Part shown: positions 1 through 64,000 of the stretch, piece after piece | How positions within the stretch are numbered: the first letter of the stretch is position 1 | How the letters are laid out: every line of letters begins with the position of its first letter | NCBI RefSeq assembly: GCF_002797735.1 | Contig: NZ_PGFG01000001.1 | Location: forward strand, 1,302,001 to 1,366,000 | Origin: Thermoflavifilum aggregans | Lineage (GTDB): Bacteria; Bacteroidota; Bacteroidia; Chitinophagales; Chitinophagaceae | DNA length: 64,000 nt | Direction of reading: 5' to 3' | Position numbers and translations under genes: made by a program | Notes under the pieces: generated by a model | The model's database searches: none | What the model was told of the DNA's origin: nothing | Seen by the model: the letters and a program-made list of their open reading frames with translations, nothing else

Positions 1-94
1 CGCAGGGAAATTCGCTGAATGCTGAAGATTTTTCCATCTCCTCTTGCATAGTTTCTTTTTTTTTCGTTTTATTGCGTAAGCATTTCTTTTTAAT

Positions 95-1582
95 ATGAAA
101 GAATTTATCCTTGCGCTTGATCAGGGAACCACCAGTTCCCGCGCGATATTGTTTGATCAGTCAGGACAAATCCGTGCAGTCGCACAAAAGGAGTTTACCC
201 AGTATTACCCTCAGCCCGGATGGGTAGAACATGATCCGATGGAAATCTGGTCGACGCAGGCCGGAGTTGCTGCCGAGGTGCTGAGTCGTGCCGGCGTAAG
301 CAGCCAGCAGATAGCAGCCATCGGAATCACCAACCAGCGGGAAACCAGCATAGTTTGGGAGCGTAATACCGGTAAACCCATTTATCCAGCCATCGTATGG
401 CAGGACAGGCGAACGGCTGATAGGTGTGATCAGCTGCGCAAGGAAGCGGGAGAACTGATTCGGCAGAAAACGGGTTTGTTGCCCGATGCCTATTTTTCAG
501 CCACCAAAATTCGCTGGATATTGGATCATGTGCCGGATGCTCGGAAAAAAGCAGAAAAAGGAGAATTGGCATTTGGAACGATTGACAGCTGGCTGATCTG
601 GAATTTTACCCGGGGTAAGGTTCATGCCACGGATGTAACCAACGCTTCCCGCACCATGCTGTTCAATATCTATACCCGGCAATGGGATCCGGAGTTACTG
701 GCTTTGCTCGACATACCCCAAAGCCTCCTGCCTGAAGTAGTTGCTTCCAGCGGAGTAGTAGCTGAAACGTCAGGCGATGTACTTACATACCCCATGCCAT
801 TGGCTGGCATTGCCGGCGACCAGCAAGCTGCCCTGTTTGGACAGATGTGTACCGAAGCGGGTATGGTCAAAAATACCTATGGCACCGGATGTTTTGTGGT
901 GATGCAAACCGGCACAAAACCCGTACAATCGCAAAACAGGCTGCTGACCACCATCGCCTGGGAAATCAACGGGCAACTGAGCTATGCTTTAGAAGGAAGT
1001 ATTTTCATTGGAGGAGCGGTCGTACAGTGGCTGCGTGATGGCCTGCAGATGATTCGCTCTTCTTCGGAAATTGAAACACTTGCCCGCCAGGTACCAGATA
1101 CCGGAGGCGTATATGTGGTGCCGGCTTTTACGGGGTTGGGTGCTCCGCATTGGAATCAGCAGGCCAGGGGAATGATTGTTGGACTCACCCGTGGTTCCAC
1201 CAACGCCCATATTGCCAGAGCCGCACTGGAAAGCATAGCTTACCAGACCTACGATGTGGTCAGGGCTATGGAAGCCGACACCGGATTGTCTATTTCGGAA
1301 ATGCGGGTGGATGGCGGCGCTGCAGTCAACGACCTGCTGATGCAATTTCAGGCCGATGTCCTGAATACCCAGGTAGTAAGGCCGGCTATTGTGGAAACCA
1401 CTGCACTGGGAGCTGCTTATCTGGCCGGGTTGGCTGTGGGCTTTTGGAAAAATATCGAAATGATTCGTTCTCAATGGAAAGAGTCAAAACGATTTATCCC
1501 ACAAATGCCAGAACCAGCCAGGCAAGCCAATTTGCAGGGATGGGAGCGGGCTTTAAAAGCCGTGCGTTGCTGGGCTGAATAA
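95..1582 (+). CDS. glpK: Glycerol kinase
   Basis: ATP-dependent kinase that makes sn-glycerol 3-phosphate from glycerol in the cytoplasm. The 495 residues match the family length. The N-terminal FGGY-kinase phosphate loop [13 protein letters not shown] is near residue 9, the substrate-contact stretch GWVEHDP near residue 42, and the C-terminal signature [13 protein letters not shown] near residue 345. The FGGY C-terminal ATPase half ([16 protein letters not shown]) follows. It is 57 bp upstream of the glycerol channel gene and close to glpR and glpD, so the whole set is a glycerol catabolic cluster. The family assignment is secure. Confidence 0.97.
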
Positions 1583-1639
1583 GCCGATATATACGATCTC
1601 TGAAAAATGAACCTGAAAAACTTCTAAATATTCATCCAC

Positions 1640-2350
1640 ATGCATCCTTTTCTGGCTGAATTGCTCGGAACCGCTCTTCTGATTTTACTGGGCGATGGTG
1701 TTGTTGCCAACGTACTGCTCCGTCATACCAAAGGCCACCAGGGCGGATGGATAGTCATCACCTTCGGATGGGCCATGGCCGTGTATGTAGCAGTTTTTTG
1801 CGTATCCTCTTATAGCGGTGCACATATCAATCCGGCCGTAACCCTGGCATTGGCTCTTGCCGGTAAGTTTTCCTGGAACCAGGTTTTACCCTATATCGTT
1901 GCCCAGCTGATGGGTGCCATGTTGGGTGCCCTGCTGGTGTGGCTCACGTACAAAAAGCACTATGATGAACAAAATGCTCCCGACCTGATACTGATGACTT
2001 TCTGTACACAACCTGCTATTCGCCATAGGTTTTTTAATCTACTGACGGAAACCATTGCCAGTTGGGTACTTATTCTGGGCGTGCTTTATATGGCCAAGCC
2101 CGATGTGGGTTTAGGTGCTATTGATGCATTGCCTGTTTCCTTATTGGTACTTGCGATTGGCCTCTCGCTTGGCGGACATACCGGCTACGCCATCAATCCT
2201 GCCCGTGATCTGGGACCCCGCATTATCCACGCGTTATTGCCTATCCCAGGCAAGAGGGACAGTGACTGGAGCTACGCCTGGGTGCCTGTCATCGGCCCTG
2301 TTCTGGGTGCTGTGCTGGCTGTGGCTACATTTGCCCTGGTTGGACATTAG
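1640..2350 (+). CDS. glpF: Glycerol uptake facilitator (aquaglyceroporin, MIP family)
   Basis: Inner-membrane channel that lets glycerol in by facilitated diffusion. The 236 residues carry both MIP half-helix motifs: SGAHINPAVTLA near residue 60 and a second, NPARDLGPR, near residue 185. NPAR with Asp after it is the pattern of glycerol facilitators rather than strict water channels. About six membrane helices can be seen. It lies directly after the glycerol kinase in the same direction, so import and trapping by phosphorylation are probably co-transcribed. It runs tail-to-tail into glpR with 1 bp between them. Confidence 0.95.
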   Translation: MHPFLAELLGTALLILLGDGVVANVLLRHTKGHQGGWIVITFGWAMAVYVAVFCVSSYSGAHINPAVTLALALAGKFSWNQVLPYIVAQLMGAMLGALLVWLTYKKHYDEQNAPDLILMTFCTQPAIRHRFFNLLTETIASWVLILGVLYMAKPDVGLGAIDALPVSLLVLAIGLSLGGHTGYAINPARDLGPRIIHALLPIPGKRDSDWSYAWVPVIGPVLGAVLAVATFALVGH

Positions 2351-2351
2351 G

Positions 2352-3116
2352 CTAAGCTTTTACCACTTCCACCCCTTTTTCATCGAGGGCCTTCAACATG
2401 GCATCCGACACTTCCCGGTCGGTAATGATTTGATCCACCTCATCCATATCACAGATTTTTCCGAAACCCCGTTTGCCGAATTTGGTGGAATCGGCCAGCA
2501 CAATCGTCTTCTGAGCAGCTGCCATCATATGACGATTCAATGAGGCTTCCAGCATGCTGGTAGTCGTACAGCCAAATTCCGGATCAATGCCGTCTACACC
2601 TAGAAATAATTTGCTGCAGGAAAACTGCTGCAGCATCTGCTCCGCATAAGGACCGATCACAGAGGATGATGTTTTGCGCAGGGGGCCTGGTAATTGAATG
2701 ACCTCTGTTTCGGGATACCGGTTTAATTCCAGAGCCACATTCAGCGAAGCAGTGATGACTGTAAGATGATGACGGGGGCGGATGCATCGGGCAAAGGCCA
2801 GGACGGTGGTACCGGAGGCAATGATGATGGCATCATCAGGTTCAATAAGCCGGGCAGCAGCCTCGCCAATCCGCATTTTTTCCTCCATCCGGATTTTCTC
2901 TTTTTCATTTACCGGAAGTTCATTGATATAGGGATTGTGCAACGAAGCTCCTCCATGGGAACGAAATAGCAACCCCCTTTGTTCCAGAAATTTAAGATCC
3001 TTTCGAATGGTTACGGCCGAAACCTGCAATTGCCTGCACAGGTCGGTTACGTTCACATAACCCCTTTCCTGGAGCTGCTCCAGGATTTTCTGATGCCGAT
3101 GAGTGAGTGGTGCCAT
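2352..3116 (-). CDS. glpR: DeoR/GlpR-family transcriptional regulator
   Basis: Likely sugar-phosphate-responsive repressor of the flanking glycerol genes. With the ATG at 3116 the protein is 254 residues, normal for the family, beginning MAPLTHRHQKILEQL. A longer open frame reaches 3281, but it runs through the AT-rich divergent promoter and gives an implausible basic N-terminus. The DeoR helix-turn-helix covers about residues 5-58 (VTDLCRQLQVSAVTIRKDLKFLEQRG). The DeoRC effector domain follows, with the typical DDAIIIASGTTVLAFA and FLGVDGID segments. The effector is probably glycerol 3-phosphate, by context. It is divergent from glpD, and an inverted repeat between the two genes is a candidate operator. 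Confidence 0.88.
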   Translation of the reverse strand: MAPLTHRHQKILEQLQERGYVNVTDLCRQLQVSAVTIRKDLKFLEQRGLLFRSHGGASLHNPYINELPVNEKEKIRMEEKMRIGEAAARLIEPDDAIIIASGTTVLAFARCIRPRHHLTVITASLNVALELNRYPETEVIQLPGPLRKTSSSVIGPYAEQMLQQFSCSKLFLGVDGIDPEFGCTTTSMLEASLNRHMMAAAQKTIVLADSTKFGKRGFGKICDMDEVDQIITDREVSDAMLKALDEKGVEVVKA

Positions 3117-3219
3117 AAACGATGGTATGCTCCAGATCTGATCCTTTCGCTGTATGATTTTGTCAAAACTAATAAAAACCTCCTTTTTCCGGAATATTTC
3201 AGGTATGCTCAATTTTTTT

Positions 3220-3247
3220 TTCGAAATATTTTGTTTTTTATTTCGAA
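3220..3247. promoter_or_regulatory. Candidate GlpR operator in the glpR-glpD divergent region
   Basis: TTCGAAAT (3220-3227) and ATTTCGAA (3240-3247) form an 8-bp inverted repeat with a 12-nt spacer, and each arm also contains the palindrome TTCGAA. Known DeoR/GlpR-type operators are built on TTCG/CGAA half-sites. The position between the divergent regulator and glpD fits control of both. Binding is inferred, not shown. Confidence 0.5.
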
Positions 3248-3322
3248 TTATTATTTTTACATTCAGAGTAATGATAATCATATTTTATCTGAAAGAATCT
3301 GAAATTAGAATCAAATCATCTG

Positions 3323-4891
3323 ATGAACAGGAATCAGGCATTGGAACAAGTCAGAACGGAAAAAAACTGGGATTTTCTGGTGATCGGTGGCGGAGCAACC
3401 GGATTGGGAGTGGCCGTGGATGCGGCTTCGAGAGGATACCGGGTGTTGCTGGTTGAGCAGGCCGATTTTGCTAAAGGGACTTCGAGCAGAAGCACCAAAT
3501 TGATTCACGGCGGCGTGCGCTACCTGGCGCAGGGTAATGTGGGATTGGTTCGCGAGGGGTTGAGGGAAAGGGGATTTTTGCTGCAGAATGCGCCTCATCT
3601 GGTAAAACCTTTGTCCTTTGTAATACCGGTTTATTCCTGGAAAGATGCGGCTGTATTGTGGTTGGGCATGAAAATGTACGACTTGCTGGCTGGTAGATGG
3701 CGAATCGGTCAATCGTGCTGGCTTAGCAAGGCAAAGGTGTTGGAAATGCTTCCGGGAGTGAATTCATCAGGGTTAAAAGGAGGTGTGCTGTATTACGACG
3801 GGCAGTTTGATGATGCCAGGCTTGCTATTCATCTGGCGCATACCTGTGTGGATCATGGGGGAGTGGTGGTCAACTATATGCAGGCAGAGGGTTTTCAGGC
3901 AGGTTCGGCTGGTCATGCACATCTCGTGAGTATCAGGGATCAAGAAACAAATGAGCTGTTTGAAGTCTCGGCCAGAGTGGTGATTAATGCGACCGGTGTA
4001 TTTGTGGATGAACTGATTCAGCTGCTGACAAGCCATACAAATCGAAGACCCACGGTCAGGCCCAGCCAGGGGGTACATGTGGTGTTGCCTGCCAGCTTTA
4101 CCGGTACTGCGCAGCGGGCTATGCTGATTCCCAAAACAGCAGATGGAAGGGTGATTTTTCTGGTACCCTGGCATGGCCGGCTTCTGGCTGGCACTACTGA
4201 CACACCTGTAGATGCCCCGGCACTGGAACCTCGACCATTTCCGGAAGAGGTGGATTTTATCCTGCAACAAACAGCAGCTTATCTTTCGCATCATCCACGT
4301 CGGGAGGATGTGCTCAGCGTCTTTGCCGGACTCAGGCCATTGGCTTTACCCTCTCATGGCGGAAAGGCAACAAAGGATATTTCGCGCAAACATCATCTGC
4401 GTGTCGATGCACCGGGCCTGATTACCATAACGGGAGGCAAATGGACAACCTATCGGAAAATGGCCGAGGATACGGTGAATTTGGCTATCCGTGTAGCCGG
4501 TATGCCGCAAAGGAAATGTGTAAACCAGTCACTTCGGATTCATGGCTGGATGCAAGTTGAAGATGCTTCCCCAGATGAATATGGAAGCGATCGCGCTGTT
4601 ATCCAGGAAATAATCCGGCAACATCCTGAAACCGGCCAACGCTTGGATCCAGAATGGCCATATACGATAGCGGAAGTTATCTGGGCTGTACAGGCTGAGA
4701 TGGCCAGGACAGTGGAAGATGTACTGGCCAGAAGGTTCCGGGTGTTGTTTCTCGATGCACGTGCAGCCATTCGCATGGCACCCCGCGTTGCAGAAATCAT
4801 GCGGGATGAATTGCATCAAACAAAAGAATGGGAAGAAATGCAGATTACACATTTTCAATCTTTGGCGGAACGATATCTTTGTCCTTCCTGA
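3323..4891 (+). CDS. glpD: Glycerol-3-phosphate dehydrogenase, FAD-dependent (GlpD/GlpA type)
   Basis: Membrane-associated flavoenzyme that oxidises glycerol 3-phosphate to dihydroxyacetone phosphate and passes electrons to quinone. The 522 residues contain the FAD-binding dinucleotide fold near residue 20 (VIGGGATGLGVAVDAASRG), then the family signature around GTSSRSTKLIHGGVRYL. A second conserved stretch, ITGGKWTTYRKMAEDTV, is near residue 370, and the C-terminal DAO_C domain follows. It is divergent from glpR. With the kinase and facilitator it completes the route from external glycerol to glycolysis. Confidence 0.95.
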   Translation: MNRNQALEQVRTEKNWDFLVIGGGATGLGVAVDAASRGYRVLLVEQADFAKGTSSRSTKLIHGGVRYLAQGNVGLVREGLRERGFLLQNAPHLVKPLSFVIPVYSWKDAAVLWLGMKMYDLLAGRWRIGQSCWLSKAKVLEMLPGVNSSGLKGGVLYYDGQFDDARLAIHLAHTCVDHGGVVVNYMQAEGFQAGSAGHAHLVSIRDQETNELFEVSARVVINATGVFVDELIQLLTSHTNRRPTVRPSQGVHVVLPASFTGTAQRAMLIPKTADGRVIFLVPWHGRLLAGTTDTPVDAPALEPRPFPEEVDFILQQTAAYLSHHPRREDVLSVFAGLRPLALPSHGGKATKDISRKHHLRVDAPGLITITGGKWTTYRKMAEDTVNLAIRVAGMPQRKCVNQSLRIHGWMQVEDASPDEYGSDRAVIQEIIRQHPETGQRLDPEWPYTIAEVIWAVQAEMARTVEDVLARRFRVLFLDARAAIRMAPRVAEIMRDELHQTKEWEEMQITHFQSLAERYLCPS

Positions 4892-5067
4892 TCATTAAGC
4901 ATGTTTATTACATATAAAATCGCAAGGATGCATTTACCAGCATCTATCCAATTACTTCTTTTGTGAATCGATGATTTCCTTGGATTCAGGATAGAAAGTG
5001 ATTTTTCATGCTGGGTTTACAATGAATTCATTTTACTTTTATAGCTTAGCGATCAAATCATTTTACA

Positions 5068-6729
5068 ATGTATCGCTTTAAAAGTTTTCTGACAGGTATT
5101 ACGCTTTTAATTTTTGGTTGCTTTGGGGGGCTGCCCAATAGGGTATTTGCACAACCTACTTCTCTTTCCCGACCCAAGCTGGTGGTGGGTATTGTAGTTG
5201 ATCAAATGAGATGGGATTATTTGTATCGCTATTACAATCGTTATGGCAATGATGGTTTCAAACGGTTGTTAAACGAAGGTTTTTCCTGTGAAAATACATT
5301 TATTAACTATGTACCCTCTTACACGGCTGTCGGACATTCAACTATCTTTACTGGATCGGTACCTGCCATCCATGGCATAGTGGGTAATGAATGGATAGAT
5401 CAGACAACTGGCAAAAGCTGGTATTGTACACAGGATGATAGTGTAAACACCGTGGGTGCGCCGGGTGATGCTGGAAAAATGTCGCCTCATTGGCTGCTTA
5501 CCACCACCATCACAGATGAGTTGCGGCTGGCTACCAATTTTCAATCACGCGTGGTGGGCATATCTCTGAAAGATCGTGCAGCTATACTTCCTGCAGGACA
5601 TTCACCTACGGCTGCTTTCTGGCTGGACGATGCGTCGGGGCATTTCATCACCAGCACTTATTACATGCAGGATTTACCGGAATGGGTAAAACAATTCAAT
5701 GCACGAAATGAACCTCAAAAGTTAATGAGTAAACCTTGGACTCCTCTTTATCCCATCCAGTCCTACACAGCCAGTACAGCTGATAATGAACCCTGGGAAG
5801 GAAAATTTTCCGGCGAACAATCTTCGGCTTTCCCGCATGATCTGCCTGCCATTTACGCCCACAATCATGAAATCCTCAGATCAACGCCGTTTGGTAATAC
5901 CCTTACCCTTGATTTTGCCAGGGCAGCTGTTGAAGGATATCAGTTAGGGCGTGGAACGGCTACGGATTTTTTGACCATCAATTGTGCATCGACTGATTAT
6001 GTAGGACATATGTATGGTCCTAATTCTGTAGAAATCGAGGATACCTATCTGCGGCTGGATCGGGATCTGGCTGATTTTTTCCATTTTCTGGATCAATATG
6101 TGGGTAAAGGCAATTATCTGGTATTTCTCACGGCCGATCACGGGGTGGCACATACCATAGGTTTCATGCAGGCTCATCATCTGCCGGCTGATTTTCTGCA
6201 GGCAGGGAAAATTACACAAGCCCTGAATGCCTATCTGGAGCAACAATTTGGTGTATCCAAGCTGGTGATTTCTCTGATGAATGAACACGTGAACTTCAAC
6301 GATAGATTGATAGCTGAACATCAGCTCAATGAAGATTCATTAATCCGGGCAACCATTCGTTTTTTACGCCAGCAGCCGGGTATTGAAATGGTGACGGATC
6401 TGCGGAATATCGGCGAAAAACCTATACCACAGCCTATTCGGGATATGCTGATCAACGGCTATTATGCACCTCGCACCGGGCCTATTGCTATTGTTCCCGA
6501 TCCTGGCTGGTTTGCAGGGCATCCCGGTGGTACAGGCACCACACATGGCTCATGGAATCCTTATGACACGCACATTCCCTTAATCTTTATGGGCTGGCAT
6601 ATCCCACACGGCGTCACCCATCAGGTGGTGTACATGACCGATATTGCACCAACCCTTGCAGCCTTGCTGCATATTCAGATGCCCAACGGTTGTGTAGGTA
6701 AGCCTATTGTGCCTGTGCTGGGGCAATAG
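5068..6729 (+). CDS. pafA: PafA-like secreted alkaline phosphatase
   Basis: Probable periplasmic phosphomonoesterase of the phosphate-irrepressible PafA group. An N-terminal signal peptide ends about residue 29 (VFAQP). The metal-binding VGIVVDQMRWDY segment is near residue 41. The nucleophile Thr lies in SYTAVGHS (about T86), and a conserved Asn in GNEW (about N107). The KDR motif at about 168-170 is the PafA-type phosphate-contact pair of Lys and Arg. Later metal ligands lie in TADHGVAHT and near the C-terminal HGSWNPYDTHIPL. The 553 residues are close to the 546 of characterised PafA. It stands alone and ends 5 bp from the convergent dehydrogenase gene. Confidence 0.85.
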   Translation: MYRFKSFLTGITLLIFGCFGGLPNRVFAQPTSLSRPKLVVGIVVDQMRWDYLYRYYNRYGNDGFKRLLNEGFSCENTFINYVPSYTAVGHSTIFTGSVPAIHGIVGNEWIDQTTGKSWYCTQDDSVNTVGAPGDAGKMSPHWLLTTTITDELRLATNFQSRVVGISLKDRAAILPAGHSPTAAFWLDDASGHFITSTYYMQDLPEWVKQFNARNEPQKLMSKPWTPLYPIQSYTASTADNEPWEGKFSGEQSSAFPHDLPAIYAHNHEILRSTPFGNTLTLDFARAAVEGYQLGRGTATDFLTINCASTDYVGHMYGPNSVEIEDTYLRLDRDLADFFHFLDQYVGKGNYLVFLTADHGVAHTIGFMQAHHLPADFLQAGKITQALNAYLEQQFGVSKLVISLMNEHVNFNDRLIAEHQLNEDSLIRATIRFLRQQPGIEMVTDLRNIGEKPIPQPIRDMLINGYYAPRTGPIAIVPDPGWFAGHPGGTGTTHGSWNPYDTHIPLIFMGWHIPHGVTHQVVYMTDIAPTLAALLHIQMPNGCVGKPIVPVLGQ

Positions 6730-6734
6730 TGCAT

Positions 6735-8105
6735 TCAGGCAATATATACGGTTTTGATGTTCACAAATTCACGAATGCCGAACAATCCCAATTCGCGTCC
6801 GTAGCCTGAAGATTTGATACCGCCAAAAGGCAGCCGCGGATCTGATTTTACCAGGGCATTGACAAAGCAATTACCTGCCTGCAGCTGATGGGCAGCGATT
6901 TGTTCGCCTTTTTGCAGGTCTCGGGTAAACACAGCTGCACCCAATCCAAAAGAGGTTTGATTGGCCAGCTGAATGGCTTCCTGTTCATCTTTTGCTGCAA
7001 TGATAGCTGCCACCGGCCCGAACAATTCTTCATCAAAGGCGGGCATGCCTTTTTTTACTTGAGTCAAAACAGTGGGAGGATAAAACGCTCCTTTCAGGCG
7101 GGGCACTTTTCCACCTATCAAACATTTGGCACCGGCCTGGATGGAGCGTTGTACCTGGCGATGCAACTGGTTGCGCAGATCTGTTCTTGCCAGCGGGCCG
7201 ATGTCTGTATTTTCCTGCAATGGATCGCCCATGTTTTTTTCCTGCATCAGAGCCACAAACCGTTCAGTAAAGGCATTCAGGATGTCTTTGACTACAATAA
7301 AACGTTTGGCGGCTATACAACTCTGCCCGCTGTTGATAAGCCGGCTGCTAACGCATATCTCCGCAGCCCGTTCCACGTCTGCATCGGCCAGCACCACATA
7401 GGGATCGCTGCCGCCCAGCTCCAGCACGGTTTTTTTCAGATACGCACCTGCCTGCCGGGCTACAGCTTTTCCCGCTTCTGTGCTGCCGGTAAGCGTTACA
7501 GCCTGAATGAATGGATGAGCAATTAAATCTTTTACAGCGGCGGAGCTGACCATCAGTGTCTGAAAAACACCTTCCGGTAATCCGGCCTGCAACATGATTT
7601 CCTGGATGGCCAAGGCACAGCCAGGCGCATTGGAAGCGTGTTTTAACACCGCCACATTGCCGGCCATAAGATTGGGAGCCAGAAAACGAAATACCTGCCA
7701 GAACGGAAAATTCCACGGCATGATAGCCAGAATAAGCCCCAGCGGTTCAAACGTCACATAGCTGCGTGATGCATCTGTGGGTATTTCCATAGGTTGCAGC
7801 ATTCCTGCTGCTTCCTGTGCATAATATTCACAAACCCAGGCACATTTTTCAGCTTCCGATCTGCCCTGCGCTACAGGTTTTCCCATTTCAGTTGCCATTA
7901 GCTCAGCCCATTCCTGCTTACGGTTCCTGAGTATTTCTGCAGCTTTGCATAGGATCTGTGCCCTCGTTTCAAATGAAGTTTCTTTCCATGATAAAACAGC
8001 TTCGCGTGCGAGTTTCAGTTTTTTCTGAATCGTGCTCGTCCCATCCGGACGGTATTTTCTGGTCACTTCTTCTGTTGCAGGATTGATAGCTGTTATCCAT
8101 TCCAT
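6735..8105 (-). CDS. NAD(P)-dependent aldehyde dehydrogenase, succinate-semialdehyde type
   Basis: Oxidises an aldehyde, probably succinate semialdehyde, to the acid. The 456 residues show the ALDH order: the N-terminal INPATEE that is typical of GabD/Sad-like enzymes, the cofactor-site MPWNFPFWQVFR near residue 129, TGSTEAGKAV, the general-base Glu in LELGGSDPYVV, and the catalytic Cys in NSGQSCIAAKRF. PFGGIKSSGYGRELG near the C-terminus is also characteristic. It is about 25 residues shorter at the N-terminus than E. coli GabD, which is usual for the Sad/YneI branch. No neighbouring GABA gene is present, so the substrate is an inference from sequence type only. Confidence 0.82.
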   Translation of the reverse strand: MEWITAINPATEEVTRKYRPDGTSTIQKKLKLAREAVLSWKETSFETRAQILCKAAEILRNRKQEWAELMATEMGKPVAQGRSEAEKCAWVCEYYAQEAAGMLQPMEIPTDASRSYVTFEPLGLILAIMPWNFPFWQVFRFLAPNLMAGNVAVLKHASNAPGCALAIQEIMLQAGLPEGVFQTLMVSSAAVKDLIAHPFIQAVTLTGSTEAGKAVARQAGAYLKKTVLELGGSDPYVVLADADVERAAEICVSSRLINSGQSCIAAKRFIVVKDILNAFTERFVALMQEKNMGDPLQENTDIGPLARTDLRNQLHRQVQRSIQAGAKCLIGGKVPRLKGAFYPPTVLTQVKKGMPAFDEELFGPVAAIIAAKDEQEAIQLANQTSFGLGAAVFTRDLQKGEQIAAHQLQAGNCFVNALVKSDPRLPFGGIKSSGYGRELGLFGIREFVNIKTVYIA

Positions 8106-8303
8106 AGGTCAAAGATTTTTTGGATTTTAACGATAAGATAAAATTACGTGTTTTCAACGGATGATCTCATCATTTCCATGTAAACACGATCTTAATTTCT
8201 GCTGACAGATAGGAAAACGTATAGCGGTAAACCCTTGACAATCCTGAGAAATAAAATATCTTTGATGATTGTTCTTACAAGTCAAACATCCAATATCATT
8301 CTC

Positions 8304-9956
8304 ATGAAGCCACGCATATTTCATTTGTTATCTATCGTTATGATGCTTGCATGTTTTTCATCTGTGCATGCACAGAAAGATCATTTTACCCATCAGGATA
8401 CATTGCGTGGATCGAATACGCCGCAGCGTGCCTGGTGGGATGTGGTGTATTATGATTTGCATGTGTCATTTCTCATTGATCAGAAACAAATCATGGGATA
8501 TAATGCCATTACTTATCGGGTTACAGGTCATCCGCAAGATATGCAGATGGATCTGATGGAACCATTGGAAATAGACAGTGTGCTGCAGAATGGCCGTCAT
8601 CTTGATTTTACACGCGATGGCAATGCTTATTTCATTAAAATACAATCTGCCCAGCCTTTGCATAGTATACAGACCATCAGGATCTACTATCATGGCCAGC
8701 CACATGAAGCCACCAATCCGCCCTGGCAAGGTGGTGTAACCTGGACAAAGGATAAGCTGGGCAATCCCTGGGTGGTAACCAGCTGCCAGGGTTTAGGTGC
8801 CAGCAGCTGGTGGCCTTGTAAGGATTATTTGGCTGATGAGCCAGACAGCCAGCAGATAGCCATTACTGTTCCGGATACACTTATAGATGTATCAAACGGC
8901 CGCCTGCAAAAGATAATCCGTCATCCCAATCATACACGCACCTATGTGTGGTTTGTGGATGATCCGATCAATAACTATGATGTAGCTGTAAACATTGGGA
9001 AATATGCACACTGGCAAGATGTGTATAATGGATTGAAAGGTAAGCTTACGCTGGACTACTGGGTAATGCCTTATAATCTGAAACAATCACATGCCCAGTT
9101 CAAACAAGTAAAATCCATGCTGAAATGTTTTGAATACTGGTTTGGCCCTTATCCCTGGTATCGTGATGGATATAAGCTGGTGGAAACTCCTTATCTGGGT
9201 ATGGAACATCAAAGCTGTGTGGCTTATGGCAATGATTATGAAAATGGTTATAAGGGCCGGGATTTGTCGGGCACAGGGTGGGGTTTAAAATGGGATTTTA
9301 TCATTGTACACGAAAGTGCACACGAATGGTTTGGCAACAACATCACAGATCAGGATATTGCTGATATGTGGATTCATGAATCATTTGCTAATTATGCCGA
9401 AGCATTGTACGTGGAATGTCAATACGGTAAACAGGCCGGGGAGGATTATGTCATTGGCTGCAGGCGTCTCATCAGAAATGATCGTCCCATTATCGGACAT
9501 TATGGTGTGAATGATGAAGGATCAGAGGATATGTATTACAAAGGGGGTAATATGCTGAATATGATCAGACATATAATCGGGAACGACTCACTTTGGCGTG
9601 CTATTTTAAGAGGATTGAATCAAACCTTCTGGCATCAGACGGTTACATCCCGGCAGATTGAACAATACATCATCCAAAAAAGCAAAAGTGATCTGCAGCC
9701 TGTGTTTGATCAATATTTGCGTACCACACAGATTCCCGAACTGGAATATGTATCCAGGAATGATACACTATGGTATCGCTGGACAAATGTAATTCCGGAT
9801 TTTCACATGCTAGTAAGGTTTTTTGCTGGCAATCATCCGCTCGTATTGCATGCCACAACCAACTGGCAGCAGATCACATTACCGGTAAGCGGAGTGGATG
9901 TATTAAAGATTGACAGAAACTTTTATGTAAACAGCAGAAAGCTTACCCAAATGTAA
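8304..9956 (+). CDS. Secreted M1-family zinc metallopeptidase (aminopeptidase N-like)
   Basis: Probable exported peptidase. The ATG at 8304 starts a clean signal peptide ending SSVHAQ, whereas the longer frame from 8235 only adds non-signal residues. The zinc site is complete: HESAH at about residues 336-340, with the third ligand Glu at about 359 (HESFANYAEAL), the HEXXH-(X)18-E spacing of family M1. The exopeptidase-type GMEHQ sequence at about residue 302 replaces the more common GAMEN, a variation seen in Bacteroidota M1 proteins. The 550 residues lack the long ERAP1-like C-terminal domain. The substrate is unknown. Confidence 0.85.
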   Translation: MKPRIFHLLSIVMMLACFSSVHAQKDHFTHQDTLRGSNTPQRAWWDVVYYDLHVSFLIDQKQIMGYNAITYRVTGHPQDMQMDLMEPLEIDSVLQNGRHLDFTRDGNAYFIKIQSAQPLHSIQTIRIYYHGQPHEATNPPWQGGVTWTKDKLGNPWVVTSCQGLGASSWWPCKDYLADEPDSQQIAITVPDTLIDVSNGRLQKIIRHPNHTRTYVWFVDDPINNYDVAVNIGKYAHWQDVYNGLKGKLTLDYWVMPYNLKQSHAQFKQVKSMLKCFEYWFGPYPWYRDGYKLVETPYLGMEHQSCVAYGNDYENGYKGRDLSGTGWGLKWDFIIVHESAHEWFGNNITDQDIADMWIHESFANYAEALYVECQYGKQAGEDYVIGCRRLIRNDRPIIGHYGVNDEGSEDMYYKGGNMLNMIRHIIGNDSLWRAILRGLNQTFWHQTVTSRQIEQYIIQKSKSDLQPVFDQYLRTTQIPELEYVSRNDTLWYRWTNVIPDFHMLVRFFAGNHPLVLHATTNWQQITLPVSGVDVLKIDRNFYVNSRKLTQM

Positions 9957-9971
9957 ACAGAAATATCTGTT

Positions 9972-10343
9972 TCATTTAATCCCGCTAAACCAGTGCTGTG
10001 CATTCTTGCCAATCACAGGTATGGGTTTCATGTTGCCGTTAATGGCTGCAATCAATCCGATGAGCCAGAGAATCAGCAATCCGATGTAGAGAAATATCAT
10101 CAATACACCTATTATCCAACCAAGTACGGGAATAAGAACCAACATCATTTGTGCAATCCAGATGCAGATTCCTATGATATACAATCCAATCGTCTGCCTG
10201 AGGTGAAATGCGCCCAGTTCCGATTTTTCATTATTATGCATGACGTAGGCGATTACCCATCCGATGATAGTCAGGTAACTCAGGACGGATACCATTTTTC
10301 CGTTTTCGGAAGTAGTACCCTGGGTGGAATGTGTCTGTTCCAT
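9972..10343 (-). CDS. DUF4870/Tic20-like small membrane protein
   Basis: 123 residues, with a short polar N-terminus and about three hydrophobic segments: SVLSYLTIIGWVIAYVM, the stretch around IGLYIIGICIWIAQMML, and FLYIGLLILWLIGLIAAING. The motif LGAFHLRQTIGLYI between the first two segments is typical of the DUF4870 family (FH-R-Q). It is a cytoplasmic-membrane protein of unknown function, convergent with the metallopeptidase gene. The family assignment is good; nothing in the context indicates a role. Confidence 0.75.
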   Translation of the reverse strand: MEQTHSTQGTTSENGKMVSVLSYLTIIGWVIAYVMHNNEKSELGAFHLRQTIGLYIIGICIWIAQMMLVLIPVLGWIIGVLMIFLYIGLLILWLIGLIAAINGNMKPIPVIGKNAQHWFSGIK

Positions 10344-10475
10344 GGTATATTATTTTAAGGTTAACAATGCATGCTCCTGATATATTATATTTCATGTACT
10401 TGTGTAATGCCATGCAGCGTGTTATCACTTATGCATCAGATAAACAATATTATCTCCAACCTATTGTATGAAGAA

Positions 10476-11036
10476 TTATTCCATCTTTTTTATTTTGAAT
10501 GAGCCACTTACTTTGTAGAGATGAGTTGGTAAAGATTCTACTTCATTACCATTATCAGTCAATATACCCGAAAATGTACCGACCAGGAAGTCGCCGTTTT
10601 TTTTCGGATAACTTGTTACAATAACCTGCCCCTGCTTACCCATCAAGATAACATTATTGACAACGTTGAGGTCTATTCTCGCATTTTTTTTAGGATCCTC
10701 ATTTTTATTTGAAAAAACAAATGTTCCTGTGCCTGATGGAGTAATGCGAATATTCATAGTGAGGAAGAATGATTTGTCACCTATTACCGCATCTCCTGAA
10801 AAGCCAAAACCGGCATAGCTTTTATCTGATTCCTCGCCAAACCCCACATTGGAGCCGTTTTCCCACCAGAAGGTGAAAGTGCCTGCAGGAACAGCAAGGT
10901 CGTTGGGCTTCTCCGGCTGGATGGTTAACACCACTTTTCCCGTATTTAACATATCATCTAATGATGGTTGGGCATTCACGGAAAAATAAGTGAGCAATGA
11001 TAGAATGTAAACGACTAATACTATTCTTCTTTTCAT
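10476..11036 (-). CDS. Secreted protein of unknown function
   Basis: I do not recognise this 186-residue protein. A signal peptide (RRIVLVVYILSLLTYFSVNAQ) ends near residue 23. The mature part is beta-rich with alternating polar and hydrophobic residues (GTFTFWWENGSNVGFGEE) and looks like a small beta-sandwich. It ends with a basic KIKKME tail. It is the last gene of a five-gene run on this strand, 25 bp after the 315-residue secreted protein, so it probably acts with the other exported products of that run. Confidence 0.7.
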   Translation of the reverse strand: MKRRIVLVVYILSLLTYFSVNAQPSLDDMLNTGKVVLTIQPEKPNDLAVPAGTFTFWWENGSNVGFGEESDKSYAGFGFSGDAVIGDKSFFLTMNIRITPSGTGTFVFSNKNEDPKKNARIDLNVVNNVILMGKQGQVIVTSYPKKNGDFLVGTFSGILTDNGNEVESLPTHLYKVSGSFKIKKME

Positions 11037-11061
11037 AGCAATGAAATTTATAGTTTGTAAT

Positions 11062-12009
11062 TTATTTTCCCATCATGCTGTTGATATCGTCCCAATTTAT
11101 TTTATTGATCACATCCTTAACTTTATCTGGTCTTCCTTCTATGTGTGCACACAAATTCTGCAATACATCACACTTGATTGATTTTACACCATTCAGTGTG
11201 GCGGCGGAAGAGGTAAAAGGTTTTTCAAACATGGGCCGCCAGTTGTTGTAGGAATCTTTGGGTTGGTAATTGCCAAACAGAATGGTAGCAACGGACGCAG
11301 GGCTATTGAAAAAATAACCTTTGTAAGTAAACTCATAGGCATGACGATCGGGAGGCTCCTTATTTATCAGCATCCCGGCATAGAAAGCCCCCGGCACCTG
11401 TAGTGCAGATTGGGGAATGAGTGAACGTTGTCCGCCATCTTCCATGCCTGTTGTCACATGGTACGGATTAATACCGAAGTGAACTAACACGATGGTTCCT
11501 TCGGTGAATGCTGTGGTATTCTTCAGATCTTCTTTTTGCAGAGCAACCATATCCTGCTCATTTACACTTTTTTCCATCCGGTGCATCCATTCTTCTCGCC
11601 ATTGCCGCCATAGCATCAGAGAATCTCTATTAACAACTATAATGAAGGCGAGATGATCCTCGTTCGGTGGTCTTTTTTCATAGGGGGTAGCTTCCCAGTT
11701 CGCAAAGTTGATAAATTGGAAAGGTGGTCCATCAAAATATTCATCGGTTAACTGATATACCTGCCATCCATTTTGTTTGGCTGTTTTTTGTAAAACATCA
11801 CTAATCTCATTGCGCATTTTTCTTTGAAAGGCAAGGCCTTGTTCAATAGCGCCGTTTCCTTTTCGAGCAGACCAATCATCTGCCTGCGAAATAGATGTTG
11901 CGTTAGGACAAGGCGCCGGCCAGTAGTTGCAGGGATAGTTTTGAGCATTTATCTGGACAAACAAGAAAACGAGAGGGATGCAAAGGAATTTATATTGTAA
12001 TGACTTCAT
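11062..12009 (-). CDS. Secreted protein of unknown function
   Basis: 315 residues with a signal peptide (FLCIPLVFLFVQINAQ). The mature N-terminus carries two close cysteines (YPCNYWPAPCP), and another pair lies near the C-terminus (IKCDVLQNLCAH), so disulfides are plausible. The central region is mixed alpha/beta with many Trp residues (WRQWREEWMHRM). I recognise no domain. It is fourth in the five-gene run, 71 bp after the 413-residue protein and 25 bp before the 186-residue one. Confidence 0.7.
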   Translation of the reverse strand: MKSLQYKFLCIPLVFLFVQINAQNYPCNYWPAPCPNATSISQADDWSARKGNGAIEQGLAFQRKMRNEISDVLQKTAKQNGWQVYQLTDEYFDGPPFQFINFANWEATPYEKRPPNEDHLAFIIVVNRDSLMLWRQWREEWMHRMEKSVNEQDMVALQKEDLKNTTAFTEGTIVLVHFGINPYHVTTGMEDGGQRSLIPQSALQVPGAFYAGMLINKEPPDRHAYEFTYKGYFFNSPASVATILFGNYQPKDSYNNWRPMFEKPFTSSAATLNGVKSIKCDVLQNLCAHIEGRPDKVKDVINKINWDDINSMMGK

Positions 12010-12080
12010 GAATTTTATTTTTGTCTTTATAATCCCAACATCAGTATGAGATTTTTGAAAATTTGCTCTTACTCAAAGTT

Positions 12081-13322
12081 TCAGTTTAGTTTTTCCACTT
12101 TAATTACAATACTTCCTTTCAGGTCTCCAACACTTTCTTCCTGAAAGATATTCAATGGAATACTATTCTTTTTGTTGAAAGTACCCTTGAATTTCAAGAG
12201 GGTTCCCATATTTACAGGTGTATTGGGCATCACAGGTACTCCATAAGCCAAAGGATTGGTTTGGGTGCCTTGCATGCCTTTTACAAAATCTTCCGTGCTT
12301 TGCGATGTTCCCGCTGGTTTTTGATTTAAGTTTTTAAACAAATCGCCTCGTCCACGTTCTTCCATTATCTTTTGCATTTTTAATAAGTCCTTCTTTCCCT
12401 GAGGTGTTTTTAAATAATTGGGATCTTTCAGGTGTTCCTTAATTTGTTTAACCTCGTCTAACTCAGCATAGTCTCTTTCTTTGGCGGTATTGGCTTCACT
12501 TCTTTCTATATCACTAAAGCAACCACGAATAATACCGGTAGTACAAGCCGGGCAATTAGCGACTTCTTTTAGGACTCTATAATTCTGGCCAAGGAATTTA
12601 CCATCTTTTGTAGGATCAAAGCAGTCAAATGAAATAACAGCGGGAACGGTATCGGATTGGGCAATATTACCAATGTTTAATGTATAAGGAATATCATAAT
12701 CATATTTTCCTATTAAAAGCATGTGAGCAGATGAAGCTGAAATTACATGCAAATGCATATTACGGGTACCATCATGATTTTTGATTTGATTCGTTCCATC
12801 GGCAAACGATACCAGCTTAGCAAAACTTTCTCCTTCCAATTCCCAATGTAAACCATCCGGACCGGATACATTTATATGCATGGTAATCTTGTAAGGAGCT
12901 TCTACAATTTTGATATTGCAGATAAGTGTCACTAAAGTTTTTGATTTATCATCCGGCTGAAAACTTACAGATATGGCAACCGGATTTTTAGCTGGTATTT
13001 TGGATGGTGCCGTGTACACTGCTTTTAAGAAGCTCATGTCTGGTATTAACGTACCTTCTGATCCGCTTAAGGTGGTTGAATTTCCATTAATCATCCAATG
13101 CGGTGTGTTTGCATTTCCAAGGCCGATATCAGTAGCCTCCTTTACAGGCATTCCAGATATGGAGTCAAGTTTTTTTATGGTTAAAGTCAACGATTGATTA
13201 GGTCTGAGTGTGGCCGAGGAGGGTAGTAGAACATAATCATTCACTGTTTGCGCATGCAAAGGCAAAACAGGAAGTATAATAGCAAAAAGGATTATGTTTT
13301 TTAGAATCAAGTAATGTTTCAT
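12081..13322 (-). CDS. Secreted protein of unknown function with N-terminal Ig-like region
   Basis: 413 residues with a signal peptide ending near LPLHAQ. Residues of about 30-140 look like a bacterial Ig-like fold (VLLPSSATLRPNQSLTLTIK and VYTAPSKIPAKNPVAISVSFQP), of the kind found in surface proteins. A CPACTTG motif near residue 255 resembles a thioredoxin-type CxxC, but nothing else supports a redox fold. After it comes a charged, probably helical linker and a short beta-rich tail. It is third in the run. I do not recognise the whole protein. Confidence 0.65.
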   Translation of the reverse strand: MKHYLILKNIILFAIILPVLPLHAQTVNDYVLLPSSATLRPNQSLTLTIKKLDSISGMPVKEATDIGLGNANTPHWMINGNSTTLSGSEGTLIPDMSFLKAVYTAPSKIPAKNPVAISVSFQPDDKSKTLVTLICNIKIVEAPYKITMHINVSGPDGLHWELEGESFAKLVSFADGTNQIKNHDGTRNMHLHVISASSAHMLLIGKYDYDIPYTLNIGNIAQSDTVPAVISFDCFDPTKDGKFLGQNYRVLKEVANCPACTTGIIRGCFSDIERSEANTAKERDYAELDEVKQIKEHLKDPNYLKTPQGKKDLLKMQKIMEERGRGDLFKNLNQKPAGTSQSTEDFVKGMQGTQTNPLAYGVPVMPNTPVNMGTLLKFKGTFNKKNSIPLNIFQEESVGDLKGSIVIKVEKLN

Positions 13323-13347
13323 AGATTAACGAATTAATCTCAAAGCA

Positions 13348-14577
13348 TTACATTTTCACAAACTCCACTCTTCTGTTATTGGCCCTTCCTTCCGGCGTGT
13401 CGTTGGTGTCCATGGGTTTGGTATCGCCGAAGCCCTTGGTGGTTAGGCGTGAGGCATCAATGCCCATGCTTACCAGTTGTGCTTTTACGGCATCTGCTCT
13501 TTGCTGTGACAAAGTCATGTTATGAGCCGAATTGCCTGTATTATCGGTATGTCCGTCTATTTCATATTTCAGTGATGGATTTTTTTGCAGTACATTGAAT
13601 ATTTGATTGATGGTACCCATGCTTTCGGGTTTGATGGTGGCTTTATCTATATCAAATAATATCCCATGGGTTACAATTTTGGCATCGGTAGTGGCTGTTT
13701 TGTAAATATCAATTCCTCCTGCAGCAATGCGAATATTTTTGATATAGGTATCTTCATAACCACTTATATTAAACGTAACGTTATTAGGTTTTCCCGTGAG
13801 GTTGTTTACATTGATGACGCGGTACTGATCAACATACACTTTGCCCACATTCTTATTCACGGCAATCGCAATATGATGCCAGGTATTGGGCTTTTTCAAT
13901 ATCTCGTTTAATTCTGCAGGGTAATCGGAACTTAAAGTCCACATTACATCACCATCCTGAAATTGGATGCCCGGGGTAATATCCTCACCACCAGAGTAAT
14001 ATACACGATGGCCAAAATCAATATTCATATGATACAGACCATATTTTGGGTTTTTATAGTCAAATTCTACCGTAAATTGTTCAGGCATGTATTGTTGATT
14101 GGTCATGCGGGGCGTAAAAGTGATGGTAGGTCCTGCAATGGTTCGGATGACATTTTCACCATCTATATTTTGTATATCCATTTGCCCTTCGATCAGCGTA
14201 AACTGGGAAGGTATTTCACCGGCTTGTTCATCGGTGAGATTGGATTGAAAAATAATTTTATCACCGGGTACAAAATCGTAATTTTTATAACTGGTAAGTG
14301 TTGGTGTAGCTGATTGACTGCTACTTGAATTTGTATTGGAAGATTGGTTAGTGTTGGTACCGCTGTTATTGTTTCCGTTTTTTGAATTATTGGATGAGCC
14401 ATTTTGCGTGGATGGGTCCACTTTATCTAAACCTTTATCAATAGCTTTATTTTCATTGTTGTCCACACGCTGATTGGTTTTGTCCACGATTTTGTCCTTC
14501 AGCTTCTTTAAAAGTTGTCCATTAGAAGCCACAGAGAAAAGTGAAAAAATCATGACAAGGAAGAATAACTTTTTCAT
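13348..14577 (-). CDS. OmpA-family protein with a lectin/LamG-like domain
   Basis: 409 residues. A signal peptide ends near SVASNGQ. A low-complexity Asn/Ser/Thr-rich linker (about 55-90) follows. Residues of about 95-290 form a beta-rich region with a TWHHIAIAVNK stretch typical of concanavalin/LamG folds. The C-terminal OmpA peptidoglycan-binding domain is unmistakable: GILFDIDKATIKPES, EIDGHTDNTGN, LSQQRADAVKAQLVSMGI and RANNRRVEF. The protein should be outer-membrane linked or periplasmic and grip peptidoglycan. It gives a cell-envelope setting to the other secreted proteins of the run. Confidence 0.85.
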   Translation of the reverse strand: MKKLFFLVMIFSLFSVASNGQLLKKLKDKIVDKTNQRVDNNENKAIDKGLDKVDPSTQNGSSNNSKNGNNNSGTNTNQSSNTNSSSSQSATPTLTSYKNYDFVPGDKIIFQSNLTDEQAGEIPSQFTLIEGQMDIQNIDGENVIRTIAGPTITFTPRMTNQQYMPEQFTVEFDYKNPKYGLYHMNIDFGHRVYYSGGEDITPGIQFQDGDVMWTLSSDYPAELNEILKKPNTWHHIAIAVNKNVGKVYVDQYRVINVNNLTGKPNNVTFNISGYEDTYIKNIRIAAGGIDIYKTATTDAKIVTHGILFDIDKATIKPESMGTINQIFNVLQKNPSLKYEIDGHTDNTGNSAHNMTLSQQRADAVKAQLVSMGIDASRLTTKGFGDTKPMDTNDTPEGRANNRRVEFVKM

Positions 14578-14633
14578 AATTTCTTATTTTAATTGTTACT
14601 AAATATTTTTTGTTTTTAATTAATAGCCATACC

Positions 14634-15314
14634 CTAAGCCTGAAATTTATTGCCGGTATTGTAATCAAATAATGAATTAGCAGTAGGAGCATCGTGATTT
14701 AAGTTTACATTCGTCCTTCGTACAGGATCATTTTGAGCGGAACTTCCATCAGGAGTCGTAAAAGTAAGCGTTAACGTAATTAGCAACATTTGCACATTGT
14801 GATGTCCATTCCATCCTGATTCTCTTGTACTTGAGCTTCCATGAACAGGTAAACCGGGGATAATCTGGGTATTTATCTGAGGTTTCGTATCTTCAAAGGA
14901 TGGTTTTTTAAGAAAATGAATGGTCAGCCTGGTGCCCTCATCCATTGTGTAGGAATGTGATGGATTCTGGAAGGCATCCCCGAACTCATTTTGTCTTTGT
15001 TTGTATAATAGAGTCGCTTGAAATTCTTTCCATTCTGTTAGAGGCAACACAACATTTTTTGTTTGACTGATAATAATAGCCATATTAGCAGAGGAATTGG
15101 GAGCCGGAGCAGCTGTTTTTCCATGGGATGCGGCAGGCTTGAACTGATAAACCGGTTTATTACTTTTCTTCGTATTATCACTGCTTGTAGATAGTCTGTT
15201 GATGTACTGATTTTGTGCTATGCTAATCGAAAGCAAAACCCATGACAAACTGCAGAAAAAAATAATCTTTTTCACGATATTGTTTTTTACTTTCACAAAG
15301 CTATTATTGTCCAT
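14634..15314 (-). CDS. Secreted protein of unknown function, first gene of a five-gene run
   Basis: 226 residues from the ATG at 15314. A GTG at 15275 would give a more compact signal peptide (KKIIFFCSLSWVLLSISIAQ) and is an equal candidate for the start. The mature part begins with a Ser/Lys/Ala-rich stretch and then shows beta-rich segments, but no domain I recognise. It heads the run 14634 to 10476 and lies about 300 bp downstream of the response-regulator gene on the same strand, so that two-component pair is a candidate regulator by position only. Confidence 0.6.
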   Translation of the reverse strand: MDNNSFVKVKNNIVKKIIFFCSLSWVLLSISIAQNQYINRLSTSSDNTKKSNKPVYQFKPAASHGKTAAPAPNSSANMAIIISQTKNVVLPLTEWKEFQATLLYKQRQNEFGDAFQNPSHSYTMDEGTRLTIHFLKKPSFEDTKPQINTQIIPGLPVHGSSSTRESGWNGHHNVQMLLITLTLTFTTPDGSSAQNDPVRRTNVNLNHDAPTANSLFDYNTGNKFQA

Positions 15315-15615
15315 AAAACTGTACAATCGAATGAAAATATGATTTTAGTGGATAGGCATTTATGGAAAAATGTATGCAGCATTTCTAACATAGTATAGAT
15401 ATTTGACATTTTTGCAAATGCCTGTACATGTGTTCCTCATTTGCTTGCATGAACCCTGAATGTGTATAGTAAATTTTGATTACCAGGAAACCTGGCAACT
15501 TCTTCTGTGTATTGTATATCATGGATTGTAACCCGTTATGAAGCGGGATAGTGGATTTTCTTTCTCAGAACTGTTAATTTTTTACATGAGGATATGTGTA
15601 CTGAAAACCTGTGTT
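15315..15615. other. Intergenic stretch between the response regulator and the secreted-protein run
   Basis: There is no credible gene. GTACTGAAAA (15598-15607) and TTTTCAGTAC (15621-15630) form a 10-bp inverted repeat overlapping the response-regulator stop codon, possibly a transcript-end hairpin, although no clear T-run follows. A small CCAGG/CCTGG hairpin lies at 15483-15495. The promoter for the secreted-protein run should lie here, but no clear TANNTTTG box was found. Confidence 0.4.
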
Positions 15616-16269
15616 TTATTTTTTCAGTACCTTGGCTACTGCCTCAGCCTTGGAATTTACCTGTAGTTTTTCATAAATATGCATGATGTGTGTACGAACC
15701 GTACTGATGCTGATAAAAAGTTTGTCCGCAATTTGCTGATAACTTTCTCCATTTACCAGATCTTCAAGGATTTCTTTTTCCCTGCCTGTAAGTTCCCATT
15801 CCTGATGAGATGGCTGCATTTTATTTCTGAATATTTCGAGGGTCCGGTTGGCTATAAAAGGAGTCATAGGTGCTCCACCCTCATACAGCATAACAAGGGA
15901 TTGAATAATTTCATCTGGAGATACATTTTTCAGTAAATAACCGGAGGCACCGGCACAGATAGAATCAAATATCTTCTGATCATCCGCAAATACGGTGTAC
16001 ATCATGATTCGTACATGGGGAAAATAATTATGAATAATATGTACGCAGTCAATCCCCGATTCTTTTCCTTTCAGAGCAATATCTACCAGGGCAACATCCG
16101 GGTTGCAAATCCTGTATTCTGGTATAATGAGATGGCTGCTGTCGAGAACGGATACAACCTGCAATTTTCCGGATTCATTCAGGATTTCTTTCAGTGAGTT
16201 TCTCAGTGTAGCATTATCTTCGATAATAGCTACCCTAATCAGGCGTGTATTTTTGTTATCTCGCATCAT
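15616..16269 (-). CDS. LuxR/NarL-type response regulator
   Basis: DNA-binding response regulator of the NarL/FixJ class. The ATG pair at 16269/16266 (MMRDNKNTRLIRVAIIEDN) is chosen because the longer frame to 16407 overlaps the kinase gene and adds a non-homologous leader. The receiver domain spans about residues 12-130, with acidic pocket EDN and phospho-acceptor Asp in VALVDIALKG. The C-terminal GerE helix-turn-helix is LTGREKEILEDLVNGESYQQIADKLF-type, followed by ISTVRTHIMHIYEKL. It starts 55 bp after the histidine kinase gene and is surely its partner. Confidence 0.93.
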   Translation of the reverse strand: MMRDNKNTRLIRVAIIEDNATLRNSLKEILNESGKLQVVSVLDSSHLIIPEYRICNPDVALVDIALKGKESGIDCVHIIHNYFPHVRIMMYTVFADDQKIFDSICAGASGYLLKNVSPDEIIQSLVMLYEGGAPMTPFIANRTLEIFRNKMQPSHQEWELTGREKEILEDLVNGESYQQIADKLFISISTVRTHIMHIYEKLQVNSKAEAVAKVLKK

Positions 16270-16324
16270 GACGCAACTAAATTCGGTATAAAACGGTATA
16301 TAAAATATCGGATAATCATCTGAT

Positions 16325-18244
16325 TTATATGGATACCTGCAAATGAATACAGGTGCCTTTCCCGGGGGCCGACTCAATGGTGAGGCTCCCCCCGCAATCT
16401 TCAGCACGGAATTTCATATTTTTTAATCCATTTCCTTCTGTCTGTGTTTCGATGAAGCCCTTGCCATCATCTTCAATGGTCAGATGAAGATTTCCCTGGA
16501 GCTGGTATAGTCGTACAACCACCGTGCTCGCTTCTGCGTATTTTAACACATTGCATACACCTTCTTTAAAAATCAAAAAAATGTTTTTCCGCTTGTTCAT
16601 ATCCAGAATCACTTCCCGGATATGTTCCTCTTCTTCAAAGTGAAACTGAATATTTTTAGCCCGGGTAAGTGGCAGGGCATAATAGATCATTCGCTGGATA
16701 AGTTTTTTCATGCTATCATGCACGGGATGTATCGCCCAAACGATGTCACTCATGTTTTCCATCATATCGGCAGATATCTGACTGATTTTACGAAAGATAT
16801 TTTTTGCTTCTTTCAGGGTCATCTTTTTGCGATTTACGGCTGCATTGCTATATAACAGGATGGAAGTCAATGTTGCGCCGATATCATCGTGCAAGTCTTT
16901 TGCAATATTATTCCGGATGTTATCCATATTTTTCCTTAATTGTTCATTCTCCTGTAACTGAGCGATAAGCCTTTGCTGATGTTTTATTTTTTCTTTTTCT
17001 ACCCTTCTGTTCTTTAATCCCAGCGAGGTTGTGAAGATGATGGTTTCTATAACTACTCCTATCTGACCAGTAACCAAGCTGTTTAGGTTTGAGGATAGAA
17101 GCCCCCAATCGATTTGCAGAAGTGTGATAAGAATACCTATTACTCCCCCCAGTCCGGCTATCATGCTACCGGTTAGAATCAGGGTAACCAGGATATCATG
17201 ATGCTTGATTAATTTAAAGATGAGATATAGACAACAAGCGAATACAAACACAATGCTCACCATGAGCAGATCATTTATCCATACTTCTCCCGGAAACAAA
17301 ATGCGAAGTATTAAATCAATGATCACATATATCCAGATTGTATGCTCGAGATAACGAACACTTTTTTCAACAGATGCGTCCAGGTGTTTCAGTTCCAGAA
17401 AATACCGGATGAACATCAGGTAGAACAGGTAAGGAAGCATCAGGAGAAAGGCTTTAAGGTAGAACCTCAATTCCGGATAATAGGCAAAGGGCGAGTAGAT
17501 ACCCGTTTCCTGGTAATACTTGTGCAGGTAATACATCGTTACCAGCACCAGGTAGAGAAAATAACAGGGATACTCTTTCCTTTTCACAATGATCCATTGA
17601 AACAGCACATATAGCATCTGGGAACACATAAATCCGAGAAAAAGCAATTGCAGGAACCGGGCACGACGATCGCCATAATATTGTTGCAGAAAAGATTGCA
17701 GCAGGGAAGGCCGGCTGTAAATTTCCAGATTGCTCATGCCCACCTCGTCATCAGATGTGGATGAGAGCTGCAGCAGATATGTTGTTTGTCTTTGTGGTGG
17801 TATTTCAAATTCTACTGTTTGCAGCAGCGACGGGGGAGTAGAGGCAGATTTTTCCGCAGCCGGCCCTCCTGTTAACTGAGGGGTGTCGTCGGGGAGCAAT
17901 GCATAGAGCACCATTTTCCCAAAATAGTCTACATGCAGGTATGCCCTGACAGGCTGAGGATCGGTATTTTCAAGAGAAAAACGGATCCAGTAACAAACCC
18001 TTTGGCCGTATTGCTTTATCCATTTTTCCAGGACATCGCTGTTGGTGATAAAAGGCTGTTGGAGGATGGAGGAAGGGATAGCCCTGCGATCGTGGCAAAT
18101 CTGGAAACCAATCGGACCTGCAGTCTGTATGCCTGGAAGATTGTGGATAACGACTTGCAGAGAATCGGCCATACCAGTCACATACACTCCAAATATCAAC
18201 CCCAGAGTGAGGAAATATTTTCGAAAAACAAGGGTTAAACTCAA
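16325..18244 (-). CDS. 7TM-DISM sensor histidine kinase
   Basis: 639-residue membrane sensor kinase. It has a signal/anchor segment at the N-terminus, then an extracytoplasmic 7TMR-DISMED2-like beta domain to about residue 190 (RVCYWIRFSLENTDPQPVRAYL is typical). Seven membrane helices lie at about 195-400. After a coiled-coil linker (about 405-445) comes a HisKA_3 dimerisation domain, with the phospho-accepting His in AKDLHDDIGATLTSI at about residue 451. The C-terminal HATPase_c has DDGKGF and GNGLKNMKFRAED. It pairs with the LuxR-type regulator directly downstream. The signal is unknown; DISMED2 domains are often thought to bind carbohydrates. Confidence 0.93.
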   Translation of the reverse strand: MSLTLVFRKYFLTLGLIFGVYVTGMADSLQVVIHNLPGIQTAGPIGFQICHDRRAIPSSILQQPFITNSDVLEKWIKQYGQRVCYWIRFSLENTDPQPVRAYLHVDYFGKMVLYALLPDDTPQLTGGPAAEKSASTPPSLLQTVEFEIPPQRQTTYLLQLSSTSDDEVGMSNLEIYSRPSLLQSFLQQYYGDRRARFLQLLFLGFMCSQMLYVLFQWIIVKRKEYPCYFLYLVLVTMYYLHKYYQETGIYSPFAYYPELRFYLKAFLLMLPYLFYLMFIRYFLELKHLDASVEKSVRYLEHTIWIYVIIDLILRILFPGEVWINDLLMVSIVFVFACCLYLIFKLIKHHDILVTLILTGSMIAGLGGVIGILITLLQIDWGLLSSNLNSLVTGQIGVVIETIIFTTSLGLKNRRVEKEKIKHQQRLIAQLQENEQLRKNMDNIRNNIAKDLHDDIGATLTSILLYSNAAVNRKKMTLKEAKNIFRKISQISADMMENMSDIVWAIHPVHDSMKKLIQRMIYYALPLTRAKNIQFHFEEEEHIREVILDMNKRKNIFLIFKEGVCNVLKYAEASTVVVRLYQLQGNLHLTIEDDGKGFIETQTEGNGLKNMKFRAEDCGGSLTIESAPGKGTCIHLQVSI

Positions 18245-18278
18245 ACTACAACATTTGCAAGTAAGTTAATAAAAAAAT

Positions 18279-18300
18279 ACCTCCCTGAGAACAGGGAGGT
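18279..18300 (-). terminator. Intrinsic terminator not explained by an annotated gene
   Basis: ACCTCCCTG (18279-18287), loop AGAA, CAGGGAGGT (18292-18300) make a perfect 9-bp stem. On the minus strand it is followed by a run of seven T (18277-18271). The nearest upstream minus-strand gene ends 330 bp away and already has its own terminator. It also lies just upstream of the histidine kinase start. Confidence 0.7.
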
Positions 18301-18582
18301 CTTAACCCTTTGAAAAATTACTACTCTCTGCTATTGTGCAGCTGCTCTTTACAGTGCACCTGCACAGATAGATGCAAATGATGTTGTAAAACTACATACT
18401 GCAGTAAATGCACGAGGTTAATGGCTTGTTATAGATCGTTAATCTATTGTTATCGAGACAATGTGTGTGTGAAGATCAACAGAATGGCCGGACTGACCGG
18501 GTTTCTAAGTAAGCAAAATTCACAACAATTCTAAATTAATTTTCTCTTTTCTTTTATCCTTCATAAGGTATGAAAATAAAAA

Positions 18583-18606
18583 AGCGCAGGTCAGGTAACC
18601 TGCGCT
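18583..18606 (-). terminator. Intrinsic terminator after the small His/Met-rich protein gene
   Basis: AGCGCAGGT (18583-18591) pairs with ACCTGCGCT (18598-18606) across a 6-nt loop. On the minus strand the stem is followed by TTTTTTATTTT. It ends 22 bp downstream of the stop codon at 18628. Confidence 0.85.
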
Positions 18607-18627
18607 GAATCCCGGATAGGGATAGTA

Positions 18628-18813
18628 TTATTTACCCCCATTGGAAGTGCTGTCCTTGCCAGTTTTTTTCATATGATGCATGCCTTTTTTATGCATCACA
18701 TGTTCTTTGTGATAGGATTTTTTGGCAGCAGTTGTGTCTTTTTTTACATGCTGCCCAAAGGCAGTACCTGTTACCAGAGCCAGCAGGGCCATTGACATCA
18801 GTAACTTTTTCAT
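18628..18813 (-). CDS. Small secreted His/Met/Lys-rich protein
   Basis: 61 residues from the ATG at 18813, which begins a textbook signal peptide (KKLLMSMALLALVTGTAFGQ). The longer frame to 18912 adds a non-coding leader. The mature part, about 40 residues, is dense in His, Met, Lys, Ser and Thr (KEHVMHKKGMHHMKKTGKD), without any hydrophobic core. Such composition suggests an extended periplasmic peptide that could bind metal ions, but this is inference from composition. It has its own terminator and no obvious partner. Confidence 0.65.
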   Translation of the reverse strand: MKKLLMSMALLALVTGTAFGQHVKKDTTAAKKSYHKEHVMHKKGMHHMKKTGKDSTSNGGK

Positions 18814-18904
18814 ATACTTACATTTTAAAGTGAATGATGTCAGATATATTTCAAACCCTGTACCATAGCATGTAAATACAGTTTTAAAAATAGTTAAGCG
18901 ATAG

Positions 18905-19864
18905 TTAATCAACCTGATGTTTACGAGCGATGTAAAGCAATGAGCTGGATTGCATAGGGTGGCGTTGCGATAGCAGCCAGCTGATAAAACCTGTCATCAT
19001 ACCGTAGGCAAACGGCAGTCGCTGACGTGCATAAAGGGAGCTCAGCCATGCAATATAAAATGCATCCATCCGCATGGGTAGCATCTTTACCATTTCAAAC
19101 CGATGGGATGCAAGCAACGATTGCATGGTTTGTGGTGCAAAATGATACAAATGCCGGGGCACATCATAAGCTGCCCAATAATTTCCAAAAAAACGTTCGT
19201 CGAATGAAGTATAATTGGGGACAGCAATGAAAACCAGACCATACTCATGCAGCAAGCGATAAATCGTTGACAGATATTCATGCAATGCATGAATATGTTC
19301 CAGCACATGCCATAGGGTAATCAGAGTAAAATGCTGATCAGGGAAGGTATTCAGCTGTATGGGATCCTGCACATCGAGCTGATATTTTTTCTTTGCCAAG
19401 CTTCGTGCTGTTTCACTGGGTTCCACCCCTACCGGTTGCCAGCCATGCGTTTGCATCATGTGGAGGAAACTACCCGTACCACATCCTATATCCAATACTT
19501 TTGGCTGAGTTTGCAGGGCATGCATATCCCATGTTGGGACATAGGTATGAAAAGCTTTGCGGATGAGCTGGTATTTCCTGCGTAAAGCCAGCCAGCGGGC
19601 TGCGTGATAGGCCTTGAAGAGCCATCCTTTCCGGGTGTCTGTATGTGAAATATAGTTCTCGGAATGATAATAGGCAGCTATTGCGGTTTCATCGGGTATG
19701 TCCTGTGTAAAAAGAGCCTTGCAATCTGCACACGACCATAGTTCAAACCATTCTTTTGTAACGGCATGGTCCTGCACCCTTGTGCAGAATTGAATGGCAG
19801 AAGAAAAGCAAACAGGACAGGTTGAATGATGAATGTGTGGCATATCAGCTAAAAGGCAATTCAT
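18905..19864 (-). CDS. Class I SAM-dependent methyltransferase with N-terminal zinc ribbon
   Basis: 319 residues. The N-terminus has two CxxC pairs (TCPVC and SCADC, about residues 15-45), a zinc-ribbon arrangement common in methyltransferases of sugar or glycan modification clusters. The Rossmann SAM site is VLDIGCGTGSFLHMM near residue 125, with post-motif LITLWHVLEHI near residue 185. The start overlaps the upstream oxidoreductase stop by 4 bp (ATGA), so the two are translationally coupled. A later start at the MPHIHH methionine (19843) is possible. The substrate is unknown. Confidence 0.82.
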   Translation of the reverse strand: MNCLLADMPHIHHSTCPVCFSSAIQFCTRVQDHAVTKEWFELWSCADCKALFTQDIPDETAIAAYYHSENYISHTDTRKGWLFKAYHAARWLALRRKYQLIRKAFHTYVPTWDMHALQTQPKVLDIGCGTGSFLHMMQTHGWQPVGVEPSETARSLAKKKYQLDVQDPIQLNTFPDQHFTLITLWHVLEHIHALHEYLSTIYRLLHEYGLVFIAVPNYTSFDERFFGNYWAAYDVPRHLYHFAPQTMQSLLASHRFEMVKMLPMRMDAFYIAWLSSLYARQRLPFAYGMMTGFISWLLSQRHPMQSSSLLYIARKHQVD

Positions 19865-20649
19865 GAAACATCAATAGCGCGATCTAAATGGGTATATCCG
19901 CCATCGACCACAATGATTTGTCCGGTGGTATGGGACGAACGATCAGAAAGCAAAAATGCAACCATATCGGCAATTTCTTCAGGTTTGGTCATGCGTTTAC
20001 CCAGCGGAATATGTCGGGTTATCGAAGCCAGTTTTGTTTCCGGATCCGGAAAGGTTTGGATCCAGGAAGCATACAGAGGTGTCCACACTTCTGCCGGTAT
20101 CACGGTATTGACGCGAATTTCATAAGGCAACAATTCCACAGCCCATTCACGTGTAAGAGCGTTGATGGCGCCCTTAGCCGCTGCATAACCCGATGTATGC
20201 CCCTGACCGGTTAAGGATACTTTTGAGCCGATGTTTACAATGGCACCGCGGGATTGTTTTAGGGCAGGCAGGGCAAAATGAGCCATGACATAATAATGCA
20301 GCAGATTTTTTTGCAGGGATTGCATGAACCGCTCCGGATTGCCGTTTTCCAGGCCTACACCATCATTGACACCTGCATTGTTTACAAGCCCGTCAATCCG
20401 CTGACAGGCATGCCAGGTGAAATCCACCACTTTTCTGCAATCATCAACCCGGGTAAGTTCAGCTTCCACGGCCCATGCCGTATATCCCTTTTCCTTTAAA
20501 CTGTTTAACTGCCGTGCATTATCGGCTGCATTTCGTCCGGCAATTACCACGGCAGCGCCTTCTGCACACAATATCTCAGCAACGGCAGCACCTATGCCTT
20601 TGGCTCCTCCCGTAACGATGAATACTTTTCCGTTCAGATGCAGGTCCAT
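19861..20649 (-). CDS. SDR-family NAD(P)-dependent oxidoreductase
   Basis: 262-residue classical short-chain dehydrogenase. The cofactor motif TGGAKGIG is at about residues 13-20, NNAG at about 90, and the catalytic tetrad Ser (NIGSKVSLTGQ), Tyr and Lys (YAAAKGA) in order. The C-terminal family signature GQIIVVDGGYTH is present. It probably acts on a sugar or polyol substrate, as many SDRs of this type do, but the sequence does not decide. It is translationally coupled to the downstream methyltransferase gene. Confidence 0.88.
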   Translation of the reverse strand: MDLHLNGKVFIVTGGAKGIGAAVAEILCAEGAAVVIAGRNAADNARQLNSLKEKGYTAWAVEAELTRVDDCRKVVDFTWHACQRIDGLVNNAGVNDGVGLENGNPERFMQSLQKNLLHYYVMAHFALPALKQSRGAIVNIGSKVSLTGQGHTSGYAAAKGAINALTREWAVELLPYEIRVNTVIPAEVWTPLYASWIQTFPDPETKLASITRHIPLGKRMTKPEEIADMVAFLLSDRSSHTTGQIIVVDGGYTHLDRAIDVS

Positions 20650-20790
20650 GAATATTCGCAGATTTCAGGCGGATAAAGATAATACATCGCACGAGATATG
20701 CGTGCGATGCCATCATGCGGGTGTATAAATCTGATAAATATTTCAGCTTTTCAGAAAATAATTTCGGAGCGGGGTAGTGTCCATTCGAAA

Positions 20791-21879
20791 TTAATTGTAC
20801 ACTTTCACCATCATCACATAATCCTTCAGCTGTTTAAGCAGGGCAACGCGGTTATTGTACAGATCAGCATGGGACATATTCCTTGACCCGCGTGAATGAA
20901 GAATGGCTCGTTTGTTAAAATCAGCAGGCAGGCTGTCGAGGATAGCTTTCAGGTAAGTAGCTTTTATAGCAAATGCAATCTGATCTGATTCTCCTTCTTT
21001 GCCGCTGATGATGCCGATGATTCTGCCTTTGCTGTCGAACAAAGGTCCGCCGCTGTTGCCGGGATTTACGGGGATGGAAAGCTGATAAGCAGTACTGTCG
21101 TCCCGATAACCGGTTTCTGAACTGATATAGCCCTCGCCATATACGATTTCATCTTTGGGATAGCCCAATGTAAATACCTGCTCACCCAGCGGAGCTTCTG
21201 CGGCAGAAAGAACGTACGGAAGCGCCCCATTCATACAAAAGCTGGTATCGATGATTTTCAAAACCGCAAGATCAGTATGCGGATCTTGAAATATCATTCT
21301 GGCCTTGTAGGTATTGCCCTTGTTATCCTGCACATAAATAGAATCTGCATTGCGGACGACATGATAATTGGTTACCAGATAGCCATTGTCTGAGATCAAA
21401 AATCCGCTGCCACCATAGGTGCCAGGATTGGCAGGAGTTTTACCATTGCGATGCATATCGTTCATCAGGGCATATTGCGAGCGTTGAATATTATCAATAG
21501 CGCGGCGCAGATCTACGTATCCCATTTTATTCGGGCGGATGTAAAACTGATTAAATGACCAGAAGGCCACCAGCGATACCAGCAAAGCCACGGTTGCAGC
21601 CACTGCAATATGGGCAAGCCATTCCTTGCCTGTTTTGATAAGCCTGATACCCGGATGGGTATAATGCCGGGTGGGCGACTGAGAGGCAAACGTCTGTTTA
21701 ATCCACTGCCGATGCAAACCGGTTTTGAGGACATGAATAAACCGGCGTTCTTCTTCCACCCAATGACGTAGCTGGGGATCTTGTTCCCACAACTTCAGGA
21801 ATTCGGCTTCTTCAGCTGCATCCATTTCGCCTTGAAGATAACGATGTATGCGATCCATCCATTCACTTCTCATTTCCAT
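20791..21879 (-). CDS. Membrane-anchored trypsin-like serine protease with anti-sigma-like N-terminus
   Basis: 362 residues in three parts. Residues 1-75 are a cytoplasmic helical region (MDRIHRYLQGEMDAAEEAEF) that looks like the N-terminus of anti-sigma factors of the FecR/zinc-finger kind, without Cys ligands. One membrane helix follows at about 88-113. The rest is an extracytoplasmic DegP/HtrA-like S1C protease domain, with His in TNYHVV, Asp in PHTDLAVL and Ser in NPGNSGGPLF. No PDZ domain follows. It starts 12 bp after the ECF sigma gene, so a fused anti-sigma and protease sensor is an attractive inference. Confidence 0.85.
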   Translation of the reverse strand: MEMRSEWMDRIHRYLQGEMDAAEEAEFLKLWEQDPQLRHWVEEERRFIHVLKTGLHRQWIKQTFASQSPTRHYTHPGIRLIKTGKEWLAHIAVAATVALLVSLVAFWSFNQFYIRPNKMGYVDLRRAIDNIQRSQYALMNDMHRNGKTPANPGTYGGSGFLISDNGYLVTNYHVVRNADSIYVQDNKGNTYKARMIFQDPHTDLAVLKIIDTSFCMNGALPYVLSAAEAPLGEQVFTLGYPKDEIVYGEGYISSETGYRDDSTAYQLSIPVNPGNSGGPLFDSKGRIIGIISGKEGESDQIAFAIKATYLKAILDSLPADFNKRAILHSRGSRNMSHADLYNNRVALLKQLKDYVMMVKVYN

Positions 21880-21890
21880 ACCCGATAAAA

Positions 21891-22493
21891 TTAAGGTTCA
21901 GAAAATGGCTTATCAGATTTATTTGTTTGGTAAGCAAAAAATATCTTTTTCAAACGCATCAAACATTTATATTTCTGGGTTTTGGCATTATCTGCATTTG
22001 TATAGCCAAATATTTCAGCAATTTCTGCCATGCTTTTGTTCATAATATAATATTGCTCAAGCAGGCTTCTGCAGGGTTCTCCGAGTTGATTCAAGGCTGC
22101 TTCCATATTCCGGAATGCCTGATCCCGTTCTTCATGTTGTGCAATATCATCTGCGACAGGAATCCAATCAGCAAGTCCGTCGGCCAGGGGTAACTGGCGT
22201 TGGGCTGATTCCAGGCGTTTCAGCCACAGATGCCTGCTTACGGCATAGATATATGTCTTCAGCCTGCAGGTCAGGACAAAATCTGGCGACTGCGCGCGTT
22301 CCAGCAAAATGATCAGGGTTTCCTGGAAAATATCTTCCGCATCCTCTTCAAAACCATTATTCTTTTTAACCAGTGCTCTGATCATCGGAAAGCAGCTGTC
22401 GTAAATTTGCTGCAACGCTTCCCGGTCATGACAGAGCAACCGGTCGAGCAATGCTGTGTCCTTCGCTTTTTTTGAAACAGATAAACTACTCAC
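21891..22493 (-). CDS. ECF-type RNA polymerase sigma factor
   Basis: 200 residues. Region 2 is LLCHDREALQQIYDSCFPMI to about EDAEDIFQETLIILLE; region 4 is LGEPCRSLLEQYYIMNKSMAEIAEIFGY and onward. The spacing and length fit the extracytoplasmic-function class. The start codon is a GTG at 22493; no better ATG is in frame. The next gene on the same strand, 12 bp away, is the anti-sigma-like membrane protease. An inverted repeat just upstream may be its control site. Confidence 0.9.
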   Translation of the reverse strand: MSSLSVSKKAKDTALLDRLLCHDREALQQIYDSCFPMIRALVKKNNGFEEDAEDIFQETLIILLERAQSPDFVLTCRLKTYIYAVSRHLWLKRLESAQRQLPLADGLADWIPVADDIAQHEERDQAFRNMEAALNQLGEPCRSLLEQYYIMNKSMAEIAEIFGYTNADNAKTQKYKCLMRLKKIFFAYQTNKSDKPFSEP

Positions 22494-22517
22494 TGATTAA
22501 TCCCGGATTTGGTTTGC

Positions 22518-22565
22518 AGGTAACCCAAAATAACCAAAAAATTTTTTACCGGAGATGGGTTACCT
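22518..22565. promoter_or_regulatory. Inverted repeat between the sigma factor and lipoprotein genes
   Basis: AGGTAACCC (22518-22526) and GGGTTACCT (22557-22565) are a perfect 9-bp inverted repeat separated by 30 nt. The second arm runs into TTTTTT. Further TAACC/TTACC-like pieces lie inside. It sits between the divergent ECF sigma gene and the lipoprotein gene. It could be an operator, a sigma-specific promoter element (many ECF -35 boxes contain AAC) or a long-loop hairpin. Confidence 0.35.
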
Positions 22566-22620
22566 TTTTTCAAAAATCGGATAAATGGGAAATTCATTCA
22601 CCATTTAAAATTTCATTGCA

Positions 22621-22824
22621 ATGAAAAACGTGTTAAAATTCGGAATGCTGGCCCTGTTAGTGGGCATGCTGGCAACTGCTTGTGGTAGTGGCTCCAACAA
22701 GAGCGCTCAGGACACGACTTCTGTACAACCTACCGAACAGGCTGCTCCTGCAGCTCCTGCTGCTACCGACACCACCCAGCACGCCGATACCAGCCATGCT
22801 GATACCAGCCACATGAAAATGTAA
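22621..22824 (+). CDS. Small lipoprotein with His-rich repeat tail
   Basis: 67 residues. A signal peptide ends in a lipobox, LATAC, near residue 21, so the mature protein would be lipid-anchored. The remaining 46 residues are low complexity: a Ser/Asn/Gln stretch, an Ala/Pro-rich segment and a C-terminal HADTSHADTSHMKM repeat. The His-Asp-His pattern could bind metal, but this is only compositional. It is divergent from the ECF sigma operon and is followed by a strong terminator. Confidence 0.75.
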   Translation: MKNVLKFGMLALLVGMLATACGSGSNKSAQDTTSVQPTEQAAPAAPAATDTTQHADTSHADTSHMKM

Positions 22825-22851
22825 TCGGCCAGCGTGGTCAGGATCTTACAC

Positions 22852-22880
22852 AAAGGCTGCTCCGGCAGCCTTTATTTTTT
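22852..22880 (+). terminator. Intrinsic terminator after the lipoprotein gene
   Basis: AAAGGCTGC (22852-22860), loop TCCG, GCAGCCTTT (22865-22873), then ATTTTTTT. The 9-bp stem with T-run separates the lipoprotein transcript from the aromatic operon promoter. Confidence 0.9.
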
Positions 22881-22890
22881 TCTAAAAATT

Positions 22891-22923
22891 TTTGGAGCTT
22901 TTCAAAATCCTTTTTTATCTTTG
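22891..22923 (+). promoter_or_regulatory. Bacteroidota-type promoter of the aromatic amino-acid operon
   Basis: TTTG at 22891-22894 and TATCTTTG at 22916-22923, 21 nt apart. This fits the Bacteroidota primary-sigma consensus TTTG, 19-21 nt, TANNTTTG exactly. Transcription should begin around 22930, about 15 nt before the leader-peptide ATG. Confidence 0.8.
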
Positions 22924-22944
22924 TCCATGTATTGAAAATTATTT

Positions 22945-23067
22945 ATGAGTTCCGCATCTGAAATAGTAAATATTAAACAAGCCACGGTGGCACATTCGCC
23001 GTTTTACTATTTCTTTTTTTATTTCTCCTTCCCTGAAGGAGGCGGGACTCGCTTGAAGCAGCCATAG
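22945..23067 (+). CDS. Phe/Tyr-rich leader peptide of a transcription attenuator
   Basis: A 40-codon reading frame from ATG 22945 to TAG 23067. Codons 20-29 (23002-23031) read FYYFFFYFSF, that is six Phe and three Tyr in ten codons. It lies between a strong promoter and a terminator hairpin, directly before pheA. This is the classical arrangement in which ribosome stalling on scarce Phe-tRNA or Tyr-tRNA controls read-through into the biosynthetic operon. The peptide itself probably has no other job. No Shine-Dalgarno is seen, which is normal in this phylum. Confidence 0.85.
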   Translation: MSSASEIVNIKQATVAHSPFYYFFFYFSFPEGGGTRLKQP

Positions 23068-23124
23068 TGCAAAGGAAAATGATTCATATTCAATCCCGCC
23101 TCCGAAAAAGGCGGGATTTTTTTT
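23025..23124 (+). promoter_or_regulatory. Attenuator: mutually exclusive antiterminator and terminator hairpins
   Basis: Four pairing regions are visible. Region 1, CTCCTTC (23025-23031, inside the aromatic codons), pairs with GAAGGAG (23035-23041). Region 2, GGAGGCGGGA (23038-23047), can instead pair perfectly over 10 bp with region 3, TCCCGCCTCC (23094-23103). Region 3 as AATCCCGCC (23092-23100) pairs with region 4, GGCGGGATT (23110-23118), followed by eight T: a strong intrinsic terminator. A ribosome stalled on the Phe/Tyr codons would cover region 1, free region 2 and block the terminator. The pairings are seen; the mechanism is inferred from classical attenuators. Confidence 0.85.
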
Positions 23125-23136
23125 AAATACGGATGT

Positions 23137-23964
23137 ATGCGCATTGCTATTCAGGGGTTTGAAGGAAGTTTTCATCAGATTGCAGCTCAGGAATATTTCC
23201 ATTCCCGCCAGCTCGAAATATTACCCTGCAGCACCTTTTCAGATGTAGTCAGAAAAGTGCATCGCCGGGAGGTGGATCGGGGTGTGATGGCCATTGAAAA
23301 TTCCCTGGCGGGTAGCATTTTACCCAATTATCAATTGTTGCAGCGTTATGAGTTGACTATTATCGGTGAAATTTACCTGAACATCAGGCAACATCTGATG
23401 ATGCTCCCTGAATATGATCTGGACGATATCCGGGAAGTACATTCGCATCCGATGGCATTGTTGCAATGTGCTGAGTTTCTGGAAAAACATCCGGAATGGA
23501 AGCTGGTGGAAACAGAAGATACGGCATTGAGTGCCCGCCACTTGCGCCAGTACAGAGCCCGGCATGTTGCCGCTATTGCCAGCAAACTTGCTGCTGAAAT
23601 CTATCAGCTGAAAATTGTGGCTCCCAACATCCACACCATGAAAAAAAATTATACCCGTTTTCTGATTTTAAGTCACGATACACAAACCAATCTTCCCGAT
23701 GGTGTGAATAAGTCTTCTATTAGTTTTCAAACCGATCATACGCGGGGAAGCCTGGCGCGGGTGCTGGTGAAAATTGCCGATGGCGGTATTAATCTTTCCA
23801 AATTGCAATCCCATCCTGTGCCTGGCTCAGAGTGGAGATATTATTTCTACGTGGATATGGAATTTGACCATTTTTCCCAGTTTGAAGCCGTAATCCGGGA
23901 CATTGAACCTCTGACACGCGATTTGAAGATTTTAGGTGTTTACCAAAAAGGACAAACCATATGA
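23137..23964 (+). CDS. pheA: Prephenate dehydratase
   Basis: Converts prephenate to phenylpyruvate in phenylalanine synthesis. The 275 residues start with the PDT fold (RIAIQGFEGSFHQIAAQEYF) and carry GVMAIENSLAGSILPNYQLL. Later comes the catalytic-region NYTRFLIL near residue 170. A C-terminal ACT regulatory domain (about 185-270, HTRGSLARVLVKIADGGINLSKLQSHP) suggests feedback inhibition by phenylalanine. There is no fused chorismate mutase; that activity is on the DAHP synthase downstream. It is the first structural gene after the attenuator and overlaps the next gene by 4 bp. Confidence 0.95.
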   Translation: MRIAIQGFEGSFHQIAAQEYFHSRQLEILPCSTFSDVVRKVHRREVDRGVMAIENSLAGSILPNYQLLQRYELTIIGEIYLNIRQHLMMLPEYDLDDIREVHSHPMALLQCAEFLEKHPEWKLVETEDTALSARHLRQYRARHVAAIASKLAAEIYQLKIVAPNIHTMKKNYTRFLILSHDTQTNLPDGVNKSSISFQTDHTRGSLARVLVKIADGGINLSKLQSHPVPGSEWRYYFYVDMEFDHFSQFEAVIRDIEPLTRDLKILGVYQKGQTI

Positions 23965-25151
23965 ATAAGCTTTCACTGGCCAAGAGATTGCAGGGCACTG
24001 ACGAATATTATTTTTCAAAAAAGCTTCGGGAGATCGAAGTTTTGAATCAATCCGGCGCACAGGTCATCAATCTGGGCATCGGCAGTCCGGATTTGCCACC
24101 GCATCCTGATGTAATAGCTACCCTTGCAGAGCAGGCAGCCAGGCCGGAGGTGCACGGGTATCAATCATATCGTGGAGCCAAAGCATTGCGGGAGGCCATA
24201 GCTGCATTTTACCGGCAATGGTATGGCGTGGTGTTGGATCCGGAATCAGAAATCCTTCCCCTGATAGGTTCCAAGGAAGGCATTGTGCATATCAGCATGA
24301 CCTATTTGAATGAAGGTGATGAAGTACTGGTGCCTGATCCAGGCTATCCTACCTATCGGGCGGCATCACAGCTGGCAGGAGCCGTTTGCCGCACATACGC
24401 CTTGCGAGAAGATCAAGGCTGGCTGCCCGATTTTGAGGCTCTGTCCAGGATAGATTTGAGCAGGGTTAAAATCATGTGGCTTAATTATCCGCATATGCCT
24501 ACCGGGACCCTGCCTACGCGTGAGTTTTTTGAACAATGTGTGGATTTTGCTTCCCGGCATGGTATTTTGCTTTGCCATGATAATCCCTACAGTTTTATTC
24601 TGAACGACAAGCCCATGAGCATGCTGTGTGTGCCCGGAGCAAAAGAGGTAGTCCTGGAGCTGAATTCCCTCAGCAAATCAGCTAACATGGCCGGATGGCG
24701 GGTGGGCATGCTTTGCGGACAGGCCGGTCGCATCAGCGAAGTACTGCGGTTCAAAAGCAACATGGATTCGGGAATGTTTCTGCCTGTGCAGCTGGCAGCG
24801 GCTAAAGCCTTGTCGTTACCTGCCTCGTGGTATCACAGCCTGAATGAAACCTATGCACGCAGGCGGGAAAAAATATGGGCATTGCTCAGGCAATTGGGTT
24901 GCACGTGGAATCCCCGGCAGGCGGGATTGTTTGTGTGGGCCCATATTCCCGCCGGCTGGCCGGATGGTTTCGCTTTCAGCGATGCAGTGCTGCATCAGGG
25001 ACATGTTTTCATCACACCGGGCGGCATTTTTGGACAGCAGGGGAAAGAGTATATCCGATTGAGTCTTTGTCAGCCCGAATCTGTACTGGAAGAAGCTCTC
25101 CAACGAATTCAACTCACACATTTGCAAATTCCTGAAACTACACGCGTATGA
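23961..25151 (+). CDS. Class I/II aminotransferase, probably for aromatic amino-acid synthesis
   Basis: 396-residue PLP enzyme of fold type I. NLGIGSPDLPPHPDV is near residue 40, SRHGILLCHDNPYSF carries the cofactor-contact Asp, and the Schiff-base Lys is in NSLSKSANMAGWRVG near residue 235. Its place between pheA and tyrA, overlapping each by 4 bp, points to transamination of phenylpyruvate/hydroxyphenylpyruvate or of prephenate. Homologues are often annotated as LL-diaminopimelate or aspartate aminotransferase, so substrate assignment rests on the operon. Confidence 0.88.
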   Translation: MNKLSLAKRLQGTDEYYFSKKLREIEVLNQSGAQVINLGIGSPDLPPHPDVIATLAEQAARPEVHGYQSYRGAKALREAIAAFYRQWYGVVLDPESEILPLIGSKEGIVHISMTYLNEGDEVLVPDPGYPTYRAASQLAGAVCRTYALREDQGWLPDFEALSRIDLSRVKIMWLNYPHMPTGTLPTREFFEQCVDFASRHGILLCHDNPYSFILNDKPMSMLCVPGAKEVVLELNSLSKSANMAGWRVGMLCGQAGRISEVLRFKSNMDSGMFLPVQLAAAKALSLPASWYHSLNETYARRREKIWALLRQLGCTWNPRQAGLFVWAHIPAGWPDGFAFSDAVLHQGHVFITPGGIFGQQGKEYIRLSLCQPESVLEEALQRIQLTHLQIPETTRV

Positions 25152-25987
25152 AAATAGCTATTGTAGGAATCGGGTTGATAGGTGGATCACTGGCGCTGGA
25201 GCTGCGAAGAACAGGGATCGCTACTAGGCTTATTGGCGTAGAGGCTAATTCCCGGCATGCATCCCAGGCATTGGAAAGAAAGCTGGTAGATGAGATTTGT
25301 GAACTCCCCGATGCCATCCGCAAAGCAGATATGGTGGTGATGGCCGTACCGGTGAACGCCCTGCTGCATTTGCTCCCTGCCGTACTGGATCAGACCGACA
25401 GACAGATTGTGGTGGAAGTGGGTTCAACCAAGGAAAAAATTCTTCAGGCTGTTGCAAACCACCCGCGCAGGGGCCGGCTGGTGGCATCCCATCCCATGGC
25501 AGGTACGGAATATTCAGGTCCTGAGGCTGCTGTTGAAAAATTGTTTTGTGGGAAAAACGTGGTGCTTTGCAATATTGATGAAAGTGATCCCGACGCCGTA
25601 GAACAGGTGAAAAAAATGTATGAAACATTGGGTTGCCGGCTTATCTACATGGATGCGGCTTCCCACGATCTGCATGCAGCTTATGTTTCTCATATTTCGC
25701 ATATCACCTCATTTGCGCTGGCACTTACGGTGCTGGAAAAGGAAAAAGAAGAAAAAGCCATTTTCGATCTGGCAAGCGGAGGTTTTGCTTCAACGGTACG
25801 TCTGGCCAAAAGCTCGCCCGACACTTGGATTCCGATCTTTCAGCAAAACCGGCATAATGTGCTGGATGTGTTGTATGAACATATTCATCAGCTGAAACGC
25901 ATTAAGCAAATGCTGGTGGATGAAGATTATGAAGGATTCTATAAACTTATCCAGGAAGCCAATGCGATCCGGAAAATTATTCATTGA
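25148..25987 (+). CDS. tyrA: Prephenate dehydrogenase
   Basis: NAD-dependent oxidation and decarboxylation of prephenate to 4-hydroxyphenylpyruvate for tyrosine. The 279 residues begin with the Rossmann motif IVGIGLIGGSLALELR. VEVGSTKEKIL and the active-site ASHPMAGTEYSG are near residue 115. The C-terminal helical dimerisation domain contains AAYVSHISHITSFAL. There is no C-terminal ACT domain, so control may be mainly through the operon attenuator, whose leader also has tyrosine codons. It overlaps the aminotransferase gene by 4 bp. Confidence 0.93.
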   Translation: MKIAIVGIGLIGGSLALELRRTGIATRLIGVEANSRHASQALERKLVDEICELPDAIRKADMVVMAVPVNALLHLLPAVLDQTDRQIVVEVGSTKEKILQAVANHPRRGRLVASHPMAGTEYSGPEAAVEKLFCGKNVVLCNIDESDPDAVEQVKKMYETLGCRLIYMDAASHDLHAAYVSHISHITSFALALTVLEKEKEEKAIFDLASGGFASTVRLAKSSPDTWIPIFQQNRHNVLDVLYEHIHQLKRIKQMLVDEDYEGFYKLIQEANAIRKIIH

Positions 25988-26038
25988 CAAATAACATTAA
26001 TAAATAAACAATTTGACAAACCTTTAATTTGCATTCTT

Positions 26039-27148
26039 ATGGAAAAAGTTGCAACTGCCCAGTCCATCTGGCAGAAACTTCAGCAGAAACAACCGGTGAT
26101 TATTTCCGGTCCATGCAGCGCCGAAACCGAATTTCAGGTGCTGGAAACTGCTATCAGGCTGGCCAAAACCGGCAAGGTCGACGCTTTCAGGGCAGGTGTA
26201 TGGAAGCCACGTACCAAACCTGGCATGTTTGAAGGTGTGGGTACCGAAGCCCTGCAATGGCTCAAGAAAGCAAGAGAAATTACCGGGCTGCCGCTGATTG
26301 TGGAAGTGGCTACAGCCCGCCATGTGGAAGAATGCCTGAAGGAGGGCATTGACATGGTATGGATTGGTGCCCGTACCACCGTGAATCCGTTTTCCGTGCA
26401 GGAACTGGCCGATGCGCTGCAGGGAACAACCATTCCGGTTTTTATCAAAAATCCGCTCAATCCGGATCTGGAACTCTGGCAGGGAAGCATTGAACGACTG
26501 AAAAAAGCCAATATCGCCCACGTAGGTGTCATTCACCGGGGTTTCTCCAACTACGGCAATACGGAATACCGCAACGCGCCTATGTGGCATATTCCCATTG
26601 AACTGAAACGGCGCATGCCAGAACTGCCCATGTTGTGTGATCCCAGCCATATCTGCGGGCGTCGGGATCTGCTGTTTGAAGTAGCCCAGAAAGCCATTAA
26701 CCTGGATTACGACGGGCTGATGATTGAAACCCATATTGATCCGGACAACGCCTGGAGCGATGCCAAACAACAAATCACGCCCGAGCGGCTTGCAGAGCTG
26801 CTTCAACAAATAGAATGGAGGCAGGAAACCACTGAGAAGGAAGCCTTTTTGAATGCGCTGGCCAAATTCCGGGAACAAATCAATCATATTGACGATGAAA
26901 TCCTTACCCTGCTGGGCAATCGCATGAAAATTGCCGAGAAAATCGGGATCTACAAAAAGGAAAACAATATTACCATCCTGCAAACCAACCGCTGGAATGA
27001 AATCCTTGAAAAAGCATTGAAAAAAGGAGAAAAACTGGGTTTAAGCAAGGATTTTATCCTGAAATTTTATGATGCCGTGCATCTGGAATCTATCAACCGG
27101 CAGCATAAAGTAATGATGGATTACGATCATCCGCAGCAAACATCCTGA
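26039..27148 (+). CDS. aroF: Bifunctional DAHP synthase / chorismate mutase
   Basis: First step of the shikimate pathway fused to the branch point to prephenate. Residues of about 1-265 are a class I-beta DAHP synthase: IISGPCSAET near residue 22, the KPRTKPGMFEG loop, FIKNPLNP and LCDPSHICGRR. Residues of about 275-360 form an AroQ-type chorismate mutase (LAKFREQINHIDDEILTLLGNRMKIAEKIGIYKKE). This DAHP synthase-mutase fusion is typical of Bacteroidota, and the mutase part usually gives feedback control by prephenate or aromatic products. It begins 51 bp after tyrA. Confidence 0.95.
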   Translation: MEKVATAQSIWQKLQQKQPVIISGPCSAETEFQVLETAIRLAKTGKVDAFRAGVWKPRTKPGMFEGVGTEALQWLKKAREITGLPLIVEVATARHVEECLKEGIDMVWIGARTTVNPFSVQELADALQGTTIPVFIKNPLNPDLELWQGSIERLKKANIAHVGVIHRGFSNYGNTEYRNAPMWHIPIELKRRMPELPMLCDPSHICGRRDLLFEVAQKAINLDYDGLMIETHIDPDNAWSDAKQQITPERLAELLQQIEWRQETTEKEAFLNALAKFREQINHIDDEILTLLGNRMKIAEKIGIYKKENNITILQTNRWNEILEKALKKGEKLGLSKDFILKFYDAVHLESINRQHKVMMDYDHPQQTS

Positions 27149-27150
27149 TT

Positions 27151-28191
27151 ATGCCATCTGCAAAGCTTATTCATCATACCATCGGCCAGGAGGTTACCGA
27201 TTATTATGTGGGGTATTCCTGGGAACGGCTGCGTGAATTGGTTCCGGCTGATCGTACGGTGTTGCTGGTGGATGAACAGGTAGCCCGGCATCATCCCCGG
27301 CTCACGGAAGGCTGGCAAACCTTGATTGTCCCATCCGGAGAAGCTAGCAAAAGCTGGGAAATGATGCACCATCTGATTGATGCTTTGTGCCAACTACAAG
27401 CCGATCGCAGCTGGCATCTGGTGGGGGTAGGGGGTGGGGTGGTTACGGATCTGGCAGGTTTTCTGGCGGCTGTGTATATGCGAGGCCTGGCATTTGGCTT
27501 TGTGCCTACCACGCTGCTGGCTCAGGTAGATGCCAGCATAGGAGGCAAAAACGGAATTGATTTCGGAAAATATAAGAATCTGGTAGGCACTATTCGTCAG
27601 CCTAGGTTTGTGCTCATGGATCCAGCACTGTTGCAAAGCCTTCCCCGGCCGGAATGGCAAAATGGGTTTGCTGAAATCATCAAATATGCCTGTATTGCTG
27701 ATCGTGATTTGTTCGAATTTCTGGAGCATCATCGCCGGCAAGCTCTGCAAGGCGATGCAGAAACCCTGTTTCATCTCATCCTAACATCTCTTGAACATAA
27801 ATTGCGCATCGTAACGGAAGATCCTTTTGAAAAAGGAATCCGCAGGTTTTTAAATTTCGGGCATACCCTGGGACATGCCATTGAAAAGGTGATTGAAATT
27901 CCGCATGGACAGGCAATCAGTGTTGGTATGCGGGTAGCCTGCCAGCTTTCTGAACAATTATCGGGATTGCAACCAGCCGAAACGCAGCGCATCAGCGATC
28001 TGCTGCAGGCTTATGGATTGCCGACCACCTTGCCGGACATTGACTGGAACGAGGTATGGGATTGTTTGCGTCATGATAAAAAGCGGGAAAAGGAAGTCCT
28101 GCATTTTATCCTGCTGGAAACCATAGGCCGGGCTCGTATTGTGCCCATTGCTTTGCACGAGCTGGAGCTTTTGTTGCCTGTGTATTGGTAA
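27151..28191 (+). CDS. aroB: 3-dehydroquinate synthase
   Basis: Cyclises DAHP to 3-dehydroquinate, NAD- and metal-dependent. The 346 residues contain the NAD-binding GVGGGVVTDLAGFLAAVYMRG near residue 92, and FVPTTLLAQVDASIGGKNGID. The metal-ligand region NGFAEIIKYA and the His pair in NFGHTLGHAIE are also present. Only 2 bp separate it from the DAHP synthase gene, so the two are almost certainly co-translated. All motifs are intact. Confidence 0.95.
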   Translation: MPSAKLIHHTIGQEVTDYYVGYSWERLRELVPADRTVLLVDEQVARHHPRLTEGWQTLIVPSGEASKSWEMMHHLIDALCQLQADRSWHLVGVGGGVVTDLAGFLAAVYMRGLAFGFVPTTLLAQVDASIGGKNGIDFGKYKNLVGTIRQPRFVLMDPALLQSLPRPEWQNGFAEIIKYACIADRDLFEFLEHHRRQALQGDAETLFHLILTSLEHKLRIVTEDPFEKGIRRFLNFGHTLGHAIEKVIEIPHGQAISVGMRVACQLSEQLSGLQPAETQRISDLLQAYGLPTTLPDIDWNEVWDCLRHDKKREKEVLHFILLETIGRARIVPIALHELELLLPVYW

Positions 28192-28254
28192 ATGCTGGGA
28201 GTTGAAAATAAGCGATGACATTGTTTTTATCCACATATAGTTTTGCAGATTGAA

Positions 28255-29532
28255 ATGGAAATAGTTGTCAGCAGTTCGGTAATTGATGGCGATATAAAGG
28301 CCAATCCCTCCAAAAGTGCCATGCAAAGGGCGCTGGCAGCCGCCTTATTGGCCGAGGGGAAAACGGTGATCCGCAATGCGGGATTCAGTGATGATTGCCG
28401 GGCGGCGATGGGGGTGGTGCAGGCGCTGGGAGCAGATGTGCATGTACAGGATCAGGTGGTGGAAGTCACAAGCCGAGGTATCCATCCCCGCTCTGCTGTG
28501 ATTCATTGCGGAGAAGCAGGTTTATGCATGCGCATGTTTACGCCTGTGGCTGCTTTATATGAAGGTGAGTTAACCATCACCGGGGAGGGTAGCCTGCTGA
28601 AACGGCCTATGCGTTTTTTTGAAGAGGTGCTGCCCCGGCTGGGAGTATCCTGTCAAACCCATGAAGGTTTGCCGCCCCTTCGGATTCGCGGGCCCCTGCA
28701 GCCCGCTTCCATCACCGTGGATGGTTCATTGAGTTCCCAGTTTCTGACCGGACTATTAATGGCTTTTGGTGCAACAGCCAGCCATGCAGAGATCCGGGTG
28801 CAGGACCTGAAAAGCCGGGAATACGTGGATCTGACCTTGCAGATCATGGATATCTTTGGGGTGAAGGTTGAGCGCGATGGGTATCAGAAATTTTCATTTA
28901 CCCGAAAACAAACTTATCGTCCTACCACTTATACCGTGGAAGGGGATTGGAGTGGTGCCGCTTTTCTGCTGGTAGCTGCAGCTATAGCAGGTAAAGTAAC
29001 CCTGCGGCATCTTTCGAGACAATCGGCTCAGCCTGACAGAGCCATCACACAGGCCTTGTACGACGCAGGGGCCTTCTTAATTTGGGATGATGACCGGCTT
29101 ACCGTACAGCGCCATGAGCTCCGCGGATTTTATTTCGATGCCACGGATTGTCCAGATCTTTTCCCACCTTTGGTAGCGCTGGCTGCTCATTGCCGGGGAA
29201 CAACGAGGCTGCAGGGTGTCAACCGTCTCCTCCACAAGGAAAGTAACCGGGGTAAAACTTTGCAGGAAGAATTTGGGAAAATGGGAATTGACATCCAGAT
29301 TTCCGGTGATGAAATGATGATTCGGGGAGGTAAAATCAAGCCCGCATCGGTATTTTCCCATCACGACCATCGCATTGCCATGGCTACAGCAGTAGCTGCA
29401 CTGGCCGGTACGGGCGAAATCACCGTGCAGCATGCAGAAGCTGTAAACAAGTCCTATCCTGAATTCTGGCAGCATCTCAGCCAGATCGGAGGGAAAATAA
29501 AGCCTGTGCAGGCTTCCAAAACTCTATCCTGA
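28255..29532 (+). CDS. aroA: 3-phosphoshikimate 1-carboxyvinyltransferase (EPSP synthase)
   Basis: Joins PEP to shikimate 3-phosphate. From the ATG at 28255 the protein has 425 residues; an in-frame TTG at 28243 is less likely. Substrate-site motifs are KANPSKSAMQRALAAALL at the N-terminus, GEAGLCMRMFTPVAAL, GSLSSQFLTGLLMA near residue 155, and KESNRGKTLQEEF. The C-terminal HDHRIAMA is also present. GEAGLCMR replaces the common G-N-A/S-G-T of well studied EPSP synthases, so this is a divergent Bacteroidota version. Confidence 0.93.
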   Translation: MEIVVSSSVIDGDIKANPSKSAMQRALAAALLAEGKTVIRNAGFSDDCRAAMGVVQALGADVHVQDQVVEVTSRGIHPRSAVIHCGEAGLCMRMFTPVAALYEGELTITGEGSLLKRPMRFFEEVLPRLGVSCQTHEGLPPLRIRGPLQPASITVDGSLSSQFLTGLLMAFGATASHAEIRVQDLKSREYVDLTLQIMDIFGVKVERDGYQKFSFTRKQTYRPTTYTVEGDWSGAAFLLVAAAIAGKVTLRHLSRQSAQPDRAITQALYDAGAFLIWDDDRLTVQRHELRGFYFDATDCPDLFPPLVALAAHCRGTTRLQGVNRLLHKESNRGKTLQEEFGKMGIDIQISGDEMMIRGGKIKPASVFSHHDHRIAMATAVAALAGTGEITVQHAEAVNKSYPEFWQHLSQIGGKIKPVQASKTLS

Positions 29533-29568
29533 AAGTAGATCCTGATTTTTAACCCTGATAAAGGAAAC

Positions 29569-30579
29569 ATGAATAGCTTCGGAAGAATTTTTCGGATTTC
29601 CATATTTGGTGAGTCGCATGGGCCGGGAGTAGGGATTGTGGTGGATGGCTGTCCCGCGGGTATTCCCTTGTGTGTGGATGATTTTATGACTGATATTGCC
29701 CGCCGCAAGGCCGGCGCCAAAGGTACCACGCCTCGGCAGGAGGCGGATCTGCCCATTCTTCAATCGGGAGTTTTTCAGGAACATACTACCGGATCACCTA
29801 TCATGATCTGGTTTGAGAATCAGAATACCCGATCGGTTGACTACGAAAAACAGCGGGATGTGCCCCGTCCGGGTCATGCCGATTTTGTAGCCCGGATCAA
29901 ATATGGCGGATATGAAGATTACCGGGGAGGTGGGCATTTCAGCGGTCGCCTGACACTACCTCTGGTGGCTGCCGGTGTGATTGCCAAAAAGATTCTCCAA
30001 CTGGGCACTACGCCTGTGGATGTACAAGCGCGCATTCTGGAAATTGGTGGGGAGGCTGATCTGGAAAAAGGATTGGAAAAAGCCATTGCAGCCAAGGATT
30101 CGGTTGGGGGTATTGTGGAATGTGTAGCTACGGGCCTTCCCATAGGATTGGGTGAACCATTTTTTGATTCGGTGGAGTCATTGCTTGCCCATGCGGTATT
30201 TTCCATTCCGGCTGTCAAAGGTATTGAATTTGGTGCCGGATTCCGGGCAGCGCGGATGTTCGGCAGTGAACACAATGATGCCATTATCGATGCCAGTGGC
30301 AAAACTGCTACCAATCATGCAGGCGGGGTGGTGGGCGGACTCACCAATGGCAATCCGCTTGTTTTTCGCGTGGTGGTAAAACCCACATCTTCCACACCCA
30401 GAACTCAGCATACGCTGAATTTGCGTTCTGGAGAAGTAGAACCTTTCAGTGTAAAGGGCCGGCATGATCTCTGTATTGCATTGCGTGTGCCTGTTGTATT
30501 GGAAGCAGTAACAGCCATTGTTCTGGCCGATCTGATGTTGGTAGCCCAGCAGCGACCCATGCGCTTGCCGCACAAATAA
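29569..30579 (+). CDS. aroC: Chorismate synthase
   Basis: Makes chorismate from EPSP using reduced FMN. The 336 residues begin NSFGRIFRISIFGESHG, the first family signature. ARRKAGAKGTTPRQEAD follows, then RPGHADFVARIKYGGYEDYRGGGHFSGR and the later GGVVGGLTNGNPL. It is somewhat shorter than the 350-360 residues usual in the family, through internal trimming and not truncation. It is the last gene of the aromatic operon and is followed by a strong terminator. aroD, aroE and aroK are not in this window. Confidence 0.95.
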   Translation: MNSFGRIFRISIFGESHGPGVGIVVDGCPAGIPLCVDDFMTDIARRKAGAKGTTPRQEADLPILQSGVFQEHTTGSPIMIWFENQNTRSVDYEKQRDVPRPGHADFVARIKYGGYEDYRGGGHFSGRLTLPLVAAGVIAKKILQLGTTPVDVQARILEIGGEADLEKGLEKAIAAKDSVGGIVECVATGLPIGLGEPFFDSVESLLAHAVFSIPAVKGIEFGAGFRAARMFGSEHNDAIIDASGKTATNHAGGVVGGLTNGNPLVFRVVVKPTSSTPRTQHTLNLRSGEVEPFSVKGRHDLCIALRVPVVLEAVTAIVLADLMLVAQQRPMRLPHK

Positions 30580-30707
30580 CCGTTTGTCATGATGGTACCA
30601 AGAATAGTTTACTGATTCGTTTTCCTTTGATTTCATGCAAGCCTTCTGATTTATCTTTTCTGATAAATATTTCCTCCTGATTCCATTCATCAGTAATTTT
30701 TAGTAAC

Positions 30708-30743
30708 AGGATCGGGATATGTATCACTTCCCGATCCTTTTTT
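30708..30743 (+). terminator. Intrinsic terminator of the aromatic operon
   Basis: AGGATCGGGA (30708-30717) pairs over 10 bp with TCCCGATCCT (30729-30738) and is followed by TTTTT. It lies 129 bp after aroC and 30 bp before the next start codon. The stem shares the GGATCGGG/CCCGATCC core with the hairpin spacer of the CRISPR array. Confidence 0.9.
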
Positions 30744-30767
30744 ATTTCACTTTAAATATCCTGTTCC

Positions 30768-31604
30768 ATGTGGAGACGGATACTCGGTATTCTGTTAATT
30801 TCCTTTATGCTCTGCCGGCCGGCATCGGCACAAATCACGGACTCAACTTCTGCATTCAAACTGCATGCAGGTATTACCTATCTTTCCCAATTTACTTATG
30901 GTGGCCGGCGTGATTCCACATCCATGGCCTATTGGATGCCTTCATTTACACTTACTTCAAAACCCGGATTTTTTCTGAGCATGCTCAGCTATCTGCATGC
31001 AGGCCGACAAGGTAAAACCTGGGAAGGAATCAGCCTTACACCTGGCTATGTATGGCATGCAGGCAAAACATTTTCTGTTGTATTTTCATACAGCCAGTAT
31101 TGGATGGACACAGCACAGGCTGATCTGCTTTCATCTCTCAAAGGAATCGGTGATATAAATCTCATGTATACATCTCCACATTTTGAAACATCATTGGAAA
31201 CGAGTTATGTACTAAGCACAGATTCACATGACTGGCTTAATCAGCTTCAGATAGGTATACCGCTCACATTGCTTCATAAGCCTTTGCTTATATGTAAACC
31301 TGTTGTAGCTTTGGATGCAGGTACACAAACTTTTTATAAAACATATTACACCAAAACCCTTCGTCAATCTTCGCTGGTACCCGATTTACCGCTGCAGGAA
31401 ATCACTCAGCAGCAACAAAAAGCCGTCAAACAATATCAGTTGTTATCTCTGGAATTTCACCTACCGTTGTCCATGAAATTTTCCCAATGGGAAGCTTCCT
31501 TAACACCTTATTGGATTTTCCCGGCACATACACCTGGCTTTACACATCAGGAGTCTGAATCTTTCTTCTTTTTCACAGCTCAGCTCATGTATCATTTCCG
31601 GTAA
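30768..31604 (+). CDS. Outer-membrane-like protein of unknown function
   Basis: 278 residues with a signal peptide (RRILGILLISFMLCRPASAQ). The mature part alternates polar and aromatic residues in strand-length pieces (AYWMPSFTLTSKPGFFLSML, TFSVVFSYSQYWMDT) and ends in FFFTAQLMYHFR. A C-terminal aromatic residue of this kind is typical of outer-membrane beta-barrels. No family is recognised. It begins 30 bp after the aromatic operon terminator and has no visible partner genes. Confidence 0.65.
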   Translation: MWRRILGILLISFMLCRPASAQITDSTSAFKLHAGITYLSQFTYGGRRDSTSMAYWMPSFTLTSKPGFFLSMLSYLHAGRQGKTWEGISLTPGYVWHAGKTFSVVFSYSQYWMDTAQADLLSSLKGIGDINLMYTSPHFETSLETSYVLSTDSHDWLNQLQIGIPLTLLHKPLLICKPVVALDAGTQTFYKTYYTKTLRQSSLVPDLPLQEITQQQQKAVKQYQLLSLEFHLPLSMKFSQWEASLTPYWIFPAHTPGFTHQESESFFFFTAQLMYHFR

Positions 31605-31625
31605 GATATTTTTGATTCAAATGAA

Positions 31626-31657
31626 AAGCCTGCATAGCAAAATGGCCATGCAGGCTT
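31626..31657. terminator. Hairpin between convergent genes
   Basis: AAGCCTGCAT (31626-31635) and ATGCAGGCTT (31648-31657) form a perfect 10-bp stem with a 12-nt loop. On the minus strand it is followed by TTTC, on the plus strand by AGC, so it better serves the minus-strand small gene. The T-run is weak. Confidence 0.6.
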
Positions 31658-31663
31658 AGCTGC

Positions 31664-31893
31664 TCAAATACCAGGCGGTGTGGTACTGCCTGTATCCACC
31701 TGAATGGCAGGAGTATCCGTCTTTTCACCCGCAGTATCAGTTCCCGAAGTAGAATCAGCTTGAGTGGGAACCGTATCCACTACGGCTGAAGCGGATAACG
31801 ACTGCGATGAACGCGTGGTAAGTGAGGGGCGGAAGGCCATCAGCATGAGGCCTGCAGCGGAAACAGCATTGCTGCCATCATGATCTTTCTCAT
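31664..31893 (-). pseudogene. Small secreted Ser/Thr-rich protein, frameshifted in its signal peptide
   Basis: Two frames fit one gene. From ATG 31893 the minus strand reads MRKIMMAAMLF, then goes out of frame. The other frame continues SAAGLMLMAFRPSLTTRSS and a Ser/Thr/Asp-rich tail to the stop at 31664. Adding one T to the TTT run at 31861-31863 joins them into a perfect signal peptide. The alternative single frame from 31966 gives no sensible N-terminus. So this is either a one-base deletion or a sequencing error. The tail (about 50 residues) is low complexity and its function is unknown. Confidence 0.5.
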
Positions 31894-32079
31894 AGCATAT
31901 GTTTTTATGTGAAACCATTGACAATCCGATAATAAACTTCATTCCCGACTTTACCATGCGTCTCATAATATGTAAAATTTATCATCTGCTTGAAACATTC
32001 CTGGTTCGATAAACATGTCAAATAAATGTTAAATCAAATTATAGACAAAAAACTCTTTTTTTTATAATTTTTGGTTGTA

Positions 32080-32087
32080 TAACTTTG
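32080..32087 (+). promoter_or_regulatory. Promoter -7 box for the Rrf2 regulator gene
   Basis: TAACTTTG matches the Bacteroidota TANNTTTG box, 16 bp before the start codon. No clean TTTG -33 element is found at the right distance; only a T-rich stretch is present. The leader would be very short. Confidence 0.45.
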
Positions 32088-32103
32088 CAGCAAATCAAAT
32101 CAC

Positions 32104-32535
32104 ATGATTTTTTCCAAAAGCTGTGAATATGCAATCCGGGCTGTCATCTTTATTGCCCATCAGAGCAGGAATGGAAAAAAGGTAAGCATCCGTGAAGTAG
32201 CCAGGGGTATTGATTCGCCGGTGCATTTTATAGCCAAGATTTTGCAGTTCCTAAGCAAGCGGAATATTATTCAGTCTGTCAAAGGACCTAACGGTGGCTT
32301 TTATCTGGATAAAAGAGCTATGAAACAAACCTTGGAGGATGTAGTAATAGCCATGGACGGGCCGGATGTATTTGAGGGCTGTGCGTTGGGCCTTCGTTAT
32401 TGTTCAGATGCTCGCCCATGTCCATTGCACGATGATTTCAAGCAAATCAGGGATGAAATCAGAAATTCATTGCGATCTATGACCATTGCCCAGTTTGCCG
32501 AGGAGGATGCTGAAAAGCCAGTTCTGAAAAGATAA
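32104..32535 (+). CDS. Rrf2-family regulator with Fe-S cysteine triad (NsrR/IscR-like)
   Basis: 143-residue DNA-binding protein. The winged helix spans about 1-80 (FSKSCEYAIRAVIFIA, VHFIAKILQFLSKRNIIQSVKGPNGGFYL). Three cysteines follow in CALGLRYCSDARPC (about 98-111), the ligand triad of cluster-binding Rrf2 proteins such as NsrR and IscR. It precedes an NO and iron-sulfur stress cluster on the same strand, so NO sensing is the best guess. IscR-like cluster sensing is the alternative. It probably represses the genes from 32586 onward. Confidence 0.88.
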   Translation: MIFSKSCEYAIRAVIFIAHQSRNGKKVSIREVARGIDSPVHFIAKILQFLSKRNIIQSVKGPNGGFYLDKRAMKQTLEDVVIAMDGPDVFEGCALGLRYCSDARPCPLHDDFKQIRDEIRNSLRSMTIAQFAEEDAEKPVLKR

Positions 32536-32563
32536 AAAAATTTATTCGTAAAAAAGATAAAAA
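32527..32563 (+). repeat. Direct repeat before the stress cluster, candidate regulator site
   Basis: AAAAGATAAAAA occurs twice, at 32527-32538 and 32552-32563, exactly 25 bp apart. The copies straddle the end of the Rrf2 gene and the gap before the membrane protein. Spacing and place suit an operator, but A-rich sequence makes chance repeats easy. Confidence 0.3.
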
Positions 32564-32585
32564 GGTATTTTTATTTCTTTTAAAT

Positions 32586-33077
32586 ATGGAACAGATTGCA
32601 ACAACTACTCAGCCGGTTTCAGCAAACAATCAGAAACAATCATATTTAGCTGGTTGTTTGGTGGTACTGATCAGCTTTGTATGGCTGGGATTTTTCTCGG
32701 CCATCAGTTTCATGGAGGCTCCCGTCAAGTTTCAGGCGCCCCATCTGAGTTTGTCGGTAGGAGTTGAGGTAGGAAGAATTGTGTTTCAAACTTCTCATCT
32801 GGTGCAGTGGATATTTTTTCTGTTGTTGCTGCTCAGCCTGTTGCGTACAGGTAAATTGTTCAACACATTGTGGATAGGATGGGGTGGTTTGATGTTAATC
32901 ATGCTTGCAGAATCGTTCTGGCTTTTCCCGGCGCTTGACAGGCAGGCACAGCAGGTGATTCAGGGACATATTCTGCCAATGACAACTGTTCACTGGATAT
33001 TTGTAATGGCTGAACTGTTGAAGATTCCCTGTTTGCTTTTTATCGGATGGAAAACCATGAAAGCTTTTTCTGTTTGA
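32586..33077 (+). CDS. Four-helix membrane protein of unknown function
   Basis: 163 residues with four predicted membrane helices: LAGCLVVLISFVWLGFFSAI, the segment around VQWIFFLLLLLSLL, LWIGWGGLMLIMLAESFWLF and VHWIFVMAELLKIPCLLFIG. A conserved-looking HxxxxxxxH pattern between helices three and four (GHILPMTTVHW) could hold haem or metal, but that is a guess. It sits between the Rrf2 regulator and RIC, so a part in the response to NO or oxygen is inferred from position. Confidence 0.65.
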   Translation: MEQIATTTQPVSANNQKQSYLAGCLVVLISFVWLGFFSAISFMEAPVKFQAPHLSLSVGVEVGRIVFQTSHLVQWIFFLLLLLSLLRTGKLFNTLWIGWGGLMLIMLAESFWLFPALDRQAQQVIQGHILPMTTVHWIFVMAELLKIPCLLFIGWKTMKAFSV

Positions 33078-33112
33078 TAAAATATATGGTTTCACATTAA
33101 AAATCAATAATT

Positions 33113-34072
33113 ATGGCACACACGCATCAACTGGATGTTACACAGATTCCACCTAAGTTAAAGCATCCAACTATTTTCCAGCATTTCGATGAGCTGAAAG
33201 AAGGAGATAGTTTCAGCATTCTGAATGATCATGATCCCAAACCGCTGTATTATCAATTGCTGGCAGAACGGGGTGATACATTTACCTGGGAATATAAACA
33301 ACAGGGTCCACAGTGGTGGGAAGTAGAAATTGGTAAAAAAAAACTTCATGAACCACTGACTGTAGGAGCCATTGCAGCAAGTGATCAGCGTAAGGCACAG
33401 GTGTTTCTGAAATTAGGTATTGATTTTTGCTGCCATGGCAGGAAAACCCTTGATGAAGCCTGTCGGGATGCAGGTTTGCAGGTTGAAGAAGTGAATAAGG
33501 CTTTGGCGGAAGCGGAACGTTTACCAGAAGACAGGCTTCATCGTTTTCAGGAATGGGAACTGGATTTTTTGTGTGATTATATTGTGAATGTGCATCACAA
33601 ATATGTGAGTGAGGCAGCTCCCATGTTGCGCGAATTAAGTGAAAAGGTTGCGCAGCGGCATGGTGCCAGTCATCCGGAACTTTTACGCATAGCTCAGCAT
33701 GTGGCTGCATTGGCTTCAGAAATGCTTTCACATCAGATCAAGGAAGAACGCATTTTATTCCCGTTTATCAAAGAAATGGTTAAATGTGCCCGTGAAAACA
33801 AACCTTTTCAGCATCCGCCGTTCGGAACTATTGAAAATCCGGTAAATATGATGATGATGGATCATGATGAAACGGCAAAGCTTATGAAAGCCATTCATGA
33901 TGCTTCCGGCGGATATCAGGTTCCTGAAGATGGCTGTGAAAGCTATCGGTTGTTATATCAGAAACTTGATGAATTTGAAAATGATTTGTATCAGCATATT
34001 CATCTGGAAAACAATATTTTATTCCCCAAGTCCATAGAAATGGAAAAACAAAAGGATGTTGTGGCAGGATGA
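33113..34072 (+). CDS. Iron-sulfur repair di-iron protein (RIC/ScdA/YtfE) with N-terminal DUF2249
   Basis: 319 residues in three parts. Residues of about 15-75 are a DUF2249 domain (HPTIFQHFDELKEGDSFSILNDHDPKPL). Residues of about 82-135 are the ScdA_N region with the signature KLGIDFCCHGRKTLDEAC. The rest is a hemerythrin-like four-helix domain with metal ligands in NVHHKYV, LSHQIKEERILFPF, MMMDHDE and HIHLENNILFPK. RIC proteins repair Fe-S clusters damaged by NO or oxidants. The DUF2249 fusion links it to the neighbouring DUF2249 protein. Confidence 0.9.
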   Translation: MAHTHQLDVTQIPPKLKHPTIFQHFDELKEGDSFSILNDHDPKPLYYQLLAERGDTFTWEYKQQGPQWWEVEIGKKKLHEPLTVGAIAASDQRKAQVFLKLGIDFCCHGRKTLDEACRDAGLQVEEVNKALAEAERLPEDRLHRFQEWELDFLCDYIVNVHHKYVSEAAPMLRELSEKVAQRHGASHPELLRIAQHVAALASEMLSHQIKEERILFPFIKEMVKCARENKPFQHPPFGTIENPVNMMMMDHDETAKLMKAIHDASGGYQVPEDGCESYRLLYQKLDEFENDLYQHIHLENNILFPKSIEMEKQKDVVAG

Positions 34073-34138
34073 ATGGCATATATCGGAATTGCTCAGAATG
34101 AACTAACTTAGAGGAACATTGCCTCTAAACTGTTGCAT

Positions 34139-34612
34139 ATGAAAAAGAAAGTTTTGGTGCATCGCGATGGTACGATGGCTTCTCTGGGCAGAGATCATCA
34201 TTATGATCTGATGTTTTGCTGGCGTCTGAAACAGGGAATTAAAAAAAATGTGGATCTTTCTCGTTTGTGGCAATATGTCCGGTATTTTTGGTTCAATCAT
34301 TTACGCGAGCATCTGAGTGAAGAAGAAAATTTGTTGTTTGGAAGAATACACGATGAATTATCCACGAGAGGTTATCAGGAACATAATCAGATTCGCCGGC
34401 AGATCAGAAAAATTTTTTATCAGCGGCAGGAAAAAGAAGCATATCTGAAGTTGATTGATTTGCTGATGGCACATATTCATTACGAAGAAGATGTTTTGTT
34501 TCCGCATCTGGAAAATATATTGCCTGCTCAGTTTCTTGCCGAGGTAAGCCAACCCATCGCAAACCTTCACCAGCAATCCGTACATGATGATTATGCTGAT
34601 GTATTCTGGTAA
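34139..34612 (+). CDS. Hemerythrin-domain protein
   Basis: 157 residues from ATG 34139; a TTG two codons earlier is less likely. Ligand motifs of a hemerythrin-like four-helix bundle are visible: GRDHHYDLMF near residue 20, HLREHLSEEENLLF near residue 60, and AHIHYEEDVLFPHLE near residue 118. A di-iron site that binds O2 or NO is expected. It follows the RIC gene by 66 bp in the same cluster. Its own role, carrier or sensor, cannot be told from the sequence. Confidence 0.82.
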   Translation: MKKKVLVHRDGTMASLGRDHHYDLMFCWRLKQGIKKNVDLSRLWQYVRYFWFNHLREHLSEEENLLFGRIHDELSTRGYQEHNQIRRQIRKIFYQRQEKEAYLKLIDLLMAHIHYEEDVLFPHLENILPAQFLAEVSQPIANLHQQSVHDDYADVFW

Positions 34613-34643
34613 ATGGTTTTGCTGATGTAAAAAACAGAATGCT

Positions 34644-35486
34644 ATGATTGTACATGCCAAAACTCGGATTGCTTCCATTATCCGGGAAAAGCCGGAAGCC
34701 GTGGATGTGATTGCCGGGCTGGCCAGGCCTTTGGAGAAATTAAAAAATCCCTTGTTGAGAAAACTGTTTGCTTCCCGCGTAACCGTGGCCGATGCAGCTG
34801 CCATGGGTGGCTGTTCGGTCGAAGCCTTTCGTGAAGCACTGGAAAAAATAGGTTTTCAATGGGTGGATCAGGAGATACAGCAGGAGCCATTATCATCCGA
34901 TTTACCTGGTTGGTTGCAACATATGCATGAACGGCAGGTGTTGCACATGGATGTGCGTGAGACCCTGCAACAGGGAAAAGATCCTTTGCAGGATATTTTA
35001 AAAGCATATGAAAAAATACAACCAGGTGGTATCTTATGCATCATCAATACCTTTGAACCGGTGCCGCTCATGCAGCTACTGGGCAAGAAAGGAGCGGAGT
35101 CGCACACCATTGCCAAATCTCAGGATTTGTTTTATACCTATTTTCTGAAACCTGCATCAGCATCTGCGGAGGTTTTGCAAAAGGATGATGATACACCGGC
35201 CGTAATTTACTGCAATCAGCAAAAGTGGGAAGAATTGCTGCAGCAATATCCGGAACACACACGTCGCTTTCTGGATGTACGCGCACTTGAAATGCCTCAG
35301 CCGATGCAAACCATTCTGGCTACATTACCAGAGTTGGCACCGGGAAAAGTCTTGCTGGTACAGCACAAGCGGGTACCGGTATATTTGCTGGAAGAATTGC
35401 ATGATGCAAATTATCTCACATACATTTATAAAATTTCCGAAACGGAAGTATGGTTGCTGATTGTGCAAATAGCTGAACATGGCTGA
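34644..35486 (+). CDS. DUF1858 and tandem DUF2249 protein
   Basis: 280 residues. The N-terminus is a DUF1858-like helical domain (about 1-75, TRIASIIREKPEAVDVIAGLA). Two DUF2249 units follow: one at about 98-160 (LHMDVRETLQQGKDPLQDILKAYEKI) and one at about 208-278 (FLDVRALEMPQPMQTILATL). DUF2249 proteins are small SirA/TusA-like folds and are often found beside denitrification and RIC genes. It overlaps the next gene by 8 bp, so the two are coupled in translation. Confidence 0.8.
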   Translation: MIVHAKTRIASIIREKPEAVDVIAGLARPLEKLKNPLLRKLFASRVTVADAAAMGGCSVEAFREALEKIGFQWVDQEIQQEPLSSDLPGWLQHMHERQVLHMDVRETLQQGKDPLQDILKAYEKIQPGGILCIINTFEPVPLMQLLGKKGAESHTIAKSQDLFYTYFLKPASASAEVLQKDDDTPAVIYCNQQKWEELLQQYPEHTRRFLDVRALEMPQPMQTILATLPELAPGKVLLVQHKRVPVYLLEELHDANYLTYIYKISETEVWLLIVQIAEHG

Positions 35487-36795
35487 TATCAACATAGGGA
35501 AAGCACCAAAGAATTATGCTGTATTACCTTTTTATGCAGGTGGTGCTTTCTTTTTGATATGTATCGCTTTGGCTTTATTATGGGTAGTGCCTGAATTAAA
35601 CGGACATTATGCAGCGCCGCATATCGTGGCATTGGTGCACATGTTTACCGTGGGATGGGCAAGCATGATCATGATGGGAGCTACCTATCAGTTGTTGCCG
35701 GTCATATGTGAACATGATTTGTTCAGCAGTCGTTTATCGCTGTTCAGTTTCTGTTGTGTATTCGTAGGTGCTTTGTTGCTGATCAGCTCTTTCTGGTGGT
35801 TTCATCCCGGATGGTGGATGCTTTCCGGAGGAACTTTGATCTGGATAGCAAGCGTGGCTTATCTGATCAATGTGGTAGGCACCGGTGGACGTTGTGATCG
35901 ACATCATATCCGAAAATGTTTAATGGTGTCTGCAGGAAGCTGGTTTGTATTCACCACTACATTGGGATGGTGGACAGCTTTGCAGTTTGTGCATCCCGTG
36001 TCGCACGTTCCCATACCAACCTGGTTAAAGATTCACGCTCACGTAGGCATGGCCGGATGGTTTCTGCAGTTGATTTCAGGTGTGAGTACCCAGTTGATTC
36101 CGATGTTTTTGTTAGGTAAATCAAAAAAATCCTATTTGCTTAACTGGGCGTTTGTGTTGCAGAATATCGGTTTGTTGTCTTTTGTGGTGCTATCCTGGCT
36201 AATAGGTATTCATGCATGGATCTGGATCAGTGTGGCACTGGTGGTTGCAGGCATTGTTTTTCATCTGGCTTATTTGTATGATGCCTATCAGCATCGGGTC
36301 AGAAAACCGCTTGATCTGCAGATGAAACACAGCCTGTTGTCGTTTTTGTTTCTAAGCCTTGCGATTTTAAGTATTCCTGTTGTATATGCATTTGATCATC
36401 GCTGGAGCATCATTTATGGGATGCTGCTGTTAATGGGATGGGTGAGCAGTTTGATTTTGGGACAAACATTCAAGACCTTGCCTTTTATTGTGTGGAATGA
36501 CCGGTACAAGCAATGGAACGGCAAGTTTAAAGTGCCGCTGCCCAGGCAGCTGTACTCAGAGAGGAGGCTGCAATGGCAGTTCAGATTATATCTTGCATCA
36601 TGGCTGTTGTTGTTTGCAGGTATAATGTTGCAGAATCGCATACTGGATTATGCTGGTAGTTTGTGTTGGTTGGGTATGAGTGTATGCTATGGGTGGAATG
36701 TAATACAGATTTTGTTTCATCGAGTACAAATTCCTGAACATGCTGGAACTGTCTATACAAGATCCGCACTTCAACGAGAAAATGCTGGCCATTGA
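35479..36795 (+). CDS. Heme-copper oxidase subunit I-like / NnrS-like membrane protein
   Basis: 438 residues with about twelve membrane helices. Histidines lie in helix positions like those of haem-binding oxidase subunits: HIVALVHMFTVGWASMIMMGATYQLLPV near residue 48 and KIHAHVGMAGWFLQLISGVSTQLIPMF near residue 190. Proteins of this type are found with DUF2249 and hemerythrin genes in Bacteroidota and resemble CcoN, NorB or NnrS without a confirmed active site. A role in NO handling fits the cluster. True catalytic activity is uncertain. Confidence 0.6.
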   Translation: MADINIGKAPKNYAVLPFYAGGAFFLICIALALLWVVPELNGHYAAPHIVALVHMFTVGWASMIMMGATYQLLPVICEHDLFSSRLSLFSFCCVFVGALLLISSFWWFHPGWWMLSGGTLIWIASVAYLINVVGTGGRCDRHHIRKCLMVSAGSWFVFTTTLGWWTALQFVHPVSHVPIPTWLKIHAHVGMAGWFLQLISGVSTQLIPMFLLGKSKKSYLLNWAFVLQNIGLLSFVVLSWLIGIHAWIWISVALVVAGIVFHLAYLYDAYQHRVRKPLDLQMKHSLLSFLFLSLAILSIPVVYAFDHRWSIIYGMLLLMGWVSSLILGQTFKTLPFIVWNDRYKQWNGKFKVPLPRQLYSERRLQWQFRLYLASWLLLFAGIMLQNRILDYAGSLCWLGMSVCYGWNVIQILFHRVQIPEHAGTVYTRSALQRENAGH

Positions 36796-37075
36796 TGCCC
36801 TGCATCAGGTTATAGATCCGGAATTATTTGTAAATATCATTGATTTGGGTTTGGTGTATGATCTTGATTTTTCACAGCCCGATCAGCTGGTGATTACTAT
36901 GACTTTGTCCACGCCGCATTGCCCATTGGGCGAAGCTATTGAAGCAGGTATTCATCATGTGCTTGAACCTTTTTTTCCGAATAGAAAAATTGAAGTAAAT
37001 ATTGTTTGGGAGCCTCCGTGGGATTTCAGTATGATGACCGATGAAGGCAGGCGGCAACTGGGTATTGAAGAATAA
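36740..37075 (+). CDS. MIP18/PaaD-like Fe-S cluster assembly factor (DUF59)
   Basis: 111 residues. The DUF59 fold is shown by DALHQVIDPELFVNIIDLGLVYDLDF near residue 20 and the later TLSTPHCPLGEAIEAGI, with one conserved Cys. The C-terminal WEPPWDFSMMTDEGRRQLG is the usual signature of SufT/PaaD-like proteins. The ATG at 36740 makes a 56-bp overlap with the oxidase-like gene; a second ATG at 36782 would overlap by only 14 bp. Fe-S maturation fits with the RIC gene in this cluster. Confidence 0.85.
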   Translation: MLELSIQDPHFNEKMLAIDALHQVIDPELFVNIIDLGLVYDLDFSQPDQLVITMTLSTPHCPLGEAIEAGIHHVLEPFFPNRKIEVNIVWEPPWDFSMMTDEGRRQLGIEE

Positions 37076-37090
37076 TGAGCCGATGCATTA

Positions 37091-38644
37091 TTAATATCTG
37101 GGTATACGCCTGATGAATTTTTCACGAATGACATCCTGCACCGTTCGTCCGGTGATTTTACTCTCTAGCCAGGAAATAATATCCAGATAAAGAAATGAAC
37201 GTTTTTCATACGGATTCTTCGAGATCGTTAACAGACGATCCTTTAGCTCTGCAAAAGCCTGCTTCAGTTCCCGGGGATGGGTATATACGTTTTTACGCAA
37301 AAAACGAATGATTTCCTGCATTACTTCGCTCAGGTCCTTGTTTTTAGCGATGAAATGATATACAGATTTCACAAGATATTCCACCAAAGTATAATTCTCC
37401 AGTTCATAATGGGCTATCAAATGCAGAATGCGTGCAAAACACTGCAAATCGGCATGCAGATCACCCACTTTCAGGTGAATAATTTTATTGAGATATACAA
37501 TCGTATTTTCATTATCTCCGCTTCCAAAATACAAGCAGGCGATTTTGTAATAAAACACCATGATGCGATGCTGATCCAGCCTATCATGATACTGTTCAAT
37601 GCCCTGAATGATTTCAGGAACCCATTTGAGACCTTCGGTAAAAGTGCCCTCCAGAAAATGTTTGTTGATGCGGGCAGTATATAAATAGGCAAAAGCAAAG
37701 GTAAGTGTATTATCATCAAATTGGGATTGATATTGGGTAATCACTTGTTCTAGCTTTTCGAGATCTGTTACATATCGTTCATAATAGTTGTTGTAAAAAT
37801 GAGCATTCAGTAAATTGTTCATCCCTTTCAGATATAGTCCCATATCGGTTTCCAGCAATGCGGGATGTTGATGGAAGATGTCCACCCATTTTTGTGCATA
37901 CCTGAAATAGTGAATAAAATCCTGCAGGGTATAATAATACCAGCTGCAAGCCTGATAATAATACAATTGTTCATACAGGCTGAGCCGGGATGGATCAATA
38001 TGGCGGATAGCTGCCTGAAAAAAATCGCTCAGTGTACGGGCATCATGTTCATTGCGGGCGTGGCCAATGCGCAGATAAAGACCATAAATCTGCAAAGCCA
38101 GGTTTGACAGGTAACTGAGATTGGCTATCTGTCGGCTCAGCTGGTTGGACTCATCCCGCAGACGTGCAGCCCGATGTTCGATATCATGCATGATATGCCT
38201 GGATTCAATGACTTTTTCAAATTCAAGTACTTCCTGCCAGAGCAGCAATTCATGGCGTTTGCGGGCCTGCTCTTTTACCTTGTTCAGCATTTTCAGGCTT
38301 TGCTGATACAATCCTTTGTCAAACAGTACCCTGGCAAAATCGTATTGCTCGCGCAATTCCAGCAGAGGATCCTTTTGTTTGTACAGCAGGCGCAGGCTGG
38401 TAAGCAGATGTTTATACACATGTGCCTTCAAATTGGATAATTGCGATTTGCGAATAGCCGGAATCTTCTGCAAAATCACCCGTTCATCGTAGCGTTGCAT
38501 TTTATCCAGCACATCGAACAATTTCACAAACAACAGATCTTCCTTTGTTTTCCGGCTTTTGAGATAAAGCTGAAAATAGCGTTTCTCAGCCTTGGTAAGG
38601 GTTTTGATGAGCTGGAACAGGGCGTCGTTTACCTGGTTGGGCAT
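37091..38644 (-). CDS. Large helical-repeat protein of unknown function
   Basis: 517 residues, cytoplasmic, with no signal peptide and no membrane segment. Almost all of it looks alpha-helical, in TPR-like helix pairs (FDKGLYQQSLKMLNKVKEQARKRHELLLWQEVL near residue 110). The N-terminus LFQLIKTLTKAEKRYFQLYLKSRK is highly charged. I recognise it only as a type of protein common in Chitinophagia genomes; no function is known to me. It is divergent from leuC and convergent with the Fe-S assembly gene. Confidence 0.7.
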   Translation of the reverse strand: MPNQVNDALFQLIKTLTKAEKRYFQLYLKSRKTKEDLLFVKLFDVLDKMQRYDERVILQKIPAIRKSQLSNLKAHVYKHLLTSLRLLYKQKDPLLELREQYDFARVLFDKGLYQQSLKMLNKVKEQARKRHELLLWQEVLEFEKVIESRHIMHDIEHRAARLRDESNQLSRQIANLSYLSNLALQIYGLYLRIGHARNEHDARTLSDFFQAAIRHIDPSRLSLYEQLYYYQACSWYYYTLQDFIHYFRYAQKWVDIFHQHPALLETDMGLYLKGMNNLLNAHFYNNYYERYVTDLEKLEQVITQYQSQFDDNTLTFAFAYLYTARINKHFLEGTFTEGLKWVPEIIQGIEQYHDRLDQHRIMVFYYKIACLYFGSGDNENTIVYLNKIIHLKVGDLHADLQCFARILHLIAHYELENYTLVEYLVKSVYHFIAKNKDLSEVMQEIIRFLRKNVYTHPRELKQAFAELKDRLLTISKNPYEKRSFLYLDIISWLESKITGRTVQDVIREKFIRRIPRY

Positions 38645-38812
38645 CGGAGAGAATGTTTTATATCTTATTGATAATCAGTTATTTAGTTTTTCACTACAAA
38701 ATGTAAATATCGTAATTTCGCACAAATCAAATTCCGGCATGCACGGCGGGCATTGTAGGTTTGAAGTTGCAGGAGAAAAATTGTTTTTGTTTCAGGTAAA
38801 TGGCACGAGGTT

Positions 38813-40210
38813 ATGGGACTGACCTTATTCGATAAAATCTGGGATGCACATGTGGTACAGCGCAAGGAGGGGCATCCGGATGTATTGTACATTGACACAC
38901 ATTTTATTCATGAAGTAACCAGTCCGCAGGCTTTTGACGGGTTGCGGCGCAGAGGCATCCGTGTGCGCAGGCCTGATCGCACATGGGCTACAGCCGATCA
39001 TAATGTACCCACGCTGAATCAGCATTTGCCTATTCGCGAAGAGCTTTCGCGCAGGCAGGTGGAGATGCTGACGCGCAATTGTGAAGAATTTGGCATTGAA
39101 TTGTACGGCCTGGGACATCCTTTTCAGGGCATTGTGCATGTGATCGGGCCGGAGCTGGGCATCACGCAACCGGGCATGACCATTGTGTGCGGCGACAGCC
39201 ATACATCTACCCATGGAGCTTTTGGTACCATTGCTTTTGGTATCGGCACTTCCGAAGTGGAGCAGGTGCTAGCTACCCAATGCATTTTGCAGTACAAGCC
39301 ACGTAAGATGCGCATTATCATTGATGGTCAGCTGAAAAAAGGAGTGGTTTCCAAAGACATTATTCTCTATATCATTTCCCGGATTTCGGCTTCAGGCGCA
39401 ACGGGTTATTTTGTGGAATATGCCGGCTCGGCTATCCGGAGCCTGAGCATGGAAGCGCGCATGACCATTTGCAACATGAGCATTGAAATGGGAGCCCGTG
39501 GCGGCATGATAGCTCCTGACGAAACTACCTTTGCCTACATGACCGGCAGGCGTTTCGCGCCTAAGGGTGCCGACTGGGACAAGGCACTGGCTTACTGGAA
39601 AACCCTGTATTCCGATCCGGATGCCGTGTTTGACAAGGAATTGCATTTTGATGCAGCCGATATTGAACCTATGATTACCTACGGCACCAACCCGGGCATG
39701 GGTATCAAGGTTACGGAAACAATACCTTCCCCCAGCCAGGTTGCCGAAAAGGAACGGACGTCTTTTGAACGGGCATTGCATTATATGGGTCTGGAACCCG
39801 GAACCCGCCTGCTCAATAAGCCGGTGGATTATGTTTTCATTGGCAGTTGTACCAATTCAAGGATTGAGGATCTGCGCATGGTAGCCAATTTTGTGAAAGG
39901 CAAAAAGAAGGCTCCCAATGTGGAAGTATGGGTTGTGCCCGGATCAAAGCAGGTGGAGGCCCAGGCGCGGAAGGAAGGAATTGATCGCATCTTTGAAGAA
40001 GCCGGCTTTCAGTTGCGGGGTCCGGGATGCTCCGCTTGTCTGGGAATGAATGAAGATAAAATTCCACCCGGAAAATATTGCGTGTCCACATCCAACCGGA
40101 ATTTTGAAGGCCGACAAGGGCCGCAAGCACGTACTTTTCTCGCCAGCCCGCTCACAGCAGCAGCAGCTGCCATTACCGGTAAAATCGTGGATGTACGCGA
40201 ATTTCTGTAA
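38813..40210 (+). CDS. leuC: 3-isopropylmalate dehydratase, large subunit
   Basis: Fe-S isomerase subunit of leucine synthesis, moving the hydroxyl from 2- to 3-isopropylmalate with LeuD. The 465 residues carry aconitase motifs: [13 protein letters not shown] near residue 125 and the cluster cysteines in FIGSCTNSR near residue 345 and GCSACLGMN near residue 405. The C-terminal [12 protein letters not shown] is also typical. It is the first gene of leuCDBA. No leader peptide or T-box-like element is seen before it. Confidence 0.96.
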
Positions 40211-40228
40211 TCCAAAAATCTATCGCCC

Positions 40229-40834
40229 ATGAGCAAACGTACCATTCAACATATTGTTTCCACAGCTGTTCCATTACCTATTGAAAATATTGATACCGAT
40301 CAGATAATTCCGGCTCGTTTTCTGAAAGCCACCACCCGCGAAGGTTTTGGCAAGAACCTGTTTCGCGACTGGCGGTATGAAAACGATGATGAATCCCGAC
40401 CGAAAAAAGATTTTGTGCTGAACAATCCTGTTTACGGAGGCTGCATTCTGGTAGCAGGTAAAAATTTTGGTTGTGGTTCTTCGCGTGAGCATGCTGCCTG
40501 GGCATTGGCGGATTATGGCTTTCAGGTGGTGGTCAGCAGCTTTTTTGCTGATATTTTCAAAAACAATGCATTGAATAATTTCCTGCTTCCGGTGCAGGTT
40601 TCCGATGTTTTTTTGCAGAAGTTGTTTCAGGCTATTCATCAGAATCCCAAAACAGAAATTGAGGTTGATCTGCCCGGCCAGTACATTCGGATATTGGCCA
40701 CCGGCGAGGAAGAACATTTTGATATCAATCCATATAAAAAAGAATGTTTACTCAACGGCTATGACGATATTGATTATTTGCTAAGCCTGGATGAGGCTAT
40801 TCGGGACTATGAGCATAGCCGTGAGCAGATTTAA
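40229..40834 (+). CDS. leuD: 3-isopropylmalate dehydratase, small subunit
   Basis: Swivelling partner of LeuC; the active site forms between the two. The 201 residues show the family signatures [16 protein letters not shown] near residue 16 and the substrate loop [15 protein letters not shown] near residue 77. The length is typical of bacterial LeuD. It begins 18 bp after leuC and 23 bp before leuB. Confidence 0.96.
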
Positions 40835-40857
40835 ATATTACAGGTTCGATACATGAT

Positions 40858-41967
40858 ATGAGTCAGATAATGGCAAAACGGGAAAAGATAAGCAAAAGAA
40901 TTCTGGTTATTGGCGGTGATGGCATAGGTCCGGAGGTTACGCGATGGGGCAAACGGGTATTGGAAACTGTGGCTGAAAAATATGGACATGCATTTGTCTT
41001 TGATGAAGGTTTGATGGGACATGCCGCCATTGAAGCCACCGGCAATCCTTTGCCCGACGATACATTGGAGAAAGCGAAAAGAAGTGATGCCATTTTGTTT
41101 GGTGCGATTGGTCATCCAAAATATGATCAGGATCCGCATCTGAAGGTAAGGCCTGAACAAGGACTGCTGCGCATCCGCAAGGAACTGGGTTTGTATGCCA
41201 ATCTACGTCCCATTAAGCTCTTTGATGAACTGCTGGCTGCTTCGAGCATCAAGCCTGAAGTGTTGAAAGGCGCAGATATTTTGTTTTTCCGAGAGCTGAC
41301 GGGTGATGTGTATTTTGGTGAAAAGAAAAAAGCCGATGATGGCAGTTGGGCATCCGATCTGATGATTTATCATGCGTATGAAGTAGAGCGCATTGCGCGC
41401 AAGGCTTTTGAAGCTGCCAGGCTTCGCAGAAAAAAGCTGTGTTCGGTAGATAAGGCCAATGTGCTGGAATCGTCGCGCCTGTGGCGCGCGGTTGTACAAC
41501 AGGTTGCTGCCGATTATCCGGACGTGCAATGCACCCACATGTTTGTGGACAATGCAGCCATGCAACTCATCCGTGATCCGCTCCAGTTTGATGTGATTCT
41601 CACAGCTAATCTATTTGGAGATATCCTCACAGACGAAGCTTCTCAGATTGCCGGATCTATGGGCATGCTGGCTTCTGCATCGGTAGGCGATGGCACGGGT
41701 TTGTATGAACCTATTCATGGCTCTGCTCCCGATATTGCCGGCAAAGGCCTGGCCAATCCATTGGCGTCCATTCTTTCAGCTGCGCTGATGCTGCAGATAG
41801 GCTTTCAGATGCAGGAAGAAGCCGATGCTGTGCTGAGAGCCGTGGAACAGGTATTGAAAAAAGGCTACAGAACAGTAGATATTGCAGATAAACATACAGA
41901 AAACAGCATGATTGTGGGTACCGATGGTATGGGCCAACAGGTTATTCAACAGCTTGCTAATTCCTGA
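40858..41967 (+). CDS. leuB: 3-isopropylmalate dehydrogenase
   Basis: NAD-dependent oxidative decarboxylation of 3-isopropylmalate. The 369 residues include the beta-decarboxylating dehydrogenase start [36 protein letters not shown] and [12 protein letters not shown]. The signature [25 protein letters not shown] is near residue 255. A start four codons later (MAKREK) is equally possible. It is the third gene of leuCDBA. Confidence 0.96.
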
Positions 41968-41997
41968 TGATGGTGTTTCTGACAAAAGATTAGTACC

Positions 41998-43509
41998 ATG
42001 AATGAACAAAACCGAGTGTACGTATTCGATACCACCCTGCGCGATGGTGAACAGGTGCCGGGTTGCCAGCTCACCACACCAGAAAAAATTGAAATTGCCA
42101 AGGAACTGGAAGCCCTGGGCGTGGATGTGATTGAAGCTGGTTTTCCCATTTCGAGCCCCGGCGATTTTCAGAGTGTGGTAGAAATTTCCAAGGTTGTACA
42201 TGAGCCTGTGATTTGCGCATTGACGCGGGCCAACACCAAGGATATTGATGCAGCGGCTGAGGCCCTGCGTTTTGCAAAACGAGCCCGAATTCATACCGGT
42301 ATCGGAGCTTCAGATATTCATATCCGGTATAAATTCAACAGCACCCGCGAAGAAATCCTGCAACGGGCTGTGGATGCAGTGAAATATGCGCGACGTTTTG
42401 TGGATGATGTGGAGTTTTATGCCGAAGATGCCGGCCGTGCCGATGTAGAATACCTGGCCCGCATGATTGAAGCCGTCATTGCCGCCGGTGCAACGGTGGT
42501 CAATATTCCAGATACCAACGGATATTGCCTGCCCGAGCAGTATGCAGCTAAAATCCGTTATCTGAAAGAACATGTGCCCAATATTGACCGGGCTATTATT
42601 TCCGTGCATTGCCATGATGATCTAGGACTAGCCACAGCCAATTCCATTGCCGGCCTGCAGGCGGGTGCCCGTCAGGTGGAATGCACCATCAACGGGGTAG
42701 GAGAGCGTGCAGGTAACACTTCCATGGAGGAAGTAGTGATGATTCTGAAAACCCATCAGCAAACCCTCGGATTATATACCCAGATCCAGACAAAGAATTT
42801 TTACAACATCAGCAACATGGTGTCGCGCATGATGCGCATGCCTGTACAGCCCAACAAAGCTATTGTAGGACGAAATGCCTTTGCCCATAGCTCCGGCATA
42901 CATCAGGATGGCGTGTTGAAGCATCGCGAAAATTATGAGATCATCAATCCGGAGGATGTAGGGATTCCTTCCAATGCAATTATTCTCACCGCCCGGAGCG
43001 GTCGCCATGCATTGAAACATCGGTTGGAACGGCTGGGATACCAGATTGATAAGCTGAATCTCGATGAAATATATCAACGGTTTCTGGAACTGGCCGACAG
43101 GAAAAAGGAAGTGGACGATCAGGATCTGCAATGGCTGATGGGACATCATGTGGATGCACATTTTCAGGACAATGCCCTGCATATAGAGCTGCTGCAGGTG
43201 ATGTGCGGCGAACCCCTGCAGCCGATGGCTACCGTGAAATTGCGGGTAAAAGGGGAAGAAAAATCAGCCACAGCCACAGGCAATGGCCCTGTGGATGCGG
43301 CAGTAAAAGCCATCGAACAAATTATTCAGGATCATGTAAATATCGAAGAGCTCAGCATTCAGGCTATCCACGGCGGCAGCGAAGATGTGAGCAAGGTGAA
43401 CATGACTGTAAGCTATCACGGTAAAACCTGTTATGGATATGGCTATTCCACAGATATTGTCGCGGCTACCGTTCGGGCCTATGTGGATGCCCTGAATAAG
43501 ATTCTGTAA
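41998..43509 (+). CDS. leuA: 2-isopropylmalate synthase
   Basis: Condenses acetyl-CoA with 2-oxoisovalerate, the first committed step to leucine. The 503 residues begin with the metal-binding [16 protein letters not shown]. The second signature, [28 protein letters not shown]-type, is near residue 202. The C-terminal LeuA regulatory domain (about 385-500, [13 protein letters not shown]) senses leucine in the family. [18 protein letters not shown] confirms LeuA over homocitrate synthase. It is the last gene of leuCDBA. Confidence 0.96.
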
Positions 43510-43780
43510 TGATTTAGGTACGAAGGGACTGTTGCATATCTGATTTTCTTTTGGCTGATTCTGGTTTGATTGTAACCAACAGAGTCTCATCTGTTTGCGG
43601 ACCCGATACTTTTTTACCCTGATTCATCCGAATTCCGATATGCCCTGCCGGGGATAAATCTGCCTGATTATTCCGGCAAGTGTGTATACATAAGCAAACA
43701 ATTCAGTTAAAAAAGTCATACCAAAGAACAAGCCCATATTTGCCGGAAAAAACACAATTTGCCGGGCAAATAAAACTTCC

Positions 43781-44617
43781 GTGTCGGTGCCTGTTCGTTT
43801 TTATGTTCAATATTTCCTGCATCTGTTACGTGCTCGTTCGCGCTATCACGTACATTCTCCATGGGTGTATGAACTCATTGAGCAGGCGTTGCGTCATCCG
43901 ACCTTTGATCCGTCGTGTATTCCCATAGAACAACTCCGCAGGCAACTCCTGCGTGATCGTCGCACTATCCGGATTCAGGATTATGGTGCTGGTTCACACA
44001 TACACAAACGAGATATCCGTTCCATTCAATCATTAGCTCGTCATGCAGCCAAGCCGCCTGTACTGGCTCGTATATTGTTTCAGCTTTGTCGGATGCTGCA
44101 ACCTGCGATGGTGATAGAGCTGGGCACTTCGCTGGGCATTACCACAGCTTATCTGGCGAAGGCTGCTCCGCAGGCCCACTTGATTACGGTTGAAGGCAGT
44201 GAATCCATTGCACAGGAAGCAACGAAAAATTTTCAACAACTCCGGCTTCAGCATATCCAACTTATGCCAAGCACATTTGAAGAAGCTATTCCTGCCATTC
44301 TCTCCCAGCTGCAGCATCCGTTTCTGTTGTTTGTGGATGGAGATCACCGGTATGAAACAACTCTCCAATATGTGCAGGCTTTTTTACCTTATTTGCATCA
44401 TGATTCCTGCATTGTGATGGATGATATTCACTGGAGCCGGGGCATGGCAAAAGCATGGGAAACATTACTCAGCGACCAACGGGTAAACCTTAGCATTGAT
44501 TTGTTTTTCTTAGGCATGCTTTTTAACAGAAATGGCCGGTTTCAACCCGAACATTTTCGGCTTCGTTATCCTGCATTATTATCCTGGTTTCAGACCACCC
44601 TCAATCCCTTGGGTTAG
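43781..44617 (+). CDS. Class I SAM-dependent methyltransferase (O-methyltransferase-like)
   Basis: 278 residues from a GTG start at 43781; another GTG lies two codons later. The SAM site is AMVIELGTSLGITTAYLAKAAP near residue 110, followed by ITVEGSESIAQEA and the acidic FLLFVDGDHRYETTLQYVQAF. CIVMDDIHWSRGMAKAW is typical of the class-24 or COMT-like fold. It probably methylates a hydroxyl group of a small molecule. It overlaps the convergent MFS gene by 4 bp. Confidence 0.8.
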   Translation: MSVPVRFYVQYFLHLLRARSRYHVHSPWVYELIEQALRHPTFDPSCIPIEQLRRQLLRDRRTIRIQDYGAGSHIHKRDIRSIQSLARHAAKPPVLARILFQLCRMLQPAMVIELGTSLGITTAYLAKAAPQAHLITVEGSESIAQEATKNFQQLRLQHIQLMPSTFEEAIPAILSQLQHPFLLFVDGDHRYETTLQYVQAFLPYLHHDSCIVMDDIHWSRGMAKAWETLLSDQRVNLSIDLFFLGMLFNRNGRFQPEHFRLRYPALLSWFQTTLNPLG

Positions 44618-46185
44618 GCTGTAGGGGTAGTTCCTTCACGAGCTACATTTTCGTCCAGCACAGGAAAATGAGCTGGCGTGAAAAGCAGCACAACAATGAT
44701 GATGAAAGCCAGAAGTGCCATTACACCATATACGCTGCTGGTAGCCATGTATAGGCTTTTACGCAGGCCATGCAGCAGGCTGGCCGGCACATGGCCCTGC
44801 AGCAGATGATGCAACAAGGTATCAAATTCATTTCTGAGTGAAGATGGAATCTGATTGATGTTCTGAAAGGCATAATGGTGCAGGCTTCTGTTGAATATGC
44901 CACCCATCAAGGCTGCACCAACAGTTTGTCCCAGATATCTCGAAAAGATATTGTTACCGGTTACTACACCACGCTGTTGCCAGGGAACCATGGATTGCAC
45001 ACCCACCAGCAAAGGAGTGGATAGCAAGCCAAAGCCGGCACCCAGCAGGATCTGGTCGGCAAACAATAACCAAGTATTTGCTGTGTGGATAGTTATTTGC
45101 TTATGGGTTGCAGGGAAAGGTAAAAACAAAAACAGCAGTGCACTGCAGCAGATCAGCACAGCACCGATCCATGCAGCATTGCGAAAACCGATGGATAAAT
45201 ATAAGCGTCCGGAATAGGCTGATGCCGCAGGCCAGCCAATGCTGGAACTTGCCAGGATAAATCCCGCCAGCATAGCACTTCCAGCCAGTGCTGACTGTAC
45301 ATACAAAGGAAGAAACATACTAGGGCCCATCATAATGGCACCCATTAAAATCATGCTCAGGTTGGAACCGGCTATAGTGCGGTGTTTCCACACCCATATC
45401 GGCATGATGGGTTCCTGAGCTCTGCGTTCCACTACATAAACAACAAACATCAGCAGAAAAGCCAGCACCAAAAACCCTATACCGGCTAAAGAAATCCATG
45501 GCCACGCTTGCCCGCCTTCCAGCAAAGCAAGGATCAGCAATGAAGCACTTAAAAATATCAAAACAGCACCAGGAATATCAATGCGATGTTTGCGAGCAGG
45601 TTTCTGTTCATGCAGAAATACAATCAGCAGAAACAAAGCCAGCAAACCAATAGGCAGGTTGATGAAAAAAATCCATCGCCACGAAGCATATTCTACCAAA
45701 GCCCCACCCATGGCTGGTCCTACAATAGCAGCGATACCCCATACGCTGGATAGCCATCCCTGCACGCGGGCACGCTCGCGGATATCATATAGGTCGGCCG
45801 CCAGGGTGTTGACGCTAGCCATGATGGAGCCTGCACCCAAACCCTGTAACCCGCGAAATATAATCAGGGCGAGCATATCCCAGGCAAAACCCGATGCAGC
45901 TGAACCCATCAGAAATACAATAATACCCCACAATAACACCGGCTTGCGGCCTTTCATGTCGGCCAGCTTCCCGTAAATGGGAATAGTAACGGTTTGTGCA
46001 AGCAGGTAAATGGAAAAAACCCAACTAAAGGAGGCAAATCCACCCAGATCACCAACAATCTCAGGAATGGCCGTCGACACAATGGTTGTGTCCATAGCTG
46101 CCAGCGACATGGTTAACATCAAGGCAGCCAGAATCCAACGTTTGGAATGAGCGATACCCATCTGCCTGTCCTTGAATCCGATCAT
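44614..46185 (-). CDS. MFS drug-efflux transporter, DHA2 (EmrB/QacA) family
   Basis: 523 residues with fourteen predicted membrane helices, the hallmark of DHA2 pumps. Family motifs are MDTTIVSTAIPEIVGDLG in helix 1, GKLADMKGRKPVLLWG in loop 2-3, FRGLQGLGAGSIMA and WRWIFFINLPIGL. It would expel lipophilic or cationic compounds by proton exchange. The translation may start at the MGIAHS methionine (46161). No TetR or MarR regulator is adjacent. Confidence 0.9.
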   Translation of the reverse strand: MIGFKDRQMGIAHSKRWILAALMLTMSLAAMDTTIVSTAIPEIVGDLGGFASFSWVFSIYLLAQTVTIPIYGKLADMKGRKPVLLWGIIVFLMGSAASGFAWDMLALIIFRGLQGLGAGSIMASVNTLAADLYDIRERARVQGWLSSVWGIAAIVGPAMGGALVEYASWRWIFFINLPIGLLALFLLIVFLHEQKPARKHRIDIPGAVLIFLSASLLILALLEGGQAWPWISLAGIGFLVLAFLLMFVVYVVERRAQEPIMPIWVWKHRTIAGSNLSMILMGAIMMGPSMFLPLYVQSALAGSAMLAGFILASSSIGWPAASAYSGRLYLSIGFRNAAWIGAVLICCSALLFLFLPFPATHKQITIHTANTWLLFADQILLGAGFGLLSTPLLVGVQSMVPWQQRGVVTGNNIFSRYLGQTVGAALMGGIFNRSLHHYAFQNINQIPSSLRNEFDTLLHHLLQGHVPASLLHGLRKSLYMATSSVYGVMALLAFIIIVVLLFTPAHFPVLDENVAREGTTPTA

Positions 46186-46391
46186 GGCCTAATATTTCTG
46201 CTGTATCCTGAATATGCATGAATGCAGATGATTTTATTTAAAATCACCTTGCAACAGATTTATGAAATGCTTTTTTGCTTTCATGCTTTTTTCCTGAAAA
46301 ACTTTTATCTGAATCCGATGTACATAAACAAAACTCCATAGTCTCATTTAACAAAAAGAATAATGATTGCTTCCTATTCGATCACAGGCTT

Positions 46392-47675
46392 TTAAAATGC
46401 AGTAGCACCGCGGGTATCATCCAGATGGCGGATGATTTCTGTGGCAAATTCACTGGTATGCACCAGGGTGGCGTCTGACATTTGTTTATAAAAATCGATT
46501 GTTACCTTTTTCCGCATGATCGCCGTGGAAAGGCCACGGACAATGGCTCGAGCAGCTTCATTCCAACCCATATATTCCAGCATCATCACCGCGCTCAATA
46601 TCAGGGATGATGGATTCATGCTATCGGTGTTGGCAAATTGCGGAGCTGTGCCATGCGTAGCTTCGAATATGGCATGACCGGTATCATAATTGATATTGGC
46701 ACCGGGAGCAATGCCAATGCCACCCACAGCGGCAGCTGCTGCATCACTGATATAATCTCCGTTCAGATTCATGGTGGCAATCACCGAAAAATCCTGAGGA
46801 TTCAGCAACAGCTGTTGCAAAAAATTATCTGCAATGATATCCTTGATGATCACCTTGCCCTGTGCAGCAGCTATCTTCATGGCCTGATCAGCTGCTTCGT
46901 GGTTTCGTTCCTTTTTGATGCGTTCATATTGCAGCCAGGTAAATGTATGCTCTGCAAATTCCTGTTCAGCTACTTCATAGCCCCATTGCCGGAAAGCTCC
47001 TTCGGTGTATTTCATGATATTGCCTTTATGCACCAGGGTTACCGATGGCAAGCGATGCAGAAGCGCATATTGAATGGCTGCGCGTACCAATCGTTTGGAA
47101 CCGTGTTCGGAAATAATTTTAATGCCCAGGGCTGTATCATCGCTGAGCGATGGAGCCTGCAATTCCTTTCCCAGAAATTGTATCAATCGTCCGGATTCCG
47201 GCGAATGAGCCCGGTATTCAATACCGGCGTACACATCCTCCGTGTTTTCGCGGAAGATTACCATATTCACCTTTTCCGGATGAACAAGCGGAGAAGGTAC
47301 ATTCGGATACCATTTCACCGGACGCACACAGGCATATAAATCCAGCTCCTGTCGCAATGTAACGTTCAGTGAACGGAAACCTTCGCCGACAGGGGTTGTC
47401 AGCGGCCCTTTGATGGCAATTAAATAAGTCTTGCACGCCTCTAAAGTTTCCTGTGGCAGCCATTCACCCGTGGCGTGATAGGCTTTTTCACCAGCCAATA
47501 TTTCTTTCCATTGAATTTTCCTTTTGCCATGATATGTTTTTTCTACAGCTGCATTGATCACCCGCACGGTAGCTTTCCAGATATCCGGACCTATGCCGTC
47601 GCCTTCAATAAAGGGAATGATGGGCTCATCGGGCACCTGCAGTTTGCCATTTACCATTGTAACTTTTTCTGCCAT
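46392..47675 (-). CDS. icd: Isocitrate dehydrogenase, NADP-dependent
   Basis: TCA-cycle oxidative decarboxylation of isocitrate to 2-oxoglutarate. The ATG at 47675 ([18 protein letters not shown]) is preferred; an in-frame GTG at 47684 is possible. The substrate-binding segment [20 protein letters not shown] resembles that of E. coli Icd, with the regulatory Ser conserved. [28 protein letters not shown] covers the metal and cofactor region. [16 protein letters not shown] follows. The 427 residues match the 416-430 of the bacterial NADP type. The assignment to NADP is by family resemblance. Confidence 0.93.
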
Positions 47676-47728
47676 GATTGACACTTTTTAAAAATGCTTT
47701 GTATCAAAACAATTTTTGCTGTTTGTTG

Positions 47729-47759
47729 TTGGCATCACAGCAAAGGATGATTATCTTTA
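47729..47759 (+). promoter_or_regulatory. Candidate promoter of the reductase gene
   Basis: TTGG (47729-47732) and TATCTTTA (47752-47759), 19 nt apart, match the Bacteroidota promoter with one departure in each box. The start codon follows 20 bp later. Weak support. Confidence 0.35.
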
Positions 47760-47778
47760 TTATTCAAAATTAGGCATC

Positions 47779-48447
47779 ATGGAAGAACATATCGTCAAAA
47801 TTTTGTCTATTCAGCGTGTTACACACAATGTCAAGCATTATTGGGTGGAAAAACCGGCAGGTTACAGTTTTGTACCCGGACAGGCAACAGAGGTAGCTAT
47901 TCATAAACCCGGATGGGAACAGGAGCGCAGGCCTTTCACTTTTACCAGTTTAAACAGCTGGGACTTTCTGGAATTTACCATCAAAAGCTATCACGATCAT
48001 CCGGGAGTTACTCATCAGCTCGACAGCCTGCAACCCGGCGATGAGCTGATATTGCACGATGTATGGGGTGCCATTCAATACAAAGGAGAAGGCGTTTTTA
48101 TCGCTGGAGGCGCTGGCGTAACACCTTTTATTGCTATTCTCAGGCAACTACATGCTGATGGTAAATTGGGAAACAACATGCTTATCTTTTCCAATAAAAC
48201 GAAAGCAGATATTATTCTGGAAGATGAATTCCGCAAAATGCTGGGAGATCGTTTCATTAATACCCTTACCCAGGAACATGTAACCGGATATGATTATGGA
48301 AAAATTGATGCAGATTATCTGAAACAAAAAATCAAAAACTTCGATCAACATTTTTATGTATGCGGTCCTGATCAGATGGTGCAGGATATCAAAGCTGCTT
48401 TGCATAAATTGGGTGCATCCGAATCGGCTGTGGTGGTGGAATTGTGA
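47779..48447 (+). CDS. Ferredoxin/flavodoxin reductase-like FAD oxidoreductase
   Basis: 222 residues from the ATG at 47779 (MEEHIVKILSIQRV); the longer frame from 47716 adds an unrelated N-terminus. It has the FNR fold. The FAD-binding half contains FVPGQATEVAI and RRPFTFTSLNSWDFLEFTIK. The nicotinamide half begins VFIAGGAGVTPFIAILRQL near residue 112 and ends with FYVCGPDQMVQDIKAAL. No fused 2Fe-2S domain is present. It could reduce ferredoxin or flavodoxin; the partner is not in the window. Confidence 0.85.
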   Translation: MEEHIVKILSIQRVTHNVKHYWVEKPAGYSFVPGQATEVAIHKPGWEQERRPFTFTSLNSWDFLEFTIKSYHDHPGVTHQLDSLQPGDELILHDVWGAIQYKGEGVFIAGGAGVTPFIAILRQLHADGKLGNNMLIFSNKTKADIILEDEFRKMLGDRFINTLTQEHVTGYDYGKIDADYLKQKIKNFDQHFYVCGPDQMVQDIKAALHKLGASESAVVVEL

Positions 48448-48796
48448 GGGAAGGATGCCTTCTATATCCAGCTGATGCAGTTTTTTTATTTTTAACATCG
48501 GGGAAAATCCAGTGTATAGCAGAAAAAAATCCAGCATCTGAACTTATGATGTTTATGCGCATGGCATAAGCAAAGATCCAGATGAGGTTGTATGTTCGAT
48601 TTTTTGTGCACTCAATTTGCACAATAAAACAGGCTCATTTACCAGCCTGTTTTTTTATCAAAAAAATTTCTAAACTTACAGTTGGTTTGTTACTTCTCTA
48701 TGAAACACTGTCTTGCCACGACCCTTAGCCTTATGCTTTCCCCTAGTGGTATGCCTCTCGTGTTGCAATCTATTCCATCAAAAACAAGGATAGCTT
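48448..48796. other. Gene-free stretch before the CRISPR-Cas operon
   Basis: 349 bp with no credible gene. It contains the terminator at 48627-48652. The remaining 140 bp before cas6 should hold the cas operon promoter, but no clear TTTG/TANNTTTG pair is seen. Confidence 0.4.
48627..48656 (+). terminator. Intrinsic terminator upstream of cas6
   Basis: AAACAGGCT (48627-48635), an 8-nt loop, AGCCTGTTT (48644-48652) and TTTT after it. It insulates the CRISPR-Cas operon from the upstream reductase gene. Confidence 0.85.
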
Positions 48797-49477
48797 ATGA
48801 AAAAACTTCGAACCCTTCTTATCCGTTTTGAACAAGAATTACCTGCCTGGAAAACACCTGCCTTTCGGGGTGCTGTCATAGAAAAAGTAGGAAGAGACGG
48901 TATCCTGTTTCATCAGCATGCAGGGGATCAGGAATATGTGTACAGGTATCCTTTGATTCAGTACAAATCCATTCAGCACAAGCCGGCCATCCTTTGTTTG
49001 GGTGATGGGGTAGATGAAATTCATAAATTATTCGAAAAGAAATCCTGGGTTATTTATGTCAATGATGAAAAATACGAGCTCGTAGTAGAAAAGCTGAATC
49101 TGGGCAATATCACCATAAATGTCTGGAACAACAGCTATACATACACTTTAAGCAGATGGTTGGCCCTGAATGAAAAGAATTATGAAGTATACAAAACTAT
49201 GCAATCGGAGCTCGATCAGCTGGCTATGCTGGAAAAAATTTTGGTAGGCAATATCCTTTCTTTTGCCAAAGGCATTGACTGGCATGTGGATCGGGAAATC
49301 AAGGTTAGGATCCACGAATTGAAAGGTGTTAAAAAGCTGACTTATAAAGATGCACAGCTGATGGGATTTAATTTGGTTTTTTCCACCAACGTGTATCTGC
49401 CGGAATATATTGGTTTGGGCAAAGGTGTCAGCCATGGCTTTGGAGTAGTAAGAAAAATTCGTGAAAAGAAATCTTAG
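48797..49477 (+). CDS. cas6: CRISPR pre-crRNA endonuclease Cas6
   Basis: 226-residue RAMP-fold RNase expected to cut each repeat 8 nt from its 3' end and leave the ATTGAGAC tag on the crRNA. The N-terminal half is a ferredoxin-like fold (RTLLIRFEQELPAW). The C-terminal glycine-rich loop, YIGLGKGVSHGFGVVRKI near residue 202, is the RAMP signature. His residues in IDWHVDR and SHGFG are candidates for catalysis. It is the first gene of the operon and starts the type III-A set, 5 bp before cas10. Confidence 0.85.
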   Translation: MKKLRTLLIRFEQELPAWKTPAFRGAVIEKVGRDGILFHQHAGDQEYVYRYPLIQYKSIQHKPAILCLGDGVDEIHKLFEKKSWVIYVNDEKYELVVEKLNLGNITINVWNNSYTYTLSRWLALNEKNYEVYKTMQSELDQLAMLEKILVGNILSFAKGIDWHVDREIKVRIHELKGVKKLTYKDAQLMGFNLVFSTNVYLPEYIGLGKGVSHGFGVVRKIREKKS

Positions 49478-49482
49478 ATTCT

Positions 49483-50352
49483 ATGCCAAACAACGCTATA
49501 CATATGAATCCCCTGATTTATGCCTTAGCTGGATTATTGCATGATATTGGCAAATTCGGACAAAGAGCTGATGAGCCGAATTATGAAAAATCCACGTACT
49601 TATCTTCGATAGCTAAAAGGCTGATTGGTCAAATTTGCAAGCCTACGGATAGTGGATGGTATTCCCATCAGCATGTATTGTGGACCTACGAACTCCTGGA
49701 ACAAAACAGAACAAAATTTGTAAATGCAGGTCTTTCAACAGAATCCGAAAATTTGGTCAATCTGGCTTCCTATCATCATGTACCTAATAAAGACAAAGAT
49801 AGGATTATTACATTGGCCGATTGGTGCAGCAGCGGTTTAGACCGAAATTCCGATGCTTATCTGAAAAAAAATTCGGAACCCGAAAAAAAATTTAATTATC
49901 GTGATATACCTATTGTTTCAATATTTCAGAGCCTACATGCAGGAGATAGCAAATATGAAGATGGAAATCCTACTACCTATGCTTACCCTGTTCTGAAGTT
50001 CTCTTTGGATGACAAGATATTTCCTGTAGATAAAAACCAAATTAACGATAATTTTCACCGTTATCATCAGCTATGGGAAGAATTTGTGAAAGATTTTAAT
50101 GATTTGCCGGATTATCATAAGCCGCAGCCATTTATAGAAACAGTTTTTCATCTCTTGAAGCTTTATACCTGGTACATGCCGGCTTCCTCGATTGATTTTC
50201 CCAATCCTGTTAGTTTGTTTGAACACTGCAAGGTTACAGGAGCTTTTGCTCATTGCATTGCAGCTTACTGGAACCAACATCCGGATGCTTTTCAGGTTTA
50301 TGAAAATTATAAGCTGCATTTGCAGAATGGTCACTACCCGTTTAAATTATGA
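49483..50352 (+). CDS. csm1: Cas10/Csm1, N-terminal HD part (ends at an in-frame TGA)
   Basis: 289 codons encoding the HD nuclease and linker part of Cas10, the large subunit of the Csm complex. The HD motif is LLHDIGKFGQRADEP near residue 18, with further His residues in YSHQHVLWTYELL and ASYHHVPN. ADWCSSGLDR is the usual D-region after it. Near the end, SLFEHCKVTGAFAHCIAAYW is the conserved stretch before the first palm domain. The frame then meets TGA at 50350-50352, exactly before the segment that should read into SGIQKFIYNIS. The same frame stays open afterwards, so this is half of one interrupted gene. Confidence 0.9.
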   Translation: MPNNAIHMNPLIYALAGLLHDIGKFGQRADEPNYEKSTYLSSIAKRLIGQICKPTDSGWYSHQHVLWTYELLEQNRTKFVNAGLSTESENLVNLASYHHVPNKDKDRIITLADWCSSGLDRNSDAYLKKNSEPEKKFNYRDIPIVSIFQSLHAGDSKYEDGNPTTYAYPVLKFSLDDKIFPVDKNQINDNFHRYHQLWEEFVKDFNDLPDYHKPQPFIETVFHLLKLYTWYMPASSIDFPNPVSLFEHCKVTGAFAHCIAAYWNQHPDAFQVYENYKLHLQNGHYPFKL

Positions 50353-52215
50353 GCATGCAATGTAAGTGGTATTCAAAAGTTTATTTACAACATTTCAAAC
50401 AAAAGTGCAGCTAAAAGCTTAAAAGGGAGAAGCTTGTACATCCAGCTGCTGTTAGAAACCATTGCAAGGGAAATGCTGGAAGAGGTAGGAGCCAGTATCG
50501 TCAACGTCATTTACATAGCGGGGGGTAAGTTTTATTTGTTATTGCCGAATACAGATGAAGTAAATCAAAAAATAGAACTTTATTATACCAAACTTCAGGA
50601 GAAAATTTGGGAAGAACATAAAGAGCATATAGCTGTTTATATAGGAGGAATTGCCTTCAGGATGGATATGAAAGACAATAAAGAAAATGAAGACAATAAA
50701 GCGTATATTCAGATAGAAGGTGAAAATGAGCATCGCTCTGTTGGTGATTTATGGGGACTTTTGGAGCAACGCCTGGGCTCGGAACGACAAAGTCGATTGA
50801 AAAGACAACTTGTAGAAGATGAAAATTTTTACAATCAATTGTTTCAGGCGCATGGGGAAGGAGGCGATGTAAAAGTGTGTGCCGTTACAGGCTTGGAAGT
50901 AGAGGAAAAAGAAGAGAACCTATTAAACAAGGACGATGTGGAACAAGGAGATGAAGAAGAAAAAGTTTATGTATCACAACAGGTAAAGGAACAAATTCGA
51001 CTCGGTAAATCTTTAATGAATCACCGTTATTTGATTGGACTTAAATCACAAGAAAGAGATGCATTCCAGATGGGTGTATCCAGCTATTGGAAATTCATGG
51101 ACAAGTTACCAGCCAATTTGGATAATGTGAAAACCATTTTGTGCACCAATCAACCCGAATTTCTGAAGGAAATTATGAATGCTGTACAAAATAAGAATCA
51201 AATCAAAGATATCGGATTGGGATTCCGGTTATATGGCGGGGCTGAATTTCCACAAATCAATGGCAAAATCAAGACATTTGAAGAATTGGCCAGAGAAGAC
51301 AACGTGAGCAATCAACAGGAAGAAAATCAAAAAGAAAAGGTATTTACCCGATTGGGTATTCTGAGGATGGATGTAGATAATCTGGGAAACCTGTTTAAAT
51401 ATGGATTTGAAAAAAAGTTGAGTAGCTTTAGTGCATTGGCAACCTTAAGTACAGAGCTGGATCTGTTCTTCAGTGGTTACTTGAATACCCTGAGAAATCA
51501 AAATGAATACAGGGATCATGTGATTGTGATTTATAGCGGAGGAGATGATGTATTTGCTGTAGGCCGATGGGATAAAATAATTGCTTTTGCCAGTCAAATC
51601 CGGAAAGATTTCAGAAAGTTTGTTTGTCAACGGGAAGAAATCTCATTGAGTTGCGGTATTGCCTTGGTGAGGCCTAAGTTCCCTATTTCCAAGGCTGCTG
51701 ATATTGCCGGTGAGGCTGAAGATGCTGCCAAGAAATATGATTCTCAAATTAATAACCAGACATTTAAAAAGAATGCAATCAATTTTCTGGGGCTTTCGCT
51801 CAATTGGTTTCATGAATGGCCCTTTGTGGAAGACTGTAAGGAAGACCTGGTGTACTGGATTCAAAAGGGAATACTTTCCAAAGGTATCCTGATGAAAATT
51901 TTCCAATGGTATGATCAATATCAATTCTATGCAAACAGGCAAACAAGCCAGGCCCGGCAGCCTGCCAACAGTCAGCCTCTCCGCTGGAAATGGCATGCAG
52001 CATATTCGTTCGCCAGAATCGCAGCATCGGTTGAAAATGGCGACAAAAAGCAGGAAGTACAACAAGCTTGCGATGAGCTTAAGAAATTGTTGTTCTGTGG
52101 CCAATACCTGCCACTGACCAGCAAGAATAACGCAGGCAAGCCCTATCATCACATTGAATTTCATGCATTGGTGGTTGCCTGCCGTTGGGCAGAACTTATA
52201 TTACGTAACCTTTAA
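50353..52215 (+). CDS. csm1: Cas10/Csm1, palm and C-terminal part (same frame, after the TGA)
   Basis: The frame continues from the TGA with ACNVSGIQKFIYNISNKSAA, the usual start of the first Cas10 palm domain. A TTG at 50434 is the first standard alternative start codon, but starting there would remove this conserved segment. The cyclase-like palm motif GGDD is intact (VIVIYSGGDDVFAVG, around 51535), so cyclic oligoadenylate synthesis remains possible in principle. The zinc-finger region has only one visible Cys (VCAVTGLE). The C-terminal helical domain looks complete. Whether the two halves are made as one protein, two or none is open. Confidence 0.88.
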   Translation, partial: ACNVSGIQKFIYNISNKSAAKSLKGRSLYIQLLLETIAREMLEEVGASIVNVIYIAGGKFYLLLPNTDEVNQKIELYYTKLQEKIWEEHKEHIAVYIGGIAFRMDMKDNKENEDNKAYIQIEGENEHRSVGDLWGLLEQRLGSERQSRLKRQLVEDENFYNQLFQAHGEGGDVKVCAVTGLEVEEKEENLLNKDDVEQGDEEEKVYVSQQVKEQIRLGKSLMNHRYLIGLKSQERDAFQMGVSSYWKFMDKLPANLDNVKTILCTNQPEFLKEIMNAVQNKNQIKDIGLGFRLYGGAEFPQINGKIKTFEELAREDNVSNQQEENQKEKVFTRLGILRMDVDNLGNLFKYGFEKKLSSFSALATLSTELDLFFSGYLNTLRNQNEYRDHVIVIYSGGDDVFAVGRWDKIIAFASQIRKDFRKFVCQREEISLSCGIALVRPKFPISKAADIAGEAEDAAKKYDSQINNQTFKKNAINFLGLSLNWFHEWPFVEDCKEDLVYWIQKGILSKGILMKIFQWYDQYQFYANRQTSQARQPANSQPLRWKWHAAYSFARIAASVENGDKKQEVQQACDELKKLLFCGQYLPLTSKNNAGKPYHHIEFHALVVACRWAELILRNL

Positions 52216-52227
52216 AATGATATTTTT

Positions 52228-52626
52228 ATGTCAGCACCACAAACTCGAAACATTCAAACTCAAAATGAACCTCAAGATATCCCGATAAAATTGCTTGATG
52301 GTAATTTTACTGAACAAGACATCGAATGGCTTGAACGTTGGGGTGAAAAATTAGTTAAAGGTAATGTTAAAATGTCTCAATTACGAAAATTTTTTGCTGA
52401 ACTTAAGAGAATTCAAGCTGATTTTGATCGGCTAAAAAATAGAATAGTTTTTTTAAATCCCCAACTTGCCTATGCTGCTGGACGTAAAAAAGAGTTAGAA
52501 GATCTGAGAAAAGCTCTTCAACCATTAATTCTTGATATTAAAGGAGACAAAGTAAGGTTTGACAATTTTGTCCATGTTTTTGAAGTCATTATAGCTTATC
52601 ACAAATTATATAGTGAAGATGATTAA
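52228..52626 (+). CDS. csm2: Csm2, small subunit of the type III-A complex
   Basis: 132 residues, almost all helical. The family core is KMSQLRKFFAELKRIQADFDRL near residue 48, followed by LNPQLAYAAGRKKEL and FDNFVHVFEVIIAYHKLY. Csm2 lines the backbone of the effector complex beside Csm3 and contacts target RNA. It lies 12 bp after cas10 and 25 bp before csm3. Its presence marks the system as III-A and not III-B. Confidence 0.9.
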   Translation: MSAPQTRNIQTQNEPQDIPIKLLDGNFTEQDIEWLERWGEKLVKGNVKMSQLRKFFAELKRIQADFDRLKNRIVFLNPQLAYAAGRKKELEDLRKALQPLILDIKGDKVRFDNFVHVFEVIIAYHKLYSEDD

Positions 52627-52651
52627 TTCCTAATTTTTAAAATCTTATACT

Positions 52652-53338
52652 ATGAGACTGTATAAAAAATTAATTTTCAAAGGCACCCTTGAATTATTGA
52701 CAGGTTTACATATCGGTGATTCCAAGGAAAAACTTGAAATTGGTGGTGTAGATAGTCCTGTTGTTCGTCGAAAGGATAATAATCAGCCTTATATTCCCGG
52801 AAGCTCTTTAAAGGGTAAGATCAGATCCCTTTTAGAGATTAGTCAAGGGGTGGAAAATACATTTGAAGATCCAAGTAACCCTATTGGTAGATTGTTTGGT
52901 GCTTTATCGCGAAGTGGAACAGCTGGTAATCCTTCCCGCTTGATTGTGCGCGATGCATATCTTACTAAGGATTCTGCAGAAGCTATTGCAACCAGTGAAT
53001 ATACTGATATGCCATACACTGAGATCAAATTTGAAAACAAAATTGATCGTATCAGAGGTGTAGCTGAACACCCTCGGCAAATTGAACGCGTACCTGCCGG
53101 ATCCAGGTTTGATGTTGAGTTTATCATCAACGTAGTAGGTAATGATGAACAGGAAGCTGAAAAGAATGAAAATGAATTTCTTGGTTTGCTCCAGAAAGGT
53201 ATTAAACTACTTGAGTGCGATTATCTGGGTGGAAGTGGCAGCCGGGGATATGGAAAAGTGAAACTCGCTATCGATTGGGATAAACCTGAGGTGGTTAATA
53301 TTGTAGAAATGTTCGGAAACCCTATTGCTCAATCCTAA
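52652..53338 (+). CDS. csm3: Csm3, RAMP backbone subunit and target-RNA nuclease
   Basis: 228 residues. The N-terminal RAMP fold has LLTGLHIGDSKEKLEIGGVDSP; the Asp in GGVDSP (about D34) corresponds to the catalytic Asp that cuts target RNA at 6-nt steps in studied Csm3 proteins. IPGSSLKGKIRSLLE follows, and the C-terminal glycine-rich loop is GGSGSRGYGKVKL near residue 191. All key residues are present, so RNA cleavage by the backbone should be possible. Confidence 0.93.
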   Translation: MRLYKKLIFKGTLELLTGLHIGDSKEKLEIGGVDSPVVRRKDNNQPYIPGSSLKGKIRSLLEISQGVENTFEDPSNPIGRLFGALSRSGTAGNPSRLIVRDAYLTKDSAEAIATSEYTDMPYTEIKFENKIDRIRGVAEHPRQIERVPAGSRFDVEFIINVVGNDEQEAEKNENEFLGLLQKGIKLLECDYLGGSGSRGYGKVKLAIDWDKPEVVNIVEMFGNPIAQS

Positions 53339-53349
53339 TCATTTTTCTT

Positions 53350-54444
53350 ATGCAAATCGCTCATCAACTGGTAAAGTTATACTTTACCACTCCTTTACAC
53401 ATTGGTAATGAACGAAGCGATTATGTTTCATCTAATTTTATCATGCATAGCGATGCCTTTATGGCGGCCATTTTTCATGCTTGGTCTCGTCTGGGATACG
53501 GGAAACACATACCAGATAGTCCGGAGAAATTACCCGGATTTGCTATCAGCAGTTTGTTTCCGTTTGTGAATGCACCAGGAAATTCAAAATCATATTATTT
53601 CCTGCCCAAACCCAGATGGGGTTACAAGATTGACGATGATTTTAAAGATGGTCAAGAGAAACAGCCAGGACAAAACCAGTATGATATTTATCGAAAACAG
53701 CTAAAGAAAGCTGTGTATGTGGATTGGGACTTATTTCCAAAAATTTTACAGGAAAGTAAATTAAGTTCCGTCAATCTTTCAAATAGGTTAGGAAGTTATT
53801 TCTGGATAGGAGATGATGGTGTTCCTTTGGAAACTTTGCAAAATATTGTGCGATCACAGATTGTTCCCAGAGCTACTGTAAGCCGGTCAGGAACAGAAGA
53901 TACTGTTATTTATTATGTAGAACGCCATTATTTTAAGCCCAACCAGAGTGGCTTGTATTTCCTCATTTATTATGAAGATGAGGATAAGCAATTAAGGGAA
54001 AGAATAGAAAAAGCTATTTATTTCCTGGGACAGGAAGGGATAGGTACGGATCGCAATGTGGGAAATGGCAAGTTTAAACCAGAATTTTGTGAGCCGCCCG
54101 AGATGCAAATTGATGACTCCCGGCAAGGTTATGCTGTAAACCTGGGATTGTACCACCCTTCTTCATTTGGCGAACTGCAACACATGCTACATGAGAACAG
54201 AACAACATCCCAGATAAGTTATGAACTAATCAGGCGTTCCGGATGGCTCAGCGAGCCGTATCAGACCTGGCGAAAACGTGCAGTATATATGTTTTCTGAA
54301 GGAAGCGTATTTAAGCGTTTGTCGGACTCAGATAACAAGGTTATCACCATGGGAAGCAATGTGGATGTTAAACCACAGAATGTTCATCCGCCTATTCCGC
54401 ATCCGGTATGGAGATTCGGTAGAACTATTTTTATTCCATTTTAA
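53350..54444 (+). CDS. csm4: Csm4, RAMP subunit that holds the crRNA 5' tag
   Basis: 364 residues, longer than many Csm4 proteins of about 300. It begins with a RAMP fold, KLYFTTPLHIGNERSDY, and has MHSDAFMAAIFHAWSRL near residue 31, matching the HSD motif of the family. A glycine-rich region, LGQEGIGTDRNVGNGKF, is near residue 228. Csm4 joins Cas10 at the base of the complex and grips the 8-nt repeat tag. It lies 11 bp after csm3 and 11 bp before csm5. Confidence 0.88.
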   Translation: MQIAHQLVKLYFTTPLHIGNERSDYVSSNFIMHSDAFMAAIFHAWSRLGYGKHIPDSPEKLPGFAISSLFPFVNAPGNSKSYYFLPKPRWGYKIDDDFKDGQEKQPGQNQYDIYRKQLKKAVYVDWDLFPKILQESKLSSVNLSNRLGSYFWIGDDGVPLETLQNIVRSQIVPRATVSRSGTEDTVIYYVERHYFKPNQSGLYFLIYYEDEDKQLRERIEKAIYFLGQEGIGTDRNVGNGKFKPEFCEPPEMQIDDSRQGYAVNLGLYHPSSFGELQHMLHENRTTSQISYELIRRSGWLSEPYQTWRKRAVYMFSEGSVFKRLSDSDNKVITMGSNVDVKPQNVHPPIPHPVWRFGRTIFIPF

Positions 54445-54455
54445 AACATTCAACT

Positions 54456-55700
54456 ATGCCTGTGTTCCGTTTTAAGCTGCAGGTCATTACACCAGTTCAT
54501 ATTGGTATGGATAGAAGCAAGGATTATATTCCCGGATTTGATTTTATTTATCATAATGGTGAATATATAGTTTATTCCTTTAACAGATTAATTTCTCAGC
54601 TTTCACAAAGCCAACAGTTACAATCTTCAGTCTTAAATGCTATTTCAGCTTATTTATCAAATCCTGATCTGAAAGGGTTGATTGATTATATAAGATCTCA
54701 ACGTTTGGTTCAGCATGGTATAGAATTATATCGATGGCGTACATCTTATGGTAAAGAAAAAAAAACCATCAGGCGACATATACAGGATGGGATGGGAAAC
54801 TGGATCATTCCAGGATCTTCCCTGAAAGGAAGTATTCGAGGTATATTAGCTACCTATTTATACAGACTCCATAATTTATCAGGTGATATAAATGAGAGTC
54901 AACTATTTGGAGGAATTGATTTTAATCTCATGCGGTTTATTCATGTAACGGATTGTATTATGAAGACCGGCCAGAATAGAACAGCTCCGGTAGGGATCTA
55001 TCCCGTAAAAATTTTTTCAGGTGATATAGGACCTAATAATCAGTATGTAGGAAGGTGGAAAAATAAGGATAGACATGTCGATGAGTTTAACCCGTATGAT
55101 GATTTTGTTACTTATTATGAGATGTTGAAAGATGATCGTTTAGGATCGGAAGAACCGGCAGAGGGTGAATTCTTTATTCTTTGGGGATGGGATTCGGGTC
55201 AGTCAGCAAATTTTTTTAATAATAACATTAAAAATCATGTCCAGAATGTAGATTATATATTAAAGAATACCGATCCAGTATGGATAATCAAAACGATTCA
55301 GGAACATACTAATAGATTTCTGGAGAAAGAAATTTCCTATTTTGAAAATTTTCAAAATCAAGCCCTTACCGATGAGTCATTCTTTGATGAAATTGAATGG
55401 CTACGTCAAGAAAATAATAGGGATCAAAACAGTTGTTTGCTCAGAGTGGGTGCCAATGTGGGATGGCATAGTATAACTGCTGACTGGAAGAATTATGATT
55501 TTGTCAAAGAAAGGATATCAAGGAATCAAAAAAAGAATTTTAAATATCAATTAAAAACAAGAAAGATTGTTTTTGATCTAATTCCTTCACAAAATAATGA
55601 TGTAATTAAGAGGTTTATGTTACCTGGTTTTGTGAAGTTAACCTTGATTAAGGATCCTGTTTCTACCAATTGCTCGGATTCATCTTTATCCAAAAAATAA
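54456..55700 (+). CDS. csm5: Csm5, RAMP subunit at the crRNA 3' end
   Basis: 414 residues. The N-terminal RAMP fold has FKLQVITPVHIGMDRSKDY, and IIPGSSLKGSIRGILATYLY is near residue 115. Csm5 caps the complex at the crRNA 3' end and helps trimming of the guide in studied systems. Codon use from here on is more A/T-rich than in the metabolic genes earlier in the window, as in csm6. It is the last gene of the tight run; csm6 follows after 118 bp. Confidence 0.87.
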   Translation: MPVFRFKLQVITPVHIGMDRSKDYIPGFDFIYHNGEYIVYSFNRLISQLSQSQQLQSSVLNAISAYLSNPDLKGLIDYIRSQRLVQHGIELYRWRTSYGKEKKTIRRHIQDGMGNWIIPGSSLKGSIRGILATYLYRLHNLSGDINESQLFGGIDFNLMRFIHVTDCIMKTGQNRTAPVGIYPVKIFSGDIGPNNQYVGRWKNKDRHVDEFNPYDDFVTYYEMLKDDRLGSEEPAEGEFFILWGWDSGQSANFFNNNIKNHVQNVDYILKNTDPVWIIKTIQEHTNRFLEKEISYFENFQNQALTDESFFDEIEWLRQENNRDQNSCLLRVGANVGWHSITADWKNYDFVKERISRNQKKNFKYQLKTRKIVFDLIPSQNNDVIKRFMLPGFVKLTLIKDPVSTNCSDSSLSKK

Positions 55701-55818
55701 AAATTCATTGAATTATTTTATAAAAGCACGATACAAATTTTTATTCTATCAGTTTTTAACGATTATCTATGTTTTAAGATCTATATTTATTAAACTCATC
55801 AGGAAAAATCAAACAAAT

Positions 55819-57294
55819 ATGAAATATATATTTGTAATCACCATTGGGACAAGGGATGTTCAGATTCATCAGAATGATCTTGAATCTATCAAGCATGTCA
55901 TTCCAGATATTAAAACTTATGTTAATATGGATGATGACAATTTTCATTGTTTCAGAAACATAAGAAAATCTGGTGAAGAATTATTGAATTCATATCGATT
56001 TGTAAATAATTTGCTTAAATACCCGATGATTGATGAATTTATGGATGAGTTGAAAAACAGGCTTAATAACTTTTCTGATTTTATAGGCTTCCTGTTATAT
56101 ACGGATCAGCAAAATTCGGGCATTGGGCATCAGGATGAAGATACCCTTTATTTTAAGGATATATTGATTGAGCATCTTATGGAGAAATATCAGCTAAAAA
56201 GGAATCAGATTACATCTATTCCTGTTGCCCAGGATGTTGCAAACATAGACATTCAATACAATCATTTTCAGAACGCTTTTAATAATGTTTTTCAGAATGT
56301 TGCATCTATTGAGAAGGTCTATATATTTCCACAGGGTGGTATTGATCAGATCAACCAGGCGCTCACCCTCCGTCTGATTCAACAATTTCGGAACAAGGTA
56401 ACCTATTTTCAAAAGCCTAAGAAACAGCCACTAAGAGAACTTCACTTCCCTCAACTTTTTCTGACAGACTTGCTTAAAAATATTTTAAAAGATCATCTTA
56501 GTAAATATGGGTTTGATCGAATTCACAAAGACATTTGTCCGGATGAGTGGGTTTATTATTTATGCATGTTTGCTGCCCATCGGCTCAGCCTCAGATATCA
56601 TGAGGCAAGATCACATTATTCTAAAATTTTGAATGCTTTAACCAATAATCAAATAATAAAGGATATAAAAAATCATTTTTCTTATTTTTCTTCAGGGCAA
56701 AATCCTCTGGATGAAAATAGAAAAAAATTATCTGATTTGTATATCTCAGTAAAAATTAAATACAAGGAACAAAATGATATTCGTGGATTTTTGATTACTT
56801 TGTTTACCTTCTCTGAAAACTTTGAAAAGCAATTCGTAGATGAATATGTAAAGGAAGATACCAATGATTACTACATAAAAAATCTACAATTTGGGTCTCA
56901 GAATCGGCAATGGGAGCAATTTATTCTTGACAAATTTGGTGCTGATGTTTTATCTGGATTAGAAAACGAAAACATTGATCTCTCTAACCCCAATTGGAAG
57001 ACCAATGTTTACTTGTTTGAACATTTGTTAATTAATGACAAATGTAAGACTTGTAATATGAGCGAACCTGATTATAAAAAAATCAAATGTTTACTCGAAA
57101 AGATGCGTGGGTTAAGAAATGAGTTAGCTCACAAGTTAAGCCATCCTAAAATGAATGATATTCTAGGAAACATAAGTAGTTGTGGAATCAAAATCGATGA
57201 TTTTTTTGATATTATAGACAAATGTCTGGGTGTTAATGGATATGGTGAATTCGATGTAATTAAAAATATAATTTATTCACATTATGGGTTTTGA
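55819..57294 (+). CDS. csm6: Csm6-like CARF-HEPN ribonuclease
   Basis: 491 residues from the ATG at 55819. A TTG-started extension to 55708 gives a hydrophobic N-terminus that does not belong to the family. The N-terminal CARF domain begins KYIFVITIGTRDVQIHQND and should bind cyclic oligoadenylate made by Cas10. The C-terminus holds the HEPN RNase motif RNELAH (R433 to H438). This is the Csm6 plan: non-specific RNA cutting when Cas10 detects target RNA. Its value depends on a working Cas10 palm domain. Family level certain; exact ring size of the activator unknown. Confidence 0.88.
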   Translation: MKYIFVITIGTRDVQIHQNDLESIKHVIPDIKTYVNMDDDNFHCFRNIRKSGEELLNSYRFVNNLLKYPMIDEFMDELKNRLNNFSDFIGFLLYTDQQNSGIGHQDEDTLYFKDILIEHLMEKYQLKRNQITSIPVAQDVANIDIQYNHFQNAFNNVFQNVASIEKVYIFPQGGIDQINQALTLRLIQQFRNKVTYFQKPKKQPLRELHFPQLFLTDLLKNILKDHLSKYGFDRIHKDICPDEWVYYLCMFAAHRLSLRYHEARSHYSKILNALTNNQIIKDIKNHFSYFSSGQNPLDENRKKLSDLYISVKIKYKEQNDIRGFLITLFTFSENFEKQFVDEYVKEDTNDYYIKNLQFGSQNRQWEQFILDKFGADVLSGLENENIDLSNPNWKTNVYLFEHLLINDKCKTCNMSEPDYKKIKCLLEKMRGLRNELAHKLSHPKMNDILGNISSCGIKIDDFFDIIDKCLGVNGYGEFDVIKNIIYSHYGF

Positions 57295-57496
57295 TTTTAT
57301 TATGGCTTTTAATTTTTTGGTTTTTCAGGCCAAAAATCAAGCTATATGGATAAGCTGACATAATTTTTTCATTTTTCTTGAACTTATTTAACAGATAATT
57401 TTTAAAGATCAGATTTTGATTACTATTTCCTTCAAATAGGATTGATTATGCCAAATAATCTCCATAAATATTTTCGGTTTGTAATTATGATATAAT

Positions 57497-58477
57497 ATGC
57501 ATCTAGTAATAAGTTCATACGGAACAGTCCTAGCTAAAGAGAATGAGATGTTTGCCATTATCAATCATAATGGTAAACAGCTAATTACTCCACAGGAAGT
57601 AAAGAGCATCACCATCAGCAAGGGTGCCCGTATAAGCTCTGATGCAGTTTTGCTGGCTATTTCACATGAAATTGATGTTGTTTTTGTTGATCAGAAGGGG
57701 ATGCCGCAAGGACGTATCTGGAGTCATCATTACGGATCTATCGCTACTATCCGAAAGAATCAGCTTGAATTTATCTATTCATCAGAATCAATAAAATGGA
57801 TTAAATCTATTATTTTGGAAAAAATTGATAATCAGATTGCTTTATTGTTAACTCTCGATACGGATGATGATCGTCTTAATCGTATCATTAAGCGCAGCAT
57901 ACGTGCTATGATGGATTATAAAGGTAAATTGGCTCAACTTCAGGGGAAAATTATACCGGATATAGCAACTTCACTTCGCGGATGGGAAGGCGCTGCATCA
58001 AAAAGATATTTTGAAACTATTGCAGAATATATGCCTTCATTTTATCGTTTTCAAGGTCGTACGCAGCATCCGGCTGCAGATCCGTTTAATGCATTGCTCA
58101 ATTATGGATATGGCATGTTATATGGTAAAATAGAGGGAGCACTTATTAAAGCTGGCATTGATCCTTATGTGGGGGTTTTTCATAGAGACGACTATAACAG
58201 GCCTGTTTTGGTTTACGATGTAATGGAAAAATTCCGGGTTTGGATTGATTATGTTGTGGTCAGGCTGTGCAGAGAAGAGGTGTTTCCTGAAGATCAATTT
58301 GTACGTAAAGAGGGTGGTGTATGGATTGAGGGTATAGTAAAAAGAATTCTTATTCAGGCTATTCAGGATTATTTATCAGAAATTATTACTTATCGCCGTT
58401 TGCAGCGAAGCAGGGAAAATCATATTCAATTGTATGCACAGGAACTTGCCTCATATTTTCAGGGACTTAAATCTTGA
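57497..58477 (+). CDS. cas1: CRISPR integrase Cas1
   Basis: 326 residues. The N-terminal beta domain is LVISSYGTVLAKENEMFAI, and the C-terminal helical domain holds the metal site: Glu in GWEGAASKRYFETI near residue 154, His in GVFHRDDYNRP near residue 228 and Asp in LVYDVMEKFRVW near residue 242. All three ligands are there. It begins 202 bp after csm6, so it probably has its own promoter. It forms an adaptation module with the two genes and the array that follow. Confidence 0.95.
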   Translation: MHLVISSYGTVLAKENEMFAIINHNGKQLITPQEVKSITISKGARISSDAVLLAISHEIDVVFVDQKGMPQGRIWSHHYGSIATIRKNQLEFIYSSESIKWIKSIILEKIDNQIALLLTLDTDDDRLNRIIKRSIRAMMDYKGKLAQLQGKIIPDIATSLRGWEGAASKRYFETIAEYMPSFYRFQGRTQHPAADPFNALLNYGYGMLYGKIEGALIKAGIDPYVGVFHRDDYNRPVLVYDVMEKFRVWIDYVVVRLCREEVFPEDQFVRKEGGVWIEGIVKRILIQAIQDYLSEIITYRRLQRSRENHIQLYAQELASYFQGLKS

Positions 58478-58507
58478 ATAATCCTCTTTTTTTAAGCATA
58501 TTGATTT

Positions 58508-59548
58508 ATGATTAGCTACGGTATAAATATTACAAATTCAGATGATCCCCTGCAAAAAACCACTATAGAATTGCTGGCCAGAAAGATTGTTTACCCTCCT
58601 GCTGATCTTCAAGAAAAGGTAAGCTATTTGAGAAAATTAAAACTGATAGAATATAAACAGTACCAACGTCTCAAACTTCAGCTTCCTTATTTTTGTTGTG
58701 CATTATTTCACCATTCTTTGCGTAAAAAAGAACATTTTTATTCCATATCTTGCTTTGTTATTGATTTGCAAGACACCCTGGAAGAAGAATACAATAAGCA
58801 GGATATTTTAAATAAACTTAAGCAGGATCCCCGTGTTCATTTTATATACAGCCCTGTTGGAGGTGATGGATTAAGAATTTTATTTTCTCTTCATGAACCT
58901 TGTTATGACCCAGGTTTATTTGTTTATTTTTACAAAACATTTGTGAGGAAATTTGCTACTAGTCATCAGCTGGAACGTGTAATTGATTGGCGAATCCCTG
59001 ATATTACAGATGCTTTTTTATTAAGTGCTGATCCTGCTGCATGGCTAGCTTCCGACCCACAAACCATTGACATGAGCAAGTATATTGGGGATGACGATCC
59101 GGAGGCTATTATGGATGATGTGAAGTATTTTGATACAAGGGCAAAAAAAGTGAAAAAAGAAGTCGGGTTGTCCGATCGAAACTTAAATTCATTATCAGAT
59201 GAAAAACGAATATGGATTAGAAAAAAGTTGAATCCAAATTATCGGACACGTGTGAGTCATGATAAAGAGGATTTAAACCTGTTTCAAGACCTTATGTTAC
59301 ATATAGAAGAAGAATTAGCACGGAATGGCATTCGTGTTGTTTTTTACCAGAATATTTCACATGGTATGCAGGTTCATGTGGTATGTCAGGATAATCCAGA
59401 GCAGTGGGCTGAACTAAATATTTTCAGGGATAAAAAGCGATATTCTGTATTGAAAGCCTTAAAAACAACATCGAATCGGGAGCTGGCTGATAAGGTATCG
59501 TTGATCATTTTACGATATATGAGTGATAATATGGAGTCGTCTTACTAA
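58508..59548 (+). CDS. CRISPR-associated primase-polymerase-like protein (AEP superfamily)
   Basis: 346 residues. The first half looks like the archaeo-eukaryotic-primase/BT4734-like fold. Motif I is CFVIDLQDT with acidic residues at about D86 and D89, motif II is SPVGGDGLRILFSLHEP at about 115-131, and a third acidic region is VIDWRIPDITDAFLLSADP at about 158-176. A helical C-terminal domain follows. Primase-polymerases of this sort (CAPP) are known beside cas1-cas2 in some type III systems, where they are thought to make DNA for spacer capture. It starts 30 bp after cas1. The fold call is by motif reading and unproven. Confidence 0.62.
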   Translation: MISYGINITNSDDPLQKTTIELLARKIVYPPADLQEKVSYLRKLKLIEYKQYQRLKLQLPYFCCALFHHSLRKKEHFYSISCFVIDLQDTLEEEYNKQDILNKLKQDPRVHFIYSPVGGDGLRILFSLHEPCYDPGLFVYFYKTFVRKFATSHQLERVIDWRIPDITDAFLLSADPAAWLASDPQTIDMSKYIGDDDPEAIMDDVKYFDTRAKKVKKEVGLSDRNLNSLSDEKRIWIRKKLNPNYRTRVSHDKEDLNLFQDLMLHIEEELARNGIRVVFYQNISHGMQVHVVCQDNPEQWAELNIFRDKKRYSVLKALKTTSNRELADKVSLIILRYMSDNMESSY

Positions 59549-59619
59549 GTTGTATTTTTAATTCACACTTATAATCCCATTATTGGTATATATACTTATT
59601 AAATATAAAAATTAATTAA

Positions 59620-60111
59620 ATGGCATATGATGAAGGTTTACATAATCCTGAATGGAGAGCTTCTATTTTGAAACAAGCCGGTATAAATTATCCGGAAGAA
59701 ACTAATGCTGATCCATTCATTAATCAAGATAGGTGGGAATTACTTCCTTTACTGAAGGAACGCATACAGCAGATTTTGCATATCATAAACGACGAACCCA
59801 TGAAATCTACAGATGTATTTTCTCTGATTATGTATGATATTGAAGACGACAAAGTAAGAACAGCCATTTCTAAATATTTGATTGAAAAGGGCTGTATTCG
59901 GATACAGAAATCTGTTTATATCCTAAAAGCTCATCATAGGGTCTATAAGGAGATTGTAAGGGCATTGAAAGAAGTACAGTCGAGTTATGATAACCAGGAT
60001 AGCATTATTTTTGTGCCTGTACCCCCTACTGTACCGGGAAGCATGCAGATTATAGGTAAGGAAGTGCATATAGATCGGTTACTTAATGACCCGAATGTAT
60101 TGTTTTTTTGA
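59620..60111 (+). CDS. cas2: Cas2 with an N-terminal extension of about 65 residues
   Basis: 163 residues; ordinary Cas2 has 85-110. Residues 67-145 match Cas2: FSLIMYDIEDDKVRTAISKYLIEKG with the family Asp at about D73, then CIRIQKSVYIL and VRALKEVQSSYDNQDSIIFVPVP. Before it lies a helical stretch (LPLLKERIQQILHIINDEP) I do not recognise. It could contact the primase-like neighbour or Cas1, but that is inference. It is the last gene before the CRISPR leader. Confidence 0.82.
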   Translation: MAYDEGLHNPEWRASILKQAGINYPEETNADPFINQDRWELLPLLKERIQQILHIINDEPMKSTDVFSLIMYDIEDDKVRTAISKYLIEKGCIRIQKSVYILKAHHRVYKEIVRALKEVQSSYDNQDSIIFVPVPPTVPGSMQIIGKEVHIDRLLNDPNVLFF

Positions 60112-60218
60112 TGCTAAAAATTTTAACTTTGGGTTAGATGTTAATTGTCGGATTTCAGAAGAAGGGATGGGTTTGTTCTTTGTATTTATTTGGGAATCAA
60201 ACGTTTGTAAAATTTACT
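60112..60218 (+). promoter_or_regulatory. CRISPR leader
   Basis: 107 bp between the cas2 stop and the first repeat, AT-rich. The repeat's 3' end (ATTGAGAC) and the degenerate far-end repeat both put the leader here. TTTG at 60179-60182 and AACGTTTG at 60200-60207 are a poor promoter pair (17-nt gap), so the array promoter is not settled. Confidence 0.6.
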
Positions 60219-61144
60219 ATCATTGAACCACATCCAATACAACAAGGATTGAGACACCCCCAAATTAGTGCAACAATAAAACTTATTACATCATTGAACC
60301 ACATCCAATACAACAAGGATTGAGACTTCTAACTTTCACATCCTTTAACCTCAATCCAAATATCATTGAACCACATCCAATACAACAAGGATTGAGACAT
60401 ATTCATTCCAGTATTCAAACATCCAAATATCCCTTTCGATCATTGAACCACATCCAATACAACAAGGATTGAGACCTTAAATCTATTTTGAAATACCTAC
60501 AATTCAACTTGAATATCATTGAACCACATCCAATACAACAAGGATTGAGACTAAACTTAAGAAATTCAACTTCAATTCCTTTATTCAGATATCATTGAAC
60601 CACATCCAATACAACAAGGATTGAGACAATTTGGTCATGCAAACGACAACCAGAATGAAATGTAAATCATTGAACCACATCCAATACAACAAGGATTGAG
60701 ACATGCAAATAGAATAACCATTCAAATCAACCTTAAAATATCATTGAACCACATCCAATACAACAAGGATTGAGACCGCAAAATTCAGGTTGCCTTCTTT
60801 TAATTACTTTTTTATCATTGAACCACATCCAATACAACAAGGATTGAGACATCCTGTCGAATAATCAATAAAGTACTCCTGTTCATAAACATCATTGAAC
60901 CACATCCAATACAACAAGGATTGAGACACTTTAAATAAATTTCAATAAATTCATCCACGATCTATCATTGAACCACATCCAATACAACAAGGATTGAGAC
61001 CCTGTTTCGGGATCGGGCAGGACCCGATCCCAGAAATCATTGAACCACATCCAATACAACAAGGATCGAGACCCTGTTTCGGGATCGGGCAGGACCCGAT
61101 CCCAGAAATCATTGAACCACATCCAATACAACAAGGATTGAGAC
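60219..61144 (+). CRISPR. Type III-A CRISPR array, 13 repeats and 12 spacers
   Basis: The 37-nt repeat begins ATCATTGAACC and ends CAAGGATTGAGAC. Repeats start at 60219, 60290, 60362, 60439, 60515, 60591, 60666, 60740, 60814, 60891, 60964, 61036 and 61108. Spacers are 34-40 nt. All repeats are identical except the twelfth, which has GGATCGAGAC. Spacers 11 and 12 are identical. The array reads on the plus strand: the ATTGAGAC end would be the crRNA 5' tag, and the variant repeat is at the far end. Spacers 1-10 have C far above G on this strand. Confidence 0.98.
61073..61107 (+). repeat. Duplicated hairpin spacer (copy of 61001-61035)
   Basis: Spacers 11 and 12 (61001-61035 and 61073-61107) are the same 35-nt sequence. 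Inside each, GGGATCGGG, a CAGGA loop and CCCGATCCC form a perfect 9-bp hairpin. Their G+C content is far above the other spacers. The 72-bp repeat-spacer unit has therefore been duplicated. Confidence 0.95.
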
Positions 61145-61471
61145 AAGGAAATGTTTACCTGCTACCTTCTTTCCTTTAGGGAAAAGATTCGGTGGGGAAG
61201 GGATGCATGCTCGCTGCCGATCTTGCAGAAACTATCCTTATGTTGCTCAGCATAAGAACAATGAAAAAGACAGAAACTCTGGAGCTCATGAATCCCAATG
61301 GGTACGCATGAAAGCATGCTTGCAAAAGCATTTCAACTGCTCTGGTTCAGTTGCTATCTTCCAATTTTCTGTCAATCTAAATCCACCACGCGAATCCGGC
61401 TTTCATGCCTGTATTTTTTGATTCTTTCAGATTATATTTGTGCAGATTCATTGCACTAAAACTTATTAACT
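61145..61471. other. Gene-free stretch after the array
   Basis: 327 bp between the last repeat and the WYL regulator. Reading frames here are short and unlike proteins. The final 60 bp hold a candidate promoter box for the regulator; otherwise I see nothing. Confidence 0.4.
61433..61440 (+). promoter_or_regulatory. Promoter -7 box of the WYL regulator gene
   Basis: TATATTTG is a perfect TANNTTTG box 31 bp before the ATG at 61472. No TTTG lies at the expected 19-21 nt upstream (the nearest is 12 nt away). Confidence 0.4.
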
Positions 61472-61921
61472 ATGCCTACAAATAAAAATGCCTTTATTAG
61501 GTTATTGGCGTTGGATAAATTATTATCAACAGGGTCCGGATGTACGTTTAATCAATTGCTTGAACGTGTTAATGAAAGGCTTATCGAAATGGGTATAACT
61601 CCTATCCAACGAAGACAATTGTACAATGACCTGGCTAACATGGAGAGTTTTTTTGGTGCATTGATTCATAAAGAAAAATATGGCAGAGGTTATAGATATA
61701 GATATGAAGATCCTAATTTTTCTATAAGATGGGGAATGATGGGATCTGCTATCGATCAAATCGATAAATTATTTTCTACACTGACTCATCTTTACGGACC
61801 AGCCACTGATGATGATGCTCGTAAGATAATTGCTGATTTTTTGGCAAAAATTCGTCATGTTAAACCCAACATCAGTCCATATATCTTTCTTGATCACAAT
61901 GAATATGTAAACGGATTGTAA
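61472..61921 (+). CDS. WYL-domain regulator, N-terminal part (ends at an in-frame TAA)
   Basis: 149 codons. The N-terminal winged helix is recognisable: FIRLLALDKLLSTGSGCTFNQLLERVNERL, then RRQLYNDLANMESFFGA and GRGYRYRYEDPNFSI. A helical linker follows. The frame stops at TAA (61919-61921) after YVNGL, and continues in the same frame after it as HLDELLNAILNHRVL, which is where WYL proteins normally read LE-L-DELL. A GAA to TAA change would explain it. Together with the next feature it is one interrupted gene of the kind often found beside CRISPR arrays. Confidence 0.82.
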   Translation: MPTNKNAFIRLLALDKLLSTGSGCTFNQLLERVNERLIEMGITPIQRRQLYNDLANMESFFGALIHKEKYGRGYRYRYEDPNFSIRWGMMGSAIDQIDKLFSTLTHLYGPATDDDARKIIADFLAKIRHVKPNISPYIFLDHNEYVNGL

Positions 61922-62476
61922 CATTTGGATGAGTTGCTGAATGCCATATTAAACCACCGTGTATTGAAAATAACTTATCAAAGTTTTCACAGTCCTGCTC
62001 CCGTGGAAATTATTTATCACCCTTATGTGATACGTCAGTATAATTATCGCTGGTTTGTGATCGGAAGGAATGAACAGGAGAATCATAACAGATGGGTTCT
62101 CGGATTGGATCGGATAAAAAATATAGAAGAAGAAAATTCAATTCAATATGTAAATAGCCCGGTGCAGAACTGGAAAGAACATTTTGAAGAGCTGATAGGC
62201 GTTACCTGGCCTGATGGAGAAAAACCCAAAATAGTTGAGCTTATATTTACTCAGGATGCAGCTCCACGTGTCATCACCAAACCCATTCATCCTACCCAAA
62301 AGCAGAAACGATTGCCAGATGGACGTTTGAAAGTAACTATTCAAGTAGTATTGAACAAAGAACTGGAAAATCTGATTCTTTCATTCGGCGAACAAGTGTG
62401 TGTGGAATCTCCGGATGAGTTGCGCAATAGCATCGTTCAGCGATTGTCCGGTGCCTACAGGTGTTATCAGTCGTGA
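61922..62476 (+). CDS. WYL-domain regulator, WYL part (same frame, after the TAA)
   Basis: The same frame goes on for 184 codons. The WYL domain core is NHRVLKITYQSFHSPAPVEIIYHPYVIRQYNYRWFVIGRNEQ, here described by its ends NHRVLKITY and YRWFVIG. The C-terminal WCX-like extension runs to the stop. A TTG at 61925 could restart translation, leaving a lone WYL ligand-binding domain. WYL domains are thought to bind nucleic acid or nucleotides and regulate CRISPR loci in some bacteria. The last 10 bp overlap the convergent membrane protein gene. Confidence 0.8.
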   Translation, partial: HLDELLNAILNHRVLKITYQSFHSPAPVEIIYHPYVIRQYNYRWFVIGRNEQENHNRWVLGLDRIKNIEEENSIQYVNSPVQNWKEHFEELIGVTWPDGEKPKIVELIFTQDAAPRVITKPIHPTQKQKRLPDGRLKVTIQVVLNKELENLILSFGEQVCVESPDELRNSIVQRLSGAYRCYQS

Positions 62477-64000
62477 ATGCTAGATCCGATTTGCAAATGA
62501 ATGGAATCAGCACTTTGCAGGCTACGGATCATCTGATAAGTGCCTTCCACTTCTCTGACCAATAATGCTACCAGTTGCTGAATGAGTTGCAATGGCTTGT
62601 TTTTTTCATCGGGCTGATAAATTTTTTCTGGATATAATTTTTGCTGTTGGATGGCAGATGCATCGGAGATTGTTAGATCAGATGTTTCCGGCATCATCTC
62701 AGCAGCTTGGATCAATAATTTATGCAAGCTTTGCAGAGCTTGTCGTTCTTTTTGCCAGCCATTGGCAGCGGAAGTTGGAATCAGTTTGGCTTCCTGCCGG
62801 AGGTATTGTGCCAGGGTATTCAGCAGCCTAGTGATGCGAATCTGGTAACCCAGCAGGATAAAATAGTTTTGCAGAAACTGTTGATGGGTTTCGGGTTCTT
62901 CCTGCATTCGGCGAAGTGATAGAAATGCGTTCTGGTTGCTGATCTCGGCCTTGCGGCGATAGGGAAGGAGTTGCTGAAAGCTGATGTGTGGGCCTGCCAG
63001 TGCATCGGCCATGAACTGAAGATAAGCAGCGTTGGCAGCAATGGCCTGGCGAATAAGAGCAGGAAAACGATATTTTTCCCAATAGGGCCAGAATGCATAA
63101 CCTCCCAGCAATGCCAGCGCTGAGCCAGCTAATGTAACCAGCAGGCGAATGAGGCCCAGCTGCCAGGTAACAGGCTCCAGCAGATGAAACAAGGCAATGA
63201 CCATAATAGTGATGAAAAATGCGGCAATGGCGTAACGGCGCTGGATAAAATAAGCCATCAGAAAAGAACAAAGAGCCACAATGCCCAGGTTGATGACCAG
63301 CGGTAAATGCAGCCAGAACAGCAGCGAACCCACAATCACGCCGCCCAGCGTGCCCTGCACGCGCTGGGAAGCCTTTTGCAAGGTAGCTCCAAATTCGGGT
63401 TGCAGCACAATCATGGTAGTCATGGCCAGCCAATATCCGTGAGGAATATGAAACCACAGATACACGGCCACGCCTATGCCCATGGATAGTGACAGCCGCA
63501 ACGCATACCGAAAGATAAACGATTGAAAACTGAGAGGAAATCTCACCCAGGGTATGGTTTGCGGTATGGATGCACTGGTGATGAATTGACGCAGAAAAAG
63601 AGTAAAATCCGTGCGGGAAGGGATCCAGGTTTCTAAAATTTGCAAGGCTTCTTCAAACTGGTGAAACAGGGCATCGAGGATGGGACGGATGGCTTCTGTA
63701 GCTTCGCCTGAGCTTGGCATCAGTTTCAGTTGTTCCAGCCATAACTCAGCGCTGTGGCGGCTGCGCTCCAGACCAATGCGGGTGAAATATACATGCTCTC
63801 TCCGATGGGAGATGATGCTCAGCGCCAGCCGTTCTGCCGTACGCGACAGGTTGTCCAGCAAATAGGAAAATGTTTCCTTCGGAAAAGAATCCTGTTGCAG
63901 ATACGATTCGGTAGTTGTGCGAAGTGCTGCAAGGCTTTGCGCTACTTGCGATGCAATGCGGCGCAATTCCACCAGCTGATAAACCTGCCTGTAGAGCCGA
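62467..64000 (-). CDS. FUSC-family inner-membrane protein (YccS/YhfK-like), incomplete at the window edge
   Basis: At least 510 residues; the frame is open through the edge at 64000, so the N-terminus is missing. What can be seen is a helical cytoplasmic region, then a membrane bundle of about six helices with GYWLAMTTMIVLQPEFGATLQKASQRVQGTLGGVIVG-type sequence, described here by LQPEFGATLQKA. This is the FUSC_2 signature of YccS/aromatic-acid-exporter-like proteins. A long helical tail follows. The substrate is unknown; efflux of aromatic acids is known for distant relatives. It is convergent with the WYL regulator. Confidence 0.82.
   Translation of the reverse strand, partial: RLYRQVYQLVELRRIASQVAQSLAALRTTTESYLQQDSFPKETFSYLLDNLSRTAERLALSIISHRREHVYFTRIGLERSRHSAELWLEQLKLMPSSGEATEAIRPILDALFHQFEEALQILETWIPSRTDFTLFLRQFITSASIPQTIPWVRFPLSFQSFIFRYALRLSLSMGIGVAVYLWFHIPHGYWLAMTTMIVLQPEFGATLQKASQRVQGTLGGVIVGSLLFWLHLPLVINLGIVALCSFLMAYFIQRRYAIAAFFITIMVIALFHLLEPVTWQLGLIRLLVTLAGSALALLGGYAFWPYWEKYRFPALIRQAIAANAAYLQFMADALAGPHISFQQLLPYRRKAEISNQNAFLSLRRMQEEPETHQQFLQNYFILLGYQIRITRLLNTLAQYLRQEAKLIPTSAANGWQKERQALQSLHKLLIQAAEMMPETSDLTISDASAIQQQKLYPEKIYQPDEKNKPLQLIQQLVALLVREVEGTYQMIRSLQSADSIHLQIGSSIHD

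Follow-up and report, generated by a model that had tools for sequence, protein, structure and literature searches.

The window, that is, the whole 64-kb (64,000-nucleotide) stretch of Thermoflavifilum DNA analysed here, contains a leader region followed by seven genes in the order pheA-aminotransferase-tyrA-aroF/CM-aroB-aroA-aroC (Table 1). The first-pass annotation of this DNA had described a seven-gene operon including tyrA and the first shikimate enzyme behind the leader, and the Pfam assignments agree with it. The genes for Phe and Tyr synthesis (pheA, tyrA and the shikimate genes) match the amino acids of the control codons in the leader. All seven genes are present in 52 of the 92 loci whose downstream sequence extends for 7.5 kb or more. 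For the aminotransferase the best NCBIfam models are those of LL-diaminopimelate aminotransferases, the best 25 of 65 all scoring below cut-off. The position of the gene in the operon suggests that it encodes an aromatic aminotransferase.

Table 1. Leader region and operon: features, with positions in the window
Feature	Position	Strand	Basis
Bacteroidota-type promoter, TTTG-N21-TATCTTTG (boxes at 22891-22894 and 22916-22923)	22891..22923	+	both boxes read from sequence
Leader-peptide ORF, 40 codons, MSSASEIVNIKQATVAHSPFYYFFFYFSFPEGGGTRLKQP	22945..23067	+	sequence; putative translation
Control codons 20-29, FYYFFFYFSF (6 Phe, 3 Tyr, 1 Ser)	23002..23031	+	sequence, codon constraint
1:2 hairpin, 7 bp, CTCCTTC-CCT-GAAGGAG, pause/protector candidate	23025..23041	+	sequence, genus conservation
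Region 2, antiterminator 5′ arm GGAGGCGGGA	23038..23047	+	pairing, spacing, covariation, folding
Region 3, antiterminator 3′ arm TCCCGCCTCC, also within terminator 5′ arm	23094..23103	+	pairing
Predicted intrinsic terminator, 10-pair stem (23092-23118) and T tract (23117-23124)	23092..23124	+	-16.5 kcal/mol
pheA, prephenate dehydratase	23137..23964	+	PF00800, E=6.4e-61
Class I/II aminotransferase	23961..25151	+	PF00155
tyrA, prephenate dehydrogenase	25148..25987	+	PF02153, PF20463
DAHP synthase fused to chorismate mutase	26039..27148	+	PF00793, PF01817
aroB, 3-dehydroquinate synthase	27151..28191	+	PF01761, PF24621
aroA, EPSP synthase	28243..29532	+	PF00275
aroC, chorismate synthase, last gene of the operon	29569..30579	+	PF01264
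Terminator-like hairpin and T run 3′ of aroC, likely operon end	30708..30743	+	read by eye

Anatomy of the leader

In front of pheA the annotation had placed a promoter, a 40-codon ORF with the FYYFFFYFSF run, a 7-bp hairpin, a 10-bp antiterminator pairing and a terminator with eight T; every one of these elements was found at the coordinates it had given. The two promoter boxes are separated by 21 nt, and both were found in the four genus genomes whose sequence extends to that point. Within the window TTTG-N17-23-TANNTTTG is matched three times where chance predicts 3.4; one match is the leader promoter and the other two lie outside the operon. The promoter match by itself is therefore not significant. 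The motif is nevertheless conserved: TTG-N17-23-TANNTTTG occurs in 74 of the 140 leaders described below, as against 0.6% of mononucleotide shuffles.

The frame of the leader ORF is intact in all five genus genomes (in one it is truncated by the contig end). An in-frame GTG at 22987 is a possible alternative start. A 35-nt segment extending from before the aromatic codons into them (22980-23014) is invariant in the five genus genomes, synonymous sites included. It contains the GTG and a hairpin, ACGGTGGCACATTCGCCGT (22984-23002), and is possibly an additional pause or start-site element.

Regions 2 and 3 form a perfect 10-bp antiterminator pairing. The antiterminator is exclusive with the terminator, and its 5′ arm lies shortly 3′ of the control codons, as in an attenuator. 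Between the T tract and the ATG of pheA there are 12 nt.

A run of eight consecutive Phe/Tyr codons occurs once in the genome, in the leader. Such a pattern is not rare as such, since its reverse has three matches in the same genome, and over 24 genomes it was not enriched (49 matches, 56 for the reversed pattern). In a rough look at eight other sites with the eight-codon pattern, one lay in a short ORF and a terminator was found at none (L254 was mis-centred, with an early contig end).

Conservation upstream of pheA

In the family, 60 genomes gave 42 pheA hits, all of which were read upstream. The genus search (5 genomes, 5 hits) added three genomes beyond the family set, and 10 selected genomes gave 8 hits, all read. 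The phylum search yielded 258 hits in 296 genomes; a minority was read upstream, comprising the new loci of the initial phylum search and 40 loci picked for spread across families, with families f17 and f12 left out. From a collection of named genomes 80 loci were read of at least 591 matches, a set biased toward close relatives of the query. Together these made 192 upstream regions, mostly from Bacteroidota, 189 of them distinct; 188 extended 150 nt or more ahead of pheA. A leader was scored where a short ORF had at least six Phe/Tyr in 10 codons, and upstream regions were clustered by single linkage at 80% identity over 120 nt.

A Phe/Tyr-rich short ORF was found in 155 of the 188 regions, and in 140 it was followed by a terminator. 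The combination was seen in none of 1880 dinucleotide shuffles and in one of 7544 control windows taken from these loci, the ORF alone in 42 and 103 of them, respectively. Counted per cluster, leader and terminator were present in 90 of 136 clusters, or in 86 of 113 when families defined only at phylum level were set aside. The terminator finder tolerates no bulges and therefore misses cases such as G030, where the hairpin preceding the T run is interrupted.

By family, leader and terminator occurred in 42/47 loci of f1, 5/5 of f3, 15/15 of f5, 3/5 of f2, 1/2 of f9 and 2/5 of f8; in f11 both loci had the ORF and neither had the combination (0/2). Family f1 is assigned here to Chitinophagaceae on the strength of the match between its leaders and the leaders of named loci. 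The combination was missing from f4 (0/6), f10 (0/2), three of the five f8 loci and 19 of the 23 loci of phylum-level families, the remaining 4/23 having it. The aromatic ORF was present at 40 of the 42 family pheA loci. Among the named loci 75 of 76 had the ORF and 68 of 76 had leader and terminator, the bearers including Chitinophaga, Niastella, Hymenobacter, Alistipes, Phaeodactylibacter and Sediminibacterium. The first-pass annotation had proposed to look for the aromatic codons and the alternate pairings in relatives; both are kept in Chitinophagaceae (f1) and in several other families.

Three loci, L073 (G211), L219 (a Verrucomicrobiota MAG) and L239 (a KSB1 MAG), carry a near-Bacteroidia-type pheA with a leader in records assigned outside the class. 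The operon may have been transferred with its attenuator, or the records may be misbinned.

The aromatic control codons

Among 123 related pairs of leaders, which are not independent of each other, single-base codon differences in the aromatic stretch comprised 119 synonymous changes, 83 Phe/Tyr exchanges and 6 changes to non-aromatic codons; a further 57 codon differences involved more than one base. Random single changes in Phe and Tyr codons would be expected to give a non-aromatic codon in 7/9 cases. The pattern looks like that left by selection on translated Phe and Tyr.

Both residues occur in 140/140 leaders and in all 90 cluster representatives, which is about the chance expectation at 60% Phe:40% Tyr mixing; only the interleaving exceeds chance. 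With one leader per cluster, interleaving of Phe and Tyr was above the permutation mean in 70, below it in 19 and at the mean in one (sign test, p=5e-8). Trp occurs somewhere in the ORF in 37 of the 140 leaders.

Antiterminator pairing and folding

Region 2 starts a median of 10 nt past the last aromatic codon (7-14 nt, 10-90% range). Phe/Tyr occupancy is 92-96% at 5-8 codons upstream of region 2, 84% at 4 and 40% at 3, and farther upstream it declines from 82% at 9 codons to 58% at 12. At 2 and 1 codons upstream it drops to 2% and 1%. Because the search for region 2 began only past the final aromatic codon of the densest stretch, the lack of Phe/Tyr from region 2 onwards follows from the method, but the two positions just before it were free to be filled. 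The absence of Phe and Tyr from the last two codons is expected if the leading edge of a stalled ribosome must clear region 2; a ribosome stalled one or two codons upstream would mask it.

The helix formed by region 2 with the arm of its own terminator scored 13.1, compared with 8.0 in shuffled sequences. In 99 of 140 loci it was unmatched by any of 20 shuffles, and in 41/140 at least one shuffle equalled it. Per cluster the score was 12.8 with the cluster's own terminator and 8.9 with that of another cluster, the own pairing exceeding the foreign one in 86 of 90. In 49/90 clusters under 5% of foreign terminators reached the own score, and in 41/90 at least 5% did so. On these comparisons region 2 covaries with the terminator of each locus.

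For the Thermoflavifilum locus we folded the RNA left free by the ribosome, with its leading edge set at 12 nt. In the full-transcript fold, stalling at codons 20-25 gave the antiterminator and positions from codon 26 to the stop codon gave only the terminator; control codons 26-29 thus already favour the terminator, as do stalls at codons 18-19. In folds of 139 relatives, a ribosome placed on the first aromatic codon let the antiterminator form before region 4 was made in 135, whereas one placed on the stop codon did so in 0/139. With the complete transcript and a stalled ribosome, the terminator won in 118/139 and the antiterminator in 20/139, and we rejected a purely thermodynamic switch for most relatives on this ground. 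According to the folding model, the switch must be kinetic in most of them.

The 1:2 hairpin

The first-pass annotation had found all four regions of a classical attenuator. This holds for the locus itself and for the genus, where the 7-bp 1:2 hairpin is retained (with one G-U pair in G349), but did not extend detectably to the wider relatives: a conserved 1:2 hairpin was not detected in the 140 leaders (best helix 8.7 vs 8.0 shuffled), in a test that is weak because region 2 pairs easily with T/C-rich codons. Even the Thermoflavifilum hairpin was not singled out by it, 24 of 30 shuffles reaching its score. The 1:2 helix was clearly above shuffles (at most 1/30 reaching it) in 16 of 140 loci. 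The hairpin would be dispensable if the ribosome masks region 2, and it may be that the moving ribosome itself does so in place of the hairpin.

Other leaders and tandem copies

Leaders before other amino acid operons follow the same logic in the family. For trpE (L270-L280), 11 of 12 loci were examined (one was cut by the contig end), without shuffled control. All 10 testable loci, this genome included, had a leader with two or more Trp in 10 codons, with a terminator in 9/10 and WWW in 9/10. The trpE leader of this genome (L275) reads MNFKHVHISWWWHGVKLKSL. Before hisG, a leader with at least five His in 10 codons and a terminator was found in 6 of 11 testable loci, again without shuffled control (L142-L145, L147, L148); this genome (L138) has four His. 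Of the 17 ilvD loci found, 13 were analysed and 12 were testable, and one (G007, L283) had an Ile/Val-rich leader, MLNRIINNITNNSVIIIVVVIIISVTGGGV, with a terminator, a candidate Ile/Val attenuator. No leader was seen in the 9 of 19 homoserine dehydrogenase loci analysed; there the domain sits far inside a long fused gene, and the start of the operon may fall outside the 1500-nt flank.

Some pheA genes are preceded by two aromatic leaders. In four loci, L163 (Chitinophaga filiformis), L174 (C. cymbidii), L230 (Phaeodactylibacter) and L231 (a Saprospiraceae MAG), a terminator was detected for each leader. A single terminator was detected for the two leaders of L186 (C. costaii), of L175 and L198 (both Hymenobacter) and of L113 (G221). 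The first of the two leaders in L163 and L174 also has a Trp codon (FGYFYGFYFFWYQE).

Proposed mechanism and alternatives

We consider it highly likely that the leader is a ribosome-mediated transcription attenuator, whose RNA very probably lets the ribosome sense a shortage of Phe or Tyr and switch on the seven-gene set. The anatomy, conservation, covariation, codon constraint and spacing were read from the sequences, and we infer translation of the ORF, termination at the terminator, readthrough that follows tRNA charging, and OR logic. Transcription would start a few bases past the promoter (about 22930), and a ribosome would trail the RNA polymerase through the leader ORF. When charged Phe-tRNA or Tyr-tRNA is scarce, the ribosome would stall at codons 20-25 (up to 27 if kinetics decide), leaving region 2 free to pair with region 3 once this is made. 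The terminator could then not close, and the polymerase would enter all seven genes. When both tRNAs are charged, the ribosome would run on across region 2 as far as the stop codon; region 3 would then pair with region 4, and the terminator would form and stop transcription before pheA. Because the Phe and Tyr codons are interleaved, the leader would act as an OR sensor responding when either is short.

The coding constraint on the aromatic stretch, and the small variation of the N-terminal part within the genus, would also suit a small hydrophobic protein that has a function and a terminator of its own; the pairing with the terminator would then be incidental and pheA would be expressed separately. 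This is very unlikely: between families the peptides share little outside the aromatic stretch, region 2 covaries with the terminator of each locus, and the gap between T tract and pheA is too short for a second promoter. It is just as improbable that the leader responds to a general slowdown of translation or to an antibiotic by nascent-chain stalling and not to tRNA charging. Excerpts of the literature do report leader peptides with such roles in other bacteria, yet here the identity of the codons fits the operon that follows, with Phe/Tyr for pheA-tyrA, Trp for trpE and His for hisG, and the sequence surrounding them is variable.

An intrinsic terminator and an alternative fold, as found here, would also be present in a T-box, a riboswitch or a protein-bound antiterminator that merely contains an ORF. 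We regard this as scarcely credible, since no Rfam family, T-box included, reached its gathering score in the window, and none matched at the leader of any of 16 relatives (L088 had one unrelated Flavo-1 hit). Ribosome-mediated attenuation at the pheA leader is supported by the same logic in the family, where Trp-rich leaders precede trpE and His leaders precede hisG.

On balance we lean towards an old attenuator common to much of Bacteroidia, with three RNA segments and no conserved pause hairpin, spacing set by the ribosome footprint, an OR gate for Phe and Tyr made by interleaved codons, control of entry into the whole shikimate pathway, and tandem copies in Chitinophaga, Phaeodactylibacter and the Saprospiraceae MAG (two leaders also in Hymenobacter). 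If so, transcription and translation would be kinetically coupled in a phylum that departs from the Shine-Dalgarno rule, a deviation of translation initiation stated for F. psychrophilum in the available part of PMC9723704. Classical attenuation is the standard textbook example of the control of transcription by translation; a conserved Phe/Tyr leader, together with Trp and His leaders, is now found in Bacteroidota, and the leader predicts ribosome-polymerase coupling there. The 90 clusters supply naturally occurring versions of regions 2-3-4, and of the spacing of the control codons, from which the construction of such switches can be learned.

Relation to known systems

A 2004 survey of attenuation reportedly mentions Bacteroidetes/Chlorobi in its abstract. 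According to its accessible text, a 2010 survey knew demonstrated leader-peptide systems only from Proteobacteria and Actinobacteria, to which it added a case from Firmicutes (PMC2965389). For Bacteroides thetaiotaomicron, short ORFs reminiscent of leader peptides are mentioned in an excerpt of PMC7366714. In F. psychrophilum, strong clues for leader-peptide attenuation before amino acid operons and a conserved structured 5′ element of pheA, shared with other Flavobacteriaceae and without Rfam match, are described in the available passages of PMC9723704. The first-pass annotation knew of no description in Bacteroidota; this needs amending in view of those attenuation clues and the pheA element, with which the system is not wholly undescribed in the phylum. 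The Flavobacteriaceae element resembles the present leader in phylum, gene, suggested attenuation and lack of an Rfam match, but concerns one bacterial family, and for pheA the passages do not state a peptide, its codons or a pairing. Beyond PMC9723704, no description of a Phe/Tyr leader in Bacteroidota was found among the literature matches listed. The uORFC-13-1 motif before aroF of Acholeplasma has a short ORF with Phe codon(s) and a terminator before a DAHP synthase gene; it differs in phylum and in serving aroF only, and the excerpt states at least one Phe codon and no Tyr (PMC8632094). The kind of attenuator is thus known and its presence in the phylum was already suspected; no published account of its anatomy across many families, of the Phe/Tyr code or of the tandem copies was found among the matches listed.

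The enterobacterial pheL-pheA attenuator (RF01859, Phe_leader) shares with our locus a leader ORF with aromatic codons, an antiterminator and a terminator before pheA. In E. coli, pheL attenuates pheA alone, whereas the Thermoflavifilum leader has Phe and Tyr codons, seven genes behind it and a Bacteroidota promoter. The RF01859 covariance model scored 26.9 bits at this leader (cut-off 55, E=0.015), below threshold; such sub-threshold Rfam near-hits were treated as chance, two unrelated families having lower E-values. Attenuators that respond to several amino acids are known from the thr (Thr and Ile) and ilv (Ile, Val and Leu) operons of E. coli, in which one leader senses several products of a branched pathway, as proposed here. 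In the present leader, by contrast, the amino acids are Phe and Tyr, their codons are interleaved, and the first shikimate enzyme is encoded in the same operon.
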